A stretch of 64,000 bases of DNA from Cellulophaga sp. HaHaR_3_176 (GTDB lineage Bacteria > Bacteroidota > Bacteroidia > Flavobacteriales > Flavobacteriaceae), in NCBI RefSeq assembly GCF_019021925.1, contig NZ_CP058990.1, forward strand, positions 2,506,001 to 2,570,000. Reading direction: 5' to 3'. The notes under the pieces were generated by a model. It was not told where the DNA came from. It was given only the letters and a program-made list of their open reading frames with translations, and searched no databases. This document shows, in pieces, positions 1 through 64,000 of the stretch (positions are counted from its first letter, which is position 1; each line of letters opens with the position of its first letter). A program made the translations under genes and the position numbers.

Positions 1-1920
1 CCAAAGCAAGATAAATTTATCTTAGAAGTAGGTTTTACAAATAACACATTAGCAAGTAGAATAGGTCATATACAAAGTATATATGAAACGGAAGATGACA
101 TATTGTTGATTGGAACTATAGGAGCTGGTATGGTTACCTACAATACAATTACAAATGAAATTAAGAGTGTATACACAAAAGATAATCCTAATAAAATCTT
201 AACAAGCTTAACTGCTTACTGTGTATTAAAATCTTCTAACTCAGAAATATGGATAGGTAGCGACAGAGGTTTAATTTTGCTTAACACTAATACTTTTGAA
301 TTTAAATTATGGGAACATAAAGAGGCTTGCGAAAACTGTATTGTTGGAAATAAAGTTCGTTCCTTATATCGTGATAATAACAATAAAATATGGATTGGAA
401 CTAGAAGCGGCTTAGCAATATTTGACCCAGAATCTGAAAAATTTGAGCAATATAGAATAGATGACGGCCTACCCAGTGATATCATATTTGGAATTCTACC
501 TGGCAGTGATGGTAATATTTGGCTGACAACCCCCAATGGATTGTCACAAACAAACCCGCTCAATATGCAATTTAAAAATATTACTATACCCGGAAATAAT
601 ATTCTGGATATGGGTGGTCATTCTCTAGGCTTAAACGGGAATTTGCTAGTAGGAGGCACATCTGGGTTTACAATTTTTAATCCAAAAGATATCAAAAGCA
701 ATCCATACATACCTAACGTAGTTTTTACAGATGTTAAGGTTAATAATGCGCCTATAGAGTTTGATAAAAATATTTCAGAATTGAACTATATAAACTTACC
801 CTATGATCAAAATAATTTAAACTTTGAATTTTCTGCTTTAGAATTTACAAATTCTCAAATCAATACATACAAATACAAATTAGAAGGGTTTAACGATAAT
901 TGGGTTGAATATGGTAGTAAACATGACCTTACTTTTACAAATTTAGATCCAAAAACATACGTTTTAAAAATTAAAGGCTCCAATAATGAAGGTGTCTGGA
1001 ATGAACAAGAAACATCATTAACTATTATCATAAAACCACCTTTTTGGAAAACACTATGGTTTAGAATACTTAGTATTTTATTAATTATAGGAATACTTTT
1101 TACAATTTATTATTTACGTATTAAAAGATTGAAAAATACAGAAGTTATGCTTCAAAAAGAAGTGTCCAAACAAACAAAGGAACTGGTAGAAAACAACAAA
1201 AAACTAGAGGAACTACATAGAGAAAAGGACGGAATCATTGGTATTATTGCACATGACCTTAGAGGTCCTCTTAACAATATCCAAGGCCTTAGTCAACTAT
1301 TAGAAAGCAATGAGAATTTAGATGAAAAACAAAAAACATACCTTAGCTATATTAATAAATCTATTAAAAGTGGCAATAGCTTAATCACAGATTTGCTTAT
1401 CATGAGTAATGTAAATCACCCAGAAAAAACAATTGAATTAAAAGACATTGAGCTTTCTGATTTTATAGAAGAATGGGAAAAAAGTTATATAAAGAGATTA
1501 GAGAAAAAAGATCAAGAACTGAGAACGTTTATTGATAAAAAACCTCTTATACTTCATACAGATCAAAAATTGGTAACTCGTATTTTTGATAATTTAATGA
1601 CCAACGCTATTAAGTTTTCAAACAAAGGAAGTAAAATTGATTTATCAGTAAATTCTAATAACGATTCAATATTTATTTCTTTCAAAGATTACGGCCCTGG
1701 TATATCTGAAGCTGATAGAAAAAAGGCGTTTAAAATGTTTCAAAAACTCACTGCAAGACCCACTGATGGAGAAAGCTCCCATGGGTTAGGTTTAGCTATT
1801 GTTAAAACATTGGCTGAAAAACTAAAGGGATCAATTAAAATAAAAAGCGAACTTGGGCAAGGTACTGAGTTTATTATCAATTTGCCTAAAATATCAAAAT
1901 CTAGTCAATTAAGACCATAA
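1..1920 (+). CDS. Two-component sensor histidine kinase, Y_Y_Y/beta-propeller type (5' truncated)
   Basis: The reading frame is open from base 1 with no start codon, so the gene begins upstream of the window. The visible part starts inside Reg_prop-type sensor repeats (motifs like IWIGTRSGLAIF near 390-420). A Y_Y_Y domain follows (about 760-1030), then one membrane helix (about 1045-1125), a short coiled coil and a kinase core. The phospho-acceptor is in AHDLRGPLNN near 1252. The N box is DNLMTNAIKFS near 1590, G1 is DYGPGIS near 1690 and G2 is SHGLGLAI near 1780. No receiver or AraC domain follows, so this is a plain kinase rather than a hybrid one-component fusion. Family members sense periplasmic signals, often glycans; the ligand here cannot be read. 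It stands without a visible partner regulator downstream. Confidence 0.9.
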   Translation, partial: PKQDKFILEVGFTNNTLASRIGHIQSIYETEDDILLIGTIGAGMVTYNTITNEIKSVYTKDNPNKILTSLTAYCVLKSSNSEIWIGSDRGLILLNTNTFEFKLWEHKEACENCIVGNKVRSLYRDNNNKIWIGTRSGLAIFDPESEKFEQYRIDDGLPSDIIFGILPGSDGNIWLTTPNGLSQTNPLNMQFKNITIPGNNILDMGGHSLGLNGNLLVGGTSGFTIFNPKDIKSNPYIPNVVFTDVKVNNAPIEFDKNISELNYINLPYDQNNLNFEFSALEFTNSQINTYKYKLEGFNDNWVEYGSKHDLTFTNLDPKTYVLKIKGSNNEGVWNEQETSLTIIIKPPFWKTLWFRILSILLIIGILFTIYYLRIKRLKNTEVMLQKEVSKQTKELVENNKKLEELHREKDGIIGIIAHDLRGPLNNIQGLSQLLESNENLDEKQKTYLSYINKSIKSGNSLITDLLIMSNVNHPEKTIELKDIELSDFIEEWEKSYIKRLEKKDQELRTFIDKKPLILHTDQKLVTRIFDNLMTNAIKFSNKGSKIDLSVNSNNDSIFISFKDYGPGISEADRKKAFKMFQKLTARPTDGESSHGLGLAIVKTLAEKLKGSIKIKSELGQGTEFIINLPKISKSSQLRP

Positions 1921-2326
1921 CATTTTCTCACAACCTTGGTTGTGCCGTTACATCTAAGATGTTTTAATCATACTGTTGACTACTTATATAAACGCAAAAA
2001 CAATCTAGGTTTAATTGACTTTTCAACCAAGCTGCAGAAATTGGGTTAGTCAATTTCGAAATTGATTTTATCGAAAAATAAAAGTACTAGGCCTGAACTT
2101 CAGTTTATTTTAATTATACACCTTTACTTTTAAGTAACAGGGTTTACATCTCTTCACAATCAAAATAACATTCAAAAATTCAGTACATTTAAAAAATGTA
2201 AATAACACGATACAAAAAGGTTTAAATAATTCAATTTAACGTCGTAAAATCGTTCTCAATTTAAATTATTCTACCTTCAAATTAAGAAATACCAAAACTA
2301 AACCGCTGGCCTTAATTCGATAAAAA
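1921..2326. other. Intergenic region, 406 bp
   Basis: Nothing coding is supported here. A small perfect inverted repeat (CACAACC-TT-GGTTGTG, 1929-1944) lies just after the kinase stop but has no T-run, so it is at most a weak terminator. No tRNA or clear TAnnTTTG box was found. Confidence 0.5.
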
Positions 2327-3301
2327 ATGAAATATTATCTTATTTTTATAGTACTAACATTAATTTATTCTTGTTCAGACAAACCATCTTCTAAGAATAC
2401 GTCTAAAACCAATACAGATCAAGTATTAAATAAAAAAAGCACTTCTTTAATCGTCCTTGGAACTATTCAAGATGCAGGTTCGCCACATATAGGCTGTATT
2501 AAAGAATGTTGTAAAGACCTATTTAAAAACCCTGATAAGGATAGGCAAGTTGCTGCATTAGGCTTGGTTGACAACAACTACAGTAAAAAATATTTGTTTG
2601 AGGCAACGCCAGATATCGCAAGACAAATGAAAGCGCTATCAAGAGATGATATTCAGAGTAAGAATGAAATGGTTGACGGAATTTTTTTAACCCACGCCCA
2701 CATTGGTCATTATGCCGGGTTAATGTATTTAGGAAAAGAAGCGACTAATGCAAAAAACGTTACTGTATTTGGCATGCCTAGAATGAAAAGATATTTAGAA
2801 ACAAACGGCCCTTGGAGCCAGCTTGTTTCAAATAAAAATATTTCATTGACTCAAATTGAAGAAGAACAATCAATTTCACTTTCGCCAAATTTAATCGTTA
2901 CTCCTTTTTTAGTACCTCATAGAGATGAGTATTCTGAAACGGTTGGTTATAACATTAAAGGCCCACATAAAACTGCTTTGTTTATACCTGATATTGACAA
3001 ATGGAATAAGTGGAAAAAAAGTATTGTAGAAGAAATTAAGAATGTAGATTATGCTTTTTTAGATGCTACTTTTTATAGTGGCAAAGAAATAAACAACCGT
3101 GATATTTCTGAAATTCCACACCCTTTTATGATTGAAAGCCTTGAGATTTTTAATGAACTTGATATGCCTAATAGAAATAAAGTAATATTTATTCATTTGA
3201 ACCACACAAACCCAACTATTGATATAAATAGTGATGAAGCAAAAAAAATAATAAATCAAGGTTTTAATATTGCGAGAATTAATGATGTTTATGATTTGTA
3301 A
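2327..3301 (+). CDS. PqqB-like MBL-fold metallo-hydrolase, lipoprotein
   Basis: 324 aa. A type II signal peptide ends in a lipobox with Cys16 (LIYSCSD), so the mature protein should be lipid-anchored. The metallo-beta-lactamase HxHxxH-type motif is THAHIGHYAGL (about residues 122-132). The opening LGTIQDAGSPHIGC and the later FIPDIDKW resemble the PqqB branch of the superfamily. No other pqq gene is near, so a role in PQQ synthesis is not supported; PqqB-like stand-alone hydrolases are common in Bacteroidota. Substrate unknown. The second metal-site residue is Ile rather than Asp in HAHIGH, as in PqqB, which may mean altered metal use. It is a single gene with about 115 bp before the next one. 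Confidence 0.8.
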   Translation: MKYYLIFIVLTLIYSCSDKPSSKNTSKTNTDQVLNKKSTSLIVLGTIQDAGSPHIGCIKECCKDLFKNPDKDRQVAALGLVDNNYSKKYLFEATPDIARQMKALSRDDIQSKNEMVDGIFLTHAHIGHYAGLMYLGKEATNAKNVTVFGMPRMKRYLETNGPWSQLVSNKNISLTQIEEEQSISLSPNLIVTPFLVPHRDEYSETVGYNIKGPHKTALFIPDIDKWNKWKKSIVEEIKNVDYAFLDATFYSGKEINNRDISEIPHPFMIESLEIFNELDMPNRNKVIFIHLNHTNPTIDINSDEAKKIINQGFNIARINDVYDL

Positions 3302-3417
3302 CCAACATACCCCCTTTACAAATGGCCGACAGCTGTCTCCTATCAATTAAGTTTAGGCAAAATAATAAAGGCTTCTAAACCTTTTCCTATAAAATGCTAT
3401 TATAAAAAAATACAATA

Positions 3418-4215
3418 ATGAAAAAAAAGATATCCATTTTCGTTCTGTTTATAGTTTTTATTACAATAACATCATTCCGTAATGATACCGTATTTGCAGA
3501 ATATAAAGTAAAAGAATTTTCGTTTAAAGGGCATGATGCAAAAGTTGTTTTCCCCAATAAACAAAATAAAAATAAAAATTGGATTTGGAGGGCAAGGTTT
3601 TGGGGCCATGAACCACAAGTTGACAAAGCATTGTTAGAAAAAGGATTTCATGTTGTTTATATAGATGTTTCTAATTTGTTTGGGAATAATGAAGCTGTAA
3701 ATTTGTGGAATGACTTTTATGCATTTTGCGTATCAGAATATGGTTTTAATGAAAAAGTTGTTTTAGAAGGTATGAGCCGTGGCGGTTTAATCGCATATAA
3801 TTGGGCATCACAAAACACAGATAAAGTTTTTTGTATTTATGCTGATGCTCCTGTATGTGATATAAAAAGTTGGCCTGGCGGAATGTTTAATGGAGAAGGA
3901 AATTCAGAAGCTTGGCAAACTTGTTTAAAAGCATATAATTTAGATACGGTTTCGGTAAAAACATTTGATAATAGCCCAATACATAATTCTGTAAAGATTG
4001 CAAAAAGTGGCATTCCTGTTTTACACGTATTTGGCGATTCAGATAAAGTGGTACCTTATGAAGAAAATACGGCTCTATTAGCTGAAAAATTTAAAGAAGC
4101 TGGTGGTCATATCGAGTTAATACGAAAAGAAGGCGTTGGCCATCACCCCCATTCTTTAAAAGACCCTAAGCCAATCGTAGATTTTATATTGAGAAACGTT
4201 GGTAATCAGAAATAA
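3418..4215 (+). CDS. Secreted alpha/beta-hydrolase
   Basis: 265 aa. An N-terminal hydrophobic segment (about residues 4-20) looks like a signal peptide, so export to the periplasm is likely. The nucleophile elbow is EGMSRGGLI (Ser near residue 119). The probable acid is in HVFGDSDKVVPY (about residue 205) and the His in GVGHHPH (about residue 240), giving a complete Ser-Asp-His set. It belongs to the broad prolyl-oligopeptidase/esterase-like group. A carbohydrate esterase role would fit a marine flavobacterium, but nothing in the sequence names the substrate. It is followed after 63 bp by the peroxiredoxin-like gene, so co-transcription is possible. Confidence 0.75.
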   Translation: MKKKISIFVLFIVFITITSFRNDTVFAEYKVKEFSFKGHDAKVVFPNKQNKNKNWIWRARFWGHEPQVDKALLEKGFHVVYIDVSNLFGNNEAVNLWNDFYAFCVSEYGFNEKVVLEGMSRGGLIAYNWASQNTDKVFCIYADAPVCDIKSWPGGMFNGEGNSEAWQTCLKAYNLDTVSVKTFDNSPIHNSVKIAKSGIPVLHVFGDSDKVVPYEENTALLAEKFKEAGGHIELIRKEGVGHHPHSLKDPKPIVDFILRNVGNQK

Positions 4216-4278
4216 TATATAAAAACTTCAGCGTAAAATTAGATTTCTGAATTTTATAAAAAATTGAATTATAATTAA

Positions 4279-4929
4279 ATGAAAAAATTAAAAGAATTAA
4301 CTGATGCTAAAATTGAATCAGGACGAAAAGCAAATCCTGATTTTATGAATGGTGTTGATGCTATTATCAAACAAGCAAAAGCTTTTCAAGAAGGTAATGA
4401 TGCTATTAAAGTCGGAGAAAAAGCTCCTGATTTTCAATTACCTAACCCTGAAGGTAAAGCAGTATCGTTAAATACATTACTAAGTACAGGCCCAGTTGTG
4501 GTTACTTTTTACCGTGGTAACTGGTGCCCATACTGTAATTTACAGCTTAGGGCATTACAAGACAGATTAGATGATATTCATACATTAGGCGCTACATTAG
4601 TTGCCATAAGCCCACAAGTACCTGACGGATCAATGACAGATGATGAAATTAGCAAAATGGACTTTATTGTACTATCTGACCAAGATGCAAAAGTTGCTTC
4701 GCAATATGGTGTGGCATGGAAGGTACCTGAGTTTTTAGCAGACCATATGCGTGTAGATAGAAATCTTGATTTAGAAAAAATAAATAATGGTAATGGTAGT
4801 ATTTTACCAATACCTGCTACGTTTATAATAGGTAACGACGGGCTAATAAAATGGAATTATGTTAATGTTGATTATAGAACACGTTCTGAGCCTGATGAGA
4901 TTATTGATGCCTTAAAAAGCTTATCTTAA
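4279..4929 (+). CDS. Peroxiredoxin-like protein (AhpC/TSA fold)
   Basis: 216 aa, no signal peptide. The central motif YRGNWCPYC (Cys83 and Cys86) is the thioredoxin-fold CxxC of the AhpC/TSA-like family that has CPYC rather than the usual peroxiredoxin PxxxTxxC. Members of this family are thought to be thiol peroxidases or reductases; the substrate is unknown. A clear paralogue with YRGGWCPYC lies at 24562-25227 inside a redox cluster. A rho-independent terminator follows at 5039, closing the transcript. Confidence 0.85.
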   Translation: MKKLKELTDAKIESGRKANPDFMNGVDAIIKQAKAFQEGNDAIKVGEKAPDFQLPNPEGKAVSLNTLLSTGPVVVTFYRGNWCPYCNLQLRALQDRLDDIHTLGATLVAISPQVPDGSMTDDEISKMDFIVLSDQDAKVASQYGVAWKVPEFLADHMRVDRNLDLEKINNGNGSILPIPATFIIGNDGLIKWNYVNVDYRTRSEPDEIIDALKSLS

Positions 4930-5038
4930 TTTACACAAGAAACTATTTAAAATTCATTAATAGTATGGTTCGTTTTTATATCTGAAATATTAAAGTAAAG
5001 CAAATAAATACTTCATTAAAATAACACGTTATTACGCT

Positions 5039-5078
5039 AAGCTTATAGATTCAAAAATTGATTCTATGAGCTTTTTTT
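5039..5078 (+). terminator. Rho-independent terminator after the peroxiredoxin-like gene
   Basis: A 14-bp stem with one G-T pair and one mismatch (5039-5052 with 5060-5073), a 7-nt loop, and a run of seven T including the stem end. Confidence 0.75.
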
Positions 5079-5222
5079 ATTGCACTTATTTACTATTAAA
5101 AAAAATAACACATAAGACATTATTTATATGGCTCATTTACAACGCTCTAATTTTACTTAAAAAAAATAATATCGTATTTTTTCTTAATTTTATAACCTAT
5201 TAACTATATATCGCTAAATTGG

Positions 5223-5263
5223 CGGATAACCGTAATAGTACGGTTATCCGTACGTTAGCCACA
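5223..5263 (+). repeat. Hairpin and left boundary of the cassette-like array (site A)
   Basis: A perfect 12-bp stem with an ATAG loop (5223-5234 with 5239-5250) is followed by AC and then GTTAGCCACA (5254-5263). This last 10-mer is the exact inverse complement of TGTGGCTAAC at 6689-6698, at the other end of the two-gene unit. The site is shorter than sites B-D and lacks their shared internal blocks, so it may be the array's outer edge or a different class of site. Confidence 0.6.
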
Positions 5264-5286
5264 ATACCGAAAAACCAATATACCGA

Positions 5287-5859
5287 ATGAGTAAACTGAA
5301 TTTAGATGTAAGAGACAATTACGAGTATTTACAAAAATTATCGTACGAAGAAAAGAACCTCTCTACCAATCCAATTGTACTCGAACCGAAAAAAAATAAT
5401 GGAGATTGGCTAAAACAATCAACAAAAATTGACCATTTTACTGTTAATGAAAACATCACATTGATTGTAGAAAAGAAATTATCTCTATACAAATATGGAA
5501 TTAAATTACATTGCCCGAATTTCACGGAAAAACCATATTTTCGATTTGATTCCGATGGTCCTGCCCATAGAAATAAAACAGAATTACCTCTATCGGAACA
5601 AAAAATCACAACACCTCATTTTAATACTTACGATGAAAAAGGACAAGAATTTGCTTATAAAAGTGATACTTTAAAAAGTGAAGAAGATGCTAAAGCAATT
5701 GTAGAAAATTTGGATTTTGGAATTAGTCATTTTTTCCAAGAAACAAATATTAAAACAAATGGAAAAACAGAATACCCAGAAATAAAAGTCGATAACCCAG
5801 AGTTATTTGAAATTGAGCCTGAGACTGACCCATTAAATGGAATTGATTTTTTAGATTAG
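5287..5859 (+). CDS. DUF6978-like protein of unknown function
   Basis: 190 aa, soluble, no signal peptide or membrane segment. The middle section, with RFDSDGPAHRNKTE and later ITTPHFNTYDEKGQEFAY, resembles the conserved core of DUF6978 proteins (roughly a [GP]xHRN motif then a TPHxHxY motif). The C-terminus is acidic. The start codon lies 24 bp after the unit's left 10-mer. It is separated by only 4 bp from the DUF1828-like gene downstream, so the two are almost certainly co-translated and act together. A toxin-antitoxin or defence role would fit a cassette-borne pair but is inference. The family assignment is from memory of motifs. Confidence 0.6.
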   Translation: MSKLNLDVRDNYEYLQKLSYEEKNLSTNPIVLEPKKNNGDWLKQSTKIDHFTVNENITLIVEKKLSLYKYGIKLHCPNFTEKPYFRFDSDGPAHRNKTELPLSEQKITTPHFNTYDEKGQEFAYKSDTLKSEEDAKAIVENLDFGISHFFQETNIKTNGKTEYPEIKVDNPELFEIEPETDPLNGIDFLD

Positions 5860-5863
5860 CGGA

Positions 5864-6682
5864 ATGGATAAATTGTTAGACATATTTAAGACAATTAAAG
5901 ATGATTTCTGCTCTCTCACAACTTACAAGTTGAGAGGAGAGAGTTTAGAAATAATCACGCCATTTTCTACTTTAAATAATAAGTTTGTATCTGTTTTTAT
6001 AAAAGAAATTAAAGGTAAGTATGTTATTTCTGATGCTGGATGGACTGATTTAAACTACTATGATGTTAGCATTAGTGAAGAATCTGATGATATAATTGAA
6101 CGGATTTTCACTTATTATAAACAAAGTTTTGGAATTTCAACAGCTTCTGACAAAGCTGGTACATTACATTATTTTAAAACTTGTTCAAATCCAAGAGATA
6201 TTCCTGCAAATGTTTATGATTTAGCAAATTTTGTTGTTGGAGCTGTAAATTCTTTAGGTATTAGATACAAAGACGAGAAGGAAGAAAAAGAAAAGGAGAC
6301 ATTTCGAAAAGATGCTAATACTTTTTTAAAAGTCAATTATAATGACAATGTAAAACTTCAAAAACCTCTCGATGATTTACAAAACATAAAATTTAATGCA
6401 TTAATTACTAAAAACTCTGATATATATTTAGTGACTTATGTAACAGGAAGTAGTGCATATTATTTCGCAAATGATTTAAGAAAAACTATTGTGAATTTTG
6501 AGATTTCAGAAAAATCAAAATACAGAAGTTTTATACGAGAAAAAGTATCTATCATAAATGACAAAGCGGATGGATATCATCCAGAGAAGTTGAGCAGTAT
6601 GATGAATTTACTTAATGAAAAGGTTACGCAGGAACCAATAAAATGGACTGAAAAAGAAAAGATTTTAGAAATAATCCGATAA
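5864..6682 (+). CDS. DUF1828-like protein, partner of the preceding gene
   Basis: 272 aa, soluble. The N-terminal third (EIITPFSTLNNKFVSVFI, then YVISDAGWTDLNYY) has the beta-rich TP...D.I.I.I...Y.LTDDGxT layout of DUF1828. The rest is charged and helical with a KEEKEKE stretch near residue 144. It has no recognisable catalytic motif. The stop codon lies 6 bp before TGTGGCTAAC, the right end of the candidate cassette, so the two genes fill the unit completely. Such tight packing is typical of integron cassettes. Confidence 0.55.
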   Translation: MDKLLDIFKTIKDDFCSLTTYKLRGESLEIITPFSTLNNKFVSVFIKEIKGKYVISDAGWTDLNYYDVSISEESDDIIERIFTYYKQSFGISTASDKAGTLHYFKTCSNPRDIPANVYDLANFVVGAVNSLGIRYKDEKEEKEKETFRKDANTFLKVNYNDNVKLQKPLDDLQNIKFNALITKNSDIYLVTYVTGSSAYYFANDLRKTIVNFEISEKSKYRSFIREKVSIINDKADGYHPEKLSSMMNLLNEKVTQEPIKWTEKEKILEIIR

Positions 6683-6688
6683 AAGTAC

Positions 6689-6826
6689 TGTGGCTAACAC
6701 CGTATAAAAATAATTGCGGTTTAGTGCTTAAACAAAGGTCGTTGCGTGTTTGTAACGTCTGATTTTCCTTCGGAAAATCAGACGTTACAAACACGCAACT
6801 ATTCTTATACATAAACGTTACCAATA
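6689..6826 (+). repeat. attC-like hairpin site B between units 1 and 2
   Basis: The order is: TGTGGCTAAC (6689-6698, pairs with the left end of unit 1); an outer stem 6702-6718 with 6794-6810 (17 bp, two A-C mismatches, ends GTATAA/TTATAC); an inner perfect 28-bp stem 6741-6768 with 6772-6799 and a TTC loop; then GTTACCAATA (6817-6826), the left end of unit 2. The block TTAGTGCTTAA after the first stem arm is shared with site D. The whole element could fold as a single-stranded hairpin, as attC sites do. It could also act as a strong terminator. Confidence 0.65.
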
Positions 6827-6841
6827 ATTTTAAATAAAAAA

Positions 6842-8353
6842 ATGAAAAAAAACTTATTAATTCAAACACTTGTAATCTTTTTAATTTTTAGTTGTAGTAA
6901 AGATGATGAACCAATACCACTTCCTGAAATTGTCACAATAAATATTTTAAATTATGACATCGATGACAGCAGTGTACTTTTAAGGGCTACTGAATTCAAT
7001 AATGGTCTTACTGGTTTTTGGTCTTTAGAAAGTAATACAAATGGTGATTTTTTGGACCCAACAGACCCTACAACAACATTTAGTGCCAACCTTTTTGAAA
7101 GTCATAAAATAAGATGGACTATCTCTAATGGTTCAGATGAAATTTATGAAGAAACTACCATTCAAATTAGTGAAAATTTCACTTTAATTCAATTATTAAA
7201 TGAAGGTATTGAAATAGAAGTACTTTTAAATGAATATACAATTCAAGAATTATTAGCTGCAAATGTTACTATTGAACAACTATTACAAGCAGGTGTTACT
7301 GTACAAAACCTACTAGATGCAGAAGTTACTATTGCTGAACTGCTTTCGGCTGATGTTACAATCCAACAATTATTAGATACAGGTATTTCCATACAGCAAT
7401 TATTAGCTACAAATGTTACCGTTGAACAACTATTACAAGCAGGTGTTACTGTACAAAACCTACTAGATGCAGAAGTTACTATTGCTGAACTGCTTTCGGC
7501 TGATGTTACAATCCAACAATTATTAGATACAGGTATTTCCATACAGCAATTATTAGCTACAAATGTTACCGTTGAACAACTATTACAAGCAGGTGTTACT
7601 GTACAAAACCTACTAGATGCAGAAGTTACTATTGCTGAACTGCTTTCGGCTGATGTTACAATCCAACAATTATTAGATACAGGTATTTCCATACAGCAAT
7701 TATTAGCTGTAAATGTTACCGTTGAACAACTATTACAAGCAAGTGTTACTTTACAAAACCTACTAGATGCAGAAGTTACTATTGCTGAACTACTTTCGGC
7801 TGATGTTACAATCCAACAATTATTAGATACAGGTATTTCCATACAGCAATTATTAGCTGTAAATGTTACCGTTGAACAACTATTACTAGCAGGTGTTACT
7901 GTACAAAACCTAATAGATGCAGAAGTACCTTTAATACAAATTGTGGAAGCTAACGTTTCTTCATTAACTCTAATAAATTTGGGCGTTTCTAAAGAAAATT
8001 TGCAAGCAGAAAATATTATTGTTGAAATTCCAGGAACAAATCTGTATGTTTTAAATTATTTAAGAGAAAAATATTCTCATCTTAGTGCTACTGATTTTTG
8101 TAATAATCTAACAACAGGAAATTTCGTTGACTGGCATCTTCCAACAATAGAAGAATTAAGACTTATTTTCACAAATAGAAGCCAAGTACTTTACGAATTT
8201 ACCGATGAGGATTACTGGTCATCTACTTTTTCTCATAATGGGACGGATGAGAACGGAACAAATCCAAACTATTTTACTAAAAATATGACAACTGGATTTG
8301 AATCAACTTTTTACGGGTTTGAAAAAAGAATAATCCCTGTCATTCAACTATAA
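6842..8353 (+). CDS. Lipoprotein with decapeptide repeats and DUF1566-like C-terminus
   Basis: 503 aa. The lipobox is LIFSCSKDDE (Cys about residue 18), so it is a surface or periplasmic lipoprotein. Residues about 25-115 form a globular domain. From about residue 120 to 370 there is a run of 10-residue repeats of form V[TS][IV]xxLLxAx (for example VTIEQLLQAG). The C-terminal 100 residues contain DWHLPTIEELRLIF and YWSSTFS, hallmarks of the DUF1566/Lcl-type domain. The repeat DNA is nearly identical over 150-bp units. No T9SS C-terminal signal is seen. Adhesion or surface display is plausible, but function is unknown. Confidence 0.7.
   Translation: MKKNLLIQTLVIFLIFSCSKDDEPIPLPEIVTINILNYDIDDSSVLLRATEFNNGLTGFWSLESNTNGDFLDPTDPTTTFSANLFESHKIRWTISNGSDEIYEETTIQISENFTLIQLLNEGIEIEVLLNEYTIQELLAANVTIEQLLQAGVTVQNLLDAEVTIAELLSADVTIQQLLDTGISIQQLLATNVTVEQLLQAGVTVQNLLDAEVTIAELLSADVTIQQLLDTGISIQQLLATNVTVEQLLQAGVTVQNLLDAEVTIAELLSADVTIQQLLDTGISIQQLLAVNVTVEQLLQASVTLQNLLDAEVTIAELLSADVTIQQLLDTGISIQQLLAVNVTVEQLLLAGVTVQNLIDAEVPLIQIVEANVSSLTLINLGVSKENLQAENIIVEIPGTNLYVLNYLREKYSHLSATDFCNNLTTGNFVDWHLPTIEELRLIFTNRSQVLYEFTDEDYWSSTFSHNGTDENGTNPNYFTKNMTTGFESTFYGFEKRIIPVIQL
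7241..7926 (+). repeat. 150-bp tandem repeat inside the lipoprotein gene
   Basis: Copies begin at 7261, 7411, 7561, 7711 and 7861 (the last partial, about 66 bp); a fragment of the unit end precedes at 7241. Each copy encodes 50 residues, that is five decapeptides. The copies differ by only a few bases, and copy 4 carries most of the changes. Identity at silent sites points to recent duplication or gene conversion. Confidence 0.95.
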
Positions 8354-8355
8354 AC

Positions 8356-8558
8356 TATTGGTAACAAGGTATAAAAAACATAGGGCGTTTCTGCTAACCC
8401 GAAAGGTCTGTGTTTATTTACAAAGTCCGCTAAATATAAAATTTGGCGTTTATAGAAGAAAAGATAAAAGCAAAATATTTATATTTAGCTAAGTAATAAA
8501 CCGAAACGATAGTGCTTATCACCTGCCCTACGATTTCTTATACTTAACGTTGTAAAAC
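8356..8558 (+). repeat. attC-like hairpin site C between units 2 and 3
   Basis: It starts with TATTGGTAAC (8356-8365). The outer arms are GTATAA...TAGGGC (8369-8386) and GCCCTA...TTATAC (8525-8543), which are complementary over most of their length. It ends at GTTGTAAAAC (8549-8558). The interior contains GGGCG, AACC, AAAGG and CTAA blocks in the same order as in site D. The GTATAA/TTATAC stem ends are the same as in site B. Confidence 0.65.
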
Positions 8559-9335
8559 ATTTTAAATAAACATTGAGCTACACATTTATAACAATATTAG
8601 GTTTCCTCATAATCACACCAATCATAATTGCGTATTATTACGATTACAAAGCTAATCCGAAGGAATTTTCACTTTCAATAAAGATTCTAGGCAAAGGACT
8701 TATAAAAGGATTAATTTATGTTTCGGTCTATTTAGGAATAAACAAAGTATATGAATTGACTATCCCCTTTAATAAAAATCACGGAATAGAATTTAATTTA
8801 GAACGTGAACAACTTAAAATTCCAACTTTAAAATCGAATTGGGAGATTAGTGAATATGAATCTGAACAATTCACAACATATTGGAGGAAACCTGAACCTC
8901 ATAATGGACATTTCAAGAAAGTAATTGAATACGGAATTTTAGATTGTAAAACTGAAACGGATTATTATCATAACGTAAAATTTAAAGGAACCTCCGCTTG
9001 GTCGAAATATGATTATGATAAAGAGTCATTTACCTATTTTATTGAATCACCCAATGTTGAAAAAAGAATAACACAAGTTGATGGATGGAAGGTTTTAGCT
9101 CAAACAATTTTAGACGTGGTGTCTAAAGAAGAATTCGAACATTATATTGCGGAATCAAACTAATGACTACACGATATATAGCAAATTGGGCGATTAGTGC
9201 TTAACCAAAAGGCTATTATCTATTTGCATAGTCTCCAAATCTTTTGATTTGGTATTAAAAGAGAAAAATTTAATTTGTGACTAAACAGAAAGTAACCGCT
9301 TATTTTCTGCCACAAATTACCATATATTAAACATT
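8549..9335 (+). mobile_element. Candidate gene cassette 3 (less certain)
   Basis: It is bounded by site C on the left (GTTGTAAAAC at 8549) and site D on the right. Unlike units 1 and 2, its two ends are not inverse complements. The right end reads AATGACTACAC instead of the expected GTTTTACAAC. The boundary is therefore inferred from the homologous hairpin of site D and not from matching ends; the unit may be a hybrid or decayed. Confidence 0.3.
8573..9163 (+). CDS. Hypothetical membrane-anchored protein
   Basis: 196 aa from a TTG start; no ATG is available near the N-terminus. Residues about 5-24 form a strong membrane helix, and a second hydrophobic stretch (about residues 45-62, LIKGLIYVSVYLGIN) could be another. 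The remaining part is soluble, with many aromatic residues (YWRKPEPHNGHF, AWSKYDYDKESFTYF). I do not recognise a family. The gene begins 24 bp inside unit 3 and its stop overlaps the start of site D, again tight cassette-like packing. Confidence 0.55.
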   Translation: MSYTFITILGFLIITPIIIAYYYDYKANPKEFSLSIKILGKGLIKGLIYVSVYLGINKVYELTIPFNKNHGIEFNLEREQLKIPTLKSNWEISEYESEQFTTYWRKPEPHNGHFKKVIEYGILDCKTETDYYHNVKFKGTSAWSKYDYDKESFTYFIESPNVEKRITQVDGWKVLAQTILDVVSKEEFEHYIAESN

Positions 9336-9345
9336 GTTCGTCATT
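9162..9345 (+). repeat. attC-like hairpin site D
   Basis: AATGAC (9162-9167) pairs with GTCATT in the following GTTCGTCATT (9336-9345). The outer arms ATATATAGCAAATTG (from 9174) and the segment ending at 9327 are complementary with a few mismatches. The interior has GGGCG, TTAGTGCTTAACC, AAAGG, and later AAGTAACCGCTTAT and CTGCC, in the same order as sites B and C. Here the end sequences pair within the site, not across the unit. Confidence 0.55.
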
Positions 9346-9363
9346 AAAAACACTCTCTCAAAA

Positions 9364-10032
9364 ATGAAATTTTATAAAATCAGACCGAATGCTGAAATAG
9401 TTGGAGAAAGAGAAGTTTATCCGAGTTGGGAATATGATGCTAACCAAGAAAATTCAGAAACGAAACTTGAACACACTACTCTACCAAATTTTAAACCTGT
9501 ATTCTCAAATGTATATATAAACAGGCTAACAGATGTTATGTTTTGTAATAATATAGGAGGAAAAGGTTTTATTGTGAGTGAAAAACTAAAAAAATTATTA
9601 GCAAAACATAATATAGATACTCACAGATTTTATAACCTAAACTTATTTTATTACGATACAAAAAAGCAAGTCCTTAACAATTATTATTGGTTTCAAATTG
9701 TTTCTACTAACTTTTTAGATTGGATTGATTATAACAACTCAAAATTTTATTTATTTGATGATTTTGAAGAAAATAAAGTTATGGAATTAGACTTAAAAAA
9801 TAAAGAACAATTAGCCGAGGAAGTCAAAAACACAATGAATACTGACAATATAGTTATATACGAAAAATTGACTTTCAACTCTAATTTTAAAAATTTGGAT
9901 TTTTTCTATATGGATGACCTTTTTGATAATCTCTTCAATTATCCTATTGTATCTGAAAAATTAATGTATGAAATTGAAAAAAACAACATTCAATCATTTG
10001 AATTTAAAGAAGTGAATATTGTTAAGAATTAA
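9364..10032 (+). CDS. Hypothetical protein, possible immunity-type (Imm11/Imm43-like)
   Basis: 222 aa from ATG at 9364; a TTG at 9334 would add 10 residues but lies inside the boundary of site D, so the ATG is preferred. Soluble and acidic, no signal. The opening MKFYKIRPN, a middle LTDVMFCNN and then FIVSEKLKKLLAKHNI followed by a stretch of hydrophobic strands recalls small immunity proteins of polymorphic toxin systems, where a lone immunity gene is common. This is pattern memory only. No toxin gene is adjacent. Confidence 0.5.
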   Translation: MKFYKIRPNAEIVGEREVYPSWEYDANQENSETKLEHTTLPNFKPVFSNVYINRLTDVMFCNNIGGKGFIVSEKLKKLLAKHNIDTHRFYNLNLFYYDTKKQVLNNYYWFQIVSTNFLDWIDYNNSKFYLFDDFEENKVMELDLKNKEQLAEEVKNTMNTDNIVIYEKLTFNSNFKNLDFFYMDDLFDNLFNYPIVSEKLMYEIEKNNIQSFEFKEVNIVKN

Positions 10033-10154
10033 CGAAAACGAAAGCTATAACTAGCAAGGTTTTGCTGTTTAACATTAAGCTTCGTTTTACAAAGCAAAAA
10101 AAATGCTGACTTTTAAAACGTTCATCAGTATTATTTTCCAAATATTATACCTAA

Positions 10155-10562
10155 ATGAATAAATCACTTAAAAAAAAACTCTTTTTCACCTCTTTATTAT
10201 TAATTTCATTTTTTCTAGGCACTATTTTTAATAGCCTCAATGATTTTTTGAATAAAGAACCTTCATATAACATTTCAGATGTCGTTCTTATAAGTCGTAG
10301 TCCTGAATGGAAATATGGTTTAGGCTTTTATGTTGCTGTAATACTAATTGAAAAGTCAGAAAACGGTTTTGATGTTAGTTGTAAAGTTCATGTTGGCAAC
10401 CATAATTATTTTGAAAACATACCACTTGGTTCTGTGTCAACAATTGAAGAGGCTTATCATAAGTGGGACACCATTACATGGACTAATGATGAACTTATAA
10501 TTGGTTCCTCTAGTGATTCTCCCGTAATTGTAAAGCGTAATAAGATTGAGCAACATCGTTAA
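10155..10562 (+). CDS. Hypothetical protein with N-terminal membrane helix
   Basis: 135 aa. A lysine-rich start then a membrane helix (about residues 10-28, FFTSLLLISFFLGTIF), which may be a signal anchor. The rest is a small soluble domain with beta-rich character (YGLGFYVAVILIEK, FDVSCKVHVGNHNYF). I do not recognise the family. The 122 bp in front contain CTATAACTAGCAAGG and GCTGTTTAACA, faintly like the shared blocks of sites B-D, so this gene may be a relic of a further cassette. Confidence 0.5.
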   Translation: MNKSLKKKLFFTSLLLISFFLGTIFNSLNDFLNKEPSYNISDVVLISRSPEWKYGLGFYVAVILIEKSENGFDVSCKVHVGNHNYFENIPLGSVSTIEEAYHKWDTITWTNDELIIGSSSDSPVIVKRNKIEQHR

Positions 10563-10730
10563 TTTATATTGAATTAAGTTACGTATAGGATCCTAAAAAT
10601 ATACTTTACACTAATTAGAGTGTATAAAATTCTTATTTTAGTATAACATAATGGTCCATACTTGGTTTGTTACCTATCATATTAAGGAGCAAAAACAAAA
10701 AAGGGCATATAGTTTTAACAAACAACAAAA

Positions 10731-11093
10731 ATGGAAGAAAAAAGACATTATACCGTTATCGACAACTATAAAAGAAAATTAACTCTAAAATATTTGAATA
10801 AGGTAATAGCTGAAACAACAAGTGCCTTAATCTTAAAAGAGGTTGGAAAAAGTGTCTATGATCCTGTATTTTATCTACCAAAAGAAGATGTTTTAATTAA
10901 ATTAAAACCAGAACCAAATCGTCAAAGTCATTGCCCTATTAAGGGAGATGCCTCATATTGGAATGTTGATGGTGATTTTACAGACAACTATTTTGCTTGG
11001 AGCTATGAAGATACATTACCTCGCTCTAAAAAAATCAAAGGCTATGTTGCTTTCAACATGGAGTACATTACGTTTATCTCTGAGCCTATTTGA
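10731..11093 (+). CDS. DUF427 domain protein
   Basis: 120 aa, which is close to the usual length of the single-domain family. The core FYLPKEDV, then HCPIKGDASYW and AWSYEDTLPRSKKIKGYVAF is the DUF427 signature. The biochemical role of DUF427 is not established. It stands alone with 168 bp upstream and about 70 bp to the next gene. A short overlapping frame at 10948-11133 is a shadow. Confidence 0.85.
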   Translation: MEEKRHYTVIDNYKRKLTLKYLNKVIAETTSALILKEVGKSVYDPVFYLPKEDVLIKLKPEPNRQSHCPIKGDASYWNVDGDFTDNYFAWSYEDTLPRSKKIKGYVAFNMEYITFISEPI

Positions 11094-11163
11094 GCACCAA
11101 ATCTCACTAAAAAAATCAACACCAAAAAAGTGAAGTGAAAAACAAGTTTTTTTTAAAAAAATT

Positions 11164-11679
11164 ATGAGAGAGAAACCTAAAATAAAATTAGACTTAGCAA
11201 ATACTGATAAGGTAATTGAAATTACTGGTTGGACATTACTCGTAGGTACTTGGCTTTTAGCAATACTAAGTTTTTCGGACTTACCAGAATCAATTCCTAC
11301 TCATTTTAACGCGGCCGGAAAAGCAGATGGATTTGGAGGAAAGAATACTATTTTTGTTTTACCCTTTATTGGAACGATTCTTTTTTTTGGAATGACAATG
11401 CTTAATAAAAATCCACACATTTTTAATTATCCAAAAACCATTACAAACGAAAACGCACTAAGTCAATATGCCAATGCAACACGAATGATTAGAGTATTGA
11501 AATTAATAATCGCATTTGTTTTTGGACTTATATTAGTAATGACTTTACAACATACGAATGGCAATACTGATGGACTTGGAGTTTGGTTTTTACCCCTTAC
11601 AATAAGCCTATTTATAATTCCAACTTTATACTTTTTTATTAAAGCAATGAAAATAAATTCAAATAAGAAAAACCATTAG
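11164..11679 (+). CDS. DUF1648 membrane protein
   Basis: 171 aa. Four membrane helices are visible (about residues 20-38, 60-76, 112-130, 142-162). Between the first two is the DUF1648 motif LPESIPTHFNAAGKADGFGGK. Family members often accompany regulators or SdpI-like immunity proteins, but none is here. The stop overlaps the open frame of the decayed gene fragment that follows. Confidence 0.8.
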   Translation: MREKPKIKLDLANTDKVIEITGWTLLVGTWLLAILSFSDLPESIPTHFNAAGKADGFGGKNTIFVLPFIGTILFFGMTMLNKNPHIFNYPKTITNENALSQYANATRMIRVLKLIIAFVFGLILVMTLQHTNGNTDGLGVWFLPLTISLFIIPTLYFFIKAMKINSNKKNH

Positions 11680-11864
11680 CTACTACAAAACTTCAACATG
11701 TTCTTGAAAAGAATTGGTATGACTTTCAAGAATTTAAAAGTCCAAAATATAAGGAATATAAAAACGCGACTGAACAACCTCAAATATGGTTACAGAGTAT
11801 ATTGGAAAGTGATACTGATCGAAAAAAATTCGCCGAATTATTTCGTAAGGAACTAAAAAAATAA
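11667..11864 (+). pseudogene. Fragment of an unrecognised gene, start missing
   Basis: An open frame of 65 codons ends at TAA 11862 and has no ATG, GTG or TTG start; an in-frame stop precedes at 11664. The product would be hydrophilic, with NWYDFQEFKSPKYKEY and a helical C-terminus KKFAELFRKELKK. The composition looks like real coding sequence, so this is probably the 3' end of a gene whose front was deleted. Family unknown. Confidence 0.4.
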
Positions 11865-11952
11865 AAAAGCTATTGCCAAAAAAAGTTATAATTAACACAA
11901 GCTTTAGTGCTTTTAACAAATTACATAAAATCTTTACCAAGCTATATTTTAG

Positions 11953-12126
11953 CTACAACTATTACCTCGCATCTTACGAAAGAGTAAAAAAAATAAAATA
12001 CTATTTTCAATATTAATACTAACTTTAGGCTGGTTGATGATTGGAAAAGATTATACCATTAAAAATGGTCACCCAATAAGCACTATTTTATTTTTATTGG
12101 GTATGGTTATTTATTTTGCTTATTAA
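11953..12126 (+). pseudogene. Remnant of a small two-helix membrane protein
   Basis: An open frame without an early start codon encodes KKNKILFSILILTLGWLMIG, a KNGHP loop and a second hydrophobic segment ending in a stop at 12124. The layout (basic start, helix, hairpin, helix) looks like a genuine small membrane protein that has lost its start. Just upstream (11895-11915) is CTTTAGTGCTTTTAAC, similar to the shared block TTTAGTGCTTAAAC of the cassette sites. Confidence 0.35.
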
Positions 12127-12184
12127 ATCTTGAAAAAAATCTTAATTAAAAATAAATATTAAAGCATAAAACTATTAAATAGGA

Positions 12185-13771
12185 ATGAAAAAATATTATA
12201 CTTCATATTTGTTACTCACGCTCTCGCTTTTAATAATATTCAGTTGTGAAAAACCAAAAAAAGAAGTTATTAAGCCTAACATTCTATTTATATCAATTGA
12301 TGATCTTCGACCTACTTTGGGTGCTTACGAAGATCCTACGGCTATTACCCCAAATATTGATCAGCTCGCTTCTGAAGGAATGACCTTTAGGCAAACTTTT
12401 TCACAAGTAGGAGTTTGCGCTCCTTCGCGAGCAAGTTTAATGACAGGCATAAGACCCGACTCCACTCGTGTTTGGCACCTTGGAGATAAGTTTCGTAACA
12501 TCAACCCGAATACAGTTACCATGCCGCAACATTTTTCGAAATTTGGATACCATACTGTTAACCTCGGTAAAATTTTTCATAATTATATGCCCGACTCTAT
12601 TTCTTGGGACGAGCCAGACTTGCGCCCTGCTCAATATTTACAATCAGATTGGTTAAAGAGAGATGGTGAAACATTTTATATCAGTGAAGAAGTCAACCGT
12701 TCGCAAGCTATTAAAAGAGATTCTTTATTAAAACTTAGACCCGAAAGGTATGCTGATGGATGGAATACTGGCCCAGCTTGGGAAGCTGCTGCTGTACATG
12801 ACACAATGTATTATGATGGAGCACAAACCGAATTAGCAAAAAAAACATTAACACGCCTAGCTAAAAACGATACTCCTTTTTATATGGGCCTTGGTTATTT
12901 TCGACCACACCTACCTTTTACTGCTCCTAAAAAATATTGGGATTTATACGACCCTAATAAAATTCCTCTGGCAGCAAATCAAAATGTTCCTGAAAATGCT
13001 CCAGGTCATACCATGAATTCTATGTATGAATTGCGACATTATGATGGGTTCAACCAAATTGGTCATCCTGAATCATCATACCGAATGGATGAAGATACCT
13101 CTAGAAAATTGAAACACGGATACTATGCTAGTGTCAGCTATGTTGATGCCTTATTGGGAAATCTAATATCTCATATGAAAGATATAGGCATTTACGAGAA
13201 TACCATTATTATACTATGGGGAGATCACGGTTGGAAACTTGGCGAGCATAACAGCTGGGGAAAAATGACCAATTATAATATTGACCTACAGGTTCCTATG
13301 ATTATTCGTTATCCGAACCAAGAAAATAGAGGTGCTCAAACATTTGAAATTACCGAACTAATAGATATGTTCCCATCACTATGTGAATTAGCAGAAATAG
13401 AAGTTCCTGATTATATGCAAGGAACAAGTTTTGTGCCTTTGATAAAAAACCCTAAACGCCCGTGGAAAGATGCTGCTTTTAGTCAGTTTCATCGCAGACC
13501 AAAACATGCTGCCGATGGAAAGAGGTACATGGGGTATTCTTTAAACACCAAAAAATACCATTATATAGAATGGTACTCATGGGATAATACAACTGGAACT
13601 AGAGGAGAATTAAAAAATCTTGAATTGTTTGATCGAGAAAACGACCCGAATGAGACCGTTAATATTGCTGCGCAAAAATCACTCAGTAAAACTATAAAAG
13701 CTTTATCTGAAAAACTTGCTAGCGGCTGGAAAAACGCAAAACCTAGCAATACTCAGTTAAATTCTAAATAG
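12185..13771 (+). CDS. Sulfatase, iduronate-2-sulfatase-like lipoprotein
   Basis: 528 aa. Signal peptide with lipobox (FSCEKPKK, Cys about 20). The formylglycine site is CAPSR with Cys78, to be converted by a maturase not present here. The metal site (SIDDLRPTLG near the start, WGDHGWKLGEH near residue 350) and GYFRPHLPF are characteristic of iduronate-2-sulfatase-type S1 sulfatases. The full family length is present. In marine flavobacteria such enzymes remove sulfate from algal or animal glycans outside the cytoplasm. The next genes, an SDR and a RbsD/FucU protein, could handle a released sugar (inference). No SusC/SusD pair is in the window, so it is not in a classic PUL. Confidence 0.9.
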   Translation: MKKYYTSYLLLTLSLLIIFSCEKPKKEVIKPNILFISIDDLRPTLGAYEDPTAITPNIDQLASEGMTFRQTFSQVGVCAPSRASLMTGIRPDSTRVWHLGDKFRNINPNTVTMPQHFSKFGYHTVNLGKIFHNYMPDSISWDEPDLRPAQYLQSDWLKRDGETFYISEEVNRSQAIKRDSLLKLRPERYADGWNTGPAWEAAAVHDTMYYDGAQTELAKKTLTRLAKNDTPFYMGLGYFRPHLPFTAPKKYWDLYDPNKIPLAANQNVPENAPGHTMNSMYELRHYDGFNQIGHPESSYRMDEDTSRKLKHGYYASVSYVDALLGNLISHMKDIGIYENTIIILWGDHGWKLGEHNSWGKMTNYNIDLQVPMIIRYPNQENRGAQTFEITELIDMFPSLCELAEIEVPDYMQGTSFVPLIKNPKRPWKDAAFSQFHRRPKHAADGKRYMGYSLNTKKYHYIEWYSWDNTTGTRGELKNLELFDRENDPNETVNIAAQKSLSKTIKALSEKLASGWKNAKPSNTQLNSK

Positions 13772-13932
13772 CTAATACATATAATTAACAATCTTAAAAT
13801 AAAAAGAGATTAATCAAAACCACCTCGAATAAAAATTTAAAAAACACAATTAAACTTCTCATTTTTAAAACATTTACTTTAGAAGAAAAAAGACACTCTT
13901 ATTTCTGTTTTAAATTTCAAAAGCTATTATAT

Positions 13933-13940
13933 TATATTTG
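13933..13940 (+). promoter_or_regulatory. Putative -7 box for the SDR gene
   Basis: TATATTTG matches the Bacteroidetes -7 consensus TAnnTTTG and lies about 80 bp before the SDR start codon. No good -33 TTG was found at standard spacing. Confidence 0.45.
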
Positions 13941-14021
13941 TAAAAAACGAAGAGGTCTCTTCAATTTGCACAGGTAGTGATTTTTACAATAATTATTAAT
14001 TTTATTAGAATTTAAAATAAC

Positions 14022-14792
14022 ATGGAAAGCAATACTAAATTAAACGGAAAAAATGTTCTTATCACTGCTGGTGCTCAAGGAATTGGAGAGGCAATTACAA
14101 AACATTTTATTGATAATGGTGCAAATGTTGCTATTCACTACTTTTCTAGTGCAGATACTGCAAATGAGTTAAAAGAATATGCTGCTAGTAAAGGACAAAA
14201 AGCAGTTGTTATAAGTGGCGACTTAACAAAAGAAGCAGATGCTAATGCTATGGTTGAAAAAACAATAGAAGCATTTGGTGGTTTAGATATTCTAATCAAC
14301 AATGCAGGCTCACTTGTTGCGCGTAAAATGCTAAATGAAATGGAATCTGAATTTTGGCATAAAGTAATGGACATTAACTTAACGTCTATGATGTTCGTAA
14401 CACGAGCGGCAGCTCCACATCTTGCAAAAAATGAAAATAGTAGTATCGTTAATTTAGCATCACTTGCTGGGCGTAAAGGTGGCCATCCAGGATCATTAGT
14501 TTATGCTACTAGTAAAGGAGCCATCTTAACATTTACAAGAGCACTTTCTACCGAATTAGGGCCTCAAGGTACTAGAGTTAATGCTGTTTCTCCGGGTCTA
14601 ATTCTTGGTACTTCATTTCATAATACCCATACAACAAAAGAATCAGCGGCAGCAACAACAGCCGGTATTCCAATACAACGAGCAGGTAATGCAGATGATG
14701 TAGCTAGAGCGGTTTTATACTTAGCATCTGAATACGATGGTTTTATTACTGGTGCCACGCTTGATATAAATGGTGGTGTTTACAATATGTAA
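14022..14792 (+). CDS. SDR-family oxidoreductase
   Basis: 256 aa, usual length for a classical short-chain dehydrogenase. The cofactor loop is TAGAQGIG, NNAG is near residue 90, and the catalytic Ser and YATSK (YxxxK) are near residues 145-165. It ends with FITGATLDINGG, typical of the family. The Asn-Ser-Tyr-Lys set appears intact. Substrate unknown. The RbsD/FucU gene follows after 99 bp; sugar dehydrogenases of this fold pair with sugar mutarotases in fucose-type pathways, so a deoxysugar dehydrogenase is one possibility. Confidence 0.85.
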   Translation: MESNTKLNGKNVLITAGAQGIGEAITKHFIDNGANVAIHYFSSADTANELKEYAASKGQKAVVISGDLTKEADANAMVEKTIEAFGGLDILINNAGSLVARKMLNEMESEFWHKVMDINLTSMMFVTRAAAPHLAKNENSSIVNLASLAGRKGGHPGSLVYATSKGAILTFTRALSTELGPQGTRVNAVSPGLILGTSFHNTHTTKESAAATTAGIPIQRAGNADDVARAVLYLASEYDGFITGATLDINGGVYNM

Positions 14793-14891
14793 TCTCCATT
14801 AGTTTTTAATTGACTGTTATAAAACAAGAAATCATTAAGAGCTATTTTACCTCATTATTTTAAATTTAATTAGTATTGAAAACATAAATTT

Positions 14892-15329
14892 ATGCTTAAG
14901 ACTCCAGTAATACACCCAACAATTATGGAAGTTCTTGCTCGCTCAGGGCATTTTGCACAAGTTGTTATTGCTGACGGTAATTTACCTGTTGGAGCCATGA
15001 CAGGCTCTAACTCAACTACCGTACACCTCAATTTTCGTCCAGGCCTATTAGATGCTCTTACAGTACTCGAAGGCATATTAGAAGTTTGTCCTGTTCAAGG
15101 TGCTATAGTTATGGAAAAACCTATTGAAGCAAATGCTGAAATACACGATTCATATAAAAAATTATTAGGTGATGATGTTACTTGGGATGTTATGGAGCGT
15201 TGGGCATTTTATGATCAGATAAGAAATCCAAACACAACATTAATTATTCAAACAGGTGAACAACGTCGTTTTGCTAATTTGATACTGACTGTTGGGGTTG
15301 TAAAAATGGCTGAAGAAAGTAACTTTTAA
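14892..15329 (+). CDS. RbsD/FucU-family sugar mutarotase
   Basis: 145 aa, the normal family length. The opening LKTPVIHPTIMEVLARSGHF and ADGNLP match the RbsD/FucU signature, with the catalytic His in SGHF. The C-terminal GEQRRFANLILTVGVV also fits. FucU interconverts L-fucose anomers and RbsD converts ribopyranose forms; the sequence alone does not decide which. Together with the SDR upstream and the sulfatase before it, a role with a sugar released from a sulfated glycan is plausible. A terminator follows at 15394. Confidence 0.85.
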   Translation: MLKTPVIHPTIMEVLARSGHFAQVVIADGNLPVGAMTGSNSTTVHLNFRPGLLDALTVLEGILEVCPVQGAIVMEKPIEANAEIHDSYKKLLGDDVTWDVMERWAFYDQIRNPNTTLIIQTGEQRRFANLILTVGVVKMAEESNF

Positions 15330-15393
15330 TACTTTAGTTTTAGTTTTAGGCTATACAGTTAATCATTAAAAACATTTCGAATAAATAATTTAG

Positions 15394-15424
15394 AACCACT
15401 TTATTTTCTCAAAGTGGTTTTTTT
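15394..15424 (+). terminator. Rho-independent terminator
   Basis: A 9-bp perfect stem AACCACTTT/AAAGTGGTT with an 8-nt loop and a T-run, ending the SDR-RbsD/FucU transcript. Confidence 0.85.
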
Positions 15425-15599
15425 ATGACTTTAAATCAAATAGTAAAATCATCTCTTGAAAAGAGATTAGAAATTTGAAAAACTGGTACTAGTAAGAACA
15501 TTCAAGTATTCGTTAAAAAATACCTCACCCTTTCAAATCTTTTTTTTATTTACTAAATTACATACTTGGCTATACATGCCATTTAAAAGTACTACCTAC

Positions 15600-16811
15600 A
15601 TGAAAAATAAAACAATATCATTCAAAAACTCAAAAGGAGTAATACTATCTGGCAAACTTGAGTTACCAGCAAACCAACACCCTATTGCCTATGCCCTATT
15701 TGCTCACTGTTTTACTTGTAATAAAAATTTAACTCCAGTCAGAAATATATCAAGAGCGTTAACGCTTCATGGTTTTGGTGTGATTCGTTTTGATTTTACA
15801 GGTCTCGGACAAAGTGAAGGTGACTTTTTAGATACAAATTTCTCTTCTAACATTCAAGACCTAGAAGATGTCGCAAATTATATGGCTATCGAATTAGAAG
15901 CACCTAAATTAATTATTGGCCATTCATTAGGTGGTGCTGCCGCAATTTATGCCGCAAAGGAGATAGGCTCAGTTGAAGCTGTTGCAACAATAGGAGCACC
16001 TTCTTCTCCTAAACATGTTCAACACCTTTTTAAAAGTGGTATTGAAGAAATTGAAGCAAATGGCAAAGCAACTGTTGATATTGGAGGTAGACCCTTTGCT
16101 ATTTCAAAGCAATTTATTGATGACATTTCGAATAAAAATATGGGTGATATTGTAAAATCATTACGAAAACCCCTTTTAATATTGCACTCTCCACAAGATA
16201 CTACTGTTGGTATAAAAAATGCTGCTGAAATATATACTGAGGCGATGCATCCTAAAAGCTTTGTGTCATTAGATGGTGCTGATCATTTATTATCAGATAA
16301 AGAAGATTCTGCCTATGTTGGTAATTTAATTGCGCAATGGGCATCAAGATATATCAAAAAAGAAGACAAAAAGAAACTCACAACATCAAAACAAGTTGTG
16401 GTAAAAATTGGGAATAAAAGTCTTACCACATCAATTTTAGCCGCCGGACATCCACTAATTGCAGATGAACCTGAAAGTGTTGGAGGTAATAATTTTGGCC
16501 CTGCACCTTATGATCTTTTACTTTCATCTTTAGGAGCTTGTACAGCAATGACTTTACGATTATATGCTGACCTGAAAAAATGGGATTTAAAAGAAGTAAT
16601 TGTACATCTTACACACGGCAAAGATTATATAAAAGACTGTATGGAGTGTGATGAAAAAAAATCTAAAATCGATCACATTGAAAAAAATATAGAACTAATA
16701 GGTGATTTAGATGATACACAAAAAAAACGCCTACTTGAGATTGCTGATAAATGTCCTGTTCATAAAACACTTCATAAATCTGTTGTTGTAACTTCTAACT
16801 TGGTCAACTAA
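15600..16811 (+). CDS. Bifunctional alpha/beta-hydrolase and OsmC-family protein
   Basis: 403 aa from ATG 15600; an in-frame ATG at 15576 would add 8 residues, but the second begins the conserved sequence. Residues 1-255 are an alpha/beta-hydrolase with GHSLGGAAA (Ser near residue 110), LHSPQDTTV and GADHLL giving a full triad. Residues 265-403 are an OsmC/Ohr-like domain with SSLGACTAMT and CPVHKTL, the two redox cysteines. The fused form is common in bacteria and is linked to peroxide or electrophile defence, but the joint reaction is not known. Cytoplasmic. Confidence 0.9.
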   Translation: MKNKTISFKNSKGVILSGKLELPANQHPIAYALFAHCFTCNKNLTPVRNISRALTLHGFGVIRFDFTGLGQSEGDFLDTNFSSNIQDLEDVANYMAIELEAPKLIIGHSLGGAAAIYAAKEIGSVEAVATIGAPSSPKHVQHLFKSGIEEIEANGKATVDIGGRPFAISKQFIDDISNKNMGDIVKSLRKPLLILHSPQDTTVGIKNAAEIYTEAMHPKSFVSLDGADHLLSDKEDSAYVGNLIAQWASRYIKKEDKKKLTTSKQVVVKIGNKSLTTSILAAGHPLIADEPESVGGNNFGPAPYDLLLSSLGACTAMTLRLYADLKKWDLKEVIVHLTHGKDYIKDCMECDEKKSKIDHIEKNIELIGDLDDTQKKRLLEIADKCPVHKTLHKSVVVTSNLVN

Positions 16812-16939
16812 ACTAGTTTTTAGTTTTGGAGTTATCAATTGAATGAAATGAGCTAATAAAAATTATCACTTATTTTTCTTATAAAAGCATAAGAATTATC
16901 TTTAAAAAATCAAATATTTAATTTTTTAAAAAATAATTT

Positions 16940-17629
16940 ATGCGTAAAATAATTTTAGTTTCCTCTTTAATCTGCGGCCTTTTATTTAATAGCTGTGCTA
17001 ATAAAGCTGATAAAAAAGAAACTACAGAAATTACTACAAAGGATACCAAAAAAGAATTAAAATTTACAAATGAACAGTTTTACGATGATCAAGGAAAATT
17101 TCTTGAAGAGAAAGCAAAAGATGCTTTATTGGAAGTACTTGAATATCATAATTATCCAATTTTTGATGGCTTAAGAGAAAAAATATGGGTTACAGATTAT
17201 AATGTTGGTAATTATTTAGAGCTAGGCTTAGCATCTGTAATGTTTGTAAATAACGAAGAAGATAAATATATGCTAATGGATATATTTCTTTTACCTAATC
17301 AAATGTTAGGGGAACATAAACACATAGCTGCTAATGGAAATCCTGTAAAAATGGAAGGTTGGCTTGTAAGACATGGAAAAAGTTATATTGCTGGTGTAGG
17401 TGATAATAACAGAGATGAATTTCCGGAAGTTGTCGTACCACATACCCATTGGGATGGAAAAGTGACTACAAACCATATTATTGAAGCTGAAGAAGGAGAT
17501 TTTGCATCTTTAGTTGAAGCAGAATCATCTCACTGGCAATTTGCTGGTCCAGAAGGTGCAGTTGTAACAGAAGTAGGTAATGTACACACGAATGAAGGTG
17601 TATTGCGTTCTGACCCTAAAATGAATTAA
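16940..17629 (+). CDS. Cupin-like lipoprotein (D-lyxose isomerase-like fold)
   Basis: 229 aa. A lipobox LLFNSCANK (Cys about 19) indicates a lipoprotein. The C-terminal two thirds form a cupin: a metal-type motif LGEHKHIAANGN with spaced His residues, then VPHTHWDGK and a later SHWQFAGPEGA. The layout resembles sugar isomerase cupins of the D-lyxose isomerase group, yet a lipid-anchored isomerase would be unusual, so an outer-surface or periplasmic sugar-binding role is also possible. A terminator follows directly. Confidence 0.6.
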   Translation: MRKIILVSSLICGLLFNSCANKADKKETTEITTKDTKKELKFTNEQFYDDQGKFLEEKAKDALLEVLEYHNYPIFDGLREKIWVTDYNVGNYLELGLASVMFVNNEEDKYMLMDIFLLPNQMLGEHKHIAANGNPVKMEGWLVRHGKSYIAGVGDNNRDEFPEVVVPHTHWDGKVTTNHIIEAEEGDFASLVEAESSHWQFAGPEGAVVTEVGNVHTNEGVLRSDPKMN

Positions 17630-17653
17630 AAAAAATTATCTATTTATAATATC

Positions 17654-17686
17654 AAACAGCACAAATTAAATTTTGTGCTGTTTTGC
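17654..17686 (+). terminator. Rho-independent terminator
   Basis: A perfect 12-bp stem AAACAGCACAAA/TTTGTGCTGTTT with a 6-nt loop, followed by a short T-run. Confidence 0.8.
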
Positions 17687-17775
17687 TTTATAGGTAGTGT
17701 TATATCATTAAAAAATTACAGCATGAAAAATAATCGAACTTAAATTACAAAAACATACTACTTGTACTTTTTTAT

Positions 17776-17783
17776 TATATTTG
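17776..17783 (+). promoter_or_regulatory. -7 box of the first TetR gene, close to the ATG
   Basis: TATATTTG ends only 4 bases before the start codon at 17788. Transcription would begin at or very near the ATG, giving a leaderless mRNA. A half-site ACATAC (17753-17758), as in the operator at 18403, lies just upstream. Confidence 0.5.
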
Positions 17784-17787
17784 TAGT

Positions 17788-18390
17788 ATGCAGCAAGATT
17801 TAAAATCTGAAAATACCAAGCTAATAATTATTGATAAGGCTTTTAATTTATTTTACGAAAACGGTTTTAAAACAACTAGTATCGATAAAATCATGAAAGC
17901 TACTACTATGAGCAAAGGTGCTTTTTATCATCATTACAAAAACAAACAAGAATTAGGACTTGAGGTTATTAGCCTTAAAGTTGAAAAAAGAGTTGTTGAC
18001 GGAATGATAACGCCACTAAAAAAATCTGGTAACGCATTTCAGATATTGGAGCATGTTTTTACAAAACGCTTAAAGGCATTTCCTTTTTATGATAAAAAAC
18101 ATGGTTGCCCTATGAATAATTTGATAAACGAAATTGGTGATAATGAAATTGTTTATCAAAATGCTTTAAAAAGTATTATTGAACAATGGAAAATTGCTTT
18201 AGTACAGTTAATAGAACGAGGTAAAAGTGAAAAGTCAATTCGAGAATCGATTTCTAGTAGTGCAGTTGCTATTTATTTAATTAGTTCATTTGAAGGTATT
18301 AGAGGTATACGTAAGTTGTATGACAATGACCTTATTTTGGAAGAATATATAGAAGGGCTTTCATTATACTTAAAGCAAATAAAAGTTTAA
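17788..18390 (+). CDS. TetR-family transcriptional regulator 1
   Basis: 200 aa. The N-terminal helix-turn-helix is clear (TTSIDKIMKATTMSKGAFYHHYKNKQEL, quoted in two overlapping pieces by its key parts SIDKIM and GAFYHHYKNK). The ligand-binding domain follows with a TetR_C-type Cys (GCPMNNLINEIGD). This group is often linked to sensing reactive electrophiles. A perfect palindrome lies directly downstream at 18403-18428, before the haloacid-dehalogenase gene, and is its likely operator. The pair faces the same way, so regulator and target may be read from separate promoters. Confidence 0.9.
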   Translation: MQQDLKSENTKLIIIDKAFNLFYENGFKTTSIDKIMKATTMSKGAFYHHYKNKQELGLEVISLKVEKRVVDGMITPLKKSGNAFQILEHVFTKRLKAFPFYDKKHGCPMNNLINEIGDNEIVYQNALKSIIEQWKIALVQLIERGKSEKSIRESISSSAVAIYLISSFEGIRGIRKLYDNDLILEEYIEGLSLYLKQIKV

Positions 18391-18402
18391 TTTTTTTAAT
18401 CT

Positions 18403-18428
18403 AAAAACATACCGATACGTATGTTTTT
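18403..18428 (+). promoter_or_regulatory. Palindromic operator, probable TetR site
   Basis: A perfect 10-bp inverted repeat AAAAACATAC and GTATGTTTTT around CGATAC, centred 25 bp before the next start codon. The core ACATACCGATACGTATGT has the size and form of TetR-family operators. It overlaps a possible -7 box TATGTTTT (18421-18428), so binding would block transcription of the HAD-SDR pair. Confidence 0.7.
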
Positions 18429-18439
18429 AACGTAATAAT

Positions 18440-19243
18440 ATGATTGATATGACAAATGAAAGAAGGAATTTTTTGAAAAAATCTGCGATAGTAGGTCTAG
18501 GTGGTGCAGCAATTCCACAATTTGGTTTCGCAGCTCAAACAAAAAAAGAAAACCAAGATTTAAGTACAAAGCCTAAGGTTTTATTTTTTGATGTAAACGA
18601 AACTTTATTAGATTTAACAGCTATGAAAAAAAGCGTAGGTGAGGTTTTAGGTGGCAGACCTGATTTATTATCGCTTTGGTTTACCACAATGTTACAATAC
18701 TCCCTAGTTTCGACTGTTGGAAGGCAATACAATGATTTTGGAATTATTGGAGCAGCAGCATTACAAATGGTAGCTGCAAACAATAATATTAGCTTAACTG
18801 AAGAAGAAGCTAGAGAATCTATACTCACTCCTATACGTTCTTTACCTGCTCATCCAGAGGTAAAAGAATCTTTAAAAAGATTAAAAGACGCAGGTTACAA
18901 ATTAGTTTCTTTTACAAACTCATCTAACAAAGGTGTCGAAACTCAATTTAAAAATGCAGGCTTAACTCAATATTTTGATGAACGATTAAGTATTGAAGAT
19001 ATTGGTAAATTTAAACCTCATTCAGATGCTTATGATTGGGCTGCTAGAAAAATGGGGATACAACCAAGCGAGTGTATGCTAGTTGCTGCTCATGGTTGGG
19101 ACATTGCAGGTGCACTTTGGGCTAATTGGCGAGGAGCATTTATTAGTAGACCAGGAGCTCAACTTTACCCACTTGCTGAAAAACCTGAATTTAATGAATC
19201 GGATTTGAAATTAATTACAGATAAGTTAATCGCCTTAAAATAA
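18440..19243 (+). CDS. Type II haloacid dehalogenase-like protein with Tat signal
   Basis: 267 aa. Residues 7-32 carry a twin-arginine signal (ERRNFLKKSAIVGLGGAA), so export of the folded enzyme is predicted. The HAD core follows: DVNETLLDL with the nucleophile Asp, SFTNSSNKG (motif II), KFKPH (motif III Lys) and AAHGWDIAGA (motif IV). A cytoplasmic paralogue without signal lies at 25255-25947, with long identical stretches such as LPLWFTTMLQYS-type and GAAALQMVAANNNI. The substrate may not be a haloacid. It sits 12 bp after the TetR operator and 4 bp before an SDR gene. Confidence 0.85.
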   Translation: MIDMTNERRNFLKKSAIVGLGGAAIPQFGFAAQTKKENQDLSTKPKVLFFDVNETLLDLTAMKKSVGEVLGGRPDLLSLWFTTMLQYSLVSTVGRQYNDFGIIGAAALQMVAANNNISLTEEEARESILTPIRSLPAHPEVKESLKRLKDAGYKLVSFTNSSNKGVETQFKNAGLTQYFDERLSIEDIGKFKPHSDAYDWAARKMGIQPSECMLVAAHGWDIAGALWANWRGAFISRPGAQLYPLAEKPEFNESDLKLITDKLIALK

Positions 19244-19247
19244 AATC

Positions 19248-19985
19248 ATGCAAAAATTAGAACATAAAGTAATCATTGTAACTGGCTCATCAAAAGGAAT
19301 TGGTAAAGAAGTTGCTATTCTATTGGCTAAAAATGGAGCTAAAGTAGTAGTAAATCATTCGAATAGTCAGAAAGAAGCAGATGCTACAGTTTCTGAAATT
19401 ATAGAAAACGGAGGAAAAGCTATTGCTGTAAAAGCTGATGTTAGTGACAGAGATCAAGTGACATTATTATTTGATAAAGCAATAGAAGCATTCGGAAAAA
19501 TTGATGTTTTGGTAAATAATGCCGGCACCATGATTTCAAAGAAATTAAAAGATAACACTCAAGATGATTTTACAAAACAATTTAATGTTAATGTAAGAGG
19601 AATTTTTAATGCGCTACAAGAAGCTGATAGTAAATTAGCCGACAATGGTATTATCATTAACTTTTCATCAAGTACAACAAAATTAATGCTACCAACGTAT
19701 GCGCTTTATTCTGCAACTAAAGCAGCTGTTGAACAAATGACTCGTGTATTTTCTAAAGAAATAGGAAGAGGTATTTCTGTTAATGCAATTGCACCTGGAG
19801 CTACTGAAACTGAACTGTTTTTAACAGGCAAATCTGATGAACAGATTGAGAAACTAAGTGCCATGAATGCTTTTAACAGACTAGCAAAACCAATTGATAT
19901 TGCAAAAGTTGTTTTGTTTTTAGCTAGTGATGATTCTAAATGGATTTCAGGACAAGTGATTGGTGCAAATGGCGCATTGGTTTAG
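19248..19985 (+). CDS. SDR-family oxidoreductase
   Basis: 245 aa. Cofactor motif TGSSKGIG at residues 12-19, VLVNNAG near 85, catalytic Ser in NFSSSTTK and YSATK for YxxxK. The C-terminal WISGQVIGANGA is classical. The gene starts 4 bp after the exported HAD gene, so they form one operon under the palindromic operator at 18403. Substrate unknown; an aldehyde or ketone stress substrate would fit. A strong terminator follows. Confidence 0.88.
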   Translation: MQKLEHKVIIVTGSSKGIGKEVAILLAKNGAKVVVNHSNSQKEADATVSEIIENGGKAIAVKADVSDRDQVTLLFDKAIEAFGKIDVLVNNAGTMISKKLKDNTQDDFTKQFNVNVRGIFNALQEADSKLADNGIIINFSSSTTKLMLPTYALYSATKAAVEQMTRVFSKEIGRGISVNAIAPGATETELFLTGKSDEQIEKLSAMNAFNRLAKPIDIAKVVLFLASDDSKWISGQVIGANGALV

Positions 19986-20003
19986 TATAGCTTGCTCATT
20001 TTT

Positions 20004-20038
20004 AAAAAGGGTATTGCAATCATGTAATGCCCTTTTTT
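20004..20038 (+). terminator. Rho-independent terminator after the HAD-SDR operon
   Basis: A 15-bp stem (20004-20018 with 20023-20037) with two G-T pairs, a tetraloop ATCA and a T-run. Confidence 0.85.
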
Positions 20039-20078
20039 AATAAACTAAAATATTAGTATTAAAGTTTGATTAAATAAA

Positions 20079-20093
20079 ATACGAAGTACGTAT
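20079..20093 (+). promoter_or_regulatory. Small palindrome near the M28 peptidase promoter
   Basis: ATACG-AAGTA-CGTAT lies about 22-36 bp before a -7 box at 20115. It shares TACGTAT with the TetR operator at 18403, so cross-regulation is possible but weakly supported. Confidence 0.3.
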
Positions 20094-20114
20094 CTAAAAA
20101 AATATAGCATTTAT

Positions 20115-20122
20115 TAACTTTG
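20115..20122 (+). promoter_or_regulatory. Putative -7 box for the M28 peptidase gene
   Basis: TAACTTTG fits TAnnTTTG. It would give a leader of roughly 115 nt before the ATG at 20245. Confidence 0.4.
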
Positions 20123-20244
20123 GTTTTCATCTGTCTGCTTAATTTTATGACAAACCATCTATTTTTAGATAGTTATCAGAAAAATAGAAATCAAAGTTAA
20201 TCCAATCAAAAACCGATAACTAGCACATAAATCATTACTACATT

Positions 20245-21774
20245 ATGAAACTAAAAAACAGTATTGCACTTCTCCTTTTAATAGGATTGTCTTCTAGTGG
20301 CTTTACCCAAATCGCAAATGAAAAAAATATGCTATCAGCAATTAGCGATGAAGGTTTTAATAATTCTGAAGCAATGACTAGATTAAGCCAACTAACTGAT
20401 GTTTACGGTCAACGTCTTACAGGTTCTAGATCTTATTTAAAAGCTGCTAATTGGGTTTCTGATGAGATGAAAAAAATTGATCTCCAAAATGTACATTTCG
20501 AAAATTATTGTGCTGATTGTAGAGGTTGGGATATAAAATCATTTAATGTTGAAATGGTTGCACCCAATTACATGAATATTTCCGCTTATCCTTTAGCGAT
20601 GTCTAAAAGCTCAAAAGGTACCGTATCTGGCTCAGTAATAAGTATCGAAAGCTTTTCTGATATGAACGATGTTAGAAAACAGTTTAAAGGAAAACTAAAC
20701 GGCAAAATTGTTTTATTAGGAAAAGAGCCAAAAAAGAAATCATTAACAGATACCATCGAGTTTAGATTTACAGAAAGTGAATTAAAAAAAATGGAGCAGA
20801 AAAAAACTGCTGAAATTAAAACAACACCATTACCAGAGCTTTTTGAAGGATGGAAAACTGAAGATAGAACTGATCAAGATTTTCTAGAATTTATTGAAGC
20901 TGAAGGCGCTTTAGCTGTACTTACAACAAAATCTATGTATTTAGGTGTTTTACACCCATCTGGTACGTATTATTATAAAAATGGAGATTTAAAACCTCTA
21001 CCCTATTTTGCTATAATGCCAGAACATTTTAGCAGATTGTATCGAATGATACAACTAAAAACAACACCAACTATTAGACTTAATTTAGAAACTGAATTTT
21101 ATTCTGAACCTGAAAATAATGTAAATATAATTGGTGAAATTACTGGTAATGATCCTAAACTAAAATCAGAAAGTATTTTATTAGGCGCACATTTCGACTC
21201 ATGGCATTCTGGTACTGGTGCTACTGATAATGGAGCAAATGCCATCGTTTTAATAGAGGCATTGCGTATTCTTAAAAAATTAAAATATCAACCTAAAAGA
21301 ACTTTAAAAATCGGACTTTGGGGTGGCGAGGAACAAGCTTTTTTAGGCTCTGCAGCTTACGCCGAAAAGCATTTTGGAGTTTTAGATAAAAAACCAAATA
21401 AAGCATCTAAAAAAATAAGTGCTTATTTAAACTTAGATAATGGCGCTGGTTTGATAAGAGGTATTTATTTACAAAACAATGAATTGGCCAGACCTGTTTT
21501 TAAAAAAATATTTGATCCAATAGCTACAATTACCAACAATGCAATTACCATTGAGAATAACCTATCTACAGATCATGAAACTTTTGATTATTACAACATA
21601 CCAGCTTTTCAATTCATACAAGATAATCTAGCTTACCAAAGTGTTACCCACCATACCAATCTTGATTTTTTAGAATATGTTCATGAAGATGATTTAATGA
21701 AAAACGCTGTTATTTTGGCTTTTACAATTTATAGTTTAGATAATATGCAAAATCAGGTTCCTAGAAAATTATAA
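20245..21774 (+). CDS. Secreted M28-family aminopeptidase
   Basis: 509 aa. Signal peptide (LKNSIALLLLIGLSSSGFTQ, cleaved near residue 21). A PA-like insertion lies between about 130 and 250. The zinc site is built of GAHFDSW (HxD), ATDNGAN, GGEEQAFLGS (EE catalytic/zinc pair), NLDNGAG and the late STDHETFDYYN with the last His. All metal and catalytic positions appear intact. Role: periplasmic or extracellular removal of N-terminal residues from peptides. No T9SS C-terminal domain. Single gene with its own promoter and a downstream hairpin. Confidence 0.9.
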   Translation: MKLKNSIALLLLIGLSSSGFTQIANEKNMLSAISDEGFNNSEAMTRLSQLTDVYGQRLTGSRSYLKAANWVSDEMKKIDLQNVHFENYCADCRGWDIKSFNVEMVAPNYMNISAYPLAMSKSSKGTVSGSVISIESFSDMNDVRKQFKGKLNGKIVLLGKEPKKKSLTDTIEFRFTESELKKMEQKKTAEIKTTPLPELFEGWKTEDRTDQDFLEFIEAEGALAVLTTKSMYLGVLHPSGTYYYKNGDLKPLPYFAIMPEHFSRLYRMIQLKTTPTIRLNLETEFYSEPENNVNIIGEITGNDPKLKSESILLGAHFDSWHSGTGATDNGANAIVLIEALRILKKLKYQPKRTLKIGLWGGEEQAFLGSAAYAEKHFGVLDKKPNKASKKISAYLNLDNGAGLIRGIYLQNNELARPVFKKIFDPIATITNNAITIENNLSTDHETFDYYNIPAFQFIQDNLAYQSVTHHTNLDFLEYVHEDDLMKNAVILAFTIYSLDNMQNQVPRKL

Positions 21775-21790
21775 CAATTATACTATTTAT

Positions 21791-21831
21791 TTAAACCACT
21801 AACGCTACAATACAATTAGTTAGTGGTTTAA
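21791..21831 (+). terminator. Terminator-like hairpin
   Basis: A perfect 13-bp stem TTAAACCACTAAC/GTTAGTGGTTTAA with a 15-nt loop, followed by a weak T-rich stretch (ATTTTCCC). Confidence 0.55.
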
Positions 21832-21964
21832 ATTTTCCCTTAACACATTTGAAAAACAAGCTATTCAGACCATTCTTCATCAAAAAGGTTTTAACTTGAA
21901 TTATAGTAAAACCTCAACCCCATTTTTACCAAAATATTAAATAAAAGTTAAAGATTTTTTTATT

Positions 21965-21986
21965 ACTAAACGATTGGTTAGTTTTG
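21965..21986 (+). promoter_or_regulatory. Operator and -7 box of the second TetR gene
   Basis: ACTAAACGATTGGTTAGT is an inverted repeat (21965-21982, CTAA/TTAG arms, imperfect centre). It overlaps the -7 box TAGTTTTG (21979-21986), 18 bp before the ATG. A near-copy stands before the next gene at 22590, which supports autoregulation plus control of the downstream cluster. Confidence 0.7.
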
Positions 21987-22004
21987 TAGCGTATTACAAA
22001 TATA

Positions 22005-22568
22005 ATGGCACGGAAAAAGCAATATATAGAAGAAGAAGTTATAAACAAAGCAATGCATTTGTTTTGGCGTAATGGTTATGAAAACACTTCTATGCAGATG
22101 CTTGAAAAAGAAATGGGTATCAATAAATTTTCTATCTATTCTAGTTTCGGAAGTAAACATGGTGTTTTTTTAGAAAGCTTAAAAAGCTATAAAAAAAGCA
22201 TTAACAATATTTTCGAAAAATTTAAAAACGGAACAGAGGGTATTGCTGATATTAAACAATTTTTTTATGATTCTGTTGCCCTTAATAATGAAGCTAACAA
22301 CCAGAAAGGATGTTTAGTTACAAATACATATAATGAGTTTTCTGAAAGTGATGATCAATTAATTAAAGAACAAATGGGGGAATTTATGGATAACCTTAAA
22401 GTTTTAATAATTGAAAAACTTGAAATGGACTCTACTAAAGATAAAGACACTGTACGTAAACAAGCTAATTTTTTAGTGCTCGCCAAACATGGTTTAGCAG
22501 CAGCTACTAGAGTTAATAGCTCAAAAGAAATTGAAGATTATATAGAAATGACATTTAGTAATATATAA
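22005..22568 (+). CDS. TetR-family transcriptional regulator 2
   Basis: 187 aa. The basic start MARKKQYIEEEV leads into a helix-turn-helix with ENTSMQMLEKEMGINKF and SIYSSFGSKHGVF. A ligand domain with the motif NQKGCLVTNTYNEF follows, which contains a conserved Cys found in electrophile-responsive TetR/AcrR regulators of this type. Twin operators (21965 and 22590) show that it likely represses itself and the AhpD-like gene and perhaps the whole redox cluster to 26.6 kb. Confidence 0.9.
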   Translation: MARKKQYIEEEVINKAMHLFWRNGYENTSMQMLEKEMGINKFSIYSSFGSKHGVFLESLKSYKKSINNIFEKFKNGTEGIADIKQFFYDSVALNNEANNQKGCLVTNTYNEFSESDDQLIKEQMGEFMDNLKVLIIEKLEMDSTKDKDTVRKQANFLVLAKHGLAAATRVNSSKEIEDYIEMTFSNI

Positions 22569-22589
22569 AAACATTTTTTTACACAATAA

Positions 22590-22605
22590 CTAAACGACTG
22601 TTTAG
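22590..22605 (+). promoter_or_regulatory. Operator of TetR 2 before the AhpD-like gene
   Basis: CTAAACGACTGTTTAG is a perfect inverted repeat with 6-bp arms, nearly the same as the site before the regulator. It overlaps a -7-like TAGATTTA in the same phase as there. Confidence 0.7.
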
Positions 22606-22642
22606 ATTTAAACCGAAAATTAATAAATTAATAATAGAAATT

Positions 22643-23191
22643 ATGACAACATTAAAAGTTCACAACATTGAGAGTGCTCCTGAAGAAAGTAAAGCATTAT
22701 TAGAAAAATCACAAAAAGCTTATGGTATGATACCTGGTTTACATGTTGTATTAGCTGCATCTCCACAAGCTCTTGACGCGTACCAACAATTACATGAGTT
22801 ATTTGTAAACTCTTCATTTAACGAAAATGAATTGACTGTAGTGTGGCAAACAATTAACGTAGAACATGCATGTCATTACTGTGTACCTGCACATACCGGA
22901 ATCGCTAAAATGATGAAAGTTGATGATTCTATTACTGATGCTTTACGTAATGAAACACCTCTTGCTGATGCTAAATTAGAAGCATTACGTACAATGACTC
23001 TTTCTTTAGTTCGTAACCGTGGTAACGTTTCTCAAGAAGAATTAGATGCATTTTATGCAGCTGGATATGGTGAAAGACAAGTACTTGATATAATTTTAGG
23101 TATGTCACAAAAAGTGATAAGCAACTATACAAACCACATCGCAAATACACCTGTTGATGCTGCATTTGAAAAATTTGCTTGGAAAAAATAA
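22643..23191 (+). CDS. Carboxymuconolactone decarboxylase/AhpD-like protein
   Basis: 182 aa. The AhpD-type motif is HACHYCVPAHTGIAKMM, that is CxxC followed by His with a preceding Glu, which makes alkylhydroperoxidase-type thiol chemistry likely. This length is usual for the YciW/AhpD-like subgroup. It directly follows the TetR operator, so induction by an electrophile or peroxide is plausible. A GC-richer hairpin follows and separates it from the SDR gene downstream. Confidence 0.88.
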   Translation: MTTLKVHNIESAPEESKALLEKSQKAYGMIPGLHVVLAASPQALDAYQQLHELFVNSSFNENELTVVWQTINVEHACHYCVPAHTGIAKMMKVDDSITDALRNETPLADAKLEALRTMTLSLVRNRGNVSQEELDAFYAAGYGERQVLDIILGMSQKVISNYTNHIANTPVDAAFEKFAWKK

Positions 23192-23227
23192 TTTATATTT
23201 TTCCTCTACTACATTTTAATTTAGAGG

Positions 23228-23256
23228 AGCCTTCCGTTATTATTTCGGGAGGCTTA
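23228..23256 (+). terminator. Terminator-like hairpin
   Basis: A 9-bp stem AGCCTTCCG/CGGGAGGCT with one G-T pair and a 9-nt loop. The T-run is poor (TTACTC), so it may only attenuate. Confidence 0.5.
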
Positions 23257-23275
23257 CTCATTTAATACAACTTTT

Positions 23276-24091
23276 ATGCATAGATTAGAAGAAAAATATG
23301 GTAATACTGCTTTAATAACCGGAGGTTCTTCGGGCATGGGAGAGGCTATTGCTTTTGAATTAGCATCCAAAGGTATTACACCCATTTTAGTAGCAAGAAA
23401 TAAAGAAAAACTAGCCGTTACTGCTAAAAAAATAGCATCTAAACATAAAATAAATGCTATAACATACTCTGTAGATTTATCTGATATAGAAGCTATAAAA
23501 GTTTTTCTTCAAGAAATAAGCAATACTGATATAGGCCTTTTTATCAACTGCGCAGGTATAGAGAATAACGGAAGTTTTACTGAAATTGAAACTGATAAAG
23601 AAATTCAGTTAATTAATTTAAATATTACTTCTACATACTTACTAACAAAGCATTTTGCCGATAAAATGGCTAAAAATAAAAAAGGCGGTATCTTGTTATT
23701 TTCAAGTTTGTTTGGTTTAATGGGTAGTCCATATTTTGCCAATTACGCTGCTTCAAAAGCATATGTTCATAATTTAGCTATTTCCTTATATCCAGAGCTT
23801 AAAGAATTGGGTGTAGATATTAGTGTGTTTGCCCCTGGGTTAACAGATACAGAAATGACCAAAACAGCTGATGTTGACTGGTCTAAAATTCCTATGTCTA
23901 CAATGCAACCTGATAATGCTGCAAAAATTGCTTTATATAATTTAGGTAAAAAGGCTACTATAATACCTGGTTTTATGAATAAAATGATGGTATTTATGGC
24001 TAAAAGAATATTCTCTATGAAAAGCTTTAGTTTAATGAATTCTAAAATGATTCGAAAAGCAATACCTAATAGTAAACTACGTAAAATATAA
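23276..24091 (+). CDS. SDR-family oxidoreductase
   Basis: 271 aa. TGGSSGMG cofactor loop, INCAG instead of NNAG, catalytic Ser in FSSLFG and YAASK as YxxxK. The longer C-terminus (KMMVFMAKRIFSMKSFSLMNSK) is basic and hydrophobic, as in the DltE/YqjQ-like SDRs that sit on membranes. Part of the redox cluster; its substrate cannot be read. Confidence 0.85.
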   Translation: MHRLEEKYGNTALITGGSSGMGEAIAFELASKGITPILVARNKEKLAVTAKKIASKHKINAITYSVDLSDIEAIKVFLQEISNTDIGLFINCAGIENNGSFTEIETDKEIQLINLNITSTYLLTKHFADKMAKNKKGGILLFSSLFGLMGSPYFANYAASKAYVHNLAISLYPELKELGVDISVFAPGLTDTEMTKTADVDWSKIPMSTMQPDNAAKIALYNLGKKATIIPGFMNKMMVFMAKRIFSMKSFSLMNSKMIRKAIPNSKLRKI

Positions 24092-24189
24092 AAAACTAAA
24101 TTTTAATACGTGTATTGAAATTAAATAGTACAACAATAAATAGTTGATTTCTATTTTACAATCTTATATAAATTTTAATTAAAAAAGAC

Positions 24190-24498
24190 ATGATAAAATT
24201 AACAGTAATGTACCCTAATAGTAAAGATTTAAAGTTTGATAAAGACTATTACACAAAACAACACGGTCAATTAATTGGTACTCTTTTAGGCGATGCTATT
24301 ATTTCATCTGATGTGAATTTTGGTTTGGCTGGAGCAACTCCAGATCAACCTGCACCTTTTGTGGTAATCGCTAATCTAACTTTTGCTTCAATTGAGTCAT
24401 TTCAAAAATCATTCGGAGCAAATGCTGAAACTATTTTAGCTGATCTTGTAAATTTTACTAATGTAAAACCTCAGGTTCAAATTAGTGAAATTGTATAA
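24190..24498 (+). CDS. EthD-family protein
   Basis: 102 aa, the normal size for a single EthD (dimeric alpha-beta barrel) domain. KLTVMYPN at the start and DYYTKQHGQLIGTLLG match the family. EthD proteins are small and their reaction is often unknown; several act as accessory proteins in degradation of ethers or aromatics. It lies in the TetR 2 cluster between an SDR and the second peroxiredoxin-like gene. Confidence 0.85.
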   Translation: MIKLTVMYPNSKDLKFDKDYYTKQHGQLIGTLLGDAIISSDVNFGLAGATPDQPAPFVVIANLTFASIESFQKSFGANAETILADLVNFTNVKPQVQISEIV

Positions 24499-24561
24499 AA
24501 GCAAATAAAGACACTAATTTTTATAAACCTGATTTAAAATAAATAATTCAACAATTAATAT

Positions 24562-25227
24562 ATGGAACATAATAAGAGTAAAGGTGAATTAGATGCATTG
24601 TTAGAAGTAAAACGTAAATCAGGTGTTGCTAAATTTACTAAAGAAAAAAATAAAATATATACCGACGGTATTACCAGTGTCGATGAATCCGGGATACTTG
24701 AAAAGGCTCTAAATATAGGTGATAAGGCCCCTAATTTTACATTAAAAAATGCCTTAAACAAACCTGTATCGTTATATGACGAATTAAAAAATGGCCCTGT
24801 AATATTAACATGGTACAGAGGTGGTTGGTGTCCATATTGTAATATCACTTTACATTATTTACAAGAAAAGCTACCTGAATTTAAAATTCAAGGAGCAACT
24901 CTATTAGCATTAACACCTGAATTACCAGACAATTCTTTAAATACTTCTGAAAAAAACAATTTAGAATTTACGGTTTTAAGTGATATTGGTAATACGGTCG
25001 GTAAAAGCTATGGTGTTGTCTTTGAATTAACAGAAGAGGTGGCTTCAATTTACCAAGCTGGTTTTGGTTTGAATGAAAAAAATGGAGACACCAGTAACGA
25101 ATTGCCTTTAGCTGCAACTTATGTTATTGATGAAAATGGAATAATTACATATGCCTTTTTAGATGCTGATTATAAAGAACGAGCTGAAGCAAGTGACATT
25201 ATCACTGCATTGAAAGCTTTGAAGTAG
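24562..25227 (+). CDS. Peroxiredoxin-like protein, paralogue
   Basis: 221 aa, soluble. The thioredoxin-fold motif YRGGWCPYCNITL is shared with 4279-4929, and the order of motifs (GDKAPNFTLKNA before, AATYVIDENGIITYAF after) is the same. Overall the two are clear paralogues rather than recent copies. Neighbours with dithiol chemistry (AhpD-like at 22643, DsbA-like at 25994) suggest a shared thiol-redox role. Confidence 0.88.
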   Translation: MEHNKSKGELDALLEVKRKSGVAKFTKEKNKIYTDGITSVDESGILEKALNIGDKAPNFTLKNALNKPVSLYDELKNGPVILTWYRGGWCPYCNITLHYLQEKLPEFKIQGATLLALTPELPDNSLNTSEKNNLEFTVLSDIGNTVGKSYGVVFELTEEVASIYQAGFGLNEKNGDTSNELPLAATYVIDENGIITYAFLDADYKERAEASDIITALKALK

Positions 25228-25254
25228 AAAATATTTTTTCAATAAAAATTACTA

Positions 25255-25947
25255 ATGATGGAAACTAGAAAAAAACCTAAAGTACTATTTTTTGATGTTA
25301 ATGAAACATTACTTGACCTAACTAAAATGAAAAAACAGGTTGGTAATGCCCTTGGCGGTAATGAAGATTTACTACCCTTATGGTTTACCACTATGTTACA
25401 ATATTCATTAGTGGTTTCGGCTAGTGGCAAATATGAACCTTTTGGTCATATAGGAGCTGCTGCCTTGCAGATGGTAGCTGCAAACAACAATATTACGATA
25501 GCAGAAGAAGAGGCTCGTAAAGTCATCTTAACTGGTTTACGTGATTTACCACCACACCCTGAGGTAAAGGAGGCCTTAACTAAATTAAAAAAAGCTGATT
25601 ATACTTTAGTTTCATTAACAAACTCATCTAACGAAGGCGTTAAAAAACAGTTCGAAAGTGCTGGTTTGAATGATTATTTTGATGAAAGATTAAGTATTGA
25701 AGATGTTGGTAAGTTTAAACCCTTTTCAGACACCTACGCATGGGCTTCTAATAAGTTAAATGTAAAACCTGAAGATTGTATGCTGATTGCTGCACACGGT
25801 TGGGATGTTGCTGGTGCCCTATGGGCTGGCTGGAGAGCTGCTTTTGTAAGCAGACCCGGACAACAAGTTTTTCCTCTTGCTCCAAAAACAGAGATTTCAG
25901 AACCTGATTTAAAACAAGTCGCAGAAATTCTTATTAGCTATAAATAA
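25255..25947 (+). CDS. Type II haloacid dehalogenase-like protein, cytoplasmic
   Basis: 230 aa. FFDVNETLLDL (nucleophile Asp), SLTNSSNEG, KFKPF and AAHGWDVAGA give the complete HAD type II motif set. No signal peptide, in contrast to the Tat-dependent paralogue at 18440. Two adjacent ATG codons (25255 and 25258) can serve as start. It follows the peroxiredoxin-like gene by 27 bp and is probably in the same operon. True haloacid activity is unproven. Confidence 0.87.
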   Translation: MMETRKKPKVLFFDVNETLLDLTKMKKQVGNALGGNEDLLPLWFTTMLQYSLVVSASGKYEPFGHIGAAALQMVAANNNITIAEEEARKVILTGLRDLPPHPEVKEALTKLKKADYTLVSLTNSSNEGVKKQFESAGLNDYFDERLSIEDVGKFKPFSDTYAWASNKLNVKPEDCMLIAAHGWDVAGALWAGWRAAFVSRPGQQVFPLAPKTEISEPDLKQVAEILISYK

Positions 25948-25993
25948 TGTTCATATTAAAAAATGTTAATGATAAACCGAAAAAAATAATACT

Positions 25994-26638
25994 ATGAAAG
26001 AAAAATTGAAAATAGATATCGTTTCAGATGTAGTATGCCCATGGTGTATTATTGGTTATAAACGCTTACAAAAAGCAATATCTGAACTAGGTATAGAAGA
26101 CCAAGTAGAGATTGAATGGCAACCGTTCGAATTGAATCCTTTTATGCCTGCAGAAGGTCAAGACCTTAAAGAACATATTACTGAAAAATACGGATCTACT
26201 TTAGAACAACAAAAACAGTCTCAAGAAAATATGACTGATGCCGGTGCTGAACTAGGATTCACATTTGATTATTTTAATGAAATGCGCATGGCAAATACTT
26301 TTGAAGCGCATATTTTACTAGAATACGCAAAAGACTTTGGCAAACAAACCGAATTAAAAATGCGTTTAATCAAAGCATTTTTTAGCGAAAGAAAAGATGT
26401 TTCTAAAAAAGAAATTTTAAAAGAAGCTTTATTAGATGTTGGTTTAAACGCTGAAGAAGCATTAGCCAAATTAGATAATGAAGAAGCACGCTCTGAAGTA
26501 AGAAACAAAGAAAATTATTGGAAAAATTTAGGTGTTAATTCTGTACCAACAGTTGTTTTTAACAGAAAAAGCGCTGTAACAGGTGCTCAACCCGTAGATT
26601 CCTTCAAACAAATTTTATCAGAATTAATTGATGCTTAA
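25994..26638 (+). CDS. DsbA-family (FrnE-like) oxidoreductase
   Basis: 214 aa, no signal peptide, so cytoplasmic. The active site is VVCPWCIIGYKRL with Cys15 and Cys18; the FrnE-type WQPFELNP and NTFEAHILLEYAK follow, and the cis-Pro loop is SVPTVVFNRK. Members are 2-hydroxychromene-2-carboxylate isomerase-like or thiol oxidoreductases active under stress. This is the last gene of the TetR 2 cluster; a long hairpin follows. Confidence 0.9.
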   Translation: MKEKLKIDIVSDVVCPWCIIGYKRLQKAISELGIEDQVEIEWQPFELNPFMPAEGQDLKEHITEKYGSTLEQQKQSQENMTDAGAELGFTFDYFNEMRMANTFEAHILLEYAKDFGKQTELKMRLIKAFFSERKDVSKKEILKEALLDVGLNAEEALAKLDNEEARSEVRNKENYWKNLGVNSVPTVVFNRKSAVTGAQPVDSFKQILSELIDA

Positions 26639-26691
26639 CAAAGCATTGTTTTAAGAAAACATTTAAGGCTAAAAGCCTATATAAAATACAG

Positions 26692-26742
26692 CCAGACTTT
26701 TATTTCTTTATTTGTTATTGAACAACGATAATAAAAGTCTGG
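26692..26742. terminator. Bidirectional terminator-like hairpin
   Basis: A perfect 13-bp stem CCAGACTTTTATT/AATAAAAGTCTGG with a 25-nt loop that itself holds a short TGTT/AACA pair. It lies between two converging genes; the T-rich tract is better on the + strand. Confidence 0.6.
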
Positions 26743-26803
26743 TCGTGTTTTCTTTAAAATATTACGAACTGTAACTAAGTCTTTTGGCTTTATTAATCAA
26801 AAA

Positions 26804-27430
26804 TTATTTTTCATAATACGCCTCATATAAATTAGCCATTTTTAAATAATACAAAGCATCTTTAATATCTGGTTGATGTGCAAATTTCTTATACTTTTCG
26901 TACACTTCTTGATACTTTTTTTCTTCTGTATTATATGTATAAGCACCTGCTAATAAATATTGATTTGCTGCAATCATCCAATCTTCTTCTCCTTCTTCTA
27001 ATTCTAAACCTTTCTCTAAATAAGGCCCTGAAATAAAATACTTCCCTTGCTGATTATATAAAAGACCCAGCATAATATTAGCTCTCCCATGGCATTCACA
27101 ATTACTTATCGCATTCCTATAAGCCTTTTCTGCTTCATCAATAATTTTCTGTCCAGCTCCAGAAAGTTCTTTTTCACTTGCCGTTGCTAAACCTGGCTGT
27201 AATGCAATTGTAAGTATTCGTCCATAATCAAAAACTCTATTTGAGCTTTCAGGTTGGGCTAATACATCTGCATATTCAGCCTCTAATTTCTCTAACTGTT
27301 TTGAATCCACCTCTCCATTTTCACTAGCTTCAGAAATCCAAGTATCTAAAAGCTTTTTTTCCGCAGGAATAAAAGTCACTTGCGCAATTGCAATCTGTGT
27401 TGTTAAAATAAATAAGAATACGTATTTCAT
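26804..27430 (-). CDS. Exported TPR-like protein of unknown function
   Basis: 208 aa. Signal peptide (KYVFLFILTTQIAIAQ, cleavage near residue 16). The remainder is helical, with EKAYRNAISNCECHGRANIMLG and GKYFISGPYLEKGLEL, which read like degenerate tetratricopeptide repeats. Two Cys close together (NCECHG) are notable. Single gene on the minus strand between two plus-strand operons. No function can be named. Confidence 0.65.
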   Translation of the reverse strand: MKYVFLFILTTQIAIAQVTFIPAEKKLLDTWISEASENGEVDSKQLEKLEAEYADVLAQPESSNRVFDYGRILTIALQPGLATASEKELSGAGQKIIDEAEKAYRNAISNCECHGRANIMLGLLYNQQGKYFISGPYLEKGLELEEGEEDWMIAANQYLLAGAYTYNTEEKKYQEVYEKYKKFAHQPDIKDALYYLKMANLYEAYYEK

Positions 27431-27614
27431 CTGTTTATAGGTTTAATTTTAAAAACCTTTGAAAATCGTCGAATACAAGGTTTTTTATGCAATTTAACAA
27501 GATCTTTTTTATTAAGAAACCCTGTTTTTAGGGATATTTGATTAAATATAAAACGATTTAACTTTTAGAATTAGTGCATGACTCACTTATTAATATAAAA
27601 TGATATTCAAAAAC

Positions 27615-27640
27615 AAACTTTCACAAATTATTGAAAGTTT
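27615..27640 (+). promoter_or_regulatory. Operator of the GbsR-type regulator
   Basis: AAACTTTCA-N8-TGAAAGTTT is a perfect 9-bp inverted repeat located 13-38 bp before the -7 box. A second copy stands before the downstream operon at 28185. Confidence 0.7.
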
Positions 27641-27652
27641 AAAAATAATGAT

Positions 27653-27660
27653 TATATTTG
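27653..27660 (+). promoter_or_regulatory. -7 box of the GbsR-type regulator
   Basis: TATATTTG (TAnnTTTG) ends 4 bases before the ATG at 27665, implying a leaderless transcript. Confidence 0.55.
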
Positions 27661-27664
27661 TTTC

Positions 27665-28168
27665 ATGGAATACAAAGAAGCTAAAGATAAATTTATAGGT
27701 ACTTGGGGAAGCTTAGGTACGCTTTGGGGTATAAATAAAGCTATGGCTCAAATACAGGCTTTACTTTTTATTTCTACAAAACCACTTTCTACTGAAGAAA
27801 TAATGGAAGAGCTTCAAATATCAAGAGGTAATACGAGTATGAATGTTCGTCAGTTAATCGATTGGGGAATTGTTACTAAAGAATTAGTACCTGGTGAACG
27901 TAAAGAATATTTTTCTACAGAAAAAGATGTGCAAGAATTAGCTCGTGTTATTGCTAAAGAACGTAGTAGAAGAGAAATACAACCTGTAATAAAAACTTTA
28001 AAAGAAGTTTCTTCTATTAAAGATGATGGCACCGAAAAAACGAAAGAATTAATTAAACAGACCAAAGCATTACATGATTTGGCTGATACTGCAGATGTAA
28101 TGCTAAATAAATTAGTAAATCAGAATCAAAACTGGATGACAAAATCTCTTTTTAAACTATTTAAATAA
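27665..28168 (+). CDS. GbsR/MarR-family transcriptional regulator
   Basis: 167 aa. FIGTWGSLGTLWGINKAMAQ then LSTEEIMEELQISRGNTSMNVRQL is the characteristic winged-helix of GbsR-like regulators common in Flavobacteriia. The C-terminal half is a helical dimerisation region. Matching operators before its own promoter and before the next operon (ACTTTCA-N8-TGAAA) indicate autoregulation and control of 28223-30908. The signal is not known. Confidence 0.9.
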   Translation: MEYKEAKDKFIGTWGSLGTLWGINKAMAQIQALLFISTKPLSTEEIMEELQISRGNTSMNVRQLIDWGIVTKELVPGERKEYFSTEKDVQELARVIAKERSRREIQPVIKTLKEVSSIKDDGTEKTKELIKQTKALHDLADTADVMLNKLVNQNQNWMTKSLFKLFK

Positions 28169-28184
28169 AAAAAATTTAAATCAT

Positions 28185-28206
28185 ACTTTCAATATTTTCT
28201 GAAACT
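28185..28206 (+). promoter_or_regulatory. Second GbsR-type operator
   Basis: ACTTTCA-N8-TGAAACT repeats the regulator's own operator with identical spacing and one mismatch, 17 bp before the ATG of the next gene. Confidence 0.6.
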
Positions 28207-28222
28207 TCTAAATACATAAATT

Positions 28223-28591
28223 ATGAAAACGATACATAACTTAAATAAATGGAGTTTTAATATCACACTTGTATTTTACTTAACCATATACCTAGGGCTT
28301 ATGGCTCAAATAATACTAGGGTGTATACAAATTCTTATAGCACTATATATTACATTTTATTTAAAATTAAATACTGATGTTCTTAGTAAACTAAAAACAT
28401 ATTGGTCATTTGTAATACCATACTTGCTTTCATTATTGTTTTTAACTGATTATGTAGACGAAACCCTACTCATAGGAATTTACTATGCGTTAGTCCCAAT
28501 GTCTATAGCTGGTTATTTTGTTTACATAACAAAAACATTAAATAATGAAATACTTCTATTAAAAAATAAAGCAAAAGCAAAAATGCACTGA
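28223..28591 (+). CDS. Small membrane protein in the GbsR-controlled operon
   Basis: 122 aa with about three or four membrane helices (about residues 11-45, 62-75, 83-103). No conserved polar motif stands out and I do not recognise the family. First gene after the second operator, followed by a second membrane protein gene after 51 bp. The operon's remaining genes are a methyltransferase and an epimerase, so a membrane lipid or pigment function is possible, but this is inference. Confidence 0.65.
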   Translation: MKTIHNLNKWSFNITLVFYLTIYLGLMAQIILGCIQILIALYITFYLKLNTDVLSKLKTYWSFVIPYLLSLLFLTDYVDETLLIGIYYALVPMSIAGYFVYITKTLNNEILLLKNKAKAKMH

Positions 28592-28642
28592 TAGTAAACC
28601 ATCCAACATTTTCTATTAATTTAAAATTATAAAAAACAAACT

Positions 28643-29083
28643 ATGCAACATACTGTCCCAAATTGGTTACTAATTATCGCAGGATTAGGTCAGATATTTA
28701 CAGCTTTAATTTACCCATACATTCGTCACAAAGTTTTTGATTGGTATAACGATGTAAAGCAACTGAAGCCTTTAAATCAAGAAATTGCTAAAACTTATGG
28801 TAGGTACATTCAAGGTTTGAATTTTTCTTTTGGGTTGATTACAATTTTACTAACTGATGATTTAAAAAACGGAAGCAAATTAGCAATCGCAATTTCTGGT
28901 TTAATAGCAGCGTATTGGATTGGTAAAGTCGCTACTCAAATTGCATATTACCCAATGTATGATATTCCTAAAAAGGCACTTTTTAAATTCGGAGGTTACT
29001 TTATGAATATACTTTTCACCCTTTTTGCTTTAGTCTTCGCCTGGCTATTTATTATAAACTGCATGTTGTTTTTTAACATCTAA
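28643..29083 (+). CDS. Four-helix membrane protein in the same operon
   Basis: 146 aa. Four hydrophobic helices (about residues 6-24, 56-72, 80-98, 115-140) and a short basic loop YIRHKVFDWYND. No family recognised. It ends 12 bp before the methyltransferase gene, which makes co-expression certain in practice. Confidence 0.65.
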   Translation: MQHTVPNWLLIIAGLGQIFTALIYPYIRHKVFDWYNDVKQLKPLNQEIAKTYGRYIQGLNFSFGLITILLTDDLKNGSKLAIAISGLIAAYWIGKVATQIAYYPMYDIPKKALFKFGGYFMNILFTLFALVFAWLFIINCMLFFNI

Positions 29084-29095
29084 AAAATTAAATCT

Positions 29096-29983
29096 ATGGA
29101 AACTACTATCGTAAACATTTCAGAAATTACAAATTCAGAATCTAATCAGAATCGTATAGAAACCGCAAATTTTTATAACGAAGCTACTGCTGATTATAAA
29201 TTTTGGAGTACTGATTTCAATATGCATTTTGGTTATTTCATTCCTTTTAAAACAAATCCTTTTAAAAGAGATTCAATGTTGAATGAAATGAATAATCAAG
29301 TTTTGAAAAAATTAGAGATTCCAAATAACACTGCTACTATTGCTGATTTAGGTTGTGGTATGGGAGGCACTATGCGGTATGCTTTAAAACGATATAAAAA
29401 TTTATCTGCTTTTGGAATAACATTATCAGACTTTCAGGTTCAAAAAGGAAACGAATTGCTTAAAAACCTGAAAGGGATTATACTTAAGGAAAATTACAAC
29501 CACACCTCTTTTAAGTCTAACTTTTTTGAAGCCGCAACAGCTATTGAAAGCTTTTGCCATTCAGGCCATAGCAAACAATCTTTCAGAGAGGCATATAGAA
29601 TACTTAAACCTAATGGCAAACTTGTAATTGCAGATGCCTTTTTAAAAATAAATGAAGATCAATTATGTAATGGTGGTAAATACGCATATCAAAAACTTTG
29701 CAACCATTGGAGTTTAGAAAAACTAGGTACCATAACAGCTGTTGTAGAGCAATTAAAAAAACAAGGTTTCTCAAAAGTTGAAGTTGAAAATATTTCATTT
29801 AAAGTAGCTCCCTCTGTATTACATGTGCCGTTTGCTATTTTAGGCTTTACTTTTAAAAATTTATTTAAGAAAAACGGTTTAAAAAAAGAAAGTTATCATA
29901 ATTTAAAAGGTTCTTTCTATGCATTACTATCTGGTTTACATATGCGTAGTTTTGGATATTATATTATTACATGTACTAAATAA
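29096..29983 (+). CDS. SAM-dependent class I methyltransferase
   Basis: 295 aa. FYNEATADYKFWSTDFNMHFGYF then IADLGCGMGGTMRYA (motif I, SAM binding), FGITLSDFQ and EAYRILKPNGKLVIADAF place it near the cyclopropane-fatty-acid/tocopherol/coclaurine-type methyltransferases acting on small or lipid substrates. A basic, hydrophobic C-terminal segment (GFTFKNLFKKNGLKK) may touch the membrane. Followed after 7 bp by the epimerase gene. Confidence 0.85.
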   Translation: METTIVNISEITNSESNQNRIETANFYNEATADYKFWSTDFNMHFGYFIPFKTNPFKRDSMLNEMNNQVLKKLEIPNNTATIADLGCGMGGTMRYALKRYKNLSAFGITLSDFQVQKGNELLKNLKGIILKENYNHTSFKSNFFEAATAIESFCHSGHSKQSFREAYRILKPNGKLVIADAFLKINEDQLCNGGKYAYQKLCNHWSLEKLGTITAVVEQLKKQGFSKVEVENISFKVAPSVLHVPFAILGFTFKNLFKKNGLKKESYHNLKGSFYALLSGLHMRSFGYYIITCTK

Positions 29984-29990
29984 TTTAGCT

Positions 29991-30908
29991 ATGAATAAAC
30001 TTATAATCGTAGGTGGTTCAGGATTTCTCGGAAATGCAATTGCCAAACATTTTGTAAATACATTTAAAGACATTGTAATTTTAACAAGAGGTGCTTCTGA
30101 AACTAAAAATGGAATCCGATATACTTCATGGGATGCAAAATCGGTTGGTAGCTGGGCAAAAGAGTTTGATAATTGTGATGTTCTTATAAATATGGTAGGC
30201 CGCTCTGTAGATTGCAGATATACTAAGAAAAACAAGAGCTTAATTTTATCTTCAAGGGTTGATGCCACTAAAGTTTTAGGTGAAGTACTTTTAAAAAGTG
30301 AAAAACCACCTAAAATTTGGTTGAACTCTTCAACCGCTACAATTTACCGTCATTCTTTAGATCTGCAAATGGATGAAATTTCTGGAGAAATTGGAAATGG
30401 TTTTTCTGTTGAGGTTGCTAAGGCATGGGAAAAGACTTTTTTCGCTTCACCATTAAAAAACACACGAAAAATTGCTTTACGAACCTCAATTGTATTAGGG
30501 AAAAATGGAGGTGCATTAGTTCCTTTAAAAAAATTAGCTCAAATAGGTTTTGGTGGTAAACAGGGTAACGGAAATCAATTTTTTAGTTGGATTCATATTA
30601 CTGATTTCTTAAGAAGTATCGATTTTATTATTAAAACAGAAAATATAGAAGGTCCAATAAATATTGTTGCACCACAACCTTGCACAAATGCTTACCTAAT
30701 GGAAAAGATTAGAAAAAGCATCTCTATTGGTTTTGGTATTCCGCTATCTGAAAAGATATTAAAAATAGGAGCTTTATGTATACAAACAGAAACAGAGCTA
30801 ATTTTAAAAAGCAGAAATGTAATTCCTGGTAGATTACTAAATAAAGGCTTCGAATTTCAATACCCAACTATTGAAAAAGCGTTAAATGATTTGAATACTA
30901 CTTCTTAG
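29991..30908 (+). CDS. TIGR01777-family epimerase-like protein
   Basis: 305 aa from ATG 29991; an earlier in-frame ATG would lie inside the methyltransferase gene. The Rossmann loop is VGGSGFLGNAIAKHF, and WINSS-type LNSSTATIYRH, then LRTSIVLGKNGGALVPL, FSWIHITD and NIVAPQP are the typical TIGR01777/SulA markers of extended SDRs. Function of the family is not established. It is the last gene of the GbsR-controlled operon and its end overlaps the converging rhodanese gene by 11 bp. Confidence 0.9.
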   Translation: MNKLIIVGGSGFLGNAIAKHFVNTFKDIVILTRGASETKNGIRYTSWDAKSVGSWAKEFDNCDVLINMVGRSVDCRYTKKNKSLILSSRVDATKVLGEVLLKSEKPPKIWLNSSTATIYRHSLDLQMDEISGEIGNGFSVEVAKAWEKTFFASPLKNTRKIALRTSIVLGKNGGALVPLKKLAQIGFGGKQGNGNQFFSWIHITDFLRSIDFIIKTENIEGPINIVAPQPCTNAYLMEKIRKSISIGFGIPLSEKILKIGALCIQTETELILKSRNVIPGRLLNKGFEFQYPTIEKALNDLNTTS

Positions 30909-31254
30909 TTTTTAAATATGCATCATAACCCCCTTCTAAATTAACAACAACATACCCTAAAGAGTCTAATTTTTTGGCTGCCTTTGCACTTCTGCCTCCT
31001 ACCTTGCAATACACATACAATATCTCTTTTTTATTAAATTCTTTTTCAACCTTAATCATAAAGTCTTTATCAAACCAATTAATATTTAACGCATTTAGCA
31101 AATGACCTTCATTATATTCCTCAGGGGTTCTAACATCTAACAACACATTATTATCAAATTCACTTTGTGAAACTTCTGTGATAGATTTTGATTTATTTTG
31201 AGCGTAATTAACGTTAAATAAAAACAACAAAATAAGGGTAATAACAAGTCTCAT
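30898..31254 (-). CDS. Exported rhodanese-like protein
   Basis: 118 aa. A signal peptide (RLVITLILLFLFNVNYAQ) leads into a single rhodanese domain: DVRTPEEYNEGHLLNALNIN and the active loop YCKVGGRSAKAA with the catalytic Cys. Periplasmic single-domain rhodaneses are common in flavobacteria; sulfur carrier or thiosulfate transfer role. It runs opposite to the epimerase gene and overlaps its 3' end. Confidence 0.9.
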   Translation of the reverse strand: MRLVITLILLFLFNVNYAQNKSKSITEVSQSEFDNNVLLDVRTPEEYNEGHLLNALNINWFDKDFMIKVEKEFNKKEILYVYCKVGGRSAKAAKKLDSLGYVVVNLEGGYDAYLKTKK

Positions 31255-31307
31255 ATTATAAAAAATTTACTTTAAAAATAATACTATTTCTTAACAAAAA
31301 AATCTTG

Positions 31308-31315
31308 TAACTTTG
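31308..31315 (+). promoter_or_regulatory. Putative -7 box of the ECF sigma gene
   Basis: TAACTTTG fits TAnnTTTG and lies 18 bp before the chosen ATG at 31334. Confidence 0.45.
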
Positions 31316-31333
31316 AAACTAGCAAAAACTTAT

Positions 31334-31894
31334 ATGACTTCTCATTCATTGCACCCTGAAACATGGGTTGATCAATATGCAGATTATCTGTTTAATTATG
31401 CCATAACACGCGTAAATGATACTGATATCGCGAAAGATTTAGTTCAAGAAACTTTTTTTGCAGGACTCAAATCTGCCAAAAATTTTAAAGGTGAAGCTGC
31501 TGAACGTACTTGGTTGATTGCCATCCTAAAAAGGAAAGTAATAGATTATTACCGAAAAATAAATTCGAATAAAGGTAAAGCAGAAGTTCGGATGAACTAT
31601 AGCTCTAGTTCCGACTCTGAAGGAGATTGGCTAGAAGAACAAGTAGCCGACCCTTTCAGTATGTTAGAAAATGATGCTATAGAAAATGAAGAATTGGGTT
31701 TAGCTATTCAAAGTTGTATTTCTAACTTACCAAAAAAACAATCTCAAGTTTTTATGATGAAAACGGTTCAAGGAATAAGTACTGAAGATATTTGTAATGA
31801 ACTTGGAATTAATCCGTCTAATCTTTGGGTGATGATTCACAGATCGAGAACAAACTTGATGAATTGCCTTAATCAAAATTGGTTTAAAATATGA
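31334..31894 (+). CDS. ECF-type RNA polymerase sigma factor
   Basis: 186 aa from ATG 31334; a TTG at 31313 lies in the -7 box and is rejected. Region 2 is seen in NDTDIAKDLVQETFFAGLKS and RTWLIAILKRKVIDYYRK, and region 4 in LPKKQSQVFMMKTVQGIS with the helix-turn-helix DICNELGINPSNLWVMIHRSR. An acidic linker separates them. The next gene overlaps by 4 bp (ATGA) and encodes a zinc-finger-type anti-sigma candidate, so the pair should form a signal-responsive unit. Confidence 0.92.
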   Translation: MTSHSLHPETWVDQYADYLFNYAITRVNDTDIAKDLVQETFFAGLKSAKNFKGEAAERTWLIAILKRKVIDYYRKINSNKGKAEVRMNYSSSSDSEGDWLEEQVADPFSMLENDAIENEELGLAIQSCISNLPKKQSQVFMMKTVQGISTEDICNELGINPSNLWVMIHRSRTNLMNCLNQNWFKI

Positions 31895-32118
31895 ATTCTT
31901 GCGAAAAAGCTGCAATCATTTGCAATAAATCACAATATAACGAAGCTTCTATTATCGAAATAATGAAGCTTAAATTTCACATGCTTATGTGTAAAACATG
32001 TTCTAAATTCAGTAAAAAAAATGCTGTATTAACATCTTTATGCCAAAAAGTTAATTTAACTAGCTTATCTGAAAATGATAAAGCTAAAATGAAAGAAATG
32101 CTTAAAAAGCAGGATTAA
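31891..32118 (+). CDS. Small zinc-finger anti-sigma factor candidate
   Basis: 75 aa, cytoplasmic with no membrane segment. It has the HxxxCxxC anti-sigma zinc motif as HMLMCKTC (His30, Cys34, Cys37), with further Cys at 4 and 11 that could complete a zinc site. Translationally coupled to the ECF sigma gene. Soluble zinc anti-sigmas of this kind often respond to oxidants (established for the ZAS group); the role here is inference. The gene's end overlaps the converging UbiA-like gene. Confidence 0.75.
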   Translation: MNSCEKAAIICNKSQYNEASIIEIMKLKFHMLMCKTCSKFSKKNAVLTSLCQKVNLTSLSENDKAKMKEMLKKQD

Positions 32119-32938
32119 AAAAATAATAAAATATACTTATTACAACCCACCAAAATATAGGAATTGACTCTATCCAAAAAGATGCATAATATTTTTTTTG
32201 ATCCCTTTTTGTGATAAACATACAAAAGCCTAATAAAATAAATAAGACTCCTTTAGCAATTATATCTAAAGGCAAGATACTTTCTTTTAAAAAAGTTAAA
32301 GCAAAAAAAACTACAACAATAAAAGACCCAAATACTTTGGTATTAGCTACTCCAAATCGTTGAGGTATCGTTTTCAAATCTGGAGAATCATAAGCTAAGT
32401 CTCTTATTTCAAAAGGTATTAATAAAATTAAAACTATTAAAAACCGCTGAATAGTTTCTATAATAATATCCCACAGTATCACTTTTGAAATTGCTATAGC
32501 AGGAAGAACCACTGTAGTGCCTGCCCAAACTAATGCCACTATAAACACTTTTAAACCCCCTAAATTTCTTAAGTTTTTAGTATGTGGCAAAACAGGTATA
32601 GCATATAAACCTGTTAAAGCTACCATTACCAATAGAAAAAGTAAAGTTTCTTTTGACAAAAAAAACATACTATACAATGCTATCAGAAGACATATAATAC
32701 TGAAAACTTGTATTTTTTTAATATAACGTGTTGCTACTAGAATATATTTTTCGGCTTCTACCCCATATTTTACAAAATTATAAGCAGCTATAGTTCCAAA
32801 AAAAACAAATGTATTTAAAAAATTATCTGCCGGAATGTTTAACAAAAAATCTGTTACTTCTAAAAGTGCCAACACAGCTAAAGCAACATGTATACTGGCA
32901 TTAATATAGAAATTAAAAAAACGTATCAACAGCTTCAT
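32102..32938 (-). CDS. UbiA-like prenyltransferase-type membrane protein
   Basis: 278 aa with about eight membrane helices. FEIRDLAYDSPDLKTIPQRFG matches the second Asp-rich motif of UbiA prenyltransferases (YDxxxD). The first motif is altered (AYNFVKYGVEAEKY, no DxxxD), so activity is uncertain. Such divergent UbiA-like proteins are conserved in Flavobacteriaceae. Single gene on the minus strand, head-to-head with gcvP. Confidence 0.75.
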   Translation of the reverse strand: MKLLIRFFNFYINASIHVALAVLALLEVTDFLLNIPADNFLNTFVFFGTIAAYNFVKYGVEAEKYILVATRYIKKIQVFSIICLLIALYSMFFLSKETLLFLLVMVALTGLYAIPVLPHTKNLRNLGGLKVFIVALVWAGTTVVLPAIAISKVILWDIIIETIQRFLIVLILLIPFEIRDLAYDSPDLKTIPQRFGVANTKVFGSFIVVVFFALTFLKESILPLDIIAKGVLFILLGFCMFITKRDQKKYYASFWIESIPIFWWVVISIFYYFFNPAF

Positions 32939-33035
32939 TAAACAAAAATAGGTAAACTGTTCATAACCTTCATTTTTAGTTAAAAACTTTAATTTAACCG
33001 AGATTCAAAGACTCTATTTTCCAGTAATTAATCAT

Positions 33036-33043
33036 TATTTTTG
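33036..33043 (+). promoter_or_regulatory. Putative -7 box of gcvP
   Basis: TATTTTTG fits TAnnTTTG. It lies 31 bp before the ATG at 33075 and shows that a GTG at 33045 is too near to be the start. Confidence 0.45.
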
Positions 33044-33074
33044 CGTGACTAATTTTTTGAAAACTACTTACTTA

Positions 33075-35924
33075 ATGAAGACAGACGTGTTTGCATCTCG
33101 CCATATCGGCATAAGAGCAGAAGATCTTCCTCACATGCTAAAAACAGTTGGTGTTGAAAATCTAGAACAACTTATTTACGAAACAATACCCGAAGATATT
33201 CGTTTAAAAAAACCCCTTGCTCTAGATAATCCTATGAGCGAGAATCAGTTTTTAGAACATCTTGAAAACCTATCTCAAAAAAACAAAGTATACGCTACAT
33301 ATATCGGCTTAGGATATCATGAAAGCTTAACTCCTTCTGTTATAAAAAGAAATATTCTTGAAAACCCGGGTTGGTATACTGCTTACACACCTTACCAAGC
33401 TGAAATTGCTCAAGGTAGATTAGAAGCGTTATTAAATTTTCAAACCATGATCTGTGATTTAACAGGTATGGAACTTGCAAATGCTTCTCTTTTAGATGAA
33501 AGTACTGCTGCAGCGGAAGCTATGACTATGCTTTTTGAAGTAAGAAGTAGAGAACAAAAAAAGAATAATGTTTTGAAATTCTTCGTATCTGAAGAAATAT
33601 TACCACAAACACTTTCTCTTTTAAAAACAAGGGCTACCCCATTAGGTATTGAATTGGTAATTGGAAATCATGAAAACATGGATTTCAGTACTGATTATTA
33701 TGGAGCTATGTTACAATACCCAGGTAAAACTGGACAAGTTTTTGACTATGCTAGTTTTGTTTCGAAAGCAAAAGAAAACAATATTAAAGTTGCTGTAGCT
33801 GCTGATATTTTAAGTTTAGTTTTACTAACCCCACCTGGTGAGTTTGGTGCTGATGTTGTTGTAGGAACTACACAACGTTTTGGTATTCCATTAGGTTACG
33901 GTGGGCCCCACGCAGCGTTTTTTGCTACAAAAGAAGCCTACAAAAGAAATATTCCTGGTCGTATAATTGGTGTAACTAAAGATACTGATGGCAACCCTGC
34001 ATTACGCATGGCTTTGCAAACCAGAGAACAACATATTAAAAGAGATAAAGCTACATCTAATATTTGCACTGCTCAAGTTTTATTAGCTGTTATGGCAGGT
34101 ATGTATGCCGTATATCATGGCCCAAAAGGCTTAAAGTATATTGCCGATACTGTACACACCTCAGCTGTTACTCTTGCGGATGCTTTAGAAAAGCTAGGCC
34201 TTTACCAGGTAAACACATCATTTTTTGATACTATAACTGTAAAAACTGAATCAGCCCTTGTTAAACCTATTGCTGAAAAATATGAGGTAAACTTTTTATA
34301 CAGTGATGAAAATACAATTTCGATAGCATTAAATGAAGCTACTTCTATTGAAGACGTACAGCTTATTGTTACTATATTTTCTGAAGCTTTAAATAAAGAT
34401 ACTATTCAAATTACAGATTTGAAAGAAAACTCTGCAATTGAATCGAACTTACAAAGAACAACTTCTTATTTAGATAATCCTGTTTTTAACTCGTACCATT
34501 CTGAAACAGAAATGATGCGATATATTAAAAAACTAGAACGTAAAGATTTAGCATTAAACCATTCTATGATTTCATTAGGCTCTTGTACTATGAAATTGAA
34601 TGCTGCTACTGAAATGCTACCGTTGAGTTCTGCTAATTGGGGTAATATACACCCATTTGCACCTGTGGAACAAGCAGAAGGGTATCAAATTATGTTGAAA
34701 GAGCTTGAAAAAAGCTTAAATACAATTACAGGGTTCGCAGGCACATCTCTACAACCAAATTCTGGCGCACAAGGTGAGTATGCAGGTTTAATGGTTATTA
34801 GAGCATACCATGAATCTAACAATGAAGCACATAGAAATATTTGTTTAATACCAGCTTCTGCACACGGCACAAACCCTGCTTCAGCTGTTATGGCAGGTAT
34901 GAAGGTTGTTGTTACTAAAACAGATGAAAAAGGAAATATTGATGTTACTGACCTTGAAGAAAAAGTAGCTAAATACTCTGGAAATCTTGCTGCCTTAATG
35001 GTAACATACCCATCTACTCACGGTGTTTTTGAATCATCAATAAAGCATATTACAAAACTTATTCACGATAACGGTGGGCAAGTATATATGGATGGCGCAA
35101 ATATGAATGCACAAGTAGGCCTTACAAACCCTGCTACTATTGGCGCTGATGTTTGTCATTTAAATTTACACAAGACGTTTGCTATACCACATGGTGGTGG
35201 TGGACCAGGTGTTGGACCAATTTGCGTTGCCGAACAATTAGTTCCTTTTTTACCAGGCAATCCAATAATTAAAACTGGTGGAGAGAATGCAATTTCTGCA
35301 ATTTCTGCTGCTCCTTGGGGAAGCTCTTTAGTTTGTTTAATATCTTATGGATATATAAAAATGTTAGGAGAATATGGCTTAAAACGCTCTACTGAAATTG
35401 CAATTTTGAATGCTAATTACATCAAACATCGCTTAAGTGGAAACTTTGAAGTTCTATATACAGGAGAAAAAGGACGAGCTGCTCATGAAATGATACTTGA
35501 CTGCCGACCTTTTAAACAAAATGGAATTGAAGTAACTGATATCGCTAAAAGATTAATGGATTATGGTTTTCATGCTCCAACAGTTTCTTTTCCTGTTGCA
35601 GGTACTGTCATGATTGAACCTACAGAAAGTGAAGGCCTAGCTGAATTAAATCGTTTTTGTGATGCTATGATTTCTATTAGAAAAGAAATTAATGAAGCAT
35701 CTGATAGCGACTCAAACAATGTTTTAAAAAATGCGCCTCATACTTTAAAAATGGTTACTAATGATACTTGGGATTTTCCTTATAGTAGAGAAAAAGCTGC
35801 CTTTCCTTTAGAATATGTATCCGAAAATAAATTTTGGCCATCAGTTCGAAGAGTAGACGATGCTTATGGAGACCGTAATTTAATATGCACATGCGCACCT
35901 ATTGAAGCCTACATGGAAGCATAA
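33075..35924 (+). CDS. gcvP: Glycine dehydrogenase (aminomethyl-transferring), P protein
   Basis: 949 aa, full length for the single-chain P protein of the glycine cleavage system. It opens with FASRHIGI and has the two homologous halves; the PLP lysine is in HLNLHKTFAIPHGGGGPG at about residue 700. It decarboxylates glycine and passes the aminomethyl group to lipoyl GcvH. Start chosen at ATG 33075 because the promoter box precedes it and conserved sequence begins at once. gcvT and gcvH are not nearby, as is common in this phylum. A terminator follows. Confidence 0.97.
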   Translation: MKTDVFASRHIGIRAEDLPHMLKTVGVENLEQLIYETIPEDIRLKKPLALDNPMSENQFLEHLENLSQKNKVYATYIGLGYHESLTPSVIKRNILENPGWYTAYTPYQAEIAQGRLEALLNFQTMICDLTGMELANASLLDESTAAAEAMTMLFEVRSREQKKNNVLKFFVSEEILPQTLSLLKTRATPLGIELVIGNHENMDFSTDYYGAMLQYPGKTGQVFDYASFVSKAKENNIKVAVAADILSLVLLTPPGEFGADVVVGTTQRFGIPLGYGGPHAAFFATKEAYKRNIPGRIIGVTKDTDGNPALRMALQTREQHIKRDKATSNICTAQVLLAVMAGMYAVYHGPKGLKYIADTVHTSAVTLADALEKLGLYQVNTSFFDTITVKTESALVKPIAEKYEVNFLYSDENTISIALNEATSIEDVQLIVTIFSEALNKDTIQITDLKENSAIESNLQRTTSYLDNPVFNSYHSETEMMRYIKKLERKDLALNHSMISLGSCTMKLNAATEMLPLSSANWGNIHPFAPVEQAEGYQIMLKELEKSLNTITGFAGTSLQPNSGAQGEYAGLMVIRAYHESNNEAHRNICLIPASAHGTNPASAVMAGMKVVVTKTDEKGNIDVTDLEEKVAKYSGNLAALMVTYPSTHGVFESSIKHITKLIHDNGGQVYMDGANMNAQVGLTNPATIGADVCHLNLHKTFAIPHGGGGPGVGPICVAEQLVPFLPGNPIIKTGGENAISAISAAPWGSSLVCLISYGYIKMLGEYGLKRSTEIAILNANYIKHRLSGNFEVLYTGEKGRAAHEMILDCRPFKQNGIEVTDIAKRLMDYGFHAPTVSFPVAGTVMIEPTESEGLAELNRFCDAMISIRKEINEASDSDSNNVLKNAPHTLKMVTNDTWDFPYSREKAAFPLEYVSENKFWPSVRRVDDAYGDRNLICTCAPIEAYMEA

Positions 35925-35948
35925 TAAACCCAACAAAATCAATACCTT

Positions 35949-35982
35949 AAAGCCTTTTCATTTTTTTGAAAAGGCTTTTTTT
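35949..35982 (+). terminator. Rho-independent terminator of gcvP
   Basis: A perfect 12-bp stem AAAGCCTTTTCA/TGAAAAGGCTTT with a 6-T loop and a following T-run. Confidence 0.9.
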
Positions 35983-36028
35983 AAACCTATTATTTTAAAA
36001 AAAAGCAATTTGAACATCGGGATTTTTA

Positions 36029-36042
36029 CTATGCATGCATAG
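36029..36042 (+). promoter_or_regulatory. 14-bp palindrome before the KAS III gene
   Basis: CTATGCATGCATAG is perfectly palindromic and lies about 55 bp before the start codon. It may be an operator; no regulator is adjacent. Confidence 0.25.
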
Positions 36043-36094
36043 CAATGATTCTACTTTTTATTACCTTAGTGCAGATTACACCAATACCATAAGC

Positions 36095-37153
36095 ATGAAA
36101 ATCGGAATTACTGGAACAGGTTCTTATATACCAACTGTTTTAACCACAAATAAAGACTTTATAAATCATAAATTTCTTAATAATGACGGAAGCACGTTCG
36201 CATATGAAAATGATGTTGTTATTGATAAATTTAAAGCCATAACAGGTATTGCAAACCGACGTTATGTTACAAATGATTTAAATACTTCTGATATTGCATT
36301 TTTTGCTGCTGAAAAAGCAATTGCAGATGCAGGAATTGATAAAGAATCACTAGATTATATAATTTTAGCTCATAATTTTGGTGATGTAAAGCATGGTCAA
36401 TCACAAGGAGATACATTACCTAGTTTAGCAACAAGAGTAAAGAGTAAATTAAAAATTAAAAATCCTAAGTGCGTTGCTTATGATATTTTATTTGGTTGCC
36501 CTGGTTGGATTGAAGGCGTAATACAAGCTAATGCTTTTATTAAAAGTGGCATTGCTAAAAAATGCCTTGTTATTGGTGCCGAAACACTTTCTAGAGTAGT
36601 AGATGATTACGATCGAGATTCAATGATATATTCTGATGGTGCGGGAGCTACGATTATAGAAAGCTCTGATGAAAATGGTGAAATTTTAGCTCATGCTTCT
36701 GCTACATACGCTTTTGAAGAGTCTAATTATTTATTTTTCGGACAATCGTACTCTTTAGAAGACACTACAACCACTAACTACATTAAAATGCATGGTCGTA
36801 AAATTTACGAATTTGCAGTAACAAATGTACCGGCTGCTATGAAAGATTGTTTAGATAGCAGTGGATTACATATTAGCGATGTGAAAAAGATTTTTATTCA
36901 TCAAGCTAATGAAAAAATGGATGAAGCCATTGTTAAACGCTTTTATAAAGCTTATGGCATGCAAATGCCAGAAGGTATTATGCCTATGAATATTAAAGAA
37001 TTAGGAAATAGCTCAGTTGCGACCATCCCTACTCTTTTTGATATGGTAAAACGTGGAAAATTAGAAAATCAAGCAATTGAAAAAGGAGATGTTGTTATAT
37101 TTGCAAGTGTTGGCGCAGGAATGAACATAAACGCCATTATATACAGACACTAA
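36095..37153 (+). CDS. 3-oxoacyl-ACP synthase III (KAS III) family protein
   Basis: 352 aa from ATG 36095; an upstream in-frame ATG at 36035 lacks conserved sequence. The thiolase-fold catalytic triad is complete: Cys135 in ILFGCPGWIEG, His269 in FIHQAN and Asn305 in ELGNSSVATIP. It condenses an acyl-CoA with a malonyl-ACP or similar partner. Whether it is the housekeeping FabH or a paralogue for a lipid or polyene product cannot be decided; the lack of neighbouring plsX, rpmF or fabD suggests a paralogue. A methyltransferase gene follows by 12 bp. Confidence 0.85.
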   Translation: MKIGITGTGSYIPTVLTTNKDFINHKFLNNDGSTFAYENDVVIDKFKAITGIANRRYVTNDLNTSDIAFFAAEKAIADAGIDKESLDYIILAHNFGDVKHGQSQGDTLPSLATRVKSKLKIKNPKCVAYDILFGCPGWIEGVIQANAFIKSGIAKKCLVIGAETLSRVVDDYDRDSMIYSDGAGATIIESSDENGEILAHASATYAFEESNYLFFGQSYSLEDTTTTNYIKMHGRKIYEFAVTNVPAAMKDCLDSSGLHISDVKKIFIHQANEKMDEAIVKRFYKAYGMQMPEGIMPMNIKELGNSSVATIPTLFDMVKRGKLENQAIEKGDVVIFASVGAGMNINAIIYRH

Positions 37154-37165
37154 TATCCTTTTTTA

Positions 37166-37687
37166 ATGTACGAAAACAGTTTTCCGAATAAGCGTTTTGA
37201 ACATACTTTAAACTTTCTTCAAAAACATATTTCGACCTCACAACCTATACTCGATTTAGGTGTAGAAAACCCGTTTTCAAAAATCATGAAAGAACATGGT
37301 TTTAAAGTAGAGAATACGAAAGGTGAAGATTTAGATATAGATTTTTCTTCTGTTATAAAATCTGATGCAGATGTAGTTACTGCTTTTGAAATTTTTGAAC
37401 ACCTACTCGCTCCTTTTAATGTTCTAAGAGAAATAAAAAGTAAAAAACTAGTTGCTAGTATACCGATGCGATTATGGTTTTCACCTGCTTACCAGAGCAA
37501 AACTGATAAGTGGGATAGACATTATCATGAGTTTGAAGATTGGCAGTTTGATTGGCTATTAGAGAAGGCTGGCTGGAAAATTATCGATCGCGCAAAATTT
37601 ACTAACCCAATTAAAAAAATAGGCTTTCGACCATTATTAAGAAAGTTTACACCTCGCTATTACATTATTTACGCTGAGCGCATTTAA
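37166..37687 (+). CDS. Class I methyltransferase-like protein
   Basis: 173 aa. The first part has ILDLGVENPFSKIMKEHGF, a weak motif I lacking the usual GxGxG, then VTAFEIFEHLLAPFNVLREI, typical of methyltransferase_11-like proteins. DRHYHEFEDWQFDWLLEKAGW is a well-conserved block in SAM methyltransferases of polysaccharide or O-antigen loci. The altered SAM loop makes activity uncertain. Probably co-transcribed with the KAS III gene. Confidence 0.7.
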   Translation: MYENSFPNKRFEHTLNFLQKHISTSQPILDLGVENPFSKIMKEHGFKVENTKGEDLDIDFSSVIKSDADVVTAFEIFEHLLAPFNVLREIKSKKLVASIPMRLWFSPAYQSKTDKWDRHYHEFEDWQFDWLLEKAGWKIIDRAKFTNPIKKIGFRPLLRKFTPRYYIIYAERI

Positions 37688-37699
37688 AACTTTCTAAGC

Positions 37700-37722
37700 A
37701 GCACTTGCTTTAAACAAGTGCT
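37700..37722. terminator. Hairpin between convergent genes
   Basis: An 8-bp perfect stem AGCACTTG/CAAGTGCT with a 7-nt loop, extendable past one mismatch by TAAG/CTTA. No strong T-run on either strand. Confidence 0.4.
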
Positions 37723-37767
37723 AACTTAAAAAGATAATTAAAACACATTAACCCGATTTTAAATATT

Positions 37768-38397
37768 TTAATATGCGTCTAATGTCTGAAGCTTTTCTAA
37801 TGCTTCTGATTTAGAATTTACGTTCAATTTTAAATAGATATTTTGAATGTGAAAATTAACAGCACTTGTTGTAATAAATAGCTTTTCGGCAATCATTTTA
37901 TAAGTACCACCATTACACAAACATTCTATAATTTGGTTTTCTCTCTTCGAAAAAGAATCGTAAGTTTTCTTTTGAAACATAGAGAATAATTTTTCTGCAA
38001 TATCATGACTCATTGCAGCTCCTTCAAATTTTATAGAATCTAAAGCATGATGCAACCTCTGCTTAGTAACAGGCTTTGTCAAATAACCATTAGCTCTATT
38101 TTTAAAAGCGACTTTAACTAATTCAAAATCACTTTTAGTACTAAGCATTATAACCTTAACATTAGGGTCTATTTTTCTAAAATACTTAATAGCTTCAATA
38201 CCTCCGATATCAGGGATATCGACTTCAGATATAATAATATCTGGCATTATATCGTTATAAACTAACAAAGCATCTTTTACTGTTTTAAAAATTCCTGCTA
38301 AGGAATAATCGTGGTAAGTTTCAAAATAATAACGGTAAGCTTCATGAAATTGGGGATCATCATCAAGCACCATTATTTTAGGCATGTAGGATTTCAT
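37768..38397 (-). CDS. LuxR/NarL-type response regulator
   Basis: 209 aa from the ATG complementary to 38395-38397; a longer frame would start at 38484 but adds an odd hydrophobic stretch and would translate the C-rich leader. The receiver domain is KIMVLDDDPQFHEAY, with the acceptor Asp in IIISEVDIPD and the Lys near YLTKPVTK. The LuxR helix-turn-helix is SKRENQIIECLCNGGTYKMI and TTSAVNFHIQNIYLKL. No cognate kinase is adjacent. The region 6-20 bp before the ATG holds two C5 runs. Confidence 0.88.
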   Translation of the reverse strand: MKSYMPKIMVLDDDPQFHEAYRYYFETYHDYSLAGIFKTVKDALLVYNDIMPDIIISEVDIPDIGGIEAIKYFRKIDPNVKVIMLSTKSDFELVKVAFKNRANGYLTKPVTKQRLHHALDSIKFEGAAMSHDIAEKLFSMFQKKTYDSFSKRENQIIECLCNGGTYKMIAEKLFITTSAVNFHIQNIYLKLNVNSKSEALEKLQTLDAY

Positions 38398-38607
38398 ATT
38401 ATGGGGGATTTGGGGGACCAATCTTTCAACTTCAAAAATTGAAAAACCAGAGATTAAACTAATTACAATTATACAACTCACCAAGTTCTTTTTTTTTCAA
38501 AAAACATAGCAATGACCTTTTACTATTAAAAATAGTAAACAAAAAAAGTCACTTTTTTGCCTTAAATCATTATGAAATAAATGACAAATGTTGGAGCTTT
38601 ATAAAAA

Positions 38608-38775
38608 TCAGGAATTAACTAGAAAGTGTGTTCTATTATAATTGCAGGAAAAATAGGTTACAATTATTTTTCGAATATTACTTTCTCTTAAATTAATAAA
38701 AGGAGGGTAATTAATTAGCAATTTTAAATCTAAATTGCTTTTTAGGTAATCGGTTAGGTTAAGTTTAGTTTTCAT
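38608..38775 (-). CDS. Candidate 55-aa small protein upstream of the LuxR regulator
   Basis: An open frame with ATG at 38773-38775 (minus strand) and stop at 38608-38610 encodes MKTKLNLTDYLKSNLDLKLL followed by a basic, aromatic C-terminus (NIRKIIVTYF, NYNRTHF). It has a sensible composition but no recognised family. Its leader carries AAATCCCCCA 5-14 bp before the ATG, the same 10-mer that stands before the LuxR gene. It is co-directional with that gene, with about 210 bp between. Coding status is not proven. Confidence 0.35.
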   Translation of the reverse strand: MKTKLNLTDYLKSNLDLKLLINYPPFINLRESNIRKIIVTYFSCNYNRTHFLVNS

Positions 38776-39109
38776 AAATTGGGGGATTTAGGATTACTGT
38801 TTTTTATCTTTAAGCGTATTCTTGTTCTATTTCTATTTGGTTTTAATAAAAAAATTATCACTCTATTTAAAAGAAATTATGTGCTTTTAAATTTTACTTA
38901 TTGCTCTAATTTTTTTTAAAAGTAATAAAATATTGATAACATCAAGAGTCTTTAGTAATCTTTTTCCTACAACATATTCAAGATCAACTAATTTCAAGCA
39001 ACATTAAAGTCGGTAAATATCTGATTTTCAATCGTTAAAAGTTTATTTTTTATCGATATACCGTTCATCGAAAAGTTTATTTAAAAAGAAAGCTATCGTG
39101 AAAACAACT
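38776..39109. other. Intergenic region without a gene
   Basis: AT-rich; apart from the C-rich leader at 38781-38785 I see no gene or stable hairpin up to the terminator at 39110. Confidence 0.4.
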
Positions 39110-39148
39110 TAAAAAGCCCGCTAAATATTTACATATTTTAGCAGGCTC
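39110..39148 (-). terminator. Terminator of the PorP/SprF-PD40 operon
   Basis: Read on the minus strand: AGCCTGCTAAAATATG and a complementary arm ending GCGGGCT with one bulge and one mismatch, then five T. Confidence 0.75.
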
Positions 39149-39176
39149 TTACCTCAATTAAACCAATTTTCAATGC

Positions 39177-40955
39177 TTAATCTTCATACAAATTAACAGC
39201 TGTTGCTGAAAAATCATCTACTTGCATGATCCATTTTTCATCATTATACTTACCATTTAAGTTTGACCCGTAAGCCATTTCTGCATCTTGCTTAATATCA
39301 AAATCTGCTAAATAAACATAGTACAAACCATTCTCTTTGTTATAAAATTGTTTTGCATTTAAGCCTTTAGCTTTTAAACCATCTATAAAAGCTGTTAGGT
39401 ATTTTTTAGTTTTATACACATTTGCAATAACATAATACCCAGATTTCACCCCTACAATATCTGTTTGATTTAATACTTTAATTGGTAGTTTTTCATATTT
39501 TTTATGATTTACATTATTTAAAGTATAACTTTTTTTAACTTCCTTATAATCATTAGAAGCTACCGATGTTGATGTTTTATTACTAACTGAATTCTCCCCC
39601 TTTAAATCTTTTGCCTTTTCTAAATCGTTTCTCAAAATTCGTACTATCGCTTCAAAACGGTCTTCAAAAGCGTCGTTTCTCGCTGTTTCAATAGAGTCTT
39701 GTCTTAATATAAGTTCATCTAAAATTAATCTGTTCTCATAAGCCATAGAGTTATCTTTTTCTTCTACTTCATCAATACTAGCTAACCCTAACCCACTACT
39801 ACCTGCACCAGAATCTATTGTTTTTCTTCTTTTCTTACCACTTTTGGTTGCTGGCTTAATAACTTCTTTTTTAACAGCCTCAATTGTTTCTTCCCCACTT
39901 TTATTTTCCTGATCTGCCATTAACTTAAGTATCTGCTCTTCATAGTTTCTAATAATAGCATCTACTTTACTGTCTTGAGAACTATCTACATAATCAGCTA
40001 GTGACTTTTTATTATTCTTAAAAGTATATGCTACAGAAACCTCATGATTCCAACCCAAATCTGCTTGATCTTCAACAACGTCTTTTTCCATTAAATACCC
40101 TAAAGACATTTTTTTATTCAAATTAAAACCAAAACCCATAGATAAACCATATTCATCATCTAAAGTACTTTGAACCCATCCGAATTCAGGCAATTCTAAT
40201 ATTACAGAACCAACATAAGAAATACTATTATCGTAATTTTTACCAACTTGAAGTAATGGTGATAATCTTGCATTTGCAAACAACCCACGTGAAGCTCTTA
40301 AGAAATGAGTGTATTGAACAGATGCTTTTATACTTTTATCATTAAGGTTCGTTAAAAAGCTATTTGTTGTTTGGTTATACTTAAACAAATCTTGTGCATA
40401 TAAACTAAAATCAAATTTACCAAGAGACAATGTAATACCTGGTTGAATAGCTATTTTACTTTCTCTATTTACATCTGCCAATTCAGGATCTTCTTCCGAA
40501 GAGACCATTCTATTTTTATCTAAACCATCACTAAAATAGCTAACATTAGTACCAAATGTTAATGTGCTTTTTTCTCCCAACTTTACAGAAGTTGCATAAT
40601 TTGCATTAAAGCCAAACTCTTGAACAACGCCAGCCCACTGGCTATAAACACCAATACCTAAAGCTGTATGGTCGTTAATTTTGTTACTAAAACCAACAAA
40701 ATAGTTTTGATTATTATCTTCAAAAGTTGTGTATTGATTTCTATGCAAAATATTTAAATATGACTTTTCTTCTCTTACCAAAGAAAATGTTGGGTTGATC
40801 AAAAATCTATTGAAAAACAACTGATTATGGTATGTTGTTTTAGATCCAAAATCAGCAACACTTTCTTGAGCAGCTAAATTATTACTGCTCAAGATTAAAG
40901 TCACTATTAATATAAAATAAATTTTGTTCTGTATTGTTGAAATTGTGTGGGTCAT
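39177..40955 (-). CDS. PorP/SprF-family membrane protein with C-terminal SPOR-like domain
   Basis: 592 aa. Signal peptide (about residues 12-29, ending AAQ). Residues 30-320 are the PorP/SprF-type outer membrane barrel: HNQLFFNRFLINPTFSLVREEKS, NYFVGFSNKIN, and repeated amphipathic strands. A long low-complexity linker with KKRRKTID and coiled-coil segments follows (330-480), and residues about 510-580 (GYYVIANVYKTKKYLTAFI, LYYVYLADF) look like a SPOR peptidoglycan-binding domain. PorP/SprF proteins act with T9SS and gliding adhesins. It shares an operon with the PD40 protein upstream. Confidence 0.8.
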   Translation of the reverse strand: MTHTISTIQNKIYFILIVTLILSSNNLAAQESVADFGSKTTYHNQLFFNRFLINPTFSLVREEKSYLNILHRNQYTTFEDNNQNYFVGFSNKINDHTALGIGVYSQWAGVVQEFGFNANYATSVKLGEKSTLTFGTNVSYFSDGLDKNRMVSSEEDPELADVNRESKIAIQPGITLSLGKFDFSLYAQDLFKYNQTTNSFLTNLNDKSIKASVQYTHFLRASRGLFANARLSPLLQVGKNYDNSISYVGSVILELPEFGWVQSTLDDEYGLSMGFGFNLNKKMSLGYLMEKDVVEDQADLGWNHEVSVAYTFKNNKKSLADYVDSSQDSKVDAIIRNYEEQILKLMADQENKSGEETIEAVKKEVIKPATKSGKKRRKTIDSGAGSSGLGLASIDEVEEKDNSMAYENRLILDELILRQDSIETARNDAFEDRFEAIVRILRNDLEKAKDLKGENSVSNKTSTSVASNDYKEVKKSYTLNNVNHKKYEKLPIKVLNQTDIVGVKSGYYVIANVYKTKKYLTAFIDGLKAKGLNAKQFYNKENGLYYVYLADFDIKQDAEMAYGSNLNGKYNDEKWIMQVDDFSATAVNLYED

Positions 40956-41053
40956 AATTGAAATAATTAATGTTAATCTAAAACTTAACCTTCCGATAAT
41001 ACTTGCTTATTTGGGGATAAACTATCGGTCATAGCTCTTTTAAGACTGCCCTA

Positions 41054-42283
41054 TTAATCTTCGAAAATTGAAGTAGAATAGTTTATTTCAGATTCTTTAT
41101 TTAATGCTTCAAAACTATTATACTCTTTTCTATTTCTGCTAGGCTCATGGTCATCTGAATAAGAAAAGGCAACTTGTTTTAACCCGCCTTTATCATCAGA
41201 TCTTTTTAATAATACATAACCTGATCCATTATCCTTCATAAGATCTACAGAGAACTCATCTGAACCGCTATTGATGGGACTTCCAAGGTTGACACTACTG
41301 CCAACCTTGTTTTGTGCTACTTCTACCATATAGACATCTAATCCCCCATAGCCTTGATGTCCATTTGATGCGAAGAAAAGCGACGTCCCTCCCACAATAT
41401 TTGGATATAAATCATCTTCGTTTGTATTTACTTTTTTACCTAAGTTTTTAGCAACTCCAAAAGTTCCATTACTTTTTAAATCTGCAACATAAATATCGAA
41501 CTCACCAAATGTACCTGGCATATTCGAAGCAAAGAACAAACGCTTACCATCTTGAGAAACTGCAGGATGCATTGTTGAGGAATTCTTCGGTGCCAATGAC
41601 ACTTCTTCCACAGTTCTCCACTGCCCTTTTATTTTTTGGGCTTTATATATTTTACTTACTAATTCTTTTTTTGAAAAAACACCATATAGTGGCTTAACCA
41701 AAACAGGTTTCGCATAATATGCTGTTGTGCCGTCTGCCGTTAAAGCTATTGGCGTATGGTCATCTTCAATAGCTATTACTTCATTATTCTCTTTAGAGTT
41801 AATATCTTTAGCTAACTTAATTTCTCTACTTACAAAATCTTCTAAAGCCTTTAAATGACTTTTTGATGCAAAGTCAATTTCTCTAAATCGATCAGATGTT
41901 TTAACTTTCTTTGTTACATAATCTTGTTTTACTACAGTTGTCCAATCTTTACTATTAGATGCTGCTTTAGAAGTACTTTTACCCGCCATTTGTAATGCAA
42001 ATTGGTAACGCTCATAATAGCTATTACTTACTCCGTTACCATCTGTAAATTTGAAAAGTTTATTATACCAAAAAATGGCAGTTTCATAGTTGTCACTTAA
42101 AAAATTAGCATTACCTAAATCTTCATAAATTTCCTTTTCTTGGTAACCTAACTTTCTTAATTCGTTAAAATTCTCAATTCTTTTATTTAGCTCTAAAGAA
42201 GTTGAATTTTGTGCTGATAATGTAGTATTTGAAAACACCAATAAGGTTGTAATTAAAATACTGTTGATTATAGTTTTTTTCAT
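41054..42283 (-). CDS. PD40-repeat protein (SprE/OmpA-associated type)
   Basis: 409 aa from the ATG complementary to 42281-42283; a start 48 bp upstream is less likely because the signal peptide begins with MKKTIINSILITTLLVF. TPR-like helices near the start (YEDLGNANFLSDNYETAIFW) are followed by WD40-like PD40 beta-propeller repeats (HPAVSQDGKRLFFASNMPG, LYPNIVGGTSLFFASNGH). An OmpA domain, common in related T9SS-linked proteins, is absent. It is 98 bp upstream of the PorP/SprF-like gene and probably co-transcribed. Role in cell-surface or gliding machinery is by association. Confidence 0.8.
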   Translation of the reverse strand: MKKTIINSILITTLLVFSNTTLSAQNSTSLELNKRIENFNELRKLGYQEKEIYEDLGNANFLSDNYETAIFWYNKLFKFTDGNGVSNSYYERYQFALQMAGKSTSKAASNSKDWTTVVKQDYVTKKVKTSDRFREIDFASKSHLKALEDFVSREIKLAKDINSKENNEVIAIEDDHTPIALTADGTTAYYAKPVLVKPLYGVFSKKELVSKIYKAQKIKGQWRTVEEVSLAPKNSSTMHPAVSQDGKRLFFASNMPGTFGEFDIYVADLKSNGTFGVAKNLGKKVNTNEDDLYPNIVGGTSLFFASNGHQGYGGLDVYMVEVAQNKVGSSVNLGSPINSGSDEFSVDLMKDNGSGYVLLKRSDDKGGLKQVAFSYSDDHEPSRNRKEYNSFEALNKESEINYSTSIFED

Positions 42284-42478
42284 AATAGTAGGATATGGGG
42301 TTATAATTCTTAAGCAAAATTCAGAAAACATTTGGATGTAATAACTAATAATATTTCATAGGTTTTACATAGTTTTATGTATTTCATCGAAAAAATATGT
42401 TTTTGAGCGTGTATTTTTCGAAAATAATTTTAAATATTAGCCTAATTTGCTTAAACATTCATTTCATTAACGTCCTTA

Positions 42479-42514
42479 TTTTGACATTTTTTATTAACTA
42501 GATACTTACCTTTG
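42479..42514 (+). promoter_or_regulatory. Promoter of the glycosyltransferase gene
   Basis: A TTTTG -33 element (42479-42483) and TACCTTTG -7 box (42507-42514) are 23 bp apart, within the Bacteroidetes range, 17 bp before the ATG. Confidence 0.55.
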
Positions 42515-42531
42515 ATTTTTTTAAGCATTAT

Positions 42532-43383
42532 ATGAATTACTATATTGTTATACCTGCTCATAATGAAGAGTCTTTTTTAAGGCTAACCTTAGAATCAATC
42601 TTAGAACAAACATTACTTCCCAAAAAAGTAATAATCGTCAACGACAACTCTACAGATAACACAGAATCTATTATTGATGATTTTGCTAAAAAAAATCAAA
42701 TATTCTCAAAGTTAAATATCACATCATCACAAGAGCATATGCCCGGCAGTAAAGTAATAAATGCTTTTAATAAGGGAACTAACCTATTAATTGAAGATTA
42801 TGATTTTATTGTAAAGCTTGATGCCGATGTTATTTTACCCAACAATTACTTTAAAACAATAAGCTCTATTTTTAATAAAAATCAAAAAGCAGGAGTTGTA
42901 GGTGGTTTTGTTTATGAAAAAAACAATGAAGGCCAGTGGTTATTAAATCACCCAATGAATAAAAAGCACGTTCGAGGAGCATTTAAAGCATATTCAAAAG
43001 AATGTTATTCTGCTATTGGCGGCTTAAAAAGTGCCATGGGATGGGATACCGTTGATGAATTATTAGCTCAATATTATGGTTTTGAAATTATAACTGATGA
43101 CAATTTAAAAGTAAAACACCTTCGCCCAACTGGGAAAGCGTACAATAAAAAGGCTAAACTTTTACAAGGTAAAGCTATGTATACTATGAGGTATAAATTA
43201 ATTATCACATTAATTGCTTCATTAAAAATGGCTTTAAAACAAGGCAAACCAAATGCTTTTTTTGATAATATGAAAGGCTACCTAAAAGCCTCAAAAGAAA
43301 AAGCCCCCTTTTTGGTTTCCCAAAAAGAAGGCTCTTTTATTCGTGATTTACGCTGGAAAGGTATAAAAAAACAATTATTTTAA
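42532..43383 (+). CDS. Glycosyltransferase family 2
   Basis: 283 aa. The GT-A fold is clear: YIVIPAHNEESFLRLTLESI, VIIVNDNSTDNTE, and the metal-binding KLDADVILP. GGLKSAMGWDTVDELLAQY supplies the ED-type acceptor motif as WDTVDE. No membrane helix, so a cytoplasmic or membrane-associated transferase. Acceptor unknown. Its stop overlaps the end of the converging phosphatase gene by 9 bp. Confidence 0.9.
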   Translation: MNYYIVIPAHNEESFLRLTLESILEQTLLPKKVIIVNDNSTDNTESIIDDFAKKNQIFSKLNITSSQEHMPGSKVINAFNKGTNLLIEDYDFIVKLDADVILPNNYFKTISSIFNKNQKAGVVGGFVYEKNNEGQWLLNHPMNKKHVRGAFKAYSKECYSAIGGLKSAMGWDTVDELLAQYYGFEIITDDNLKVKHLRPTGKAYNKKAKLLQGKAMYTMRYKLIITLIASLKMALKQGKPNAFFDNMKGYLKASKEKAPFLVSQKEGSFIRDLRWKGIKKQLF

Positions 43384-45060
43384 CACCTCAACAATCGGCT
43401 CTCCTGTTGTGCCACTTGGGTAAGCAATACCTAATAATGATGCTATCGTTGGTGCAATATCAGGAATAACTGTTTTTTGATGCATTGCTCCCTTTTGTAT
43501 TCCTTTTCCGAAAAATAATAACGGTACATGCGTATCATATGTATAAGGCGACCCATGAGTAGACCCCGTAGTTGAGTAACTAATAAAATTAGGCTTCAAT
43601 ACAATCAATACATCACCTGATCTTTTTTGATTATATCCATTTTGAAGAATGTATGGAATTCCGCTTGTATAACTATTTTGTTTCATCTGGTTTGCAGTGT
43701 ATGTTCTATCTATATAATCATAAGACAGTAACTCATTTGCAATATCCTTTTGAACATCTTCTAAATCTATATCAAGATTTTTTACAATTTTATGATCTAA
43801 AAAAATTTGTCCATTCGATATGTTTTTAACAATATCAACAGTACCATAATTATAATTTAAAAATACATTCAGCTTTTCTTTAATAAGATTAAAATCAACA
43901 TAACCTGCTGGTATTTTCTTATCTTTTAAATATGAAGGCACATCTACACCTGCATGATCTGCCGTTAAAAAAACAGTATACTCACCCACACCTACTTTAA
44001 CATCTAAAGTATTTAATAATTTTTCTAAATCAGCATCTAACCTTAAGTAGGTATCTTCAATTTCTTTTGAGTTCACTCCAAATTTATGCCCAACATAGTC
44101 AGTACTTGAAAAACTTACTGCTAAAAAATCAGTAATAGCATCCGCACCTAAACTTTCACCTTCTAAAGATGCGATTGCGAAATCAACAGTCAAACTATTA
44201 CCATAAGGTGTTGCTTTAATAAGGTCATATTCATCATTAGCTGCCCAAAGTGCAGGCAAATCATGAGGAAAAGAAGAATTCATTTCACCTTCAAAAAGTC
44301 CTTCATAAGCATTTACATCTGTACCACTTTGTATGTATTCATTTATATTTTTTAAAGTATTCCATGGTTTTTTATATGATATAGCTATGTCTGAAGCATT
44401 AAAATCTGCAACCCACTTAGGCAATTCATTCATATAATAAGTGCTAGTAATCCAATTACCCTCATCTTTTCCATGAAACCAGTATGCTGCATTTGCAGAA
44501 TGACCACCCGGTAAAACAGCACCTCTATCTTTTAGCGCCACTGCAATAACTTTACCTCGCATTTCTGTATGAAGGCGCAATTGATCTGTAATTGTCGTTA
44601 CGTTGTTTCTAAAAGGTGACATTTTCCCAGCATCTGATGTTGTCCCAACAGAGTTGTAAGTGTCATCTGAAACACAATAAACACTTTCTCCTGAATCTTT
44701 ATCGTACCAGTTATTTCCTATTATACCATGTGTAGCAGGTGTTGTACCTGTATATACTGATGTATGCCCAGGAGCTGTATATGTTGGAGCATAATTAAAA
44801 TGATTATTTTGGCAATTAAAACCATCTTTTATCAACCTTTTAAAACCACCATCTCCATATTGCGACCAAAACCTCGTTAAATAATCATATCTCATTTGAT
44901 CAACTACAATACCAACTACTAATTTTGGACTTGTAAATGGTGCTGTAGCAACAGCTGATTCTTGAGATTTGTTTTTAGATTTTCTTTGTGCACTTAATGA
45001 AAGTCCACTCAAACAAATTAATGCCGATAGTAAAAAAGCAGCATGTTTATTTTTAGTCAT
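43375..45060 (-). CDS. PafA-like alkaline phosphatase (type I phosphodiesterase/NPP fold)
   Basis: 561 aa. Signal peptide (HAAFLLSALICLSGLSLSAQ). GIVVDQMRYDYLTRFW starts the alkaline phosphatase superfamily core. The nucleophile Thr is in YAPTYTAPGHTSVYTG, and ALKDRGAVLPGG carries the Lys and Arg two residues apart seen in PafA monoesterases. The metal residues are in FLTADHAGVDVPS and GSTHGSPYTYDTHVP. A periplasmic calcium/zinc-type phosphomonoesterase releasing phosphate from organic esters. No Pho-box could be identified. Confidence 0.92.
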   Translation of the reverse strand: MTKNKHAAFLLSALICLSGLSLSAQRKSKNKSQESAVATAPFTSPKLVVGIVVDQMRYDYLTRFWSQYGDGGFKRLIKDGFNCQNNHFNYAPTYTAPGHTSVYTGTTPATHGIIGNNWYDKDSGESVYCVSDDTYNSVGTTSDAGKMSPFRNNVTTITDQLRLHTEMRGKVIAVALKDRGAVLPGGHSANAAYWFHGKDEGNWITSTYYMNELPKWVADFNASDIAISYKKPWNTLKNINEYIQSGTDVNAYEGLFEGEMNSSFPHDLPALWAANDEYDLIKATPYGNSLTVDFAIASLEGESLGADAITDFLAVSFSSTDYVGHKFGVNSKEIEDTYLRLDADLEKLLNTLDVKVGVGEYTVFLTADHAGVDVPSYLKDKKIPAGYVDFNLIKEKLNVFLNYNYGTVDIVKNISNGQIFLDHKIVKNLDIDLEDVQKDIANELLSYDYIDRTYTANQMKQNSYTSGIPYILQNGYNQKRSGDVLIVLKPNFISYSTTGSTHGSPYTYDTHVPLLFFGKGIQKGAMHQKTVIPDIAPTIASLLGIAYPSGTTGEPIVEVLK

Positions 45061-45245
45061 GAAATTGAATTTTATAAAACAAAATTAATTAAATATATAT
45101 CGTTTAAAAGAATTTAAAGTTAAATCAATTTAAAAATTAAGTCATATTTCAAAGCTTATGTATATAACAATTTTCTTTTCTTATAATAACAAGTCTCAAA
45201 CAATATAATATTATTATTTTTACATGAACTAGATTATTTTAATTA

Positions 45246-45983
45246 ATGAATTACCTAGCATCTATTGGCAGCTATTTTATTATGATTCGGGAGGTTTTTA
45301 AAAAACCTACCAAATGGAGAATAATGAAAACTCTTATTTTGAAAGAGATTGACGAACTTATATTCGGTTCTCTTGGCATAATCATATTTATTTCCTTTTT
45401 TATCGGAGGTGTTGTTTCTATACAAACAGCTTTAAATATGACGAACCCATTAATACCTCGAAATCTTATTGGGTTTGCTACTAGACAATCTGTTATTTTA
45501 GAATTTGCCCCAACATTTACTTCTATTATTATGGCGGGGAAAGTTGGCTCGTATATTACTTCTAGTATTGGTACTATGCGAGTAACTGAGCAAATTGATG
45601 CCTTAGAAGTTATGGGCGTAAACTCTTTAAATTATTTAGTTTTCCCTAAAATTATTGCTTTATTATTATATCCGTTTGCAATAGCTATTGCCATGTACGT
45701 CGGTATTTTTGGAGGATGGATTGCTGGAGTTTTTGGTGGATTTAGTACAAGTGCTGATTTCGTTGAAGGGATTCAATTAGATTTTATTCCTTTTCATGTT
45801 ACATACTCATTTATAAAAACTATAATATTTGCATTTATTATAGCTACCATACCCTCCTTTCATGGTTATTATATGAAAGGTGGAGCTTTAGAGGTTGGTA
45901 AGGCAAGTACAACATCGTTTGTATGGACGAGTGTTGTTATTATTATTGTAAATTATATACTAACACAACTTTTATTAGGCTAA
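45246..45983 (+). CDS. MlaE-family ABC transporter permease
   Basis: 245 aa with five to six membrane helices; FIGGVVSIQTALN, GSYITSSIGTMRVTEQIDALEVMG and the later GGWIAGVFGG match the MlaE permease family. It moves phospholipids across the inner membrane for outer-membrane asymmetry. Its TAA shares a base with the ATG of the ATPase (TAATG), so the two are translationally coupled. MlaD-like and other Mla partners are not in the window. Confidence 0.9.
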   Translation: MNYLASIGSYFIMIREVFKKPTKWRIMKTLILKEIDELIFGSLGIIIFISFFIGGVVSIQTALNMTNPLIPRNLIGFATRQSVILEFAPTFTSIIMAGKVGSYITSSIGTMRVTEQIDALEVMGVNSLNYLVFPKIIALLLYPFAIAIAMYVGIFGGWIAGVFGGFSTSADFVEGIQLDFIPFHVTYSFIKTIIFAFIIATIPSFHGYYMKGGALEVGKASTTSFVWTSVVIIIVNYILTQLLLG

Positions 45984-46750
45984 TGATTGAAGTAAATGAC
46001 ATACACAAATCTTTCGGAGATACAAAAATACTTAAGGGTGTAACTACTTCTTTCGAGAAAGGAAAAACAAACCTTATAATTGGACAAAGTGGTTCTGGAA
46101 AAACTGTTTTTCTAAAGTGTCTTCTGGGTTTATTTGAACCTGAAGAAGGATCTATTTGTTATGACGGAAGAACATACTCCAGTTTAACAGGAGATGAAAA
46201 AAGAGATTTACGTCAAGAAATGGGCATGGTATTTCAAGGTAGTGCTTTGTTTGATTCTATGACTGTTGAAGGCAATGTAATGTTTCCTCTTGAAATGTTT
46301 ACAAAACAATCTAAATCTGAAATGCAGGATCGTGTTGATGCTGTTTTAAAACGTGTCAATTTAATTGAAGCACACCACAAGTACCCTTCAGAAATATCTG
46401 GAGGAATGCAAAAAAGAGTTGCTATTGCAAGAGCAATAGTTATGAACCCGAAGTATTTATTTTGTGATGAGCCAAACTCTGGACTTGATCCCAAAACCGC
46501 TATATTAATTGACAATCTAATTCAAGAGATTACAGAAGAGTATAATATTACAACTATTATTAACACTCATGATATGAACTCTGTTATGGAAATAGGTCAG
46601 AAAATTTTATTCTTAAAAAACGGTTTAAAAGAGTGGGAAGGCACAAATAAAGAAATATTCAAAACCGATAACGAAGCCGTTACCGATTTTGTATATTCAT
46701 CAGAATTGTTTAAAAAAGTGCGTCAAATGTATATTGAAGAGCGTAATTAA
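45983..46750 (+). CDS. MlaF-type ABC transporter ATP-binding protein
   Basis: 255 aa from ATG 45983; a longer frame into the permease gene is rejected because conserved sequence starts with MIEVNDIHKSFG. Walker A is IGQSGSGKTVFLKCLLG, signature SGGMQKRVAIARAI, Walker B YLFCDEPNSGLDP, and the switch His is in NTHDMNS. Partner of the MlaE permease; supplies energy for lipid transport. Converges with the DUF389 gene, 3 bp apart. Confidence 0.93.
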   Translation: MIEVNDIHKSFGDTKILKGVTTSFEKGKTNLIIGQSGSGKTVFLKCLLGLFEPEEGSICYDGRTYSSLTGDEKRDLRQEMGMVFQGSALFDSMTVEGNVMFPLEMFTKQSKSEMQDRVDAVLKRVNLIEAHHKYPSEISGGMQKRVAIARAIVMNPKYLFCDEPNSGLDPKTAILIDNLIQEITEEYNITTIINTHDMNSVMEIGQKILFLKNGLKEWEGTNKEIFKTDNEAVTDFVYSSELFKKVRQMYIEERN

Positions 46751-46752
46751 AT

Positions 46753-48267
46753 TTAATTTAATTCCGCTTTAACCTCAATTTTATTATTCTTTAAACGAAG
46801 TTTTAGCCAATCAGATAATTTCTTAGTATCTATTTCTGCTTGACCTTTCTTAATTTCTTTTTTCCAACTTACTTCAAAAACAGGAATTGTATCTAATTTT
46901 TTAAAATCTGTTTTAATTGTATACGAGAAACCAAGTGTTTCTAAATTTTCATAGTTTGTTTTAGCCTCAGCACTTATATCTTCAAAAGGAATTTGCGAAG
47001 TTTTTAGCTTATTCAACTTCACTAAATCTTCTTCTAAAATTTTTATTCGCTCATCTTTCGATAACAATTCTGCTTTTTTAGATTCATAAAGCTCATTTAC
47101 ATATTTAAATTGATCGATAACTTCATTTTTAGAACCTTGAATTATTTTCAGGTCTACATCTTTCAACTCCGTGTAATCTTCATTTTTTATAGATCTCCAA
47201 CTTGAAATTATGTTATCTGGCACTAATTCTTCTCCCATAAACATAAGTTCTATAGCTGAATTTTCTCTTTTAGTTTTACTACCAAAAATCATTTCAAAAA
47301 AATTCTTATCATTACCATGATACTCTATATTGGTGAAATTCCCAAGAAACATTCCATTTCCTGCAAATTGATATTTCTCAATATTATTAGTGATAAAACT
47401 TTGAGCTTCACTTTTAAACTTAGATTCTTTCCAAGCTTGAAAGAATGTAAAACTAGCAGGTATCATAACTAAAATAGCTACTAATGATGCCAACCTTGCT
47501 ATTGTTCTCCTTCTTTGAGAGTTAGCGTAGCGCACCATCGGAAAGCCTAAAATTTTAATAACCAGAAAAGTTGCCAGACCAATAAAGATGGTATTTATTA
47601 TAAATAAATACATTGCTCCACTAGCATAATCCCAGTTACCAATAGCTAAACCAAAACCTACTGTACATAAAGGAGGCATTAATGCTGTTGCAATTGCTAC
47701 ACCAAATATAACACTAGCTATCGTGCCTTTTTTTGCTCTAGCAATCACCAACGCCAAACCACCAAAAAAAGCTATAAGAACATCTCTAATATCAGGCGCC
47801 GTACGTGCTAAAAGCTCTGAAGATTCATCACGTAATGGAAAAAGTTTAAAAAACAGAAAAGCTGTTAAAATACTAAGAACCACCATTACAGCAAAATTCT
47901 TTAACGAACGACGAAGTGTATCAACATCATTAATTGCCAATGACAATCCCATACCTAATATAGGACCCATTAGTGGCGAAATTAACATGGCCCCAATAAC
48001 AACAGCTGTTGAATTTGCATTCAAACCAATTGAAGCTATAAATATAGAGCATATTAAAATCCACGATGTATGGCCTTTAAATGGTATATCTGCAACAATA
48101 GATTCTCGAGTAGCTTCTTGGTCAGTATTACTTCTGATATCTAATAACTCTGACAAAAACTGTTTAGTAGAACCTAAAAGACCTTGAAGATCTTTTTTCA
48201 CCTCTTCTCCTTTAGCTCCTTCATTGCTGTTGGGCGCAATATGTTCTTTATTTAATTCGTCATTCAT
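46753..48267 (-). CDS. DUF389 membrane protein
   Basis: 504 aa. About seven helices are found in the N-terminal half; STAVVIGAMLISPLMGPILGMG is the family signature. Residues about 280-500 are a soluble, partly coiled-coil extension (SKDERIKILEEDLVKLNK). Function of DUF389 is unproven. The gene follows the nucleotidyltransferase gene by 3 bp and belongs to the minus-strand run down from 51.7 kb. Confidence 0.85.
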   Translation of the reverse strand: MNDELNKEHIAPNSNEGAKGEEVKKDLQGLLGSTKQFLSELLDIRSNTDQEATRESIVADIPFKGHTSWILICSIFIASIGLNANSTAVVIGAMLISPLMGPILGMGLSLAINDVDTLRRSLKNFAVMVVLSILTAFLFFKLFPLRDESSELLARTAPDIRDVLIAFFGGLALVIARAKKGTIASVIFGVAIATALMPPLCTVGFGLAIGNWDYASGAMYLFIINTIFIGLATFLVIKILGFPMVRYANSQRRRTIARLASLVAILVMIPASFTFFQAWKESKFKSEAQSFITNNIEKYQFAGNGMFLGNFTNIEYHGNDKNFFEMIFGSKTKRENSAIELMFMGEELVPDNIISSWRSIKNEDYTELKDVDLKIIQGSKNEVIDQFKYVNELYESKKAELLSKDERIKILEEDLVKLNKLKTSQIPFEDISAEAKTNYENLETLGFSYTIKTDFKKLDTIPVFEVSWKKEIKKGQAEIDTKKLSDWLKLRLKNNKIEVKAELN

Positions 48268-48270
48268 ATT

Positions 48271-49350
48271 CTAGGTATACTGTTTACCAAATTTTTCTTT
48301 CACCTTAACAAGTACTTGCTTAATATCTTGTTCTTTAGATTTTGGGTAGATTAGTAAAACATCTTCTTTATCTACAATAATGTAATCCTTTAAGCCATCA
48401 ACAACAACAATTTTGTCTTTTGGAGATCTAATCATATTCCCTGTAGCATCTTCTAACAAAACTCTGCTGTTAACTACAGCGTTATCACCTTCTTCTTTAT
48501 CTAACTTATCATAAAGAGAACCCCAAGTACCTAAATCATTCCAATCAAAAGTAGCAGGAAGAACATAAATCTTTTTTGATTGTTCTAATATTGCATAATC
48601 AATAGATATATTTTCTGCCTGAGGATAGTTCTCATTAATAAACTCCTGTTCAGAATCTGTATTATACAAAGCAATTCCCTTTGCAAATAATTCGTATTGC
48701 GATGGTTGGTAAGCTTTAAAAGCGTCAACTATTGTTTTAACGCTCCACATAAATATACCCGCATTCCACAAAAAATTACCTTGTGCTAAAAAATCTTTAG
48801 CAGTTTCATAATTAGGCTTTTCTCTAAATTGGTTTACCTTTTTAAGGTCTTCTTTATTTTCTTTATCAAATTCTATATATCCAAAGCCTGTGTTCGGAAA
48901 AGTTGGTTTAATACCTAAAGTACAAAGTGCATCTTCTTTTTCACATTTATCAAAACACGCTTCAACATTTCTTGCAAAACCTTCTTCATCTTCAATCCAA
49001 TGATCACTAGGTGCTACTATCATCACCGCATCTGGATTTTTCTTTTGTATTTTTAATGACGCATATAATATACATGGTGCTGTATTACGCATTGCAGGCT
49101 CAAGAACTACTTGTTCTTGTTTTACCATGGGTAATTGCTCTAATACTAAATCATTATAGCGCTCATTTGTTAAAATCAGAATATTCTCTGTAGGAACAAA
49201 CTTATTTAAACGTTTAAAAGTTTTTTGAATTAAAGTATCTCCCGTACCAAGCATATCGTGAAATTGCTTAGGAAATTCAGATGTACTAACTGGCCAAAAA
49301 CGAGATCCAACTCCACCTGCCATTAAAACTGCGTAATAATTTTTATTCAT
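48271..49350 (-). CDS. manC: Mannose-1-phosphate guanylyltransferase
   Basis: 359 aa, the short form without the isomerase domain. MAGGVGSRFWPVSTSEFPKQF is the nucleotidyltransferase signature, APSDHWIED supplies the metal Asp, and YIEFDKE plus FREKPNYETA and NAGIFMW fit the ManC/CpsB family. Makes GDP-mannose from mannose-1-phosphate and GTP for surface glycans. 5 bp after the SprT-like gene. Confidence 0.93.
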   Translation of the reverse strand: MNKNYYAVLMAGGVGSRFWPVSTSEFPKQFHDMLGTGDTLIQKTFKRLNKFVPTENILILTNERYNDLVLEQLPMVKQEQVVLEPAMRNTAPCILYASLKIQKKNPDAVMIVAPSDHWIEDEEGFARNVEACFDKCEKEDALCTLGIKPTFPNTGFGYIEFDKENKEDLKKVNQFREKPNYETAKDFLAQGNFLWNAGIFMWSVKTIVDAFKAYQPSQYELFAKGIALYNTDSEQEFINENYPQAENISIDYAILEQSKKIYVLPATFDWNDLGTWGSLYDKLDKEEGDNAVVNSRVLLEDATGNMIRSPKDKIVVVDGLKDYIIVDKEDVLLIYPKSKEQDIKQVLVKVKEKFGKQYT

Positions 49351-49355
49351 TTCTT

Positions 49356-49958
49356 TTAGTCTTTTATTAACTCTACTTCTGCATTAGGTTGAAACAAATA
49401 AATATTATTTGTACTCAACTCAATACATTCGAATCGTTTTATTTTTTTATTCCCTTTTTTAAAAATTCTACCATTTTTTAATCTAAATACGCTTCCGATT
49501 GGTAATTGAAAAACGTACGAATTTTCTTTAAATTGTGCATCAAATTGTTTTAATGCTATTGATAATTTAGCATCTGTATCACTACTCGCACTGGGGTTTC
49601 TAAAGTGATTTGCTATTAATGGCAAAACCTTTGGCGGAAAAACCTCTGGACGAATAAAAGGAAGCATTAAAAATTGAAATGTTTTTTTCCATTCTAATCC
49701 ATGTGGCTTAATTTTTCTTCCATATTTTTCAAAAGCTACTAAGTGTGCTATCTCATGCACCAAAGTAATTAAAAAACGATACTTATTTAAAGATGAATTA
49801 ACTGTTATTTTATGTGTTCCGTCTGGTAATCTCCTATAATCACCATGACGAGTAACACGTTGATTTACAATCTTTAAATTAACACTATTTTCCTTTATCA
49901 GATCAGCGCACAACTCTACTGCTCGTTCAGGAAGGTATTTTTCTAGTGTTTTATACAT
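49356..49958 (-). CDS. SprT-like zinc metallopeptidase domain protein
   Basis: 200 aa. LITLVHEIAHLVAFEKYG carries the HExxH zinc site and a later H is in KPHGLEWKKTFQ, as in SprT domains. Cytoplasmic, no signal. Bacterial SprT-like proteins are poorly characterised; the eukaryotic SPRTN relative cleaves DNA-protein crosslinks. In an operon-like run with neighbours 5 and 42 bp away. Confidence 0.88.
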   Translation of the reverse strand: MYKTLEKYLPERAVELCADLIKENSVNLKIVNQRVTRHGDYRRLPDGTHKITVNSSLNKYRFLITLVHEIAHLVAFEKYGRKIKPHGLEWKKTFQFLMLPFIRPEVFPPKVLPLIANHFRNPSASSDTDAKLSIALKQFDAQFKENSYVFQLPIGSVFRLKNGRIFKKGNKKIKRFECIELSTNNIYLFQPNAEVELIKD

Positions 49959-50000
49959 TCAACAAAAATAAGATAAATATCAAAAAATTAAACAGCTATT

Positions 50001-50681
50001 TTATGGTGTGCTATTACTAACCTGTATTAATTTTCCATTAAACAACACATTACCCGTTAAAGCAAATTCTTTAATATAATTAGCCATTTCTAAAGCTGTC
50101 GTTGGCGCTTGATAACCCGGAAAAGCTTCTTCTAACATTTCTGTCTGTACCGCTCCAAGAGCTAAAACATTAAATGAAGGACCCGATTCTTTAAACTCTT
50201 CTGCCCATAATTCAGTTAATGTAATTACAGCTGCCTTACTAGAACTATATGCTGCTAAACCAGGAAATTTAAGACTTCCTTGCACTCCACCCATTGAACT
50301 AATTGTTATAACATGACCTGTTTTAGCCATTTTAGGCACTACAATCTTAGTTACGCTCGCTACACCAAAAACATTCACCTTATACACCTCTTCAAATTCT
50401 GATGATGTAATATCTAAAAAGGGTTTATTTAAAAGCTTACCTGCATTATTAATAAGAACATCAACTTGTTCCCATGAGTCTTTAATAAATTTTTCTAGTT
50501 TATCTAAATCTTTTTCATCGGATAGATCAAAGGGAAAGGAAGTGATATTAAGATGTTTTAAATCGGAAATAGGCTTATCATTTCTAGACAATGCTAAAAC
50601 TTGATGATCAGCATCTGCAAAAAGCTTAGCCATTTCAAATCCTATTCCCCTACTTGAACCTGTAATTATAATATTTGCCAT
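50001..50681 (-). CDS. SDR-family oxidoreductase
   Basis: 226 aa. TGSSRGIG at residues 7-14, VLINNAG near 80, catalytic Ser in TISSMGG and YSSSK as YxxxK. Slightly short compared with typical SDRs, with an EEAFPGYQAP loop and a truncated C-terminus. Substrate unknown. 8 bp from the M28 peptidase gene, same strand. Confidence 0.88.
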   Translation of the reverse strand: MANIIITGSSRGIGFEMAKLFADADHQVLALSRNDKPISDLKHLNITSFPFDLSDEKDLDKLEKFIKDSWEQVDVLINNAGKLLNKPFLDITSSEFEEVYKVNVFGVASVTKIVVPKMAKTGHVITISSMGGVQGSLKFPGLAAYSSSKAAVITLTELWAEEFKESGPSFNVLALGAVQTEMLEEAFPGYQAPTTALEMANYIKEFALTGNVLFNGKLIQVSNSTP

Positions 50682-50689
50682 TGGTAACC

Positions 50690-51730
50690 TTAATTGAACT
50701 TAATTTCTTTTGTTGTTGCATTTACAATACCAGTAACCATTGGTATTGATTTGTTTACTACAGTTGCCATATGATTAAAATCCATCAATTCTGCTTCGTC
50801 ATCAACACCATGATAATGGTTGAAATTTGTAAAATCAAATGTGCAAAATGTCTGAGAAGGCACACTAAACTCTTCATAAAATGCATAATTATCAGACCGT
50901 TTAAATAAATTCATTTTTTTTGCAGATGGCAAAAAACCAATCAATTTCTCTCCAGAATAATCATTTGCCACTTGTGCTAAGTTTGAATTTTCATACCCTG
51001 TAACATACATAAAGTAATCTTTATTTTGTAAGGCAACACCAACCATTTCAAAATTAAGCATAGTATATAAGTTTATATTTCTTTCTTTCAGTCTTTTCGC
51101 TAAATCCTTAGATCCCAAAAGACCTTTTTCTTCTGCTGTAAATAAAGCAAATACAATAGTTCTCTTATTATTTTTTGTAGTCGCAAAATAACGAGCAAGC
51201 TCTAAAACTGTAGTTGTCCCAGAGGCATTATCATTCGCTCCATTTGCTATAGCATCTCCATTCTTAGGAGCAATTAAACCTATATGATCATAGTGCGCAC
51301 CAATAACAACAATTTCATTTTTCAAAGAAGCATCTATACCCTCTAATACACCAACCACATTATATGCAGGTTTCTCATAATTTGATATAGTGTCTTTATA
51401 ATATTCAAAATAAGGCTTAACACCGTTTTCCTTAAAAATATCTTCAATATAATTAGCAGCTATCTCAATTCCCTCACTACCAGCTTCTCTACCTTTTAAA
51501 TCATCAGAAGATAAAAAACTTATAATATCACCTACATCTTTACTTTTTGAAAACGATGTTGTTGGAATTGCTTTTCTACTTTTCTCCTCAATAACTTCCT
51601 CCTCTACATTAACCGTTTCAGAAACAGGTGTTACAGCTTCAATATTATCAGGGTTTGTTTCTACTATTTTAGGAGCTTTACAGCTGTATGTAAAAAGGAT
51701 TCCAAAAATAATTACGCTAATTTTTTTCAT
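50690..51730 (-). CDS. M28-family peptidase, lipoprotein
   Basis: 346 aa. The lipobox is FTYSCKAP (Cys about 17), followed by an acidic linker. The zinc site includes GAHYDHIG, GANDNASGT and FTAEEKGLLGSKDL with both Glu. The last metal His is in FNHYHGVDDEAEL. An envelope aminopeptidase or related hydrolase. It ends just before the SDR; a 114-bp gap with a terminator separates it from the E2 gene upstream. Confidence 0.9.
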   Translation of the reverse strand: MKKISVIIFGILFTYSCKAPKIVETNPDNIEAVTPVSETVNVEEEVIEEKSRKAIPTTSFSKSKDVGDIISFLSSDDLKGREAGSEGIEIAANYIEDIFKENGVKPYFEYYKDTISNYEKPAYNVVGVLEGIDASLKNEIVVIGAHYDHIGLIAPKNGDAIANGANDNASGTTTVLELARYFATTKNNKRTIVFALFTAEEKGLLGSKDLAKRLKERNINLYTMLNFEMVGVALQNKDYFMYVTGYENSNLAQVANDYSGEKLIGFLPSAKKMNLFKRSDNYAFYEEFSVPSQTFCTFDFTNFNHYHGVDDEAELMDFNHMATVVNKSIPMVTGIVNATTKEIKFN

Positions 51731-51781
51731 TTATATGTTATTTACTTTTAAATTAAATATTATTTTATCTCGGATTTAAAG

Positions 51782-51816
51782 ATAAAAAAAAGCATCCCAA
51801 ATAAATGGGATGCTTT
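51782..51816 (-). terminator. Terminator of the pdhA-pdhC operon
   Basis: On the minus strand: perfect 11-bp stem AAAGCATCCCA/TGGGATGCTTT with a 6-nt loop and eight T after the stem base. Confidence 0.88.
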
Positions 51817-51844
51817 AGTATAATATTTAAAAACTACTTATTAA

Positions 51845-53464
51845 CTAAGCAAGCATTGTAACTGGGTTTTCTATATAAGACCTCAACGTTTGTAAAAATT
51901 GAGCTCCAGTTGCCCCATCTACAGTTCTGTGATCTAATGCTAAAGTAAGTTTCATTGTATTACCTACTACAATCTGACCATCTTTAACAACAGGTTTTTC
52001 TATAATGGCACCTACTGAAAGTATTGCAGAGTTTGGCTGATTAATAATAGAAGTAAAACTTTCTATTCCAAACATTCCTAAGTTAGAAACCGTAAAAGTA
52101 CTTCCATCCATTTCTGCTGGAGTTAACTTTTTATTTCTTGCTTTACCTGCTAATTCTCTAACAGAACCTCCTATTTGAGAAAGCCCCATTTGATCTGCAA
52201 ATTTCAAAACAGGAACTACAAGCCCATCTTCAACTGCTACAGCTACACCTACATGAATATGATGATTAAAACGTGTTGAATCAGCACTCCAAGTAGTGTT
52301 TACTTGTGGATGTTTTTTCAGAGCCATTGCACATGCCTTTACTACCATATCATTAAATGATACTTTAGTCTCTGGCAAGCTATTTATTTGAACTCTAGAT
52401 TGCATTGCATTACTCATATCTACCTCAATATTTAGGTAGTAATGTGGTGCAGTAAATTTCGATTCACCTAAACGTTTAGCAATAACCTTACGCATTTGGT
52501 TGTTCTTAACTTCTTCAAAGCTTTCCTCTCCTACGGCAACATTTACTGGTGTTGCAGAATTAGAAGCTGCTTTTGATGGAGCTGCAGAAGGTGTATAATT
52601 TTCAATATCCTTCTTTACTATTCTTCCATTATCTCCTGATCCAGCTACTTTTGCTAAATCAACTCCTTTTTCTGAAGCTATTTTTTTAGCTAAAGGTGAA
52701 GCAAAAACACGCTGACCATCGCTTACTACCGGGGCAGCATTTGGACTTGACACAGTTTCTTTTTTAGCCTCTTCCTTCTTAGCTTCTGCTTTAGGAGCAC
52801 TTTCCTTTTTCGGAGCAGATGGTTTAGATTTTAAAAGACTATCAACATCAGTACCTTCTGGCCCTATAATTGCCAAAATAACATCAACAGGTGAAGATTC
52901 TCCTTCTTGAGTACCTATATATAATAATGTGCCTGAATAGAAAGACTCAAACTCCATTGTAGCTTTATCTGTTTCTATCTCAGCAAGTATATCTCCTTCT
53001 TCAACTTTATCACCTACTTTTTTCAACCAAGAAGCTACAGTACCTTCTTCCATAGTATCACTAAGTCTAGGCATTTTAATAATTTCAACACCTTCTGGAA
53101 TATCAGCTGCTTCTGAAGATTCTTCATTTGAAACTTCTTCAACTGCTGTATTTTCTTCTTTAACTTCTTCTGACTTATCAGCCTCAGCTGCTCCTGAACC
53201 GTTTATTAAATCCGAAATATCTTCTCCTTTTTCACCAATAATAGCTAATAAAGTATCAACAGGAGCACCATCGCCTTCCTGAATTCCTATATGAAGTAAT
53301 GTTCCTTCATCAAAAGATTCAAACTCCATTGTAGCCTTATCTGTTTCGATTTCAGCTAAAATATCACCTTCTTCAATTTTGTCACCTACTTGCTTTAACC
53401 ACTTAGCAACTGTACCTTCTTCCATGGTATCGCTAAGTCTCGGCATATTTATTACTATTGCCAT
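51845..53464 (-). CDS. pdhC: Pyruvate dehydrogenase complex E2, dihydrolipoyl acetyltransferase
   Basis: 539 aa. Two lipoyl domains (about residues 1-78 and 130-205), each with lysine in EIETDKATMEFES; an Ala/Lys/Glu-rich linker; an E3/E1-binding domain FASPLAKKIASEKGV (about 255-290); and the catalytic core ending in DHRTVDGATGAQFL. It transfers the acetyl group from lipoate to CoA. It follows pdhA by 4 bp. The E1-beta gene is not here, as usual in flavobacteria where pdhB lies elsewhere. Confidence 0.95.
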   Translation of the reverse strand: MAIVINMPRLSDTMEEGTVAKWLKQVGDKIEEGDILAEIETDKATMEFESFDEGTLLHIGIQEGDGAPVDTLLAIIGEKGEDISDLINGSGAAEADKSEEVKEENTAVEEVSNEESSEAADIPEGVEIIKMPRLSDTMEEGTVASWLKKVGDKVEEGDILAEIETDKATMEFESFYSGTLLYIGTQEGESSPVDVILAIIGPEGTDVDSLLKSKPSAPKKESAPKAEAKKEEAKKETVSSPNAAPVVSDGQRVFASPLAKKIASEKGVDLAKVAGSGDNGRIVKKDIENYTPSAAPSKAASNSATPVNVAVGEESFEEVKNNQMRKVIAKRLGESKFTAPHYYLNIEVDMSNAMQSRVQINSLPETKVSFNDMVVKACAMALKKHPQVNTTWSADSTRFNHHIHVGVAVAVEDGLVVPVLKFADQMGLSQIGGSVRELAGKARNKKLTPAEMDGSTFTVSNLGMFGIESFTSIINQPNSAILSVGAIIEKPVVKDGQIVVGNTMKLTLALDHRTVDGATGAQFLQTLRSYIENPVTMLA

Positions 53465-53468
53465 CTAA

Positions 53469-54467
53469 CTATAATTTATGTTGTAAAAATGGATAATCTT
53501 CTTGATCGTAAACCATATCATACATTTGGCTTACTGGTGGATAATCTGACTCTTCTGCAAATTTCTCACATTCAGAAACTAATGCTTTGATTTTTTTGCC
53601 TATCGCATCAATTTCATCATCAGATGCATATTTCTTGTCCTTAATCACTTCTAATACTTGACTGATAGGATCAATTTTCTTGTATTCTTCTACTTCGTCC
53701 TTAGTTCTGTAATGTTGTGCATCAGACATAGAGTGGCCTCTATATCTATATGTTTTCATTTCTAAGAAAGTTGGTCCGCCACCACTTCTTGCTCTTTCGA
53801 TAGCTTTACTCATTTCTTTAGCAACAGTAACTGGATCCATACCATCTACTGGTCCACAAGGCATTTCATACCCCAAACCTAATTTCCAAATATCAGTTGA
53901 ATACGAAGTTCTTGCTACAGATGTTCCCATAGCATAACCGTTATTTTCACAAACAAAAACAACTGGTAATTGCCATAACATCGCTAAATTGAATGACTCA
54001 TGTAAAGAACCCTGTCTTACAGCACCATCACCCATATAACATAAAGTGACAGCATCACTTTTTTTGTATTTATCAGCAAAAGCTAAACCTGCACCTAAAG
54101 GAATTTGACCACCAACGATACCATGACCGCCATAAAAACGATGTTCTTTAGAAAAGATGTGCATTGACCCTCCCATACCTTTTGAAGTACCTGTTACTTT
54201 TCCGAATAACTCAGCCATTACTCTTTTTGGATCCACACCCATACCTATCGGCTGTACATGGTTCCTGTAAGCTGTAATCATTTTATCTTTAGAAAGATCC
54301 ATAGCATGAAGAGCTCCTGCTAAAACAGCTTCTTGACCATTATAAAGATGTAAAAATCCTCTAACTTTTTGTTGTATGTAAACGGCTGCTAATTTGTCCT
54401 CGAATTTTCTCCAGAACAACATATCTTCATACCATTTTAGGTAGACTTCTTTTGTGATTTTCTCCAT
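53469..54467 (-). CDS. pdhA: Pyruvate dehydrogenase E1 component, alpha subunit
   Basis: 332 aa, normal length for the alpha subunit. The thiamine-diphosphate site is GDGAVRQGSLHESFNLA and CENNGYAMGTS; regulatory-loop-like YRYRGHSMSDAQHYR is kept. Decarboxylates pyruvate and reductively acetylates the lipoyl groups of E2. Co-transcribed with pdhC; the 195-bp gap before the cytidine deaminase holds no clear terminator. Confidence 0.95.
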   Translation of the reverse strand: MEKITKEVYLKWYEDMLFWRKFEDKLAAVYIQQKVRGFLHLYNGQEAVLAGALHAMDLSKDKMITAYRNHVQPIGMGVDPKRVMAELFGKVTGTSKGMGGSMHIFSKEHRFYGGHGIVGGQIPLGAGLAFADKYKKSDAVTLCYMGDGAVRQGSLHESFNLAMLWQLPVVFVCENNGYAMGTSVARTSYSTDIWKLGLGYEMPCGPVDGMDPVTVAKEMSKAIERARSGGGPTFLEMKTYRYRGHSMSDAQHYRTKDEVEEYKKIDPISQVLEVIKDKKYASDDEIDAIGKKIKALVSECEKFAEESDYPPVSQMYDMVYDQEDYPFLQHKL

Positions 54468-54662
54468 TAAATGCGAATTTTTATAGAACTATAATTATTT
54501 CTACTCAACTTTAGGAACAAAAATTGAAAAGCAAAAATACACATATAAATCAATAGGTGAAAAAAATTAAACAAAAAGCTTAACCGCAAATAGAAAATAC
54601 ACGAATATTGATCATAAAGTGAAAAAAATGCAAAAAAAAGACCCTATTTCTGGTTTTTCAAT

Positions 54663-55145
54663 TTATAAAAATGAGCTATTGAATGCTAAAGGAAGAATAT
54701 CTAACAAAGAATCTATTTTTAAAACCTCTCCTTTTTCTCCCATTAATAAAATTTTGATAGGTAGTTTTTGCTTTTGCTCATACTCAATCATAGATTGTCT
54801 ACAATTTCCACAAGGTGCTGCTGGCGAATCAACCACATAATTTTTTGATGTTGCTGAAATTGCCACAGCCTTTATAATCACGTTAGGGTATTTTGCACTT
54901 GCATGATATATTGCAACTCTTTCTGCACAAAGTCCAGAAGGGTACGCTGCATTCTCTTGATTACTACCAATAACAACTTCTCCGTTCTCTAAAAGAACAG
55001 CTGCTCCAACCTGAAAATTTGAATATGGGGCATATGCATTTTTACGAGCCTCTACTGCCGATATCATCAACTCCAAATCTTCAGCATCTAAAGCTTTACA
55101 AGATGGATATACACTATAATCAATTACTAATTTATGCTTTTTCAA
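54663..55145 (-). CDS. cdd: Cytidine deaminase
   Basis: 160 aa. The zinc motif is complete: CAERVAIYHA (Cys and catalytic Glu) and PCGNCRQ (two zinc Cys), with NFQVGAAVLLENG and YPSGLCAE around. Deaminates cytidine and deoxycytidine for pyrimidine salvage. Homotetrameric short form. Same strand as porV upstream. Confidence 0.94.
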   Translation of the reverse strand: MKKHKLVIDYSVYPSCKALDAEDLELMISAVEARKNAYAPYSNFQVGAAVLLENGEVVIGSNQENAAYPSGLCAERVAIYHASAKYPNVIIKAVAISATSKNYVVDSPAAPCGNCRQSMIEYEQKQKLPIKILLMGEKGEVLKIDSLLDILPLAFNSSFL

Positions 55146-55221
55146 ATTTTATTTTTAATTAAATATAAGTCAACAAATCTAACTTTTACAACTATTTAAA
55201 ATGTTAATTGATGAAAACTAA

Positions 55222-55261
55222 AAAATCCAAACCAAAACTACATAGTTTTAATTTGGATTTT
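55222..55261 (-). terminator. Terminator of porV
   Basis: A two-level hairpin: AAAATCCAAA/TTTGGATTTT outside and AAAACTA/TAGTTTT inside, followed on the minus strand by a T-run. Confidence 0.82.
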
Positions 55262-55281
55262 CTTAATATGTATATTAGCAC

Positions 55282-56430
55282 TTAATCGTTAAAAAACTCT
55301 TCTCCGAAATTAAATGTTAGAGAAAAACGAAGTGTATTTTCTAATGGGTTTTGAATTTTAGAAGATGAAAACAAATAAGAAAGATCTATTTGTGTTGCCT
55401 TAAATTTAAAACCCGCTCCAACAGACATAAATTTTCTAGATCCTTTCTCTTCACTTTCGTTAAAGTAACCCGCCCTTAACATAAAAGCATTTTGGTATCT
55501 ATATTCAGCACCTAAAGCCCATGTAACTTCTTTAATCTCTTCTGAAAAACCTCCAGGAGCATCATTAAAAGATTTAAAAACACCTTCTAAGAAACCTATA
55601 CTCTGGTATTCTTGTGCATCATCTCCATTAACATCTCCATCATTATTAAAATCTTGAGGCGTTGGCACTAACAATTTATTAAATTCAGTACTTACTGCTA
55701 TTGTATTATCTCCATCAAGTATAAAGTCAAATCCACCACCAAACTTTAAATTCGTTGGTAAAAAATTCTCTTGTCCTCCTTGATCATAAGAAATCTTATT
55801 TCCTAAATTAGATATATTAAATCCAGCCCTCCATCTACCATCAAAATTATTATAAGCAACTTCTCTAGACCTATAATAACCGGCAACATCTACCGCAAAC
55901 GCATTTGCTGCCTGAGAGTCTGTATTCGCTTGGTCTTGAAATTTAAGGTTAGAACTAATAAAACGCCCCGCTACTCCCATTGAAAATGTTTCACTAAGTT
56001 TTAGCGAATAAGAACCATCAATTGCAAATTCATTTGGCTTCACAATTCGAGGGTTGTCTTCAAAATTTTGACGTAATTGTATTTCTCCTAACGTAAAATA
56101 TCTAATACTTGCCGCAAAAGCACTTCTATCATCAATCTTATTATAAAAATTTGCATTTAACAATGCTATATCTGTAATTATACTTTCTAAATAAGGTGTA
56201 TAACTTACCGCAATGCCCATTTTATGCTCTGCAAAAGCAAATTTAGCAGGGTTCCATTGTTGAGAATATGCATCAACTGATGTAGCCACACCCATATCTC
56301 CCATACCAGATGCTCTAGCATCTGCTGCGATTGTTAAAAAGGGTACCCCCGTCGAAATAACTCTATCATTATCTTGAGCAAACACATTTGCAATGCTTAA
56401 CAAAAAAGAGACTAAAATTGCTTTTTTCAT
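55282..56430 (-). CDS. porV: Type IX secretion system outer membrane protein PorV (LptO)
   Basis: 382 aa. Signal peptide (KKAILVSFLLSIANVFAQ). The typical PorV opening RVISTGVPFLTIAADARASGMGDMGVATS is followed by a 14-strand-type barrel pattern, and it ends with aromatic FGEEFF. PorV shuttles cargo with a C-terminal signal from the translocon to the attachment complex. Loop DFNNDGDVNGDDAQEYQS is Asp-rich and looks like a calcium- or dockerin-like insertion. Divergent from gldJ, from which it is separated by 438 bp. Confidence 0.95.
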   Translation of the reverse strand: MKKAILVSFLLSIANVFAQDNDRVISTGVPFLTIAADARASGMGDMGVATSVDAYSQQWNPAKFAFAEHKMGIAVSYTPYLESIITDIALLNANFYNKIDDRSAFAASIRYFTLGEIQLRQNFEDNPRIVKPNEFAIDGSYSLKLSETFSMGVAGRFISSNLKFQDQANTDSQAANAFAVDVAGYYRSREVAYNNFDGRWRAGFNISNLGNKISYDQGGQENFLPTNLKFGGGFDFILDGDNTIAVSTEFNKLLVPTPQDFNNDGDVNGDDAQEYQSIGFLEGVFKSFNDAPGGFSEEIKEVTWALGAEYRYQNAFMLRAGYFNESEEKGSRKFMSVGAGFKFKATQIDLSYLFSSSKIQNPLENTLRFSLTFNFGEEFFND

Positions 56431-56868
56431 TTTTGAATTTCTATCAATTTAAAATATAGGTTCTATTGTTAACTTAAATGTAATGAAAACTAAACTATAC
56501 ATTCAATCATATAACTAACGCCTGTATTCTAAAAAACTTATCTAAGAAGATAAAAAAAATGATATTTATTTAAAAAATAAGACTATAACACTTCCTTAAA
56601 TTTATTACTATATACCTTATTAATTGAATCACAATAATAATTAACTAATAAAAAGAAAAAACAAAATACTAATACTAACTTTGCTGCGTTATAAATGGTG
56701 TAATTACTATTAAGCCGAAAAATTAATTTTCTTTAAATAATTTACTTTTCATAAAATATTCTAAAGAAAACATCGTTCTTAAAGCCGAAAGCAATAATTG
56801 CAAACCAAAAATATTGATTTACCAAACTACATTAATGTAGTTGATTTTATTGAACTCAAGTCCTAATT
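56431..56868. other. Divergent intergenic region between porV and gldJ
   Basis: 438 bp, very AT-rich. It contains a -7-like TATATTTT for porV (around 56445 on the minus strand) and a perfect palindrome at 56825. No RNA gene or coding frame was supported. Confidence 0.4.
56825..56842 (+). promoter_or_regulatory. 18-bp palindrome upstream of gldJ
   Basis: AACTACATTAATGTAGTT is a perfect palindrome 26 bp before the gldJ start; a candidate operator or early-leader hairpin. Confidence 0.35.
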
Positions 56869-58527
56869 ATGAAAAAACAATTCATCAAAGTTGTACTCTC
56901 TTGTGCTGTTATAGCAAGTAGTGTAAGTAGTTGTAAAAACTCTTCTTCTAAAAACACATCTAGAGCTACAGGTTGGAAAATAAATGCAAAGGAAGGTGGT
57001 TTTCAGCACAATACAGATTATAAAGAGCAAGAAACTGCTCCTGGTCTAGTATTCGTTGAAGGTGGTACTTTTACCAAGGGTAAAGTGCAAGATGATGTGA
57101 TGCATGATTGGAACAACACGCCTACACAACAACACGTTCAGTCTTTTTACATGGACGAAACCGAGGTAACTAATTCTATGTATTTAGAATATTTAGATTT
57201 CCTTAAAAAGGTTTACCCTCCTGAAGATCCTCGTTACGCAAATATTTACACAGGTGCTTTACCTGACACATTAGTATGGAGAAACCGTTTAGGTTTCAAC
57301 GAAACTATGACAAATAACTATTTACGTCACCCAGCATACGCAGAATACCCTGTTGTTGGTGTAAATTGGATTCAAGCTGTACAATTTGCAGAATGGAGAA
57401 CAGACCGTGTTAATGAAATTATGCTAGAAAGAGAAGGTTACCTATCTAGTGAGGCTAAATACAAAGCTTTAAATAGTGAAGCCGAAGGTACTTTTAGTAC
57501 TGAAGCTTATTTGAACAGACCAGAATCTGTTTATAATGGTCAAATAGATTCATTACAAGGTAAAATGAAAAAAGATTCTATTTCTAATTTTGCTTCACGT
57601 AGTACAGGTATCATTTTACCTGAATACAGACTACCTACCGAAACTGAATGGGAATATGCAGCTGCTGCTCAAGTAGGATCAAGAGAATACAATAACTACA
57701 GAGGTAGAAAAAAATATCCTTGGGAAGGTGATTACACTAGAAACGGACAACGTGTTGGTCGTGGAGATCAATTAGCCAATTTCAAACAAGGAAAAGGTGA
57801 TTATGGCGGAATTGCAGGTTGGTCTGATGATGGTGCTGATATTACTGCCGAAGTAAAATCATACAAACCTAATGATTTAGGCTTATACGATATGGCTGGG
57901 AATGTTGCTGAATGGACAGCTGATGTTTATAGACCAATGGTTGATGACGAAGTAAGTGATTTTAACTACTATAGAGGAAATGTTTACATGAAAACCGCTA
58001 TCGGAGAAGATGGTAAAGTAAATGTTATTAGAGACTCTATCGTTTACGATACTTTACCTAACGGAAAAATAGTAGCAGTAAACTTACCTGGAGAAATTAA
58101 AATGGTAGCTGTTGATGAGCAAGAAACTTATTTGAGAACAAACTTCTCTTCAAGTGACAACAGAGGCTATAGAGATGGCGATGCCGGATCATCAAGATTT
58201 TATGACAAATTTAATGATGACGAAGACGGAGATGAAAAGAAGAAAATGTACAATTCTCCTAACCATAAAGTTGAACGTGATTCTGCCGGAACAGTTGTTC
58301 GTCAATACGATGAATCAAATTACAGAACAACACTTATAAATAATGAAGTAAGAGTTTTTAAAGGTGGTTCTTGGAGAGACAGAGCATACTGGTTAGATCC
58401 TGCACAACGTAGATACCTACCACAATATATGGCAACAGATTATATTGGTTTTAGATGCGCAATGTCTAGAGTTGGTTCTAAATCAAAAACAAAAAATAAA
58501 ACTGTTAGAGGTAAAAAAGCTAAATAA
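56869..58527 (+). CDS. gldJ: Gliding motility lipoprotein GldJ
   Basis: 552 aa. Lipobox SVSSCKNS (Cys about 22). The formylglycine-generating-enzyme/sulfatase-modifying-type fold is recognisable: FVEGGTFTKGKVQDD, MDETEVTNSMYLEYLDF, PVVGVNWIQAVQFAEWR, LPTETEWEYAAAA and FKGGSWRDRAYW. The long middle insertion with DRDGDAGS and DEDGDEKKKM and the basic C-terminus fit GldJ of Flavobacterium-type gliding bacteria. GldJ is required for gliding and for stability of GldK in the T9SS. A terminator follows. Confidence 0.95.
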   Translation: MKKQFIKVVLSCAVIASSVSSCKNSSSKNTSRATGWKINAKEGGFQHNTDYKEQETAPGLVFVEGGTFTKGKVQDDVMHDWNNTPTQQHVQSFYMDETEVTNSMYLEYLDFLKKVYPPEDPRYANIYTGALPDTLVWRNRLGFNETMTNNYLRHPAYAEYPVVGVNWIQAVQFAEWRTDRVNEIMLEREGYLSSEAKYKALNSEAEGTFSTEAYLNRPESVYNGQIDSLQGKMKKDSISNFASRSTGIILPEYRLPTETEWEYAAAAQVGSREYNNYRGRKKYPWEGDYTRNGQRVGRGDQLANFKQGKGDYGGIAGWSDDGADITAEVKSYKPNDLGLYDMAGNVAEWTADVYRPMVDDEVSDFNYYRGNVYMKTAIGEDGKVNVIRDSIVYDTLPNGKIVAVNLPGEIKMVAVDEQETYLRTNFSSSDNRGYRDGDAGSSRFYDKFNDDEDGDEKKKMYNSPNHKVERDSAGTVVRQYDESNYRTTLINNEVRVFKGGSWRDRAYWLDPAQRRYLPQYMATDYIGFRCAMSRVGSKSKTKNKTVRGKKAK

Positions 58528-58549
58528 TAGCTTAAAACACAAAATTCTT

Positions 58550-58582
58550 AAAAGTCCTGATGTAACCATCAGGACTTTTTTT
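58550..58582 (+). terminator. Rho-independent terminator of gldJ
   Basis: A perfect 13-bp stem AAAAGTCCTGATG/CATCAGGACTTTT with loop TAAC and a T-run. Confidence 0.92.
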
Positions 58583-58595
58583 ATACTTTAGTTTC

Positions 58596-59870
58596 ATGAA
58601 AATAGAAAAGCTACACAAACTGTTTTTACAGTTCCCTATAATATGCACAGATACTAGAAAAATATCTGAAAATTGTATTTTTTTTGCTTTAAAGGGCGAT
58701 AATTTCAACGGTAATTCTTACGCAAATAAAGCTATAGAAGGCGGAGCTTCTTTTGCTATTGTCGACGAAGAAGAGTACGCCACTAACAACAATACCATAT
58801 TAGTTTCTAACACACTAGAAACACTACAAAAGCTAGCCAATTACCATAGAAATTATTCAAACGCAAAAGTTATTGGCCTAACTGGCAGTAATGGAAAAAC
58901 TACTACAAAAGAACTAATCAACTCAGTGCTATCAACAACATACAAAACAATAGCAACAGTCGGTAATTTAAACAATCATATTGGCGTACCACTAAGCCTG
59001 TTAACCATAAAAGAAGATACTGAAATTGCAATTATAGAAATGGGCGCTAACCATAAAAAAGAAATTGAATTTTTGAGCAGTATAGCTGAACCTGATTTTG
59101 GCTATATCACAAATTTTGGAAAAGCACACTTAGAAGGATTTGGAAGCGAAGAAGGCGTGATAGAAGGAAAAAGTGAACTTTATGAATTTTTAATTAATAA
59201 TGACAAACAAATATTTTTTAATGCTGATGACGCCATTCAATTTGAAAAATTAAATAGTTATATAAAAAAGTACGGGTTTAGTCAAATCGATTCCAAATTC
59301 TATCAAATAAAACTAATCGATGCCAATCCTTTTGTTGAAATTGAATTTGACAACATATTAATTACCACCAAACTTATAGGCGCTTATAATTTTATCAACT
59401 GTTGTGCAGCTATTACAATGGGGAAATATTTCAACATTACTATATCTGAAATAAAAAAAGGAATAGAAAGTTATATTCCTTCAAACAATAGGTCACAAAT
59501 AATTGAAAAAAACGGAAATAAAATTATTTTAGATGCTTACAATGCAAACCCTAGCAGCATGCAAGTTGCCTTAGATAACTTAAAAAACCTTAAAGCCGAA
59601 CATAAAATAGCATTTTTAGGTGATATGTTCGAGCTTGGAAACACTGCTAAAAAAGAACACCAAAATATAGCCGACTTAGCTTTTTCTATGAATTTTGATA
59701 TTACTTTTTTAATAGGTGAAAATTTCTCAAACACAAATACGAATAACAAAATCTACACATCTTTTGACGAATTAAGAGAACACCTTAAACATAATAAAAT
59801 CGAAAAAAGCACTATTCTGATAAAAGGATCTAGAGGAATGGCCCTAGAAAGAATCTTAGACTTATTGTAA
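58596..59870 (+). CDS. murF: UDP-N-acetylmuramoyl-tripeptide--D-alanyl-D-alanine ligase
   Basis: 424 aa. The ATP loop is VIGLTGSNGKTTTKELI, with GNLNNHIGVPLSLL and EMGANHKKEIEFL after it. C-terminal IILDAYNANPSSMQVAL and ILIKGSRGMALERIL are typical of MurF. Adds D-Ala-D-Ala to the UDP-MurNAc-tripeptide in the cytoplasm. It starts only 14 bp after the gldJ terminator, so it has its own promoter nearby or depends on read-through; gldJ next to murF is a known flavobacterial arrangement. Confidence 0.93.
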   Translation: MKIEKLHKLFLQFPIICTDTRKISENCIFFALKGDNFNGNSYANKAIEGGASFAIVDEEEYATNNNTILVSNTLETLQKLANYHRNYSNAKVIGLTGSNGKTTTKELINSVLSTTYKTIATVGNLNNHIGVPLSLLTIKEDTEIAIIEMGANHKKEIEFLSSIAEPDFGYITNFGKAHLEGFGSEEGVIEGKSELYEFLINNDKQIFFNADDAIQFEKLNSYIKKYGFSQIDSKFYQIKLIDANPFVEIEFDNILITTKLIGAYNFINCCAAITMGKYFNITISEIKKGIESYIPSNNRSQIIEKNGNKIILDAYNANPSSMQVALDNLKNLKAEHKIAFLGDMFELGNTAKKEHQNIADLAFSMNFDITFLIGENFSNTNTNNKIYTSFDELREHLKHNKIEKSTILIKGSRGMALERILDLL

Positions 59871-60217
59871 AACCAGAAATCCATTCAGAAATTACCTATT
59901 TTCTAAATTCTGAATGGATATATGTCAAACCAAAAATTTACAGCTTTACTAATTAGCAATAATATTAAAAAGTGATATACAACAAAATCAACAACTGATT
60001 TAAAGTTAAAAACATTATTCCGCCACCATTAATCAAAAGCCCACCAAAAGCCACCATTAAAGCTAAAACGCACTTATTTTTGAAAAGCCAACAATAAGAA
60101 CATCACAAGCGACGACAACTATTCCACTAAGTGCACTTTACCTTAATTAAAGTTCATTAAAATTTTGATTTAATTCAAATTAGAATTTGAAAGAAAACGC
60201 AATAGTATAGAAAACAA
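59871..60217. other. Intergenic region after murF
   Basis: It contains a 12-bp hairpin ATCCATTCAGAA/TTCTGAATGGAT (59879-59890, 59908-59919) that may end murF transcription despite the lack of a T-run. GCCACCATTAA is repeated at 60022 and 60050. A 30-codon hydrophobic frame (59965-60057, minus) is probably chance. No supported gene. Confidence 0.4.
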
Positions 60218-60247
60218 AAAAACCCTTCAATTTCTTGAAGGGTTTTT
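60218..60247. terminator. Terminator between murF and tRNA-Val
   Basis: A perfect 13-bp stem AAAAACCCTTCAA/TTGAAGGGTTTTT with a TTTC loop and A/T tracts on both sides; works for the tRNA on the minus strand and possibly both directions. Confidence 0.88.
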
Positions 60248-60255
60248 AATTACTG

Positions 60256-60330
60256 TGGGCCCTACTGGATTCGAACCAGTGACCCCCTGCTTGTAAGGCA
60301 GGTGCTCTAAACCAACTGAGCTAAGAGCCC
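60256..60330 (-). tRNA. tRNA-Val (anticodon TAC)
   Basis: 75 nt on the minus strand. The acceptor stem GGGCTCT/AGGGCCC has one G-T pair. D arm GCTC...GAGC, anticodon stem CCTGC/GCAGG with loop CTTACAA (anticodon TAC), and the T arm contains GGTTCGAATCC. The 3' CCA is not encoded (ACAGTA follows). Confidence 0.97.
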
Positions 60331-60410
60331 GATTTGCTTAACATTGTTTCGCTAAGCGAGTGCAAATATAGAACAGTTTTTTAATTCTCAAAAGAAAAAA
60401 AGAAAAAATT

Positions 60411-61622
60411 TTAAATAATTTCTGCAATTACAAAATTGCTTCCTCCCACAAAAACAAAATCTTCTTTACTTGCATTTTCAATAGCCGCATTAAACGCTTT
60501 ATTTACAGATAAATAAGAGTCAATTTTAAGTCCGAAGTTTAAAAATCTACTTCTTAATACTTCAACATCTAAACCACGGTCAATATCAGGTTTACACAAA
60601 TAATATTTTGCGTTTTTAGGCAAAAGAGGTAAAACAATGTCTAAATCTTTGTCTTTTACAAAACCCATCACTATATGCAAATTCTCAAACTGTTGGTTAT
60701 TGATTTGCTCAATTACAATTTTTAACCCCTCAGAATTATGTGCCGTATCACAAACCACCATTGGCTTATCAGATAAAATCTGCCAACGCCCAAGCAACCC
60801 AGTATTTTCAACAACCTTTAAAAGACCTTGCTGAATGTTATTAGATGATATTTTAAAGGACTTTAATTGTTTTACAACACAAAGTACTCCTTTTACATTC
60901 TTAACCTGATAACTCCCTAATAAAGAGGTTTTATAATTTTCTATAGTTTCACTGTCTGCAAAAACTATTGAAGCATTTTTATTTTCAGCAATTTCTCTAA
61001 ACACTGAAGAGGTCTCCTTTTGCGTCTCACTAATTACAACAGGAATATTGTCTTTTATAATTCCACCTTTTTCTACTGCAATTTTCTCTAGCGTATCACC
61101 CAACAAATCTACATGATCGAAACCTATGTTTGTTATTAAAGAAACTTCTGGAGTTATAATATTTGTAGAATCTAAACGCCCTCCTAAACCAACTTCTACA
61201 ATAGCAATATCAACCTTTTCCTTTGCGAAAAAATCAAAAGCCATACCCACTGTCATTTCAAAAAAAGACAGTTTATTCTCTTTTAAGTACACTATATTAT
61301 CTTCTATAAAGCTTACTACTTTATTTTCATCGATACAGTTTCCATTAATTTTAATACGTTCTCGGAAATCTTTTAAATGTGGAGATGTATATAAGCCGAC
61401 TTTATAACCAGCCTCTTGCAGAATTGAAGCCAACATGTGACTACTAGAACCTTTCCCATTAGTTCCCGCTACATGAATGCTTTTAAATTTATTTTCAGGA
61501 TTTTTAAGATACTTAGATAATGATAAAATACCATCTAACTTTCCAGAATGTGCGATTTTACCTTTTTGTTGATACATTGGAAGTTGAACAAACATCCAAT
61601 TTAAAACCTCATTATAAGTCAT
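60411..61622 (-). CDS. folC: Bifunctional folylpolyglutamate/dihydrofolate synthase
   Basis: 403 aa. IHVAGTNGKGSSSHMLASIL is the ATP loop; EVGLGGRLDSTNII, GFDHVDLLGDTLEKIA and CDTAHNSEGL are the family hallmarks. It adds glutamate to dihydropteroate and to folates in the cytoplasm. It starts 3 bp after the tonB stop, so it is at the end of the exbB-exbD-tonB-folC run. Confidence 0.94.
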   Translation of the reverse strand: MTYNEVLNWMFVQLPMYQQKGKIAHSGKLDGILSLSKYLKNPENKFKSIHVAGTNGKGSSSHMLASILQEAGYKVGLYTSPHLKDFRERIKINGNCIDENKVVSFIEDNIVYLKENKLSFFEMTVGMAFDFFAKEKVDIAIVEVGLGGRLDSTNIITPEVSLITNIGFDHVDLLGDTLEKIAVEKGGIIKDNIPVVISETQKETSSVFREIAENKNASIVFADSETIENYKTSLLGSYQVKNVKGVLCVVKQLKSFKISSNNIQQGLLKVVENTGLLGRWQILSDKPMVVCDTAHNSEGLKIVIEQINNQQFENLHIVMGFVKDKDLDIVLPLLPKNAKYYLCKPDIDRGLDVEVLRSRFLNFGLKIDSYLSVNKAFNAAIENASKEDFVFVGGSNFVIAEII

Positions 61623-61625
61623 GTA

Positions 61626-62513
61626 TTATTCTCGAACTTTAAAATCTACTACTACAAAACCTACTTGTTGGCTTGGCGCATTAGGATCTGGTTTCCATGT
61701 ATGAGAATTTGCAGTTGCTTTTGCCGGCCCCATTAAACAAGGATCCGTATTCGTTGTACCTTTTACTCCAGGAATAGCATCGATAACTCGACCATTTCTA
61801 TCTACAAAAATTTTAACAACAACCCTACCTTCTTCATTACAGTCTGGCTTTACAGAACTATTGCCTGCCAATGACCTGCCATTCAATCCATATCCCTTAG
61901 TTCCACTTCCTGAACCTGGAGCCCCATAATAACTAGTAGCATAAGGATTACCATCTGGACTACCTTTATCTCCCGATTTCGAATCATTGCCTTCACCACC
62001 AGATGATGATCCATCAGATTTATTGAGACCACCCATCATTTCATCAAGCTTTTTGCGTTTAGCATCTTGCTCTCTTTGGGCTTTCTCTTTTGCTTCCTGC
62101 TTATCTTTTTCTACTTTATCAGCCGCTTCTTTAGCTGCTTTTGCTGCAGCATCAGCTTTACGCTTAGCTTCTTTCTGTTGTTTTATAACCACAGACTCTT
62201 CACTTTCTTGCGTAATAATTTTCTCAGAAGGCTGCTCTTTTGGGGATTCCGCCTCAGGAACTACTTCTTCCACTTTTTCTTGCTCTACAGGAGGTGTAAT
62301 TGGTTTATCTAAAGGCTCTGACTTTATTTTCTCTGTTGGCTGCACTTTACCGCTACCAAAATCAGTAGTACCAAAATTTATAGCAATTCCATTTTCTTCT
62401 GGAGGATCTAAAGATGTAAGTCCGATATAAAAAAGCAACACCAAGAGTGCACTTAACAATATTGTTGTAAGTGTAAGTGATTTCTTCTTGTGTTTTGTAT
62501 CTAGTAACGACAT
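61626..62513 (-). CDS. TonB-type energy transducer
   Basis: 295 aa. Cytoplasmic KKK stretch and one membrane helix (about residues 15-33), a Pro/Glu/Lys-rich periplasmic linker with a long Ala/Lys/Glu coiled coil (about 110-160), a Gly/Ser-rich section and a C-terminal TonB domain with GRVVVKIFVDRNGRVIDAIPG. Transfers proton-motive energy from ExbBD to TonB-dependent outer membrane receptors. Start shares one base with the exbD stop (TAATG). Confidence 0.9.
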   Translation of the reverse strand: MSLLDTKHKKKSLTLTTILLSALLVLLFYIGLTSLDPPEENGIAINFGTTDFGSGKVQPTEKIKSEPLDKPITPPVEQEKVEEVVPEAESPKEQPSEKIITQESEESVVIKQQKEAKRKADAAAKAAKEAADKVEKDKQEAKEKAQREQDAKRKKLDEMMGGLNKSDGSSSGGEGNDSKSGDKGSPDGNPYATSYYGAPGSGSGTKGYGLNGRSLAGNSSVKPDCNEEGRVVVKIFVDRNGRVIDAIPGVKGTTNTDPCLMGPAKATANSHTWKPDPNAPSQQVGFVVVDFKVRE

Positions 62514-62899
62514 TAATTAGGTCGCACAGCCAAAATAACTTTAAAATTATTCTTGTTAGCTATATCCATAACATTAACTGCTTCTTTAATAGCTACGCTT
62601 TCTTCGGCTCTTAGAATAATAGTTGGTTTCTCTTGACCTTTTAGTGCTTTTTTTAATTCAATTTCAATGTATTCTCCGTTAATTCTTTCGTTATTTACGA
62701 AGTACTCTAAATTCTTATTTATACTTACAGATACATTTTGAGAGCTTGTCGACTTTCCTTTTGCTTTTGGCAATAATAAATCTAATGCATTAGGAGAGTT
62801 AGATGTCAGCATAAAAAACACTAACAATAAAAAGACAATATCTGTCATTGAAGACATACTAAAGTCTGGGCTTACTTTATTTCTACCTTTTAGTTTCAT
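62513..62899 (-). CDS. exbD: Biopolymer transport protein ExbD
   Basis: 128 aa, the usual size. One membrane helix with the proton-carrying Asp in MSSMTDIVFLLLVFFML, then a periplasmic domain (IILRAEESVAIKEAVNVMDIA). Partner of ExbB; co-translated with tonB. Confidence 0.94.
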   Translation of the reverse strand: MKLKGRNKVSPDFSMSSMTDIVFLLLVFFMLTSNSPNALDLLLPKAKGKSTSSQNVSVSINKNLEYFVNNERINGEYIEIELKKALKGQEKPTIILRAEESVAIKEAVNVMDIANKNNFKVILAVRPN

Positions 62900-62909
62900 A
62901 AATTAGAAA

Positions 62910-63602
62910 TTAAAGAGGTTCATTCAACAAATCCATAAAATCAACTGCATTAGCCTCCATTTTATGCACAACTTTATCTGTACGGTTCACTAGGTGATTA
63001 TAACCAATATAAGCTATAATACCAACTATCAAACCTGCCACAGTAGTCGTCATTGCAGTATAAATACCCGATGCCAAAGATCCCATTTCTGCCTGGCCTC
63101 CACTTGATGCCATTTCATGAAAAGCTAAAATCATACCAATTACAGTACCCAAAAAACCAATCATTGGTGCCGCACCCGCAACTGTAGCTAAAATACTTAC
63201 GTTTTTCTCTAGCTTATACACTTCTAATGTTCCTGCATTCTCAATTGCTTTATTAATATCCTCTAATGGCTTACCTATACGAGATATTCCTTTTTCAGTT
63301 AACCTAGCTACAGGAGAATCTGTTTGAGCACAAAGAATTTTTGCTGCATCCAATTTACCATTAGTAACGTGATCCCTAATTTGATTCATAAAATTTTTAT
63401 CAATCTTAGAAGCCGCTTTAATAGCAAAAACACGCTCAAAATAAATATACAAGGCAACAAAAAGCATTACAAATAATACTGATATAATAATAATACTACC
63501 TGTACCACCATTAATGATTAAATCTATTACGGAAAGCGTTTTCTCTTCAGAAATAACTTCACCAATTTGAGTTTCATCTACAAGATCTTGAAACAATAAC
63601 AT
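62910..63602 (-). CDS. exbB: MotA/TolQ/ExbB proton channel protein
   Basis: 230 aa with three helices (about residues 32-54, 130-155, 172-195). PMIGFLGTVIGMILAFHEMA and the later GIYTAMTTTVAGLIVGI carry the conserved channel residues. Forms the proton channel with ExbD. First gene of exbB-exbD-tonB-folC; 48 bp after nhaD. Confidence 0.93.
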   Translation of the reverse strand: MLLFQDLVDETQIGEVISEEKTLSVIDLIINGGTGSIIIISVLFVMLFVALYIYFERVFAIKAASKIDKNFMNQIRDHVTNGKLDAAKILCAQTDSPVARLTEKGISRIGKPLEDINKAIENAGTLEVYKLEKNVSILATVAGAAPMIGFLGTVIGMILAFHEMASSGGQAEMGSLASGIYTAMTTTVAGLIVGIIAYIGYNHLVNRTDKVVHKMEANAVDFMDLLNEPL

Positions 63603-63650
63603 ATACTATTTTATTTAAGTTGCCTTTATAACGTTCTTTTGGAAATTAAA

Positions 63651-64000
63651 TTATGCGTTTAACACAAAATCTCTCAACAATACAAAAGTACCTGCACCAG
63701 CTAAAAACCCAATTAAAGCTAACCATGCAATATTCTTTAAATACCAGAAGAAATCTATTTTTTCCATTCCCATTGCAACAACACCCGCAGCAGAACCAAT
63801 TATTAACATACTACCACCTGTACCAGCTGAATATGCTATAAAGTGCCATAATGGAGCATCCATACCTTCAGAAAACATACCTAAACTTGCAGCAACCAAA
63901 GGAACATTATCAATCACAGCTGAACCAACACCAAATAACATTACTACAATATCAGTATTAGGAATTGCTTCATTTAAACTTCCTGCAGCATGAAACAAAA
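63651..64000 (-). CDS. nhaD: NhaD-type sodium:proton antiporter, C-terminal part (cut by window end)
   Basis: About 116 codons are visible; the frame stays open through base 64000, so the 5' part is outside the window. Helices around AVIDNVPLVAASLGMF, GTGGSMLIIGSAAGVVAMGMEKI and LIGFLAGAGTFVLL match the NhaD family end. Exchanges Na+ for H+ across the inner membrane, as expected for a marine bacterium. It is followed by the exbB gene. Confidence 0.88.
   Translation of the reverse strand, partial: LFHAAGSLNEAIPNTDIVVMLFGVGSAVIDNVPLVAASLGMFSEGMDAPLWHFIAYSAGTGGSMLIIGSAAGVVAMGMEKIDFFWYLKNIAWLALIGFLAGAGTFVLLRDFVLNA

What the first reader, a model, noticed from the sequence alone, without database searches (positions are those of the whole stretch)
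5223..9345. Gene units with unit-specific inverted ends and long shared hairpins: an integron-like cassette array in a flavobacterium
Unit 1 runs from GTTAGCCACA (5254) to its exact inverse TGTGGCTAAC (6689-6698). Unit 2 runs from GTTACCAATA (6817) to its exact inverse TATTGGTAAC (8356-8365). Each right end is followed by a 100-180 bp imperfect hairpin (sites B, C, D) with shared internal blocks (TTAGTGCTTAA, AAAGG, GGGCG, CTGCC, GTATAA/TTATAC), ending exactly where the next unit's GTT starts. All genes point the same way, with the hairpin at the 3' side and very little spare DNA. Integron biology predicts this: R' at the cassette start and R'' at its own end are complementary and differ between cassettes, while attC sites fold as hairpins. 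Ordinary transposon ends would be the same in all units. The consensus differs from the usual RYYYAAC/GTTRRRY, so this may be a divergent family. No integrase is in the window.
Basis: partly seen in the sequence, partly recalled or inferred. Interest (0 to 1): 0.9.

Follow-up and report, generated by a model that had tools for sequence, protein, structure and literature searches.

The report
A second kind of integron, Bacteroidota
The window holds a short row of mobile gene cassettes from an integron-like gene-capture system that looks widespread in Bacteroidota bacteria, runs on a different kind of integrase and a different strand-choice code from textbook integrons, and may be where a mobile drug-resistance gene started out.

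Summary
Site A (5224-5253) is not a cassette hairpin but an attI-like landing site. Its palindrome (pattern) lies at 10 loci of this genome, 0 in the reversed control, and all 10 head a cassette. One sits behind a tyrosine recombinase gene elsewhere in the chromosome, so one integrase apparently serves ten platforms. The enzyme is XerA-like and lacks the IntI insertion. Of its relatives with enough DNA downstream, 45 of 63 have a cassette start within 150 nt of the stop codon, against 0 of 20 lower-scoring recombinases. I found 309 candidate units, 64 in one 69-kb array. Cassette start and end pair over 10 bp, and copies of a cassette at different places agree from GTT onward. The attC-like hairpins carry A.C pairs at three fixed positions, which become T.G wobbles on the bottom strand; that strand folds better in 199 of 201 sites. 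The GTTRRRY box is met by 13 of 201 sites. The window's array has two intact and about two decayed cassettes and no integrase. A truncated relative with an attI-like site directly precedes tet(X3) in Acinetobacter plasmids. Recombination itself is inferred.

The parts
5224..5253 (+). attI-like site: palindrome GGATAACCGTAATAGTACGGTTATCC plus GTAC, directly before the GTT of cassette 1
   Evidence: near-identical to the site behind the integrase gene in the same genome; 10 own-genome loci, 0 in control; all 10 head a unit
5254..6816 (+). cassette 1, GTT to the end of its attC core
   Evidence: exact R'/R'' 10-mer with A.C at position 11
5287..5859 (+). ORF of 190 aa in cassette 1, no Pfam match
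5864..6682 (+). ORF of 272 aa in cassette 1, no Pfam match
6689..6816 (+). site B: R'' (6689-6698) and attC core (6699-6816, 118 nt)
6817..8548 (+). cassette 2
   Evidence: exact R'/R'' 10-mer with A.C at position 11
6842..8353 (+). ORF of 503 aa in cassette 2 with decapeptide repeats (PF25296)
8356..8548 (+). site C: R'' (8356-8365) and attC core (8366-8548, 183 nt)
8549..9332 (+). cassette 3 with a decayed end (site D, core about 9171-9332)
   Evidence: AAC reads TAC and the next GTT reads ATT; ORF 8573-9163
9333..10154 (+). probable decayed cassette 4; right edge uncertain
   Evidence: ORF with Imm11 match; attC-like right end near 10145 by eye

Best explanation
The window holds a small integrase-less array of an integron-like system. 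Each unit is a gene cassette carrying one attC-like site. A XerA-like tyrosine recombinase, encoded elsewhere in the chromosome, recombines the folded bottom strand of a cassette's attC with a double-stranded attI palindrome, or with another attC, at the GTT triplet. That inserts the cassette in one orientation, directly behind attI. R'' at the cassette end pairs with R' at its own start, which is why the ends are unit-specific. Strand choice is set by three fixed positions that are A.C on the top strand and T.G wobble pairs on the bottom strand. SHOWN by comparison: cassette starts at GTT, attI-integrase linkage, pairing rules, copies of cassettes in different contexts, ten attI copies of which one is beside an integrase. 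INFERRED: that this recombinase does it, that single-stranded DNA is the substrate, that the wobbles choose the strand, and that the enzyme acts in trans on the satellite attI sites.
For: Recombinase gene G000:C1:1863978-1865096; 47 nt after its stop a GTT preceded by nearly the same attI as in the window, then a cassette. attI pattern at 10 own-genome loci, 0 in control, all 10 followed by a unit, 9 exact and 1 with one mismatch. Family members with >=1200 nt downstream: 45 of 63 have a unit start within 150 nt of the stop, 34 with A.C at position 11; 0 of 20 lower-scoring recombinases; random windows 33 and 2 of 601. 309 candidate units, 64 in one array. Near-identical cassettes with mostly unrelated neighbours. 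A.C at core positions 10 (160 of 168) and 15 (164 of 168) among varying Watson-Crick pairs. Bottom strand folds better in 199 of 201. Longest ORF in sense in 255 of 290 units, start median 28 nt after GTT, stop median 16 nt before the R'' end.
Against: No recombination was observed. 18 of 63 recombinases with enough DNA gave no unit start; several show a readable palindrome-GTT by eye, others do not. The catalytic part resembles XerA more than IntI, so another role is not excluded for every member. The right-end pattern TATACN{0,5}AACGTTR in the own genome (14) was no commoner than its reversed control (16). In 6 of 18 chosen cassette pairs the attC cores differ although the bodies match, three of these between genomes, and in 2 more the last 7 nt before GTT differ. 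At the window locus no clean empty site was found. R positions 1-9 and 11 were used to select units and are not independent evidence; positions 10 and 12-14 are. In the tree IntI and this family lie together against XerC/XerD, but their order is unresolved. No structure was obtained.
Confidence: 0.9

Rival explanations
1. An ordinary integron or CALIN of the known IntI kind, merely divergent.
For: Same architecture: integrase, attI, oriented one-gene cassettes, folded attC with AAC/GTT, 10-bp R arms (published range 9-11, PMC2727003, passages). Integrons are reported from Bacteroidota (PMC8618304, passage).
Against: No TIGR02249 match over its cut-off in 60 relatives; insertion missing; R box GTTRRRY in 13 of 201; no bulged bases in the inner stem of the main classes.
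Confidence: 0.06
2. The recombinases are Xer-type enzymes for dimer resolution or phage-like integration, and the cassette arrays are moved by something else.
For: Closest solved relatives are XerC-like and XerA proteins.
Against: Unit starts directly behind the gene in 45 of 63 against 0 of 20 lower-scoring recombinases; attI type follows the recombinase clade (by eye).
Confidence: 0.05
3. A transposon or MITE family with inverted ends.
For: Inverted ends around genes.
Against: The ends differ from unit to unit, pair only within a unit, and are followed by a long folded site; no transposase was seen in the window's units.
Confidence: 0.01
4. Intergenic repeats or terminators unrelated to gene gain and loss.
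For: Strong hairpins lie after genes; Rfam has no match.
Against: Site and following gene start are tied by exact unit-specific complementarity, and cassette copies begin exactly at GTT in new contexts.
Confidence: 0.01

Closest known systems
Integrons with IntI (chromosomal and mobile integrons; CALINs)
   Same: Integrase gene, attI beside it, array of mostly one-gene cassettes in one orientation, attC hairpins with AAC/GTT, unpaired central spacer and variable terminal part; arrays without integrase occur.
   Different: Integrase lacks the IntI insertion and in most members has an extra ~100-residue N-terminus. R box is mostly not GTTRRRY. A.C (bottom strand T.G) positions instead of extrahelical bases. 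attI is a palindrome that differs between integrase clades. The gene points the same way as the array. One genome has ten attI sites with one integrase beside them.
XerA / XerC-XerD recombinases (NF040815, 4a8e, 5hxy)
   Same: Closest catalytic domain by sequence; no insertion.
   Different: Lower-scoring recombinases of these genomes, mostly XerC/XerD, have no unit behind them (0 of 20) and the 10 put in the tree form a separate supported clade.
Treponema integrons (recalled; only seen as a listing)
   Same: Integrase in the same orientation as the cassettes (recalled).
   Different: Those have canonical IntI (recalled).
pdif modules of Acinetobacter plasmids
   Same: Small modules moved by Xer-type tyrosine recombinases.
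   Different: A 28-bp site with 11-bp arms and 6-bp spacer (PMC7530245, passages), not a unit-specific folded site.

Membership tests
Integron (canonical, IntI-defined) | Tyrosine recombinase with the IntI-specific additional domain near patch III | tested here: not met
   TIGR02249 below cut-off in all 60 relatives; alignment to 2a3v skips 68 chain residues against 26 in the query; KDR-LRH spacing 63-64 aa in 37 of 37 parsed members (38 given) against 105 in 62 of 66 parsed IntI-type proteins (69 given)
Integron (canonical, IntI-defined) | attI recombination site adjacent to the integrase gene | tested here: met
   unit start within 150 nt of the stop in 45 of 63; palindrome seen by eye
Integron (canonical, IntI-defined) | Cassettes: usually one gene in one orientation plus one attC each | tested here: met
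   longest ORF in sense in 255 of 290 units, antisense in 24, none in 11
Integron (canonical, IntI-defined) | attC with R''-L''-L'-R' inverted repeats, AAC/GTT and an unpaired central spacer | tested here: met
Integron (canonical, IntI-defined) | R box consensus RYYYAAC / GTTRRRY | tested here: not met
   13 of 201
Integron (canonical, IntI-defined) | Extrahelical bases in the folded bottom strand | tested here: not met
   168 of 201 sites fall in three classes that pair without bulges over the inner stem, with A.C positions instead; 33 of 201 were not tabulated in this way, apart from 7 in a fourth class
Integron (canonical, IntI-defined) | Site-specific cassette exchange at GTT | tested here: met
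   comparative only: identity begins at GTT in 18 of 18 chosen pairs and runs to the next GTT in 10 of 18
Integron (canonical, IntI-defined) | Bottom-strand single-strand recombination catalysed by the integrase | not testable with these tools
   needs a strand-specific in vivo assay
Transposon / MITE | Shared terminal inverted repeats and a cognate transposase | tested here: not met
   ends are unit-specific
Xer/dif system | Constant ~28-bp dif-like site without cargo | tested here: not met
   cores are 111-256 nt with unit-specific arms

The most novel reading that the evidence does not exclude
Bacteroidota run a phylum-wide integron class of their own. Its integrase is XerA-like without the IntI insertion. 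Its attC sites encode the strand to be recombined through three fixed T.G wobble positions rather than extrahelical bases. One integrase can serve many dispersed attI platforms in trans. Mobile tet(X) genes reached Acinetobacter from such an array. It may stand next to the ancestor of IntI before the insertion arose.
Probability: 0.6. Interest if true: 0.96.

Novelty: new variant of a known kind. Interest (0 to 1): 0.93.

Why it matters
Tools that look for IntI and canonical attC should miss this system (inference). IntegronFinder 2.0 reports earlier finds of integrase alone in Bacteroidetes and one complete integron there, in Salinibacter ruber M1 (PMC9024848, passage). If the reading holds, a large and abundant phylum has hidden cassette arrays (64 candidate cassettes in one stretch of one genome) carrying defence-type genes, enzymes and many unknown genes. 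The joint absence of the IntI insertion and of extrahelical bases fits the published view that the insertion exists to accommodate those bases (PMC4792948, passages) and gives a natural experiment on how folded-DNA recombination evolved. The Acinetobacter observation offers a possible source for a mobile tigecycline-resistance gene whose neighbour is called xerD or tpnF in the passages seen.

Tried and rejected
Tried: the right-end pattern TATACN{0,5}AACGTTR was not above its reversed control in the own genome (14 vs 16); only the unit-pair and attI tests discriminate. TTAGTGCTTAA as a marker: one of three genome hits lies in an unrelated stretch. Rfam: no match at the gathering level in 116 kb of array DNA; in the window the only hit at E<=1 is a miRNA model on the B hairpin, E 0.03, far below its cut-off. 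Viral contigs with the recombinase: 3 distant hits, 27% identity. Phages: 704 records match, the 15 listed rows at 35-38% identity. Clean empty site at the window locus: G013 keeps Prx...SDR without the array but lacks other genes there too; G003 has an attC-like remnant after Prx. The N-terminal extension has no convincing Pfam match in three members tried. My first signature filter was wrong and was replaced. The eight IntI rows in the tree are all IntI1-like (75-100% identity to IntI1), so IntI diversity is undersampled, and no archaeal XerA rows were included. Literature: (9 searches of an open-access library without preprints).

Rejected: transposon, intergenic repeats or terminators, plain Xer/dif, canonical CALIN (see rivals).

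Mended on checking: 323 are start-end pairs, 309 distinct starts; 64, not 66, in the G014 stretch; identity to the next GTT in 10 of 18 pairs, not most; 26 query residues, not 25.
Full report
WHAT IS THERE. Reading outward, position 11 is A at the start and C at the end of each unit, and the positions after it pair again for two or more bases. Cassette 1 is 5254-6816, cassette 2 is 6817-8548. Cassette 3 (8549-9332) and a probable cassette 4 (from 9333) have decayed sites: in site D the AAC reads TAC and the next GTT reads ATT. The genes listed for these units all point the same way. Site A, left of cassette 1, is not an attC: it is a 26-bp palindrome plus GTAC.

THE INTEGRASE AND attI. A search of the own genome and relatives for tyrosine recombinases gave, among four PF00589 matches in the own genome, a gene at G000:C1:1863978-1865096. 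A GTT lies 47 nt after its stop codon, preceded by a near-identical copy of the window's site A and followed by a cassette with matching R'' 470 nt on and further units. The palindrome pattern AACCGTAN{2,6}TACGGTTATCC occurs at 10 distinct loci of the own genome and not in the reversed control. Among 18 genomes of the genus, G004 has 4, G003 and G008 have 1, and 14 have none; recombinases of other genomes are followed by other palindromes (by eye). A looser pattern adds three own loci with a variant. At all 10 own loci the palindrome is followed by a unit, 9 with an exact 9-mer inverse and 1 with a mismatch; one of the ten has the integrase beside it. tblastn finds no integrase remnant in the window or in seven other own-genome regions. 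So one integrase apparently serves ten platforms.

HOW GENERAL. Of 80 distinct family members (>=185 bits) in the fetched loci, 63 have at least 1200 nt downstream; 45 of these have, within 150 nt of the stop, a GTT whose first nine bases recur inverted further on, 34 with the A.C at position 11; 18 do not. The same test gives 0 of 20 for lower-scoring recombinases, mostly XerC/XerD, and 33 (any) and 2 (with A.C) of 601 for random stretches of the window outside the array. For other ORFs of at least 200 codons it gives 68 and 36 of 671, a set that includes cassette genes. In a scan of 296 genomes drawn across the phylum, 30 loci were examined and 19, the own one included, show such a start within 330 nt, without asking for A.C; at least four of the 11 misses had under 300 nt of DNA left. 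Named carriers of the gene are Maribacter, Arenibacter, Aquimarina, a Dokdonia MAG and, in part, a Fluviicola MAG; candidate units were found in loci of Maribacter (L179, L180, L181, L185), Aquimarina (L183, L186) and the Fluviicola MAG (L187). A Chryseobacterium plasmid carries gene, attI-like end and units; for Persicobacter only the protein match was seen. Arenibacter belongs to Flavobacteriaceae; that the window's own genome does too is inferred from 63-71% recombinase identity to such genera.

CASSETTES. One search found 838 linked start-end pairs on both strands, 323 of them with the A.C signature; these are 309 distinct starts, 64 in a 69-kb stretch of G014. Some are chance: one of three in the window lies outside the array. 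Reversing the variable part drops signature pairs from 376 to 35. Bodies of the 201 cassettes with a clean site have a median of 662 nt. The longest ORF is in sense in 255 of 290 units, antisense in 24, absent in 11; it starts a median 28 nt after GTT and stops a median 16 nt before the R'' end. Of 244 distinct cassette ORFs, 110 were scanned: 72 Pfam families at E<=1e-5, none in more than 2 members; GmrSD and AbiEii in Pfam, AbiEii and reverse transcriptases in PADLOC.

MOVEMENT. 55 of 299 units fall in 23 clusters of near-identical cassettes at different places. In 18 pairs that I chose, identity to the left ends 0-8 nt beyond GTT in all 18. To the right it runs through the attC to the next unit's GTT in 10, stops 7 nt before GTT in 2, and stops earlier in 6; in three of those six, all between genomes, the bodies match but the attC cores differ. 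Example: a cassette directly behind attI in G014 is identical over 2244 bp to one 57 kb away in the array. A cassette at a G000 attI (L175) has a relative inside a G004 array (L116).

THE SITE. 201 distinct attC cores are mostly about 118 or about 182 nt long. In the three main classes (168 of 201) the inner stem is mostly Watson-Crick with up to four pair types per position, except core positions 10 and 15, which are A.C in 160 and 164 of 168. At the other stem positions top-strand A.C/C.A outnumber G.T/T.G 38 to 5; T.C is commoner still (55), 47 of them at the inner edge, position 20. The fixed mismatches become T.G wobbles on the bottom strand. With DNA parameters the bottom strand folds better in 199 of 201 and the top strand in 1, by a median 4.2 kcal/mol (related sites, not independent). 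R positions 1-9 and 11 were selection criteria; positions 10 and 12-14 were not, and pair in most sites. The bases 2-6 before GTT are hypervariable among near-identical sites. The canonical R box is met by 13 of 201.

THE ENZYME. R233, K258, H322, R325, H348 and Y357 are invariant in 38 aligned members (that these are the catalytic residues is recalled). The best NCBIfam model is NF040815 XerA, 227 bits, over its cut-off of 220; TIGR02249 integron integrase scores 202, under 265. The KDR-to-LRH spacing is 63-64 residues in 37 of 37 parsed members, 69 in the 3 parsed of 9 XerC/XerD, and 105 in 62 of 66 parsed IntI-type proteins, the others 76, 77, 77, 101. Most members carry an N-terminal ~100 residues without a convincing Pfam match in the three tried; the clade of L104, L087 and L090 lacks it. 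In a 71-row tree the ten Xer rows separate with full support; eight IntI1-like rows form one long-branched clade at an unresolved fork among the new family, which is one side of a branch in 34% of 200 bootstrap trees.

MECHANISM. By analogy with integrons (passages of PMC2727003), I propose attI x folded bottom-strand attC recombination at the GTT, giving oriented insertion behind attI. Published work says the IntI insertion accommodates extrahelical bases and has not been identified elsewhere (passages of PMC4792948). Here both are missing together, and wobble positions could supply the strand asymmetry. This step is inference.

tet(X3). In Acinetobacter plasmids a 221-residue relative (58% identical over residues 144-373) lies directly upstream of tet(X3). 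Between them is ATACGCCATTTGGCGTAT, then AGCC, four bases and GTT with ATGTGCCATT, the layout of attI plus cassette start. The gene's end has an R''-like sequence with three mismatches in ten and the C at position 11. It failed my exact unit test. Papers name the neighbour xerD or tpnF and ascribe movement to ISCR2 (passages of PMC8635130 and PMC7530245). I read tet(X3) as a former first cassette; this is suggestive, not shown.

NOVELTY. Nine literature searches in an open-access library without preprints listed no title or abstract opening that describes such cassettes in Flavobacteriia. Only listings and the passages named were read, so prior description elsewhere is possible.

Noticed in passing
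window 7248-7926: 150-bp tandem repeat, 4.5 copies, 97% matches, inside the cassette 2 gene (decapeptide-repeat protein).
   Followed up: no
L189:5680-5920 and 7040-7280 (Acinetobacter indicus plasmid); L191: Truncated relative of the integrase plus attI-like palindrome directly before tet(X3), suggesting that tet(X3) was a cassette of this system.
   Followed up: partly
G000:C1 318362, 650552, 1657855, 1865121, 1938716, 2060271, 2068814, 2484203, 2511228, 3239970: attI copies dispersed over the chromosome, some sharing about 70 bp upstream; how they were copied is unexplained.
   Followed up: partly
L018 (two places) and L021, own genome: Variant attI-like double palindrome ending TACGGTTAGCC; one of them, in L018, was seen to head units.
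   Followed up: partly
L062 minus strand 1304 and 3926 (G013): Identical cassettes whose attC differs only in the 7 nt before the next GTT.
   Followed up: partly
L069/L072, L116/L175 and L017/L113: Near-identical cassette bodies in different genomes with different attC cores.
   Followed up: no
L149, L143, L190, L226, L229, L240 and other distant members: Distant recombinase clades have differently built attI-like ends (such as ATATAAACAA or ATAAACGA before GTT) and attC cores, suggesting several coevolving subfamilies.
   Followed up: partly
L210 (G003) after the Prx gene: Degenerate attC-like sequence at the locus that carries attI and the array in the window.
   Followed up: no
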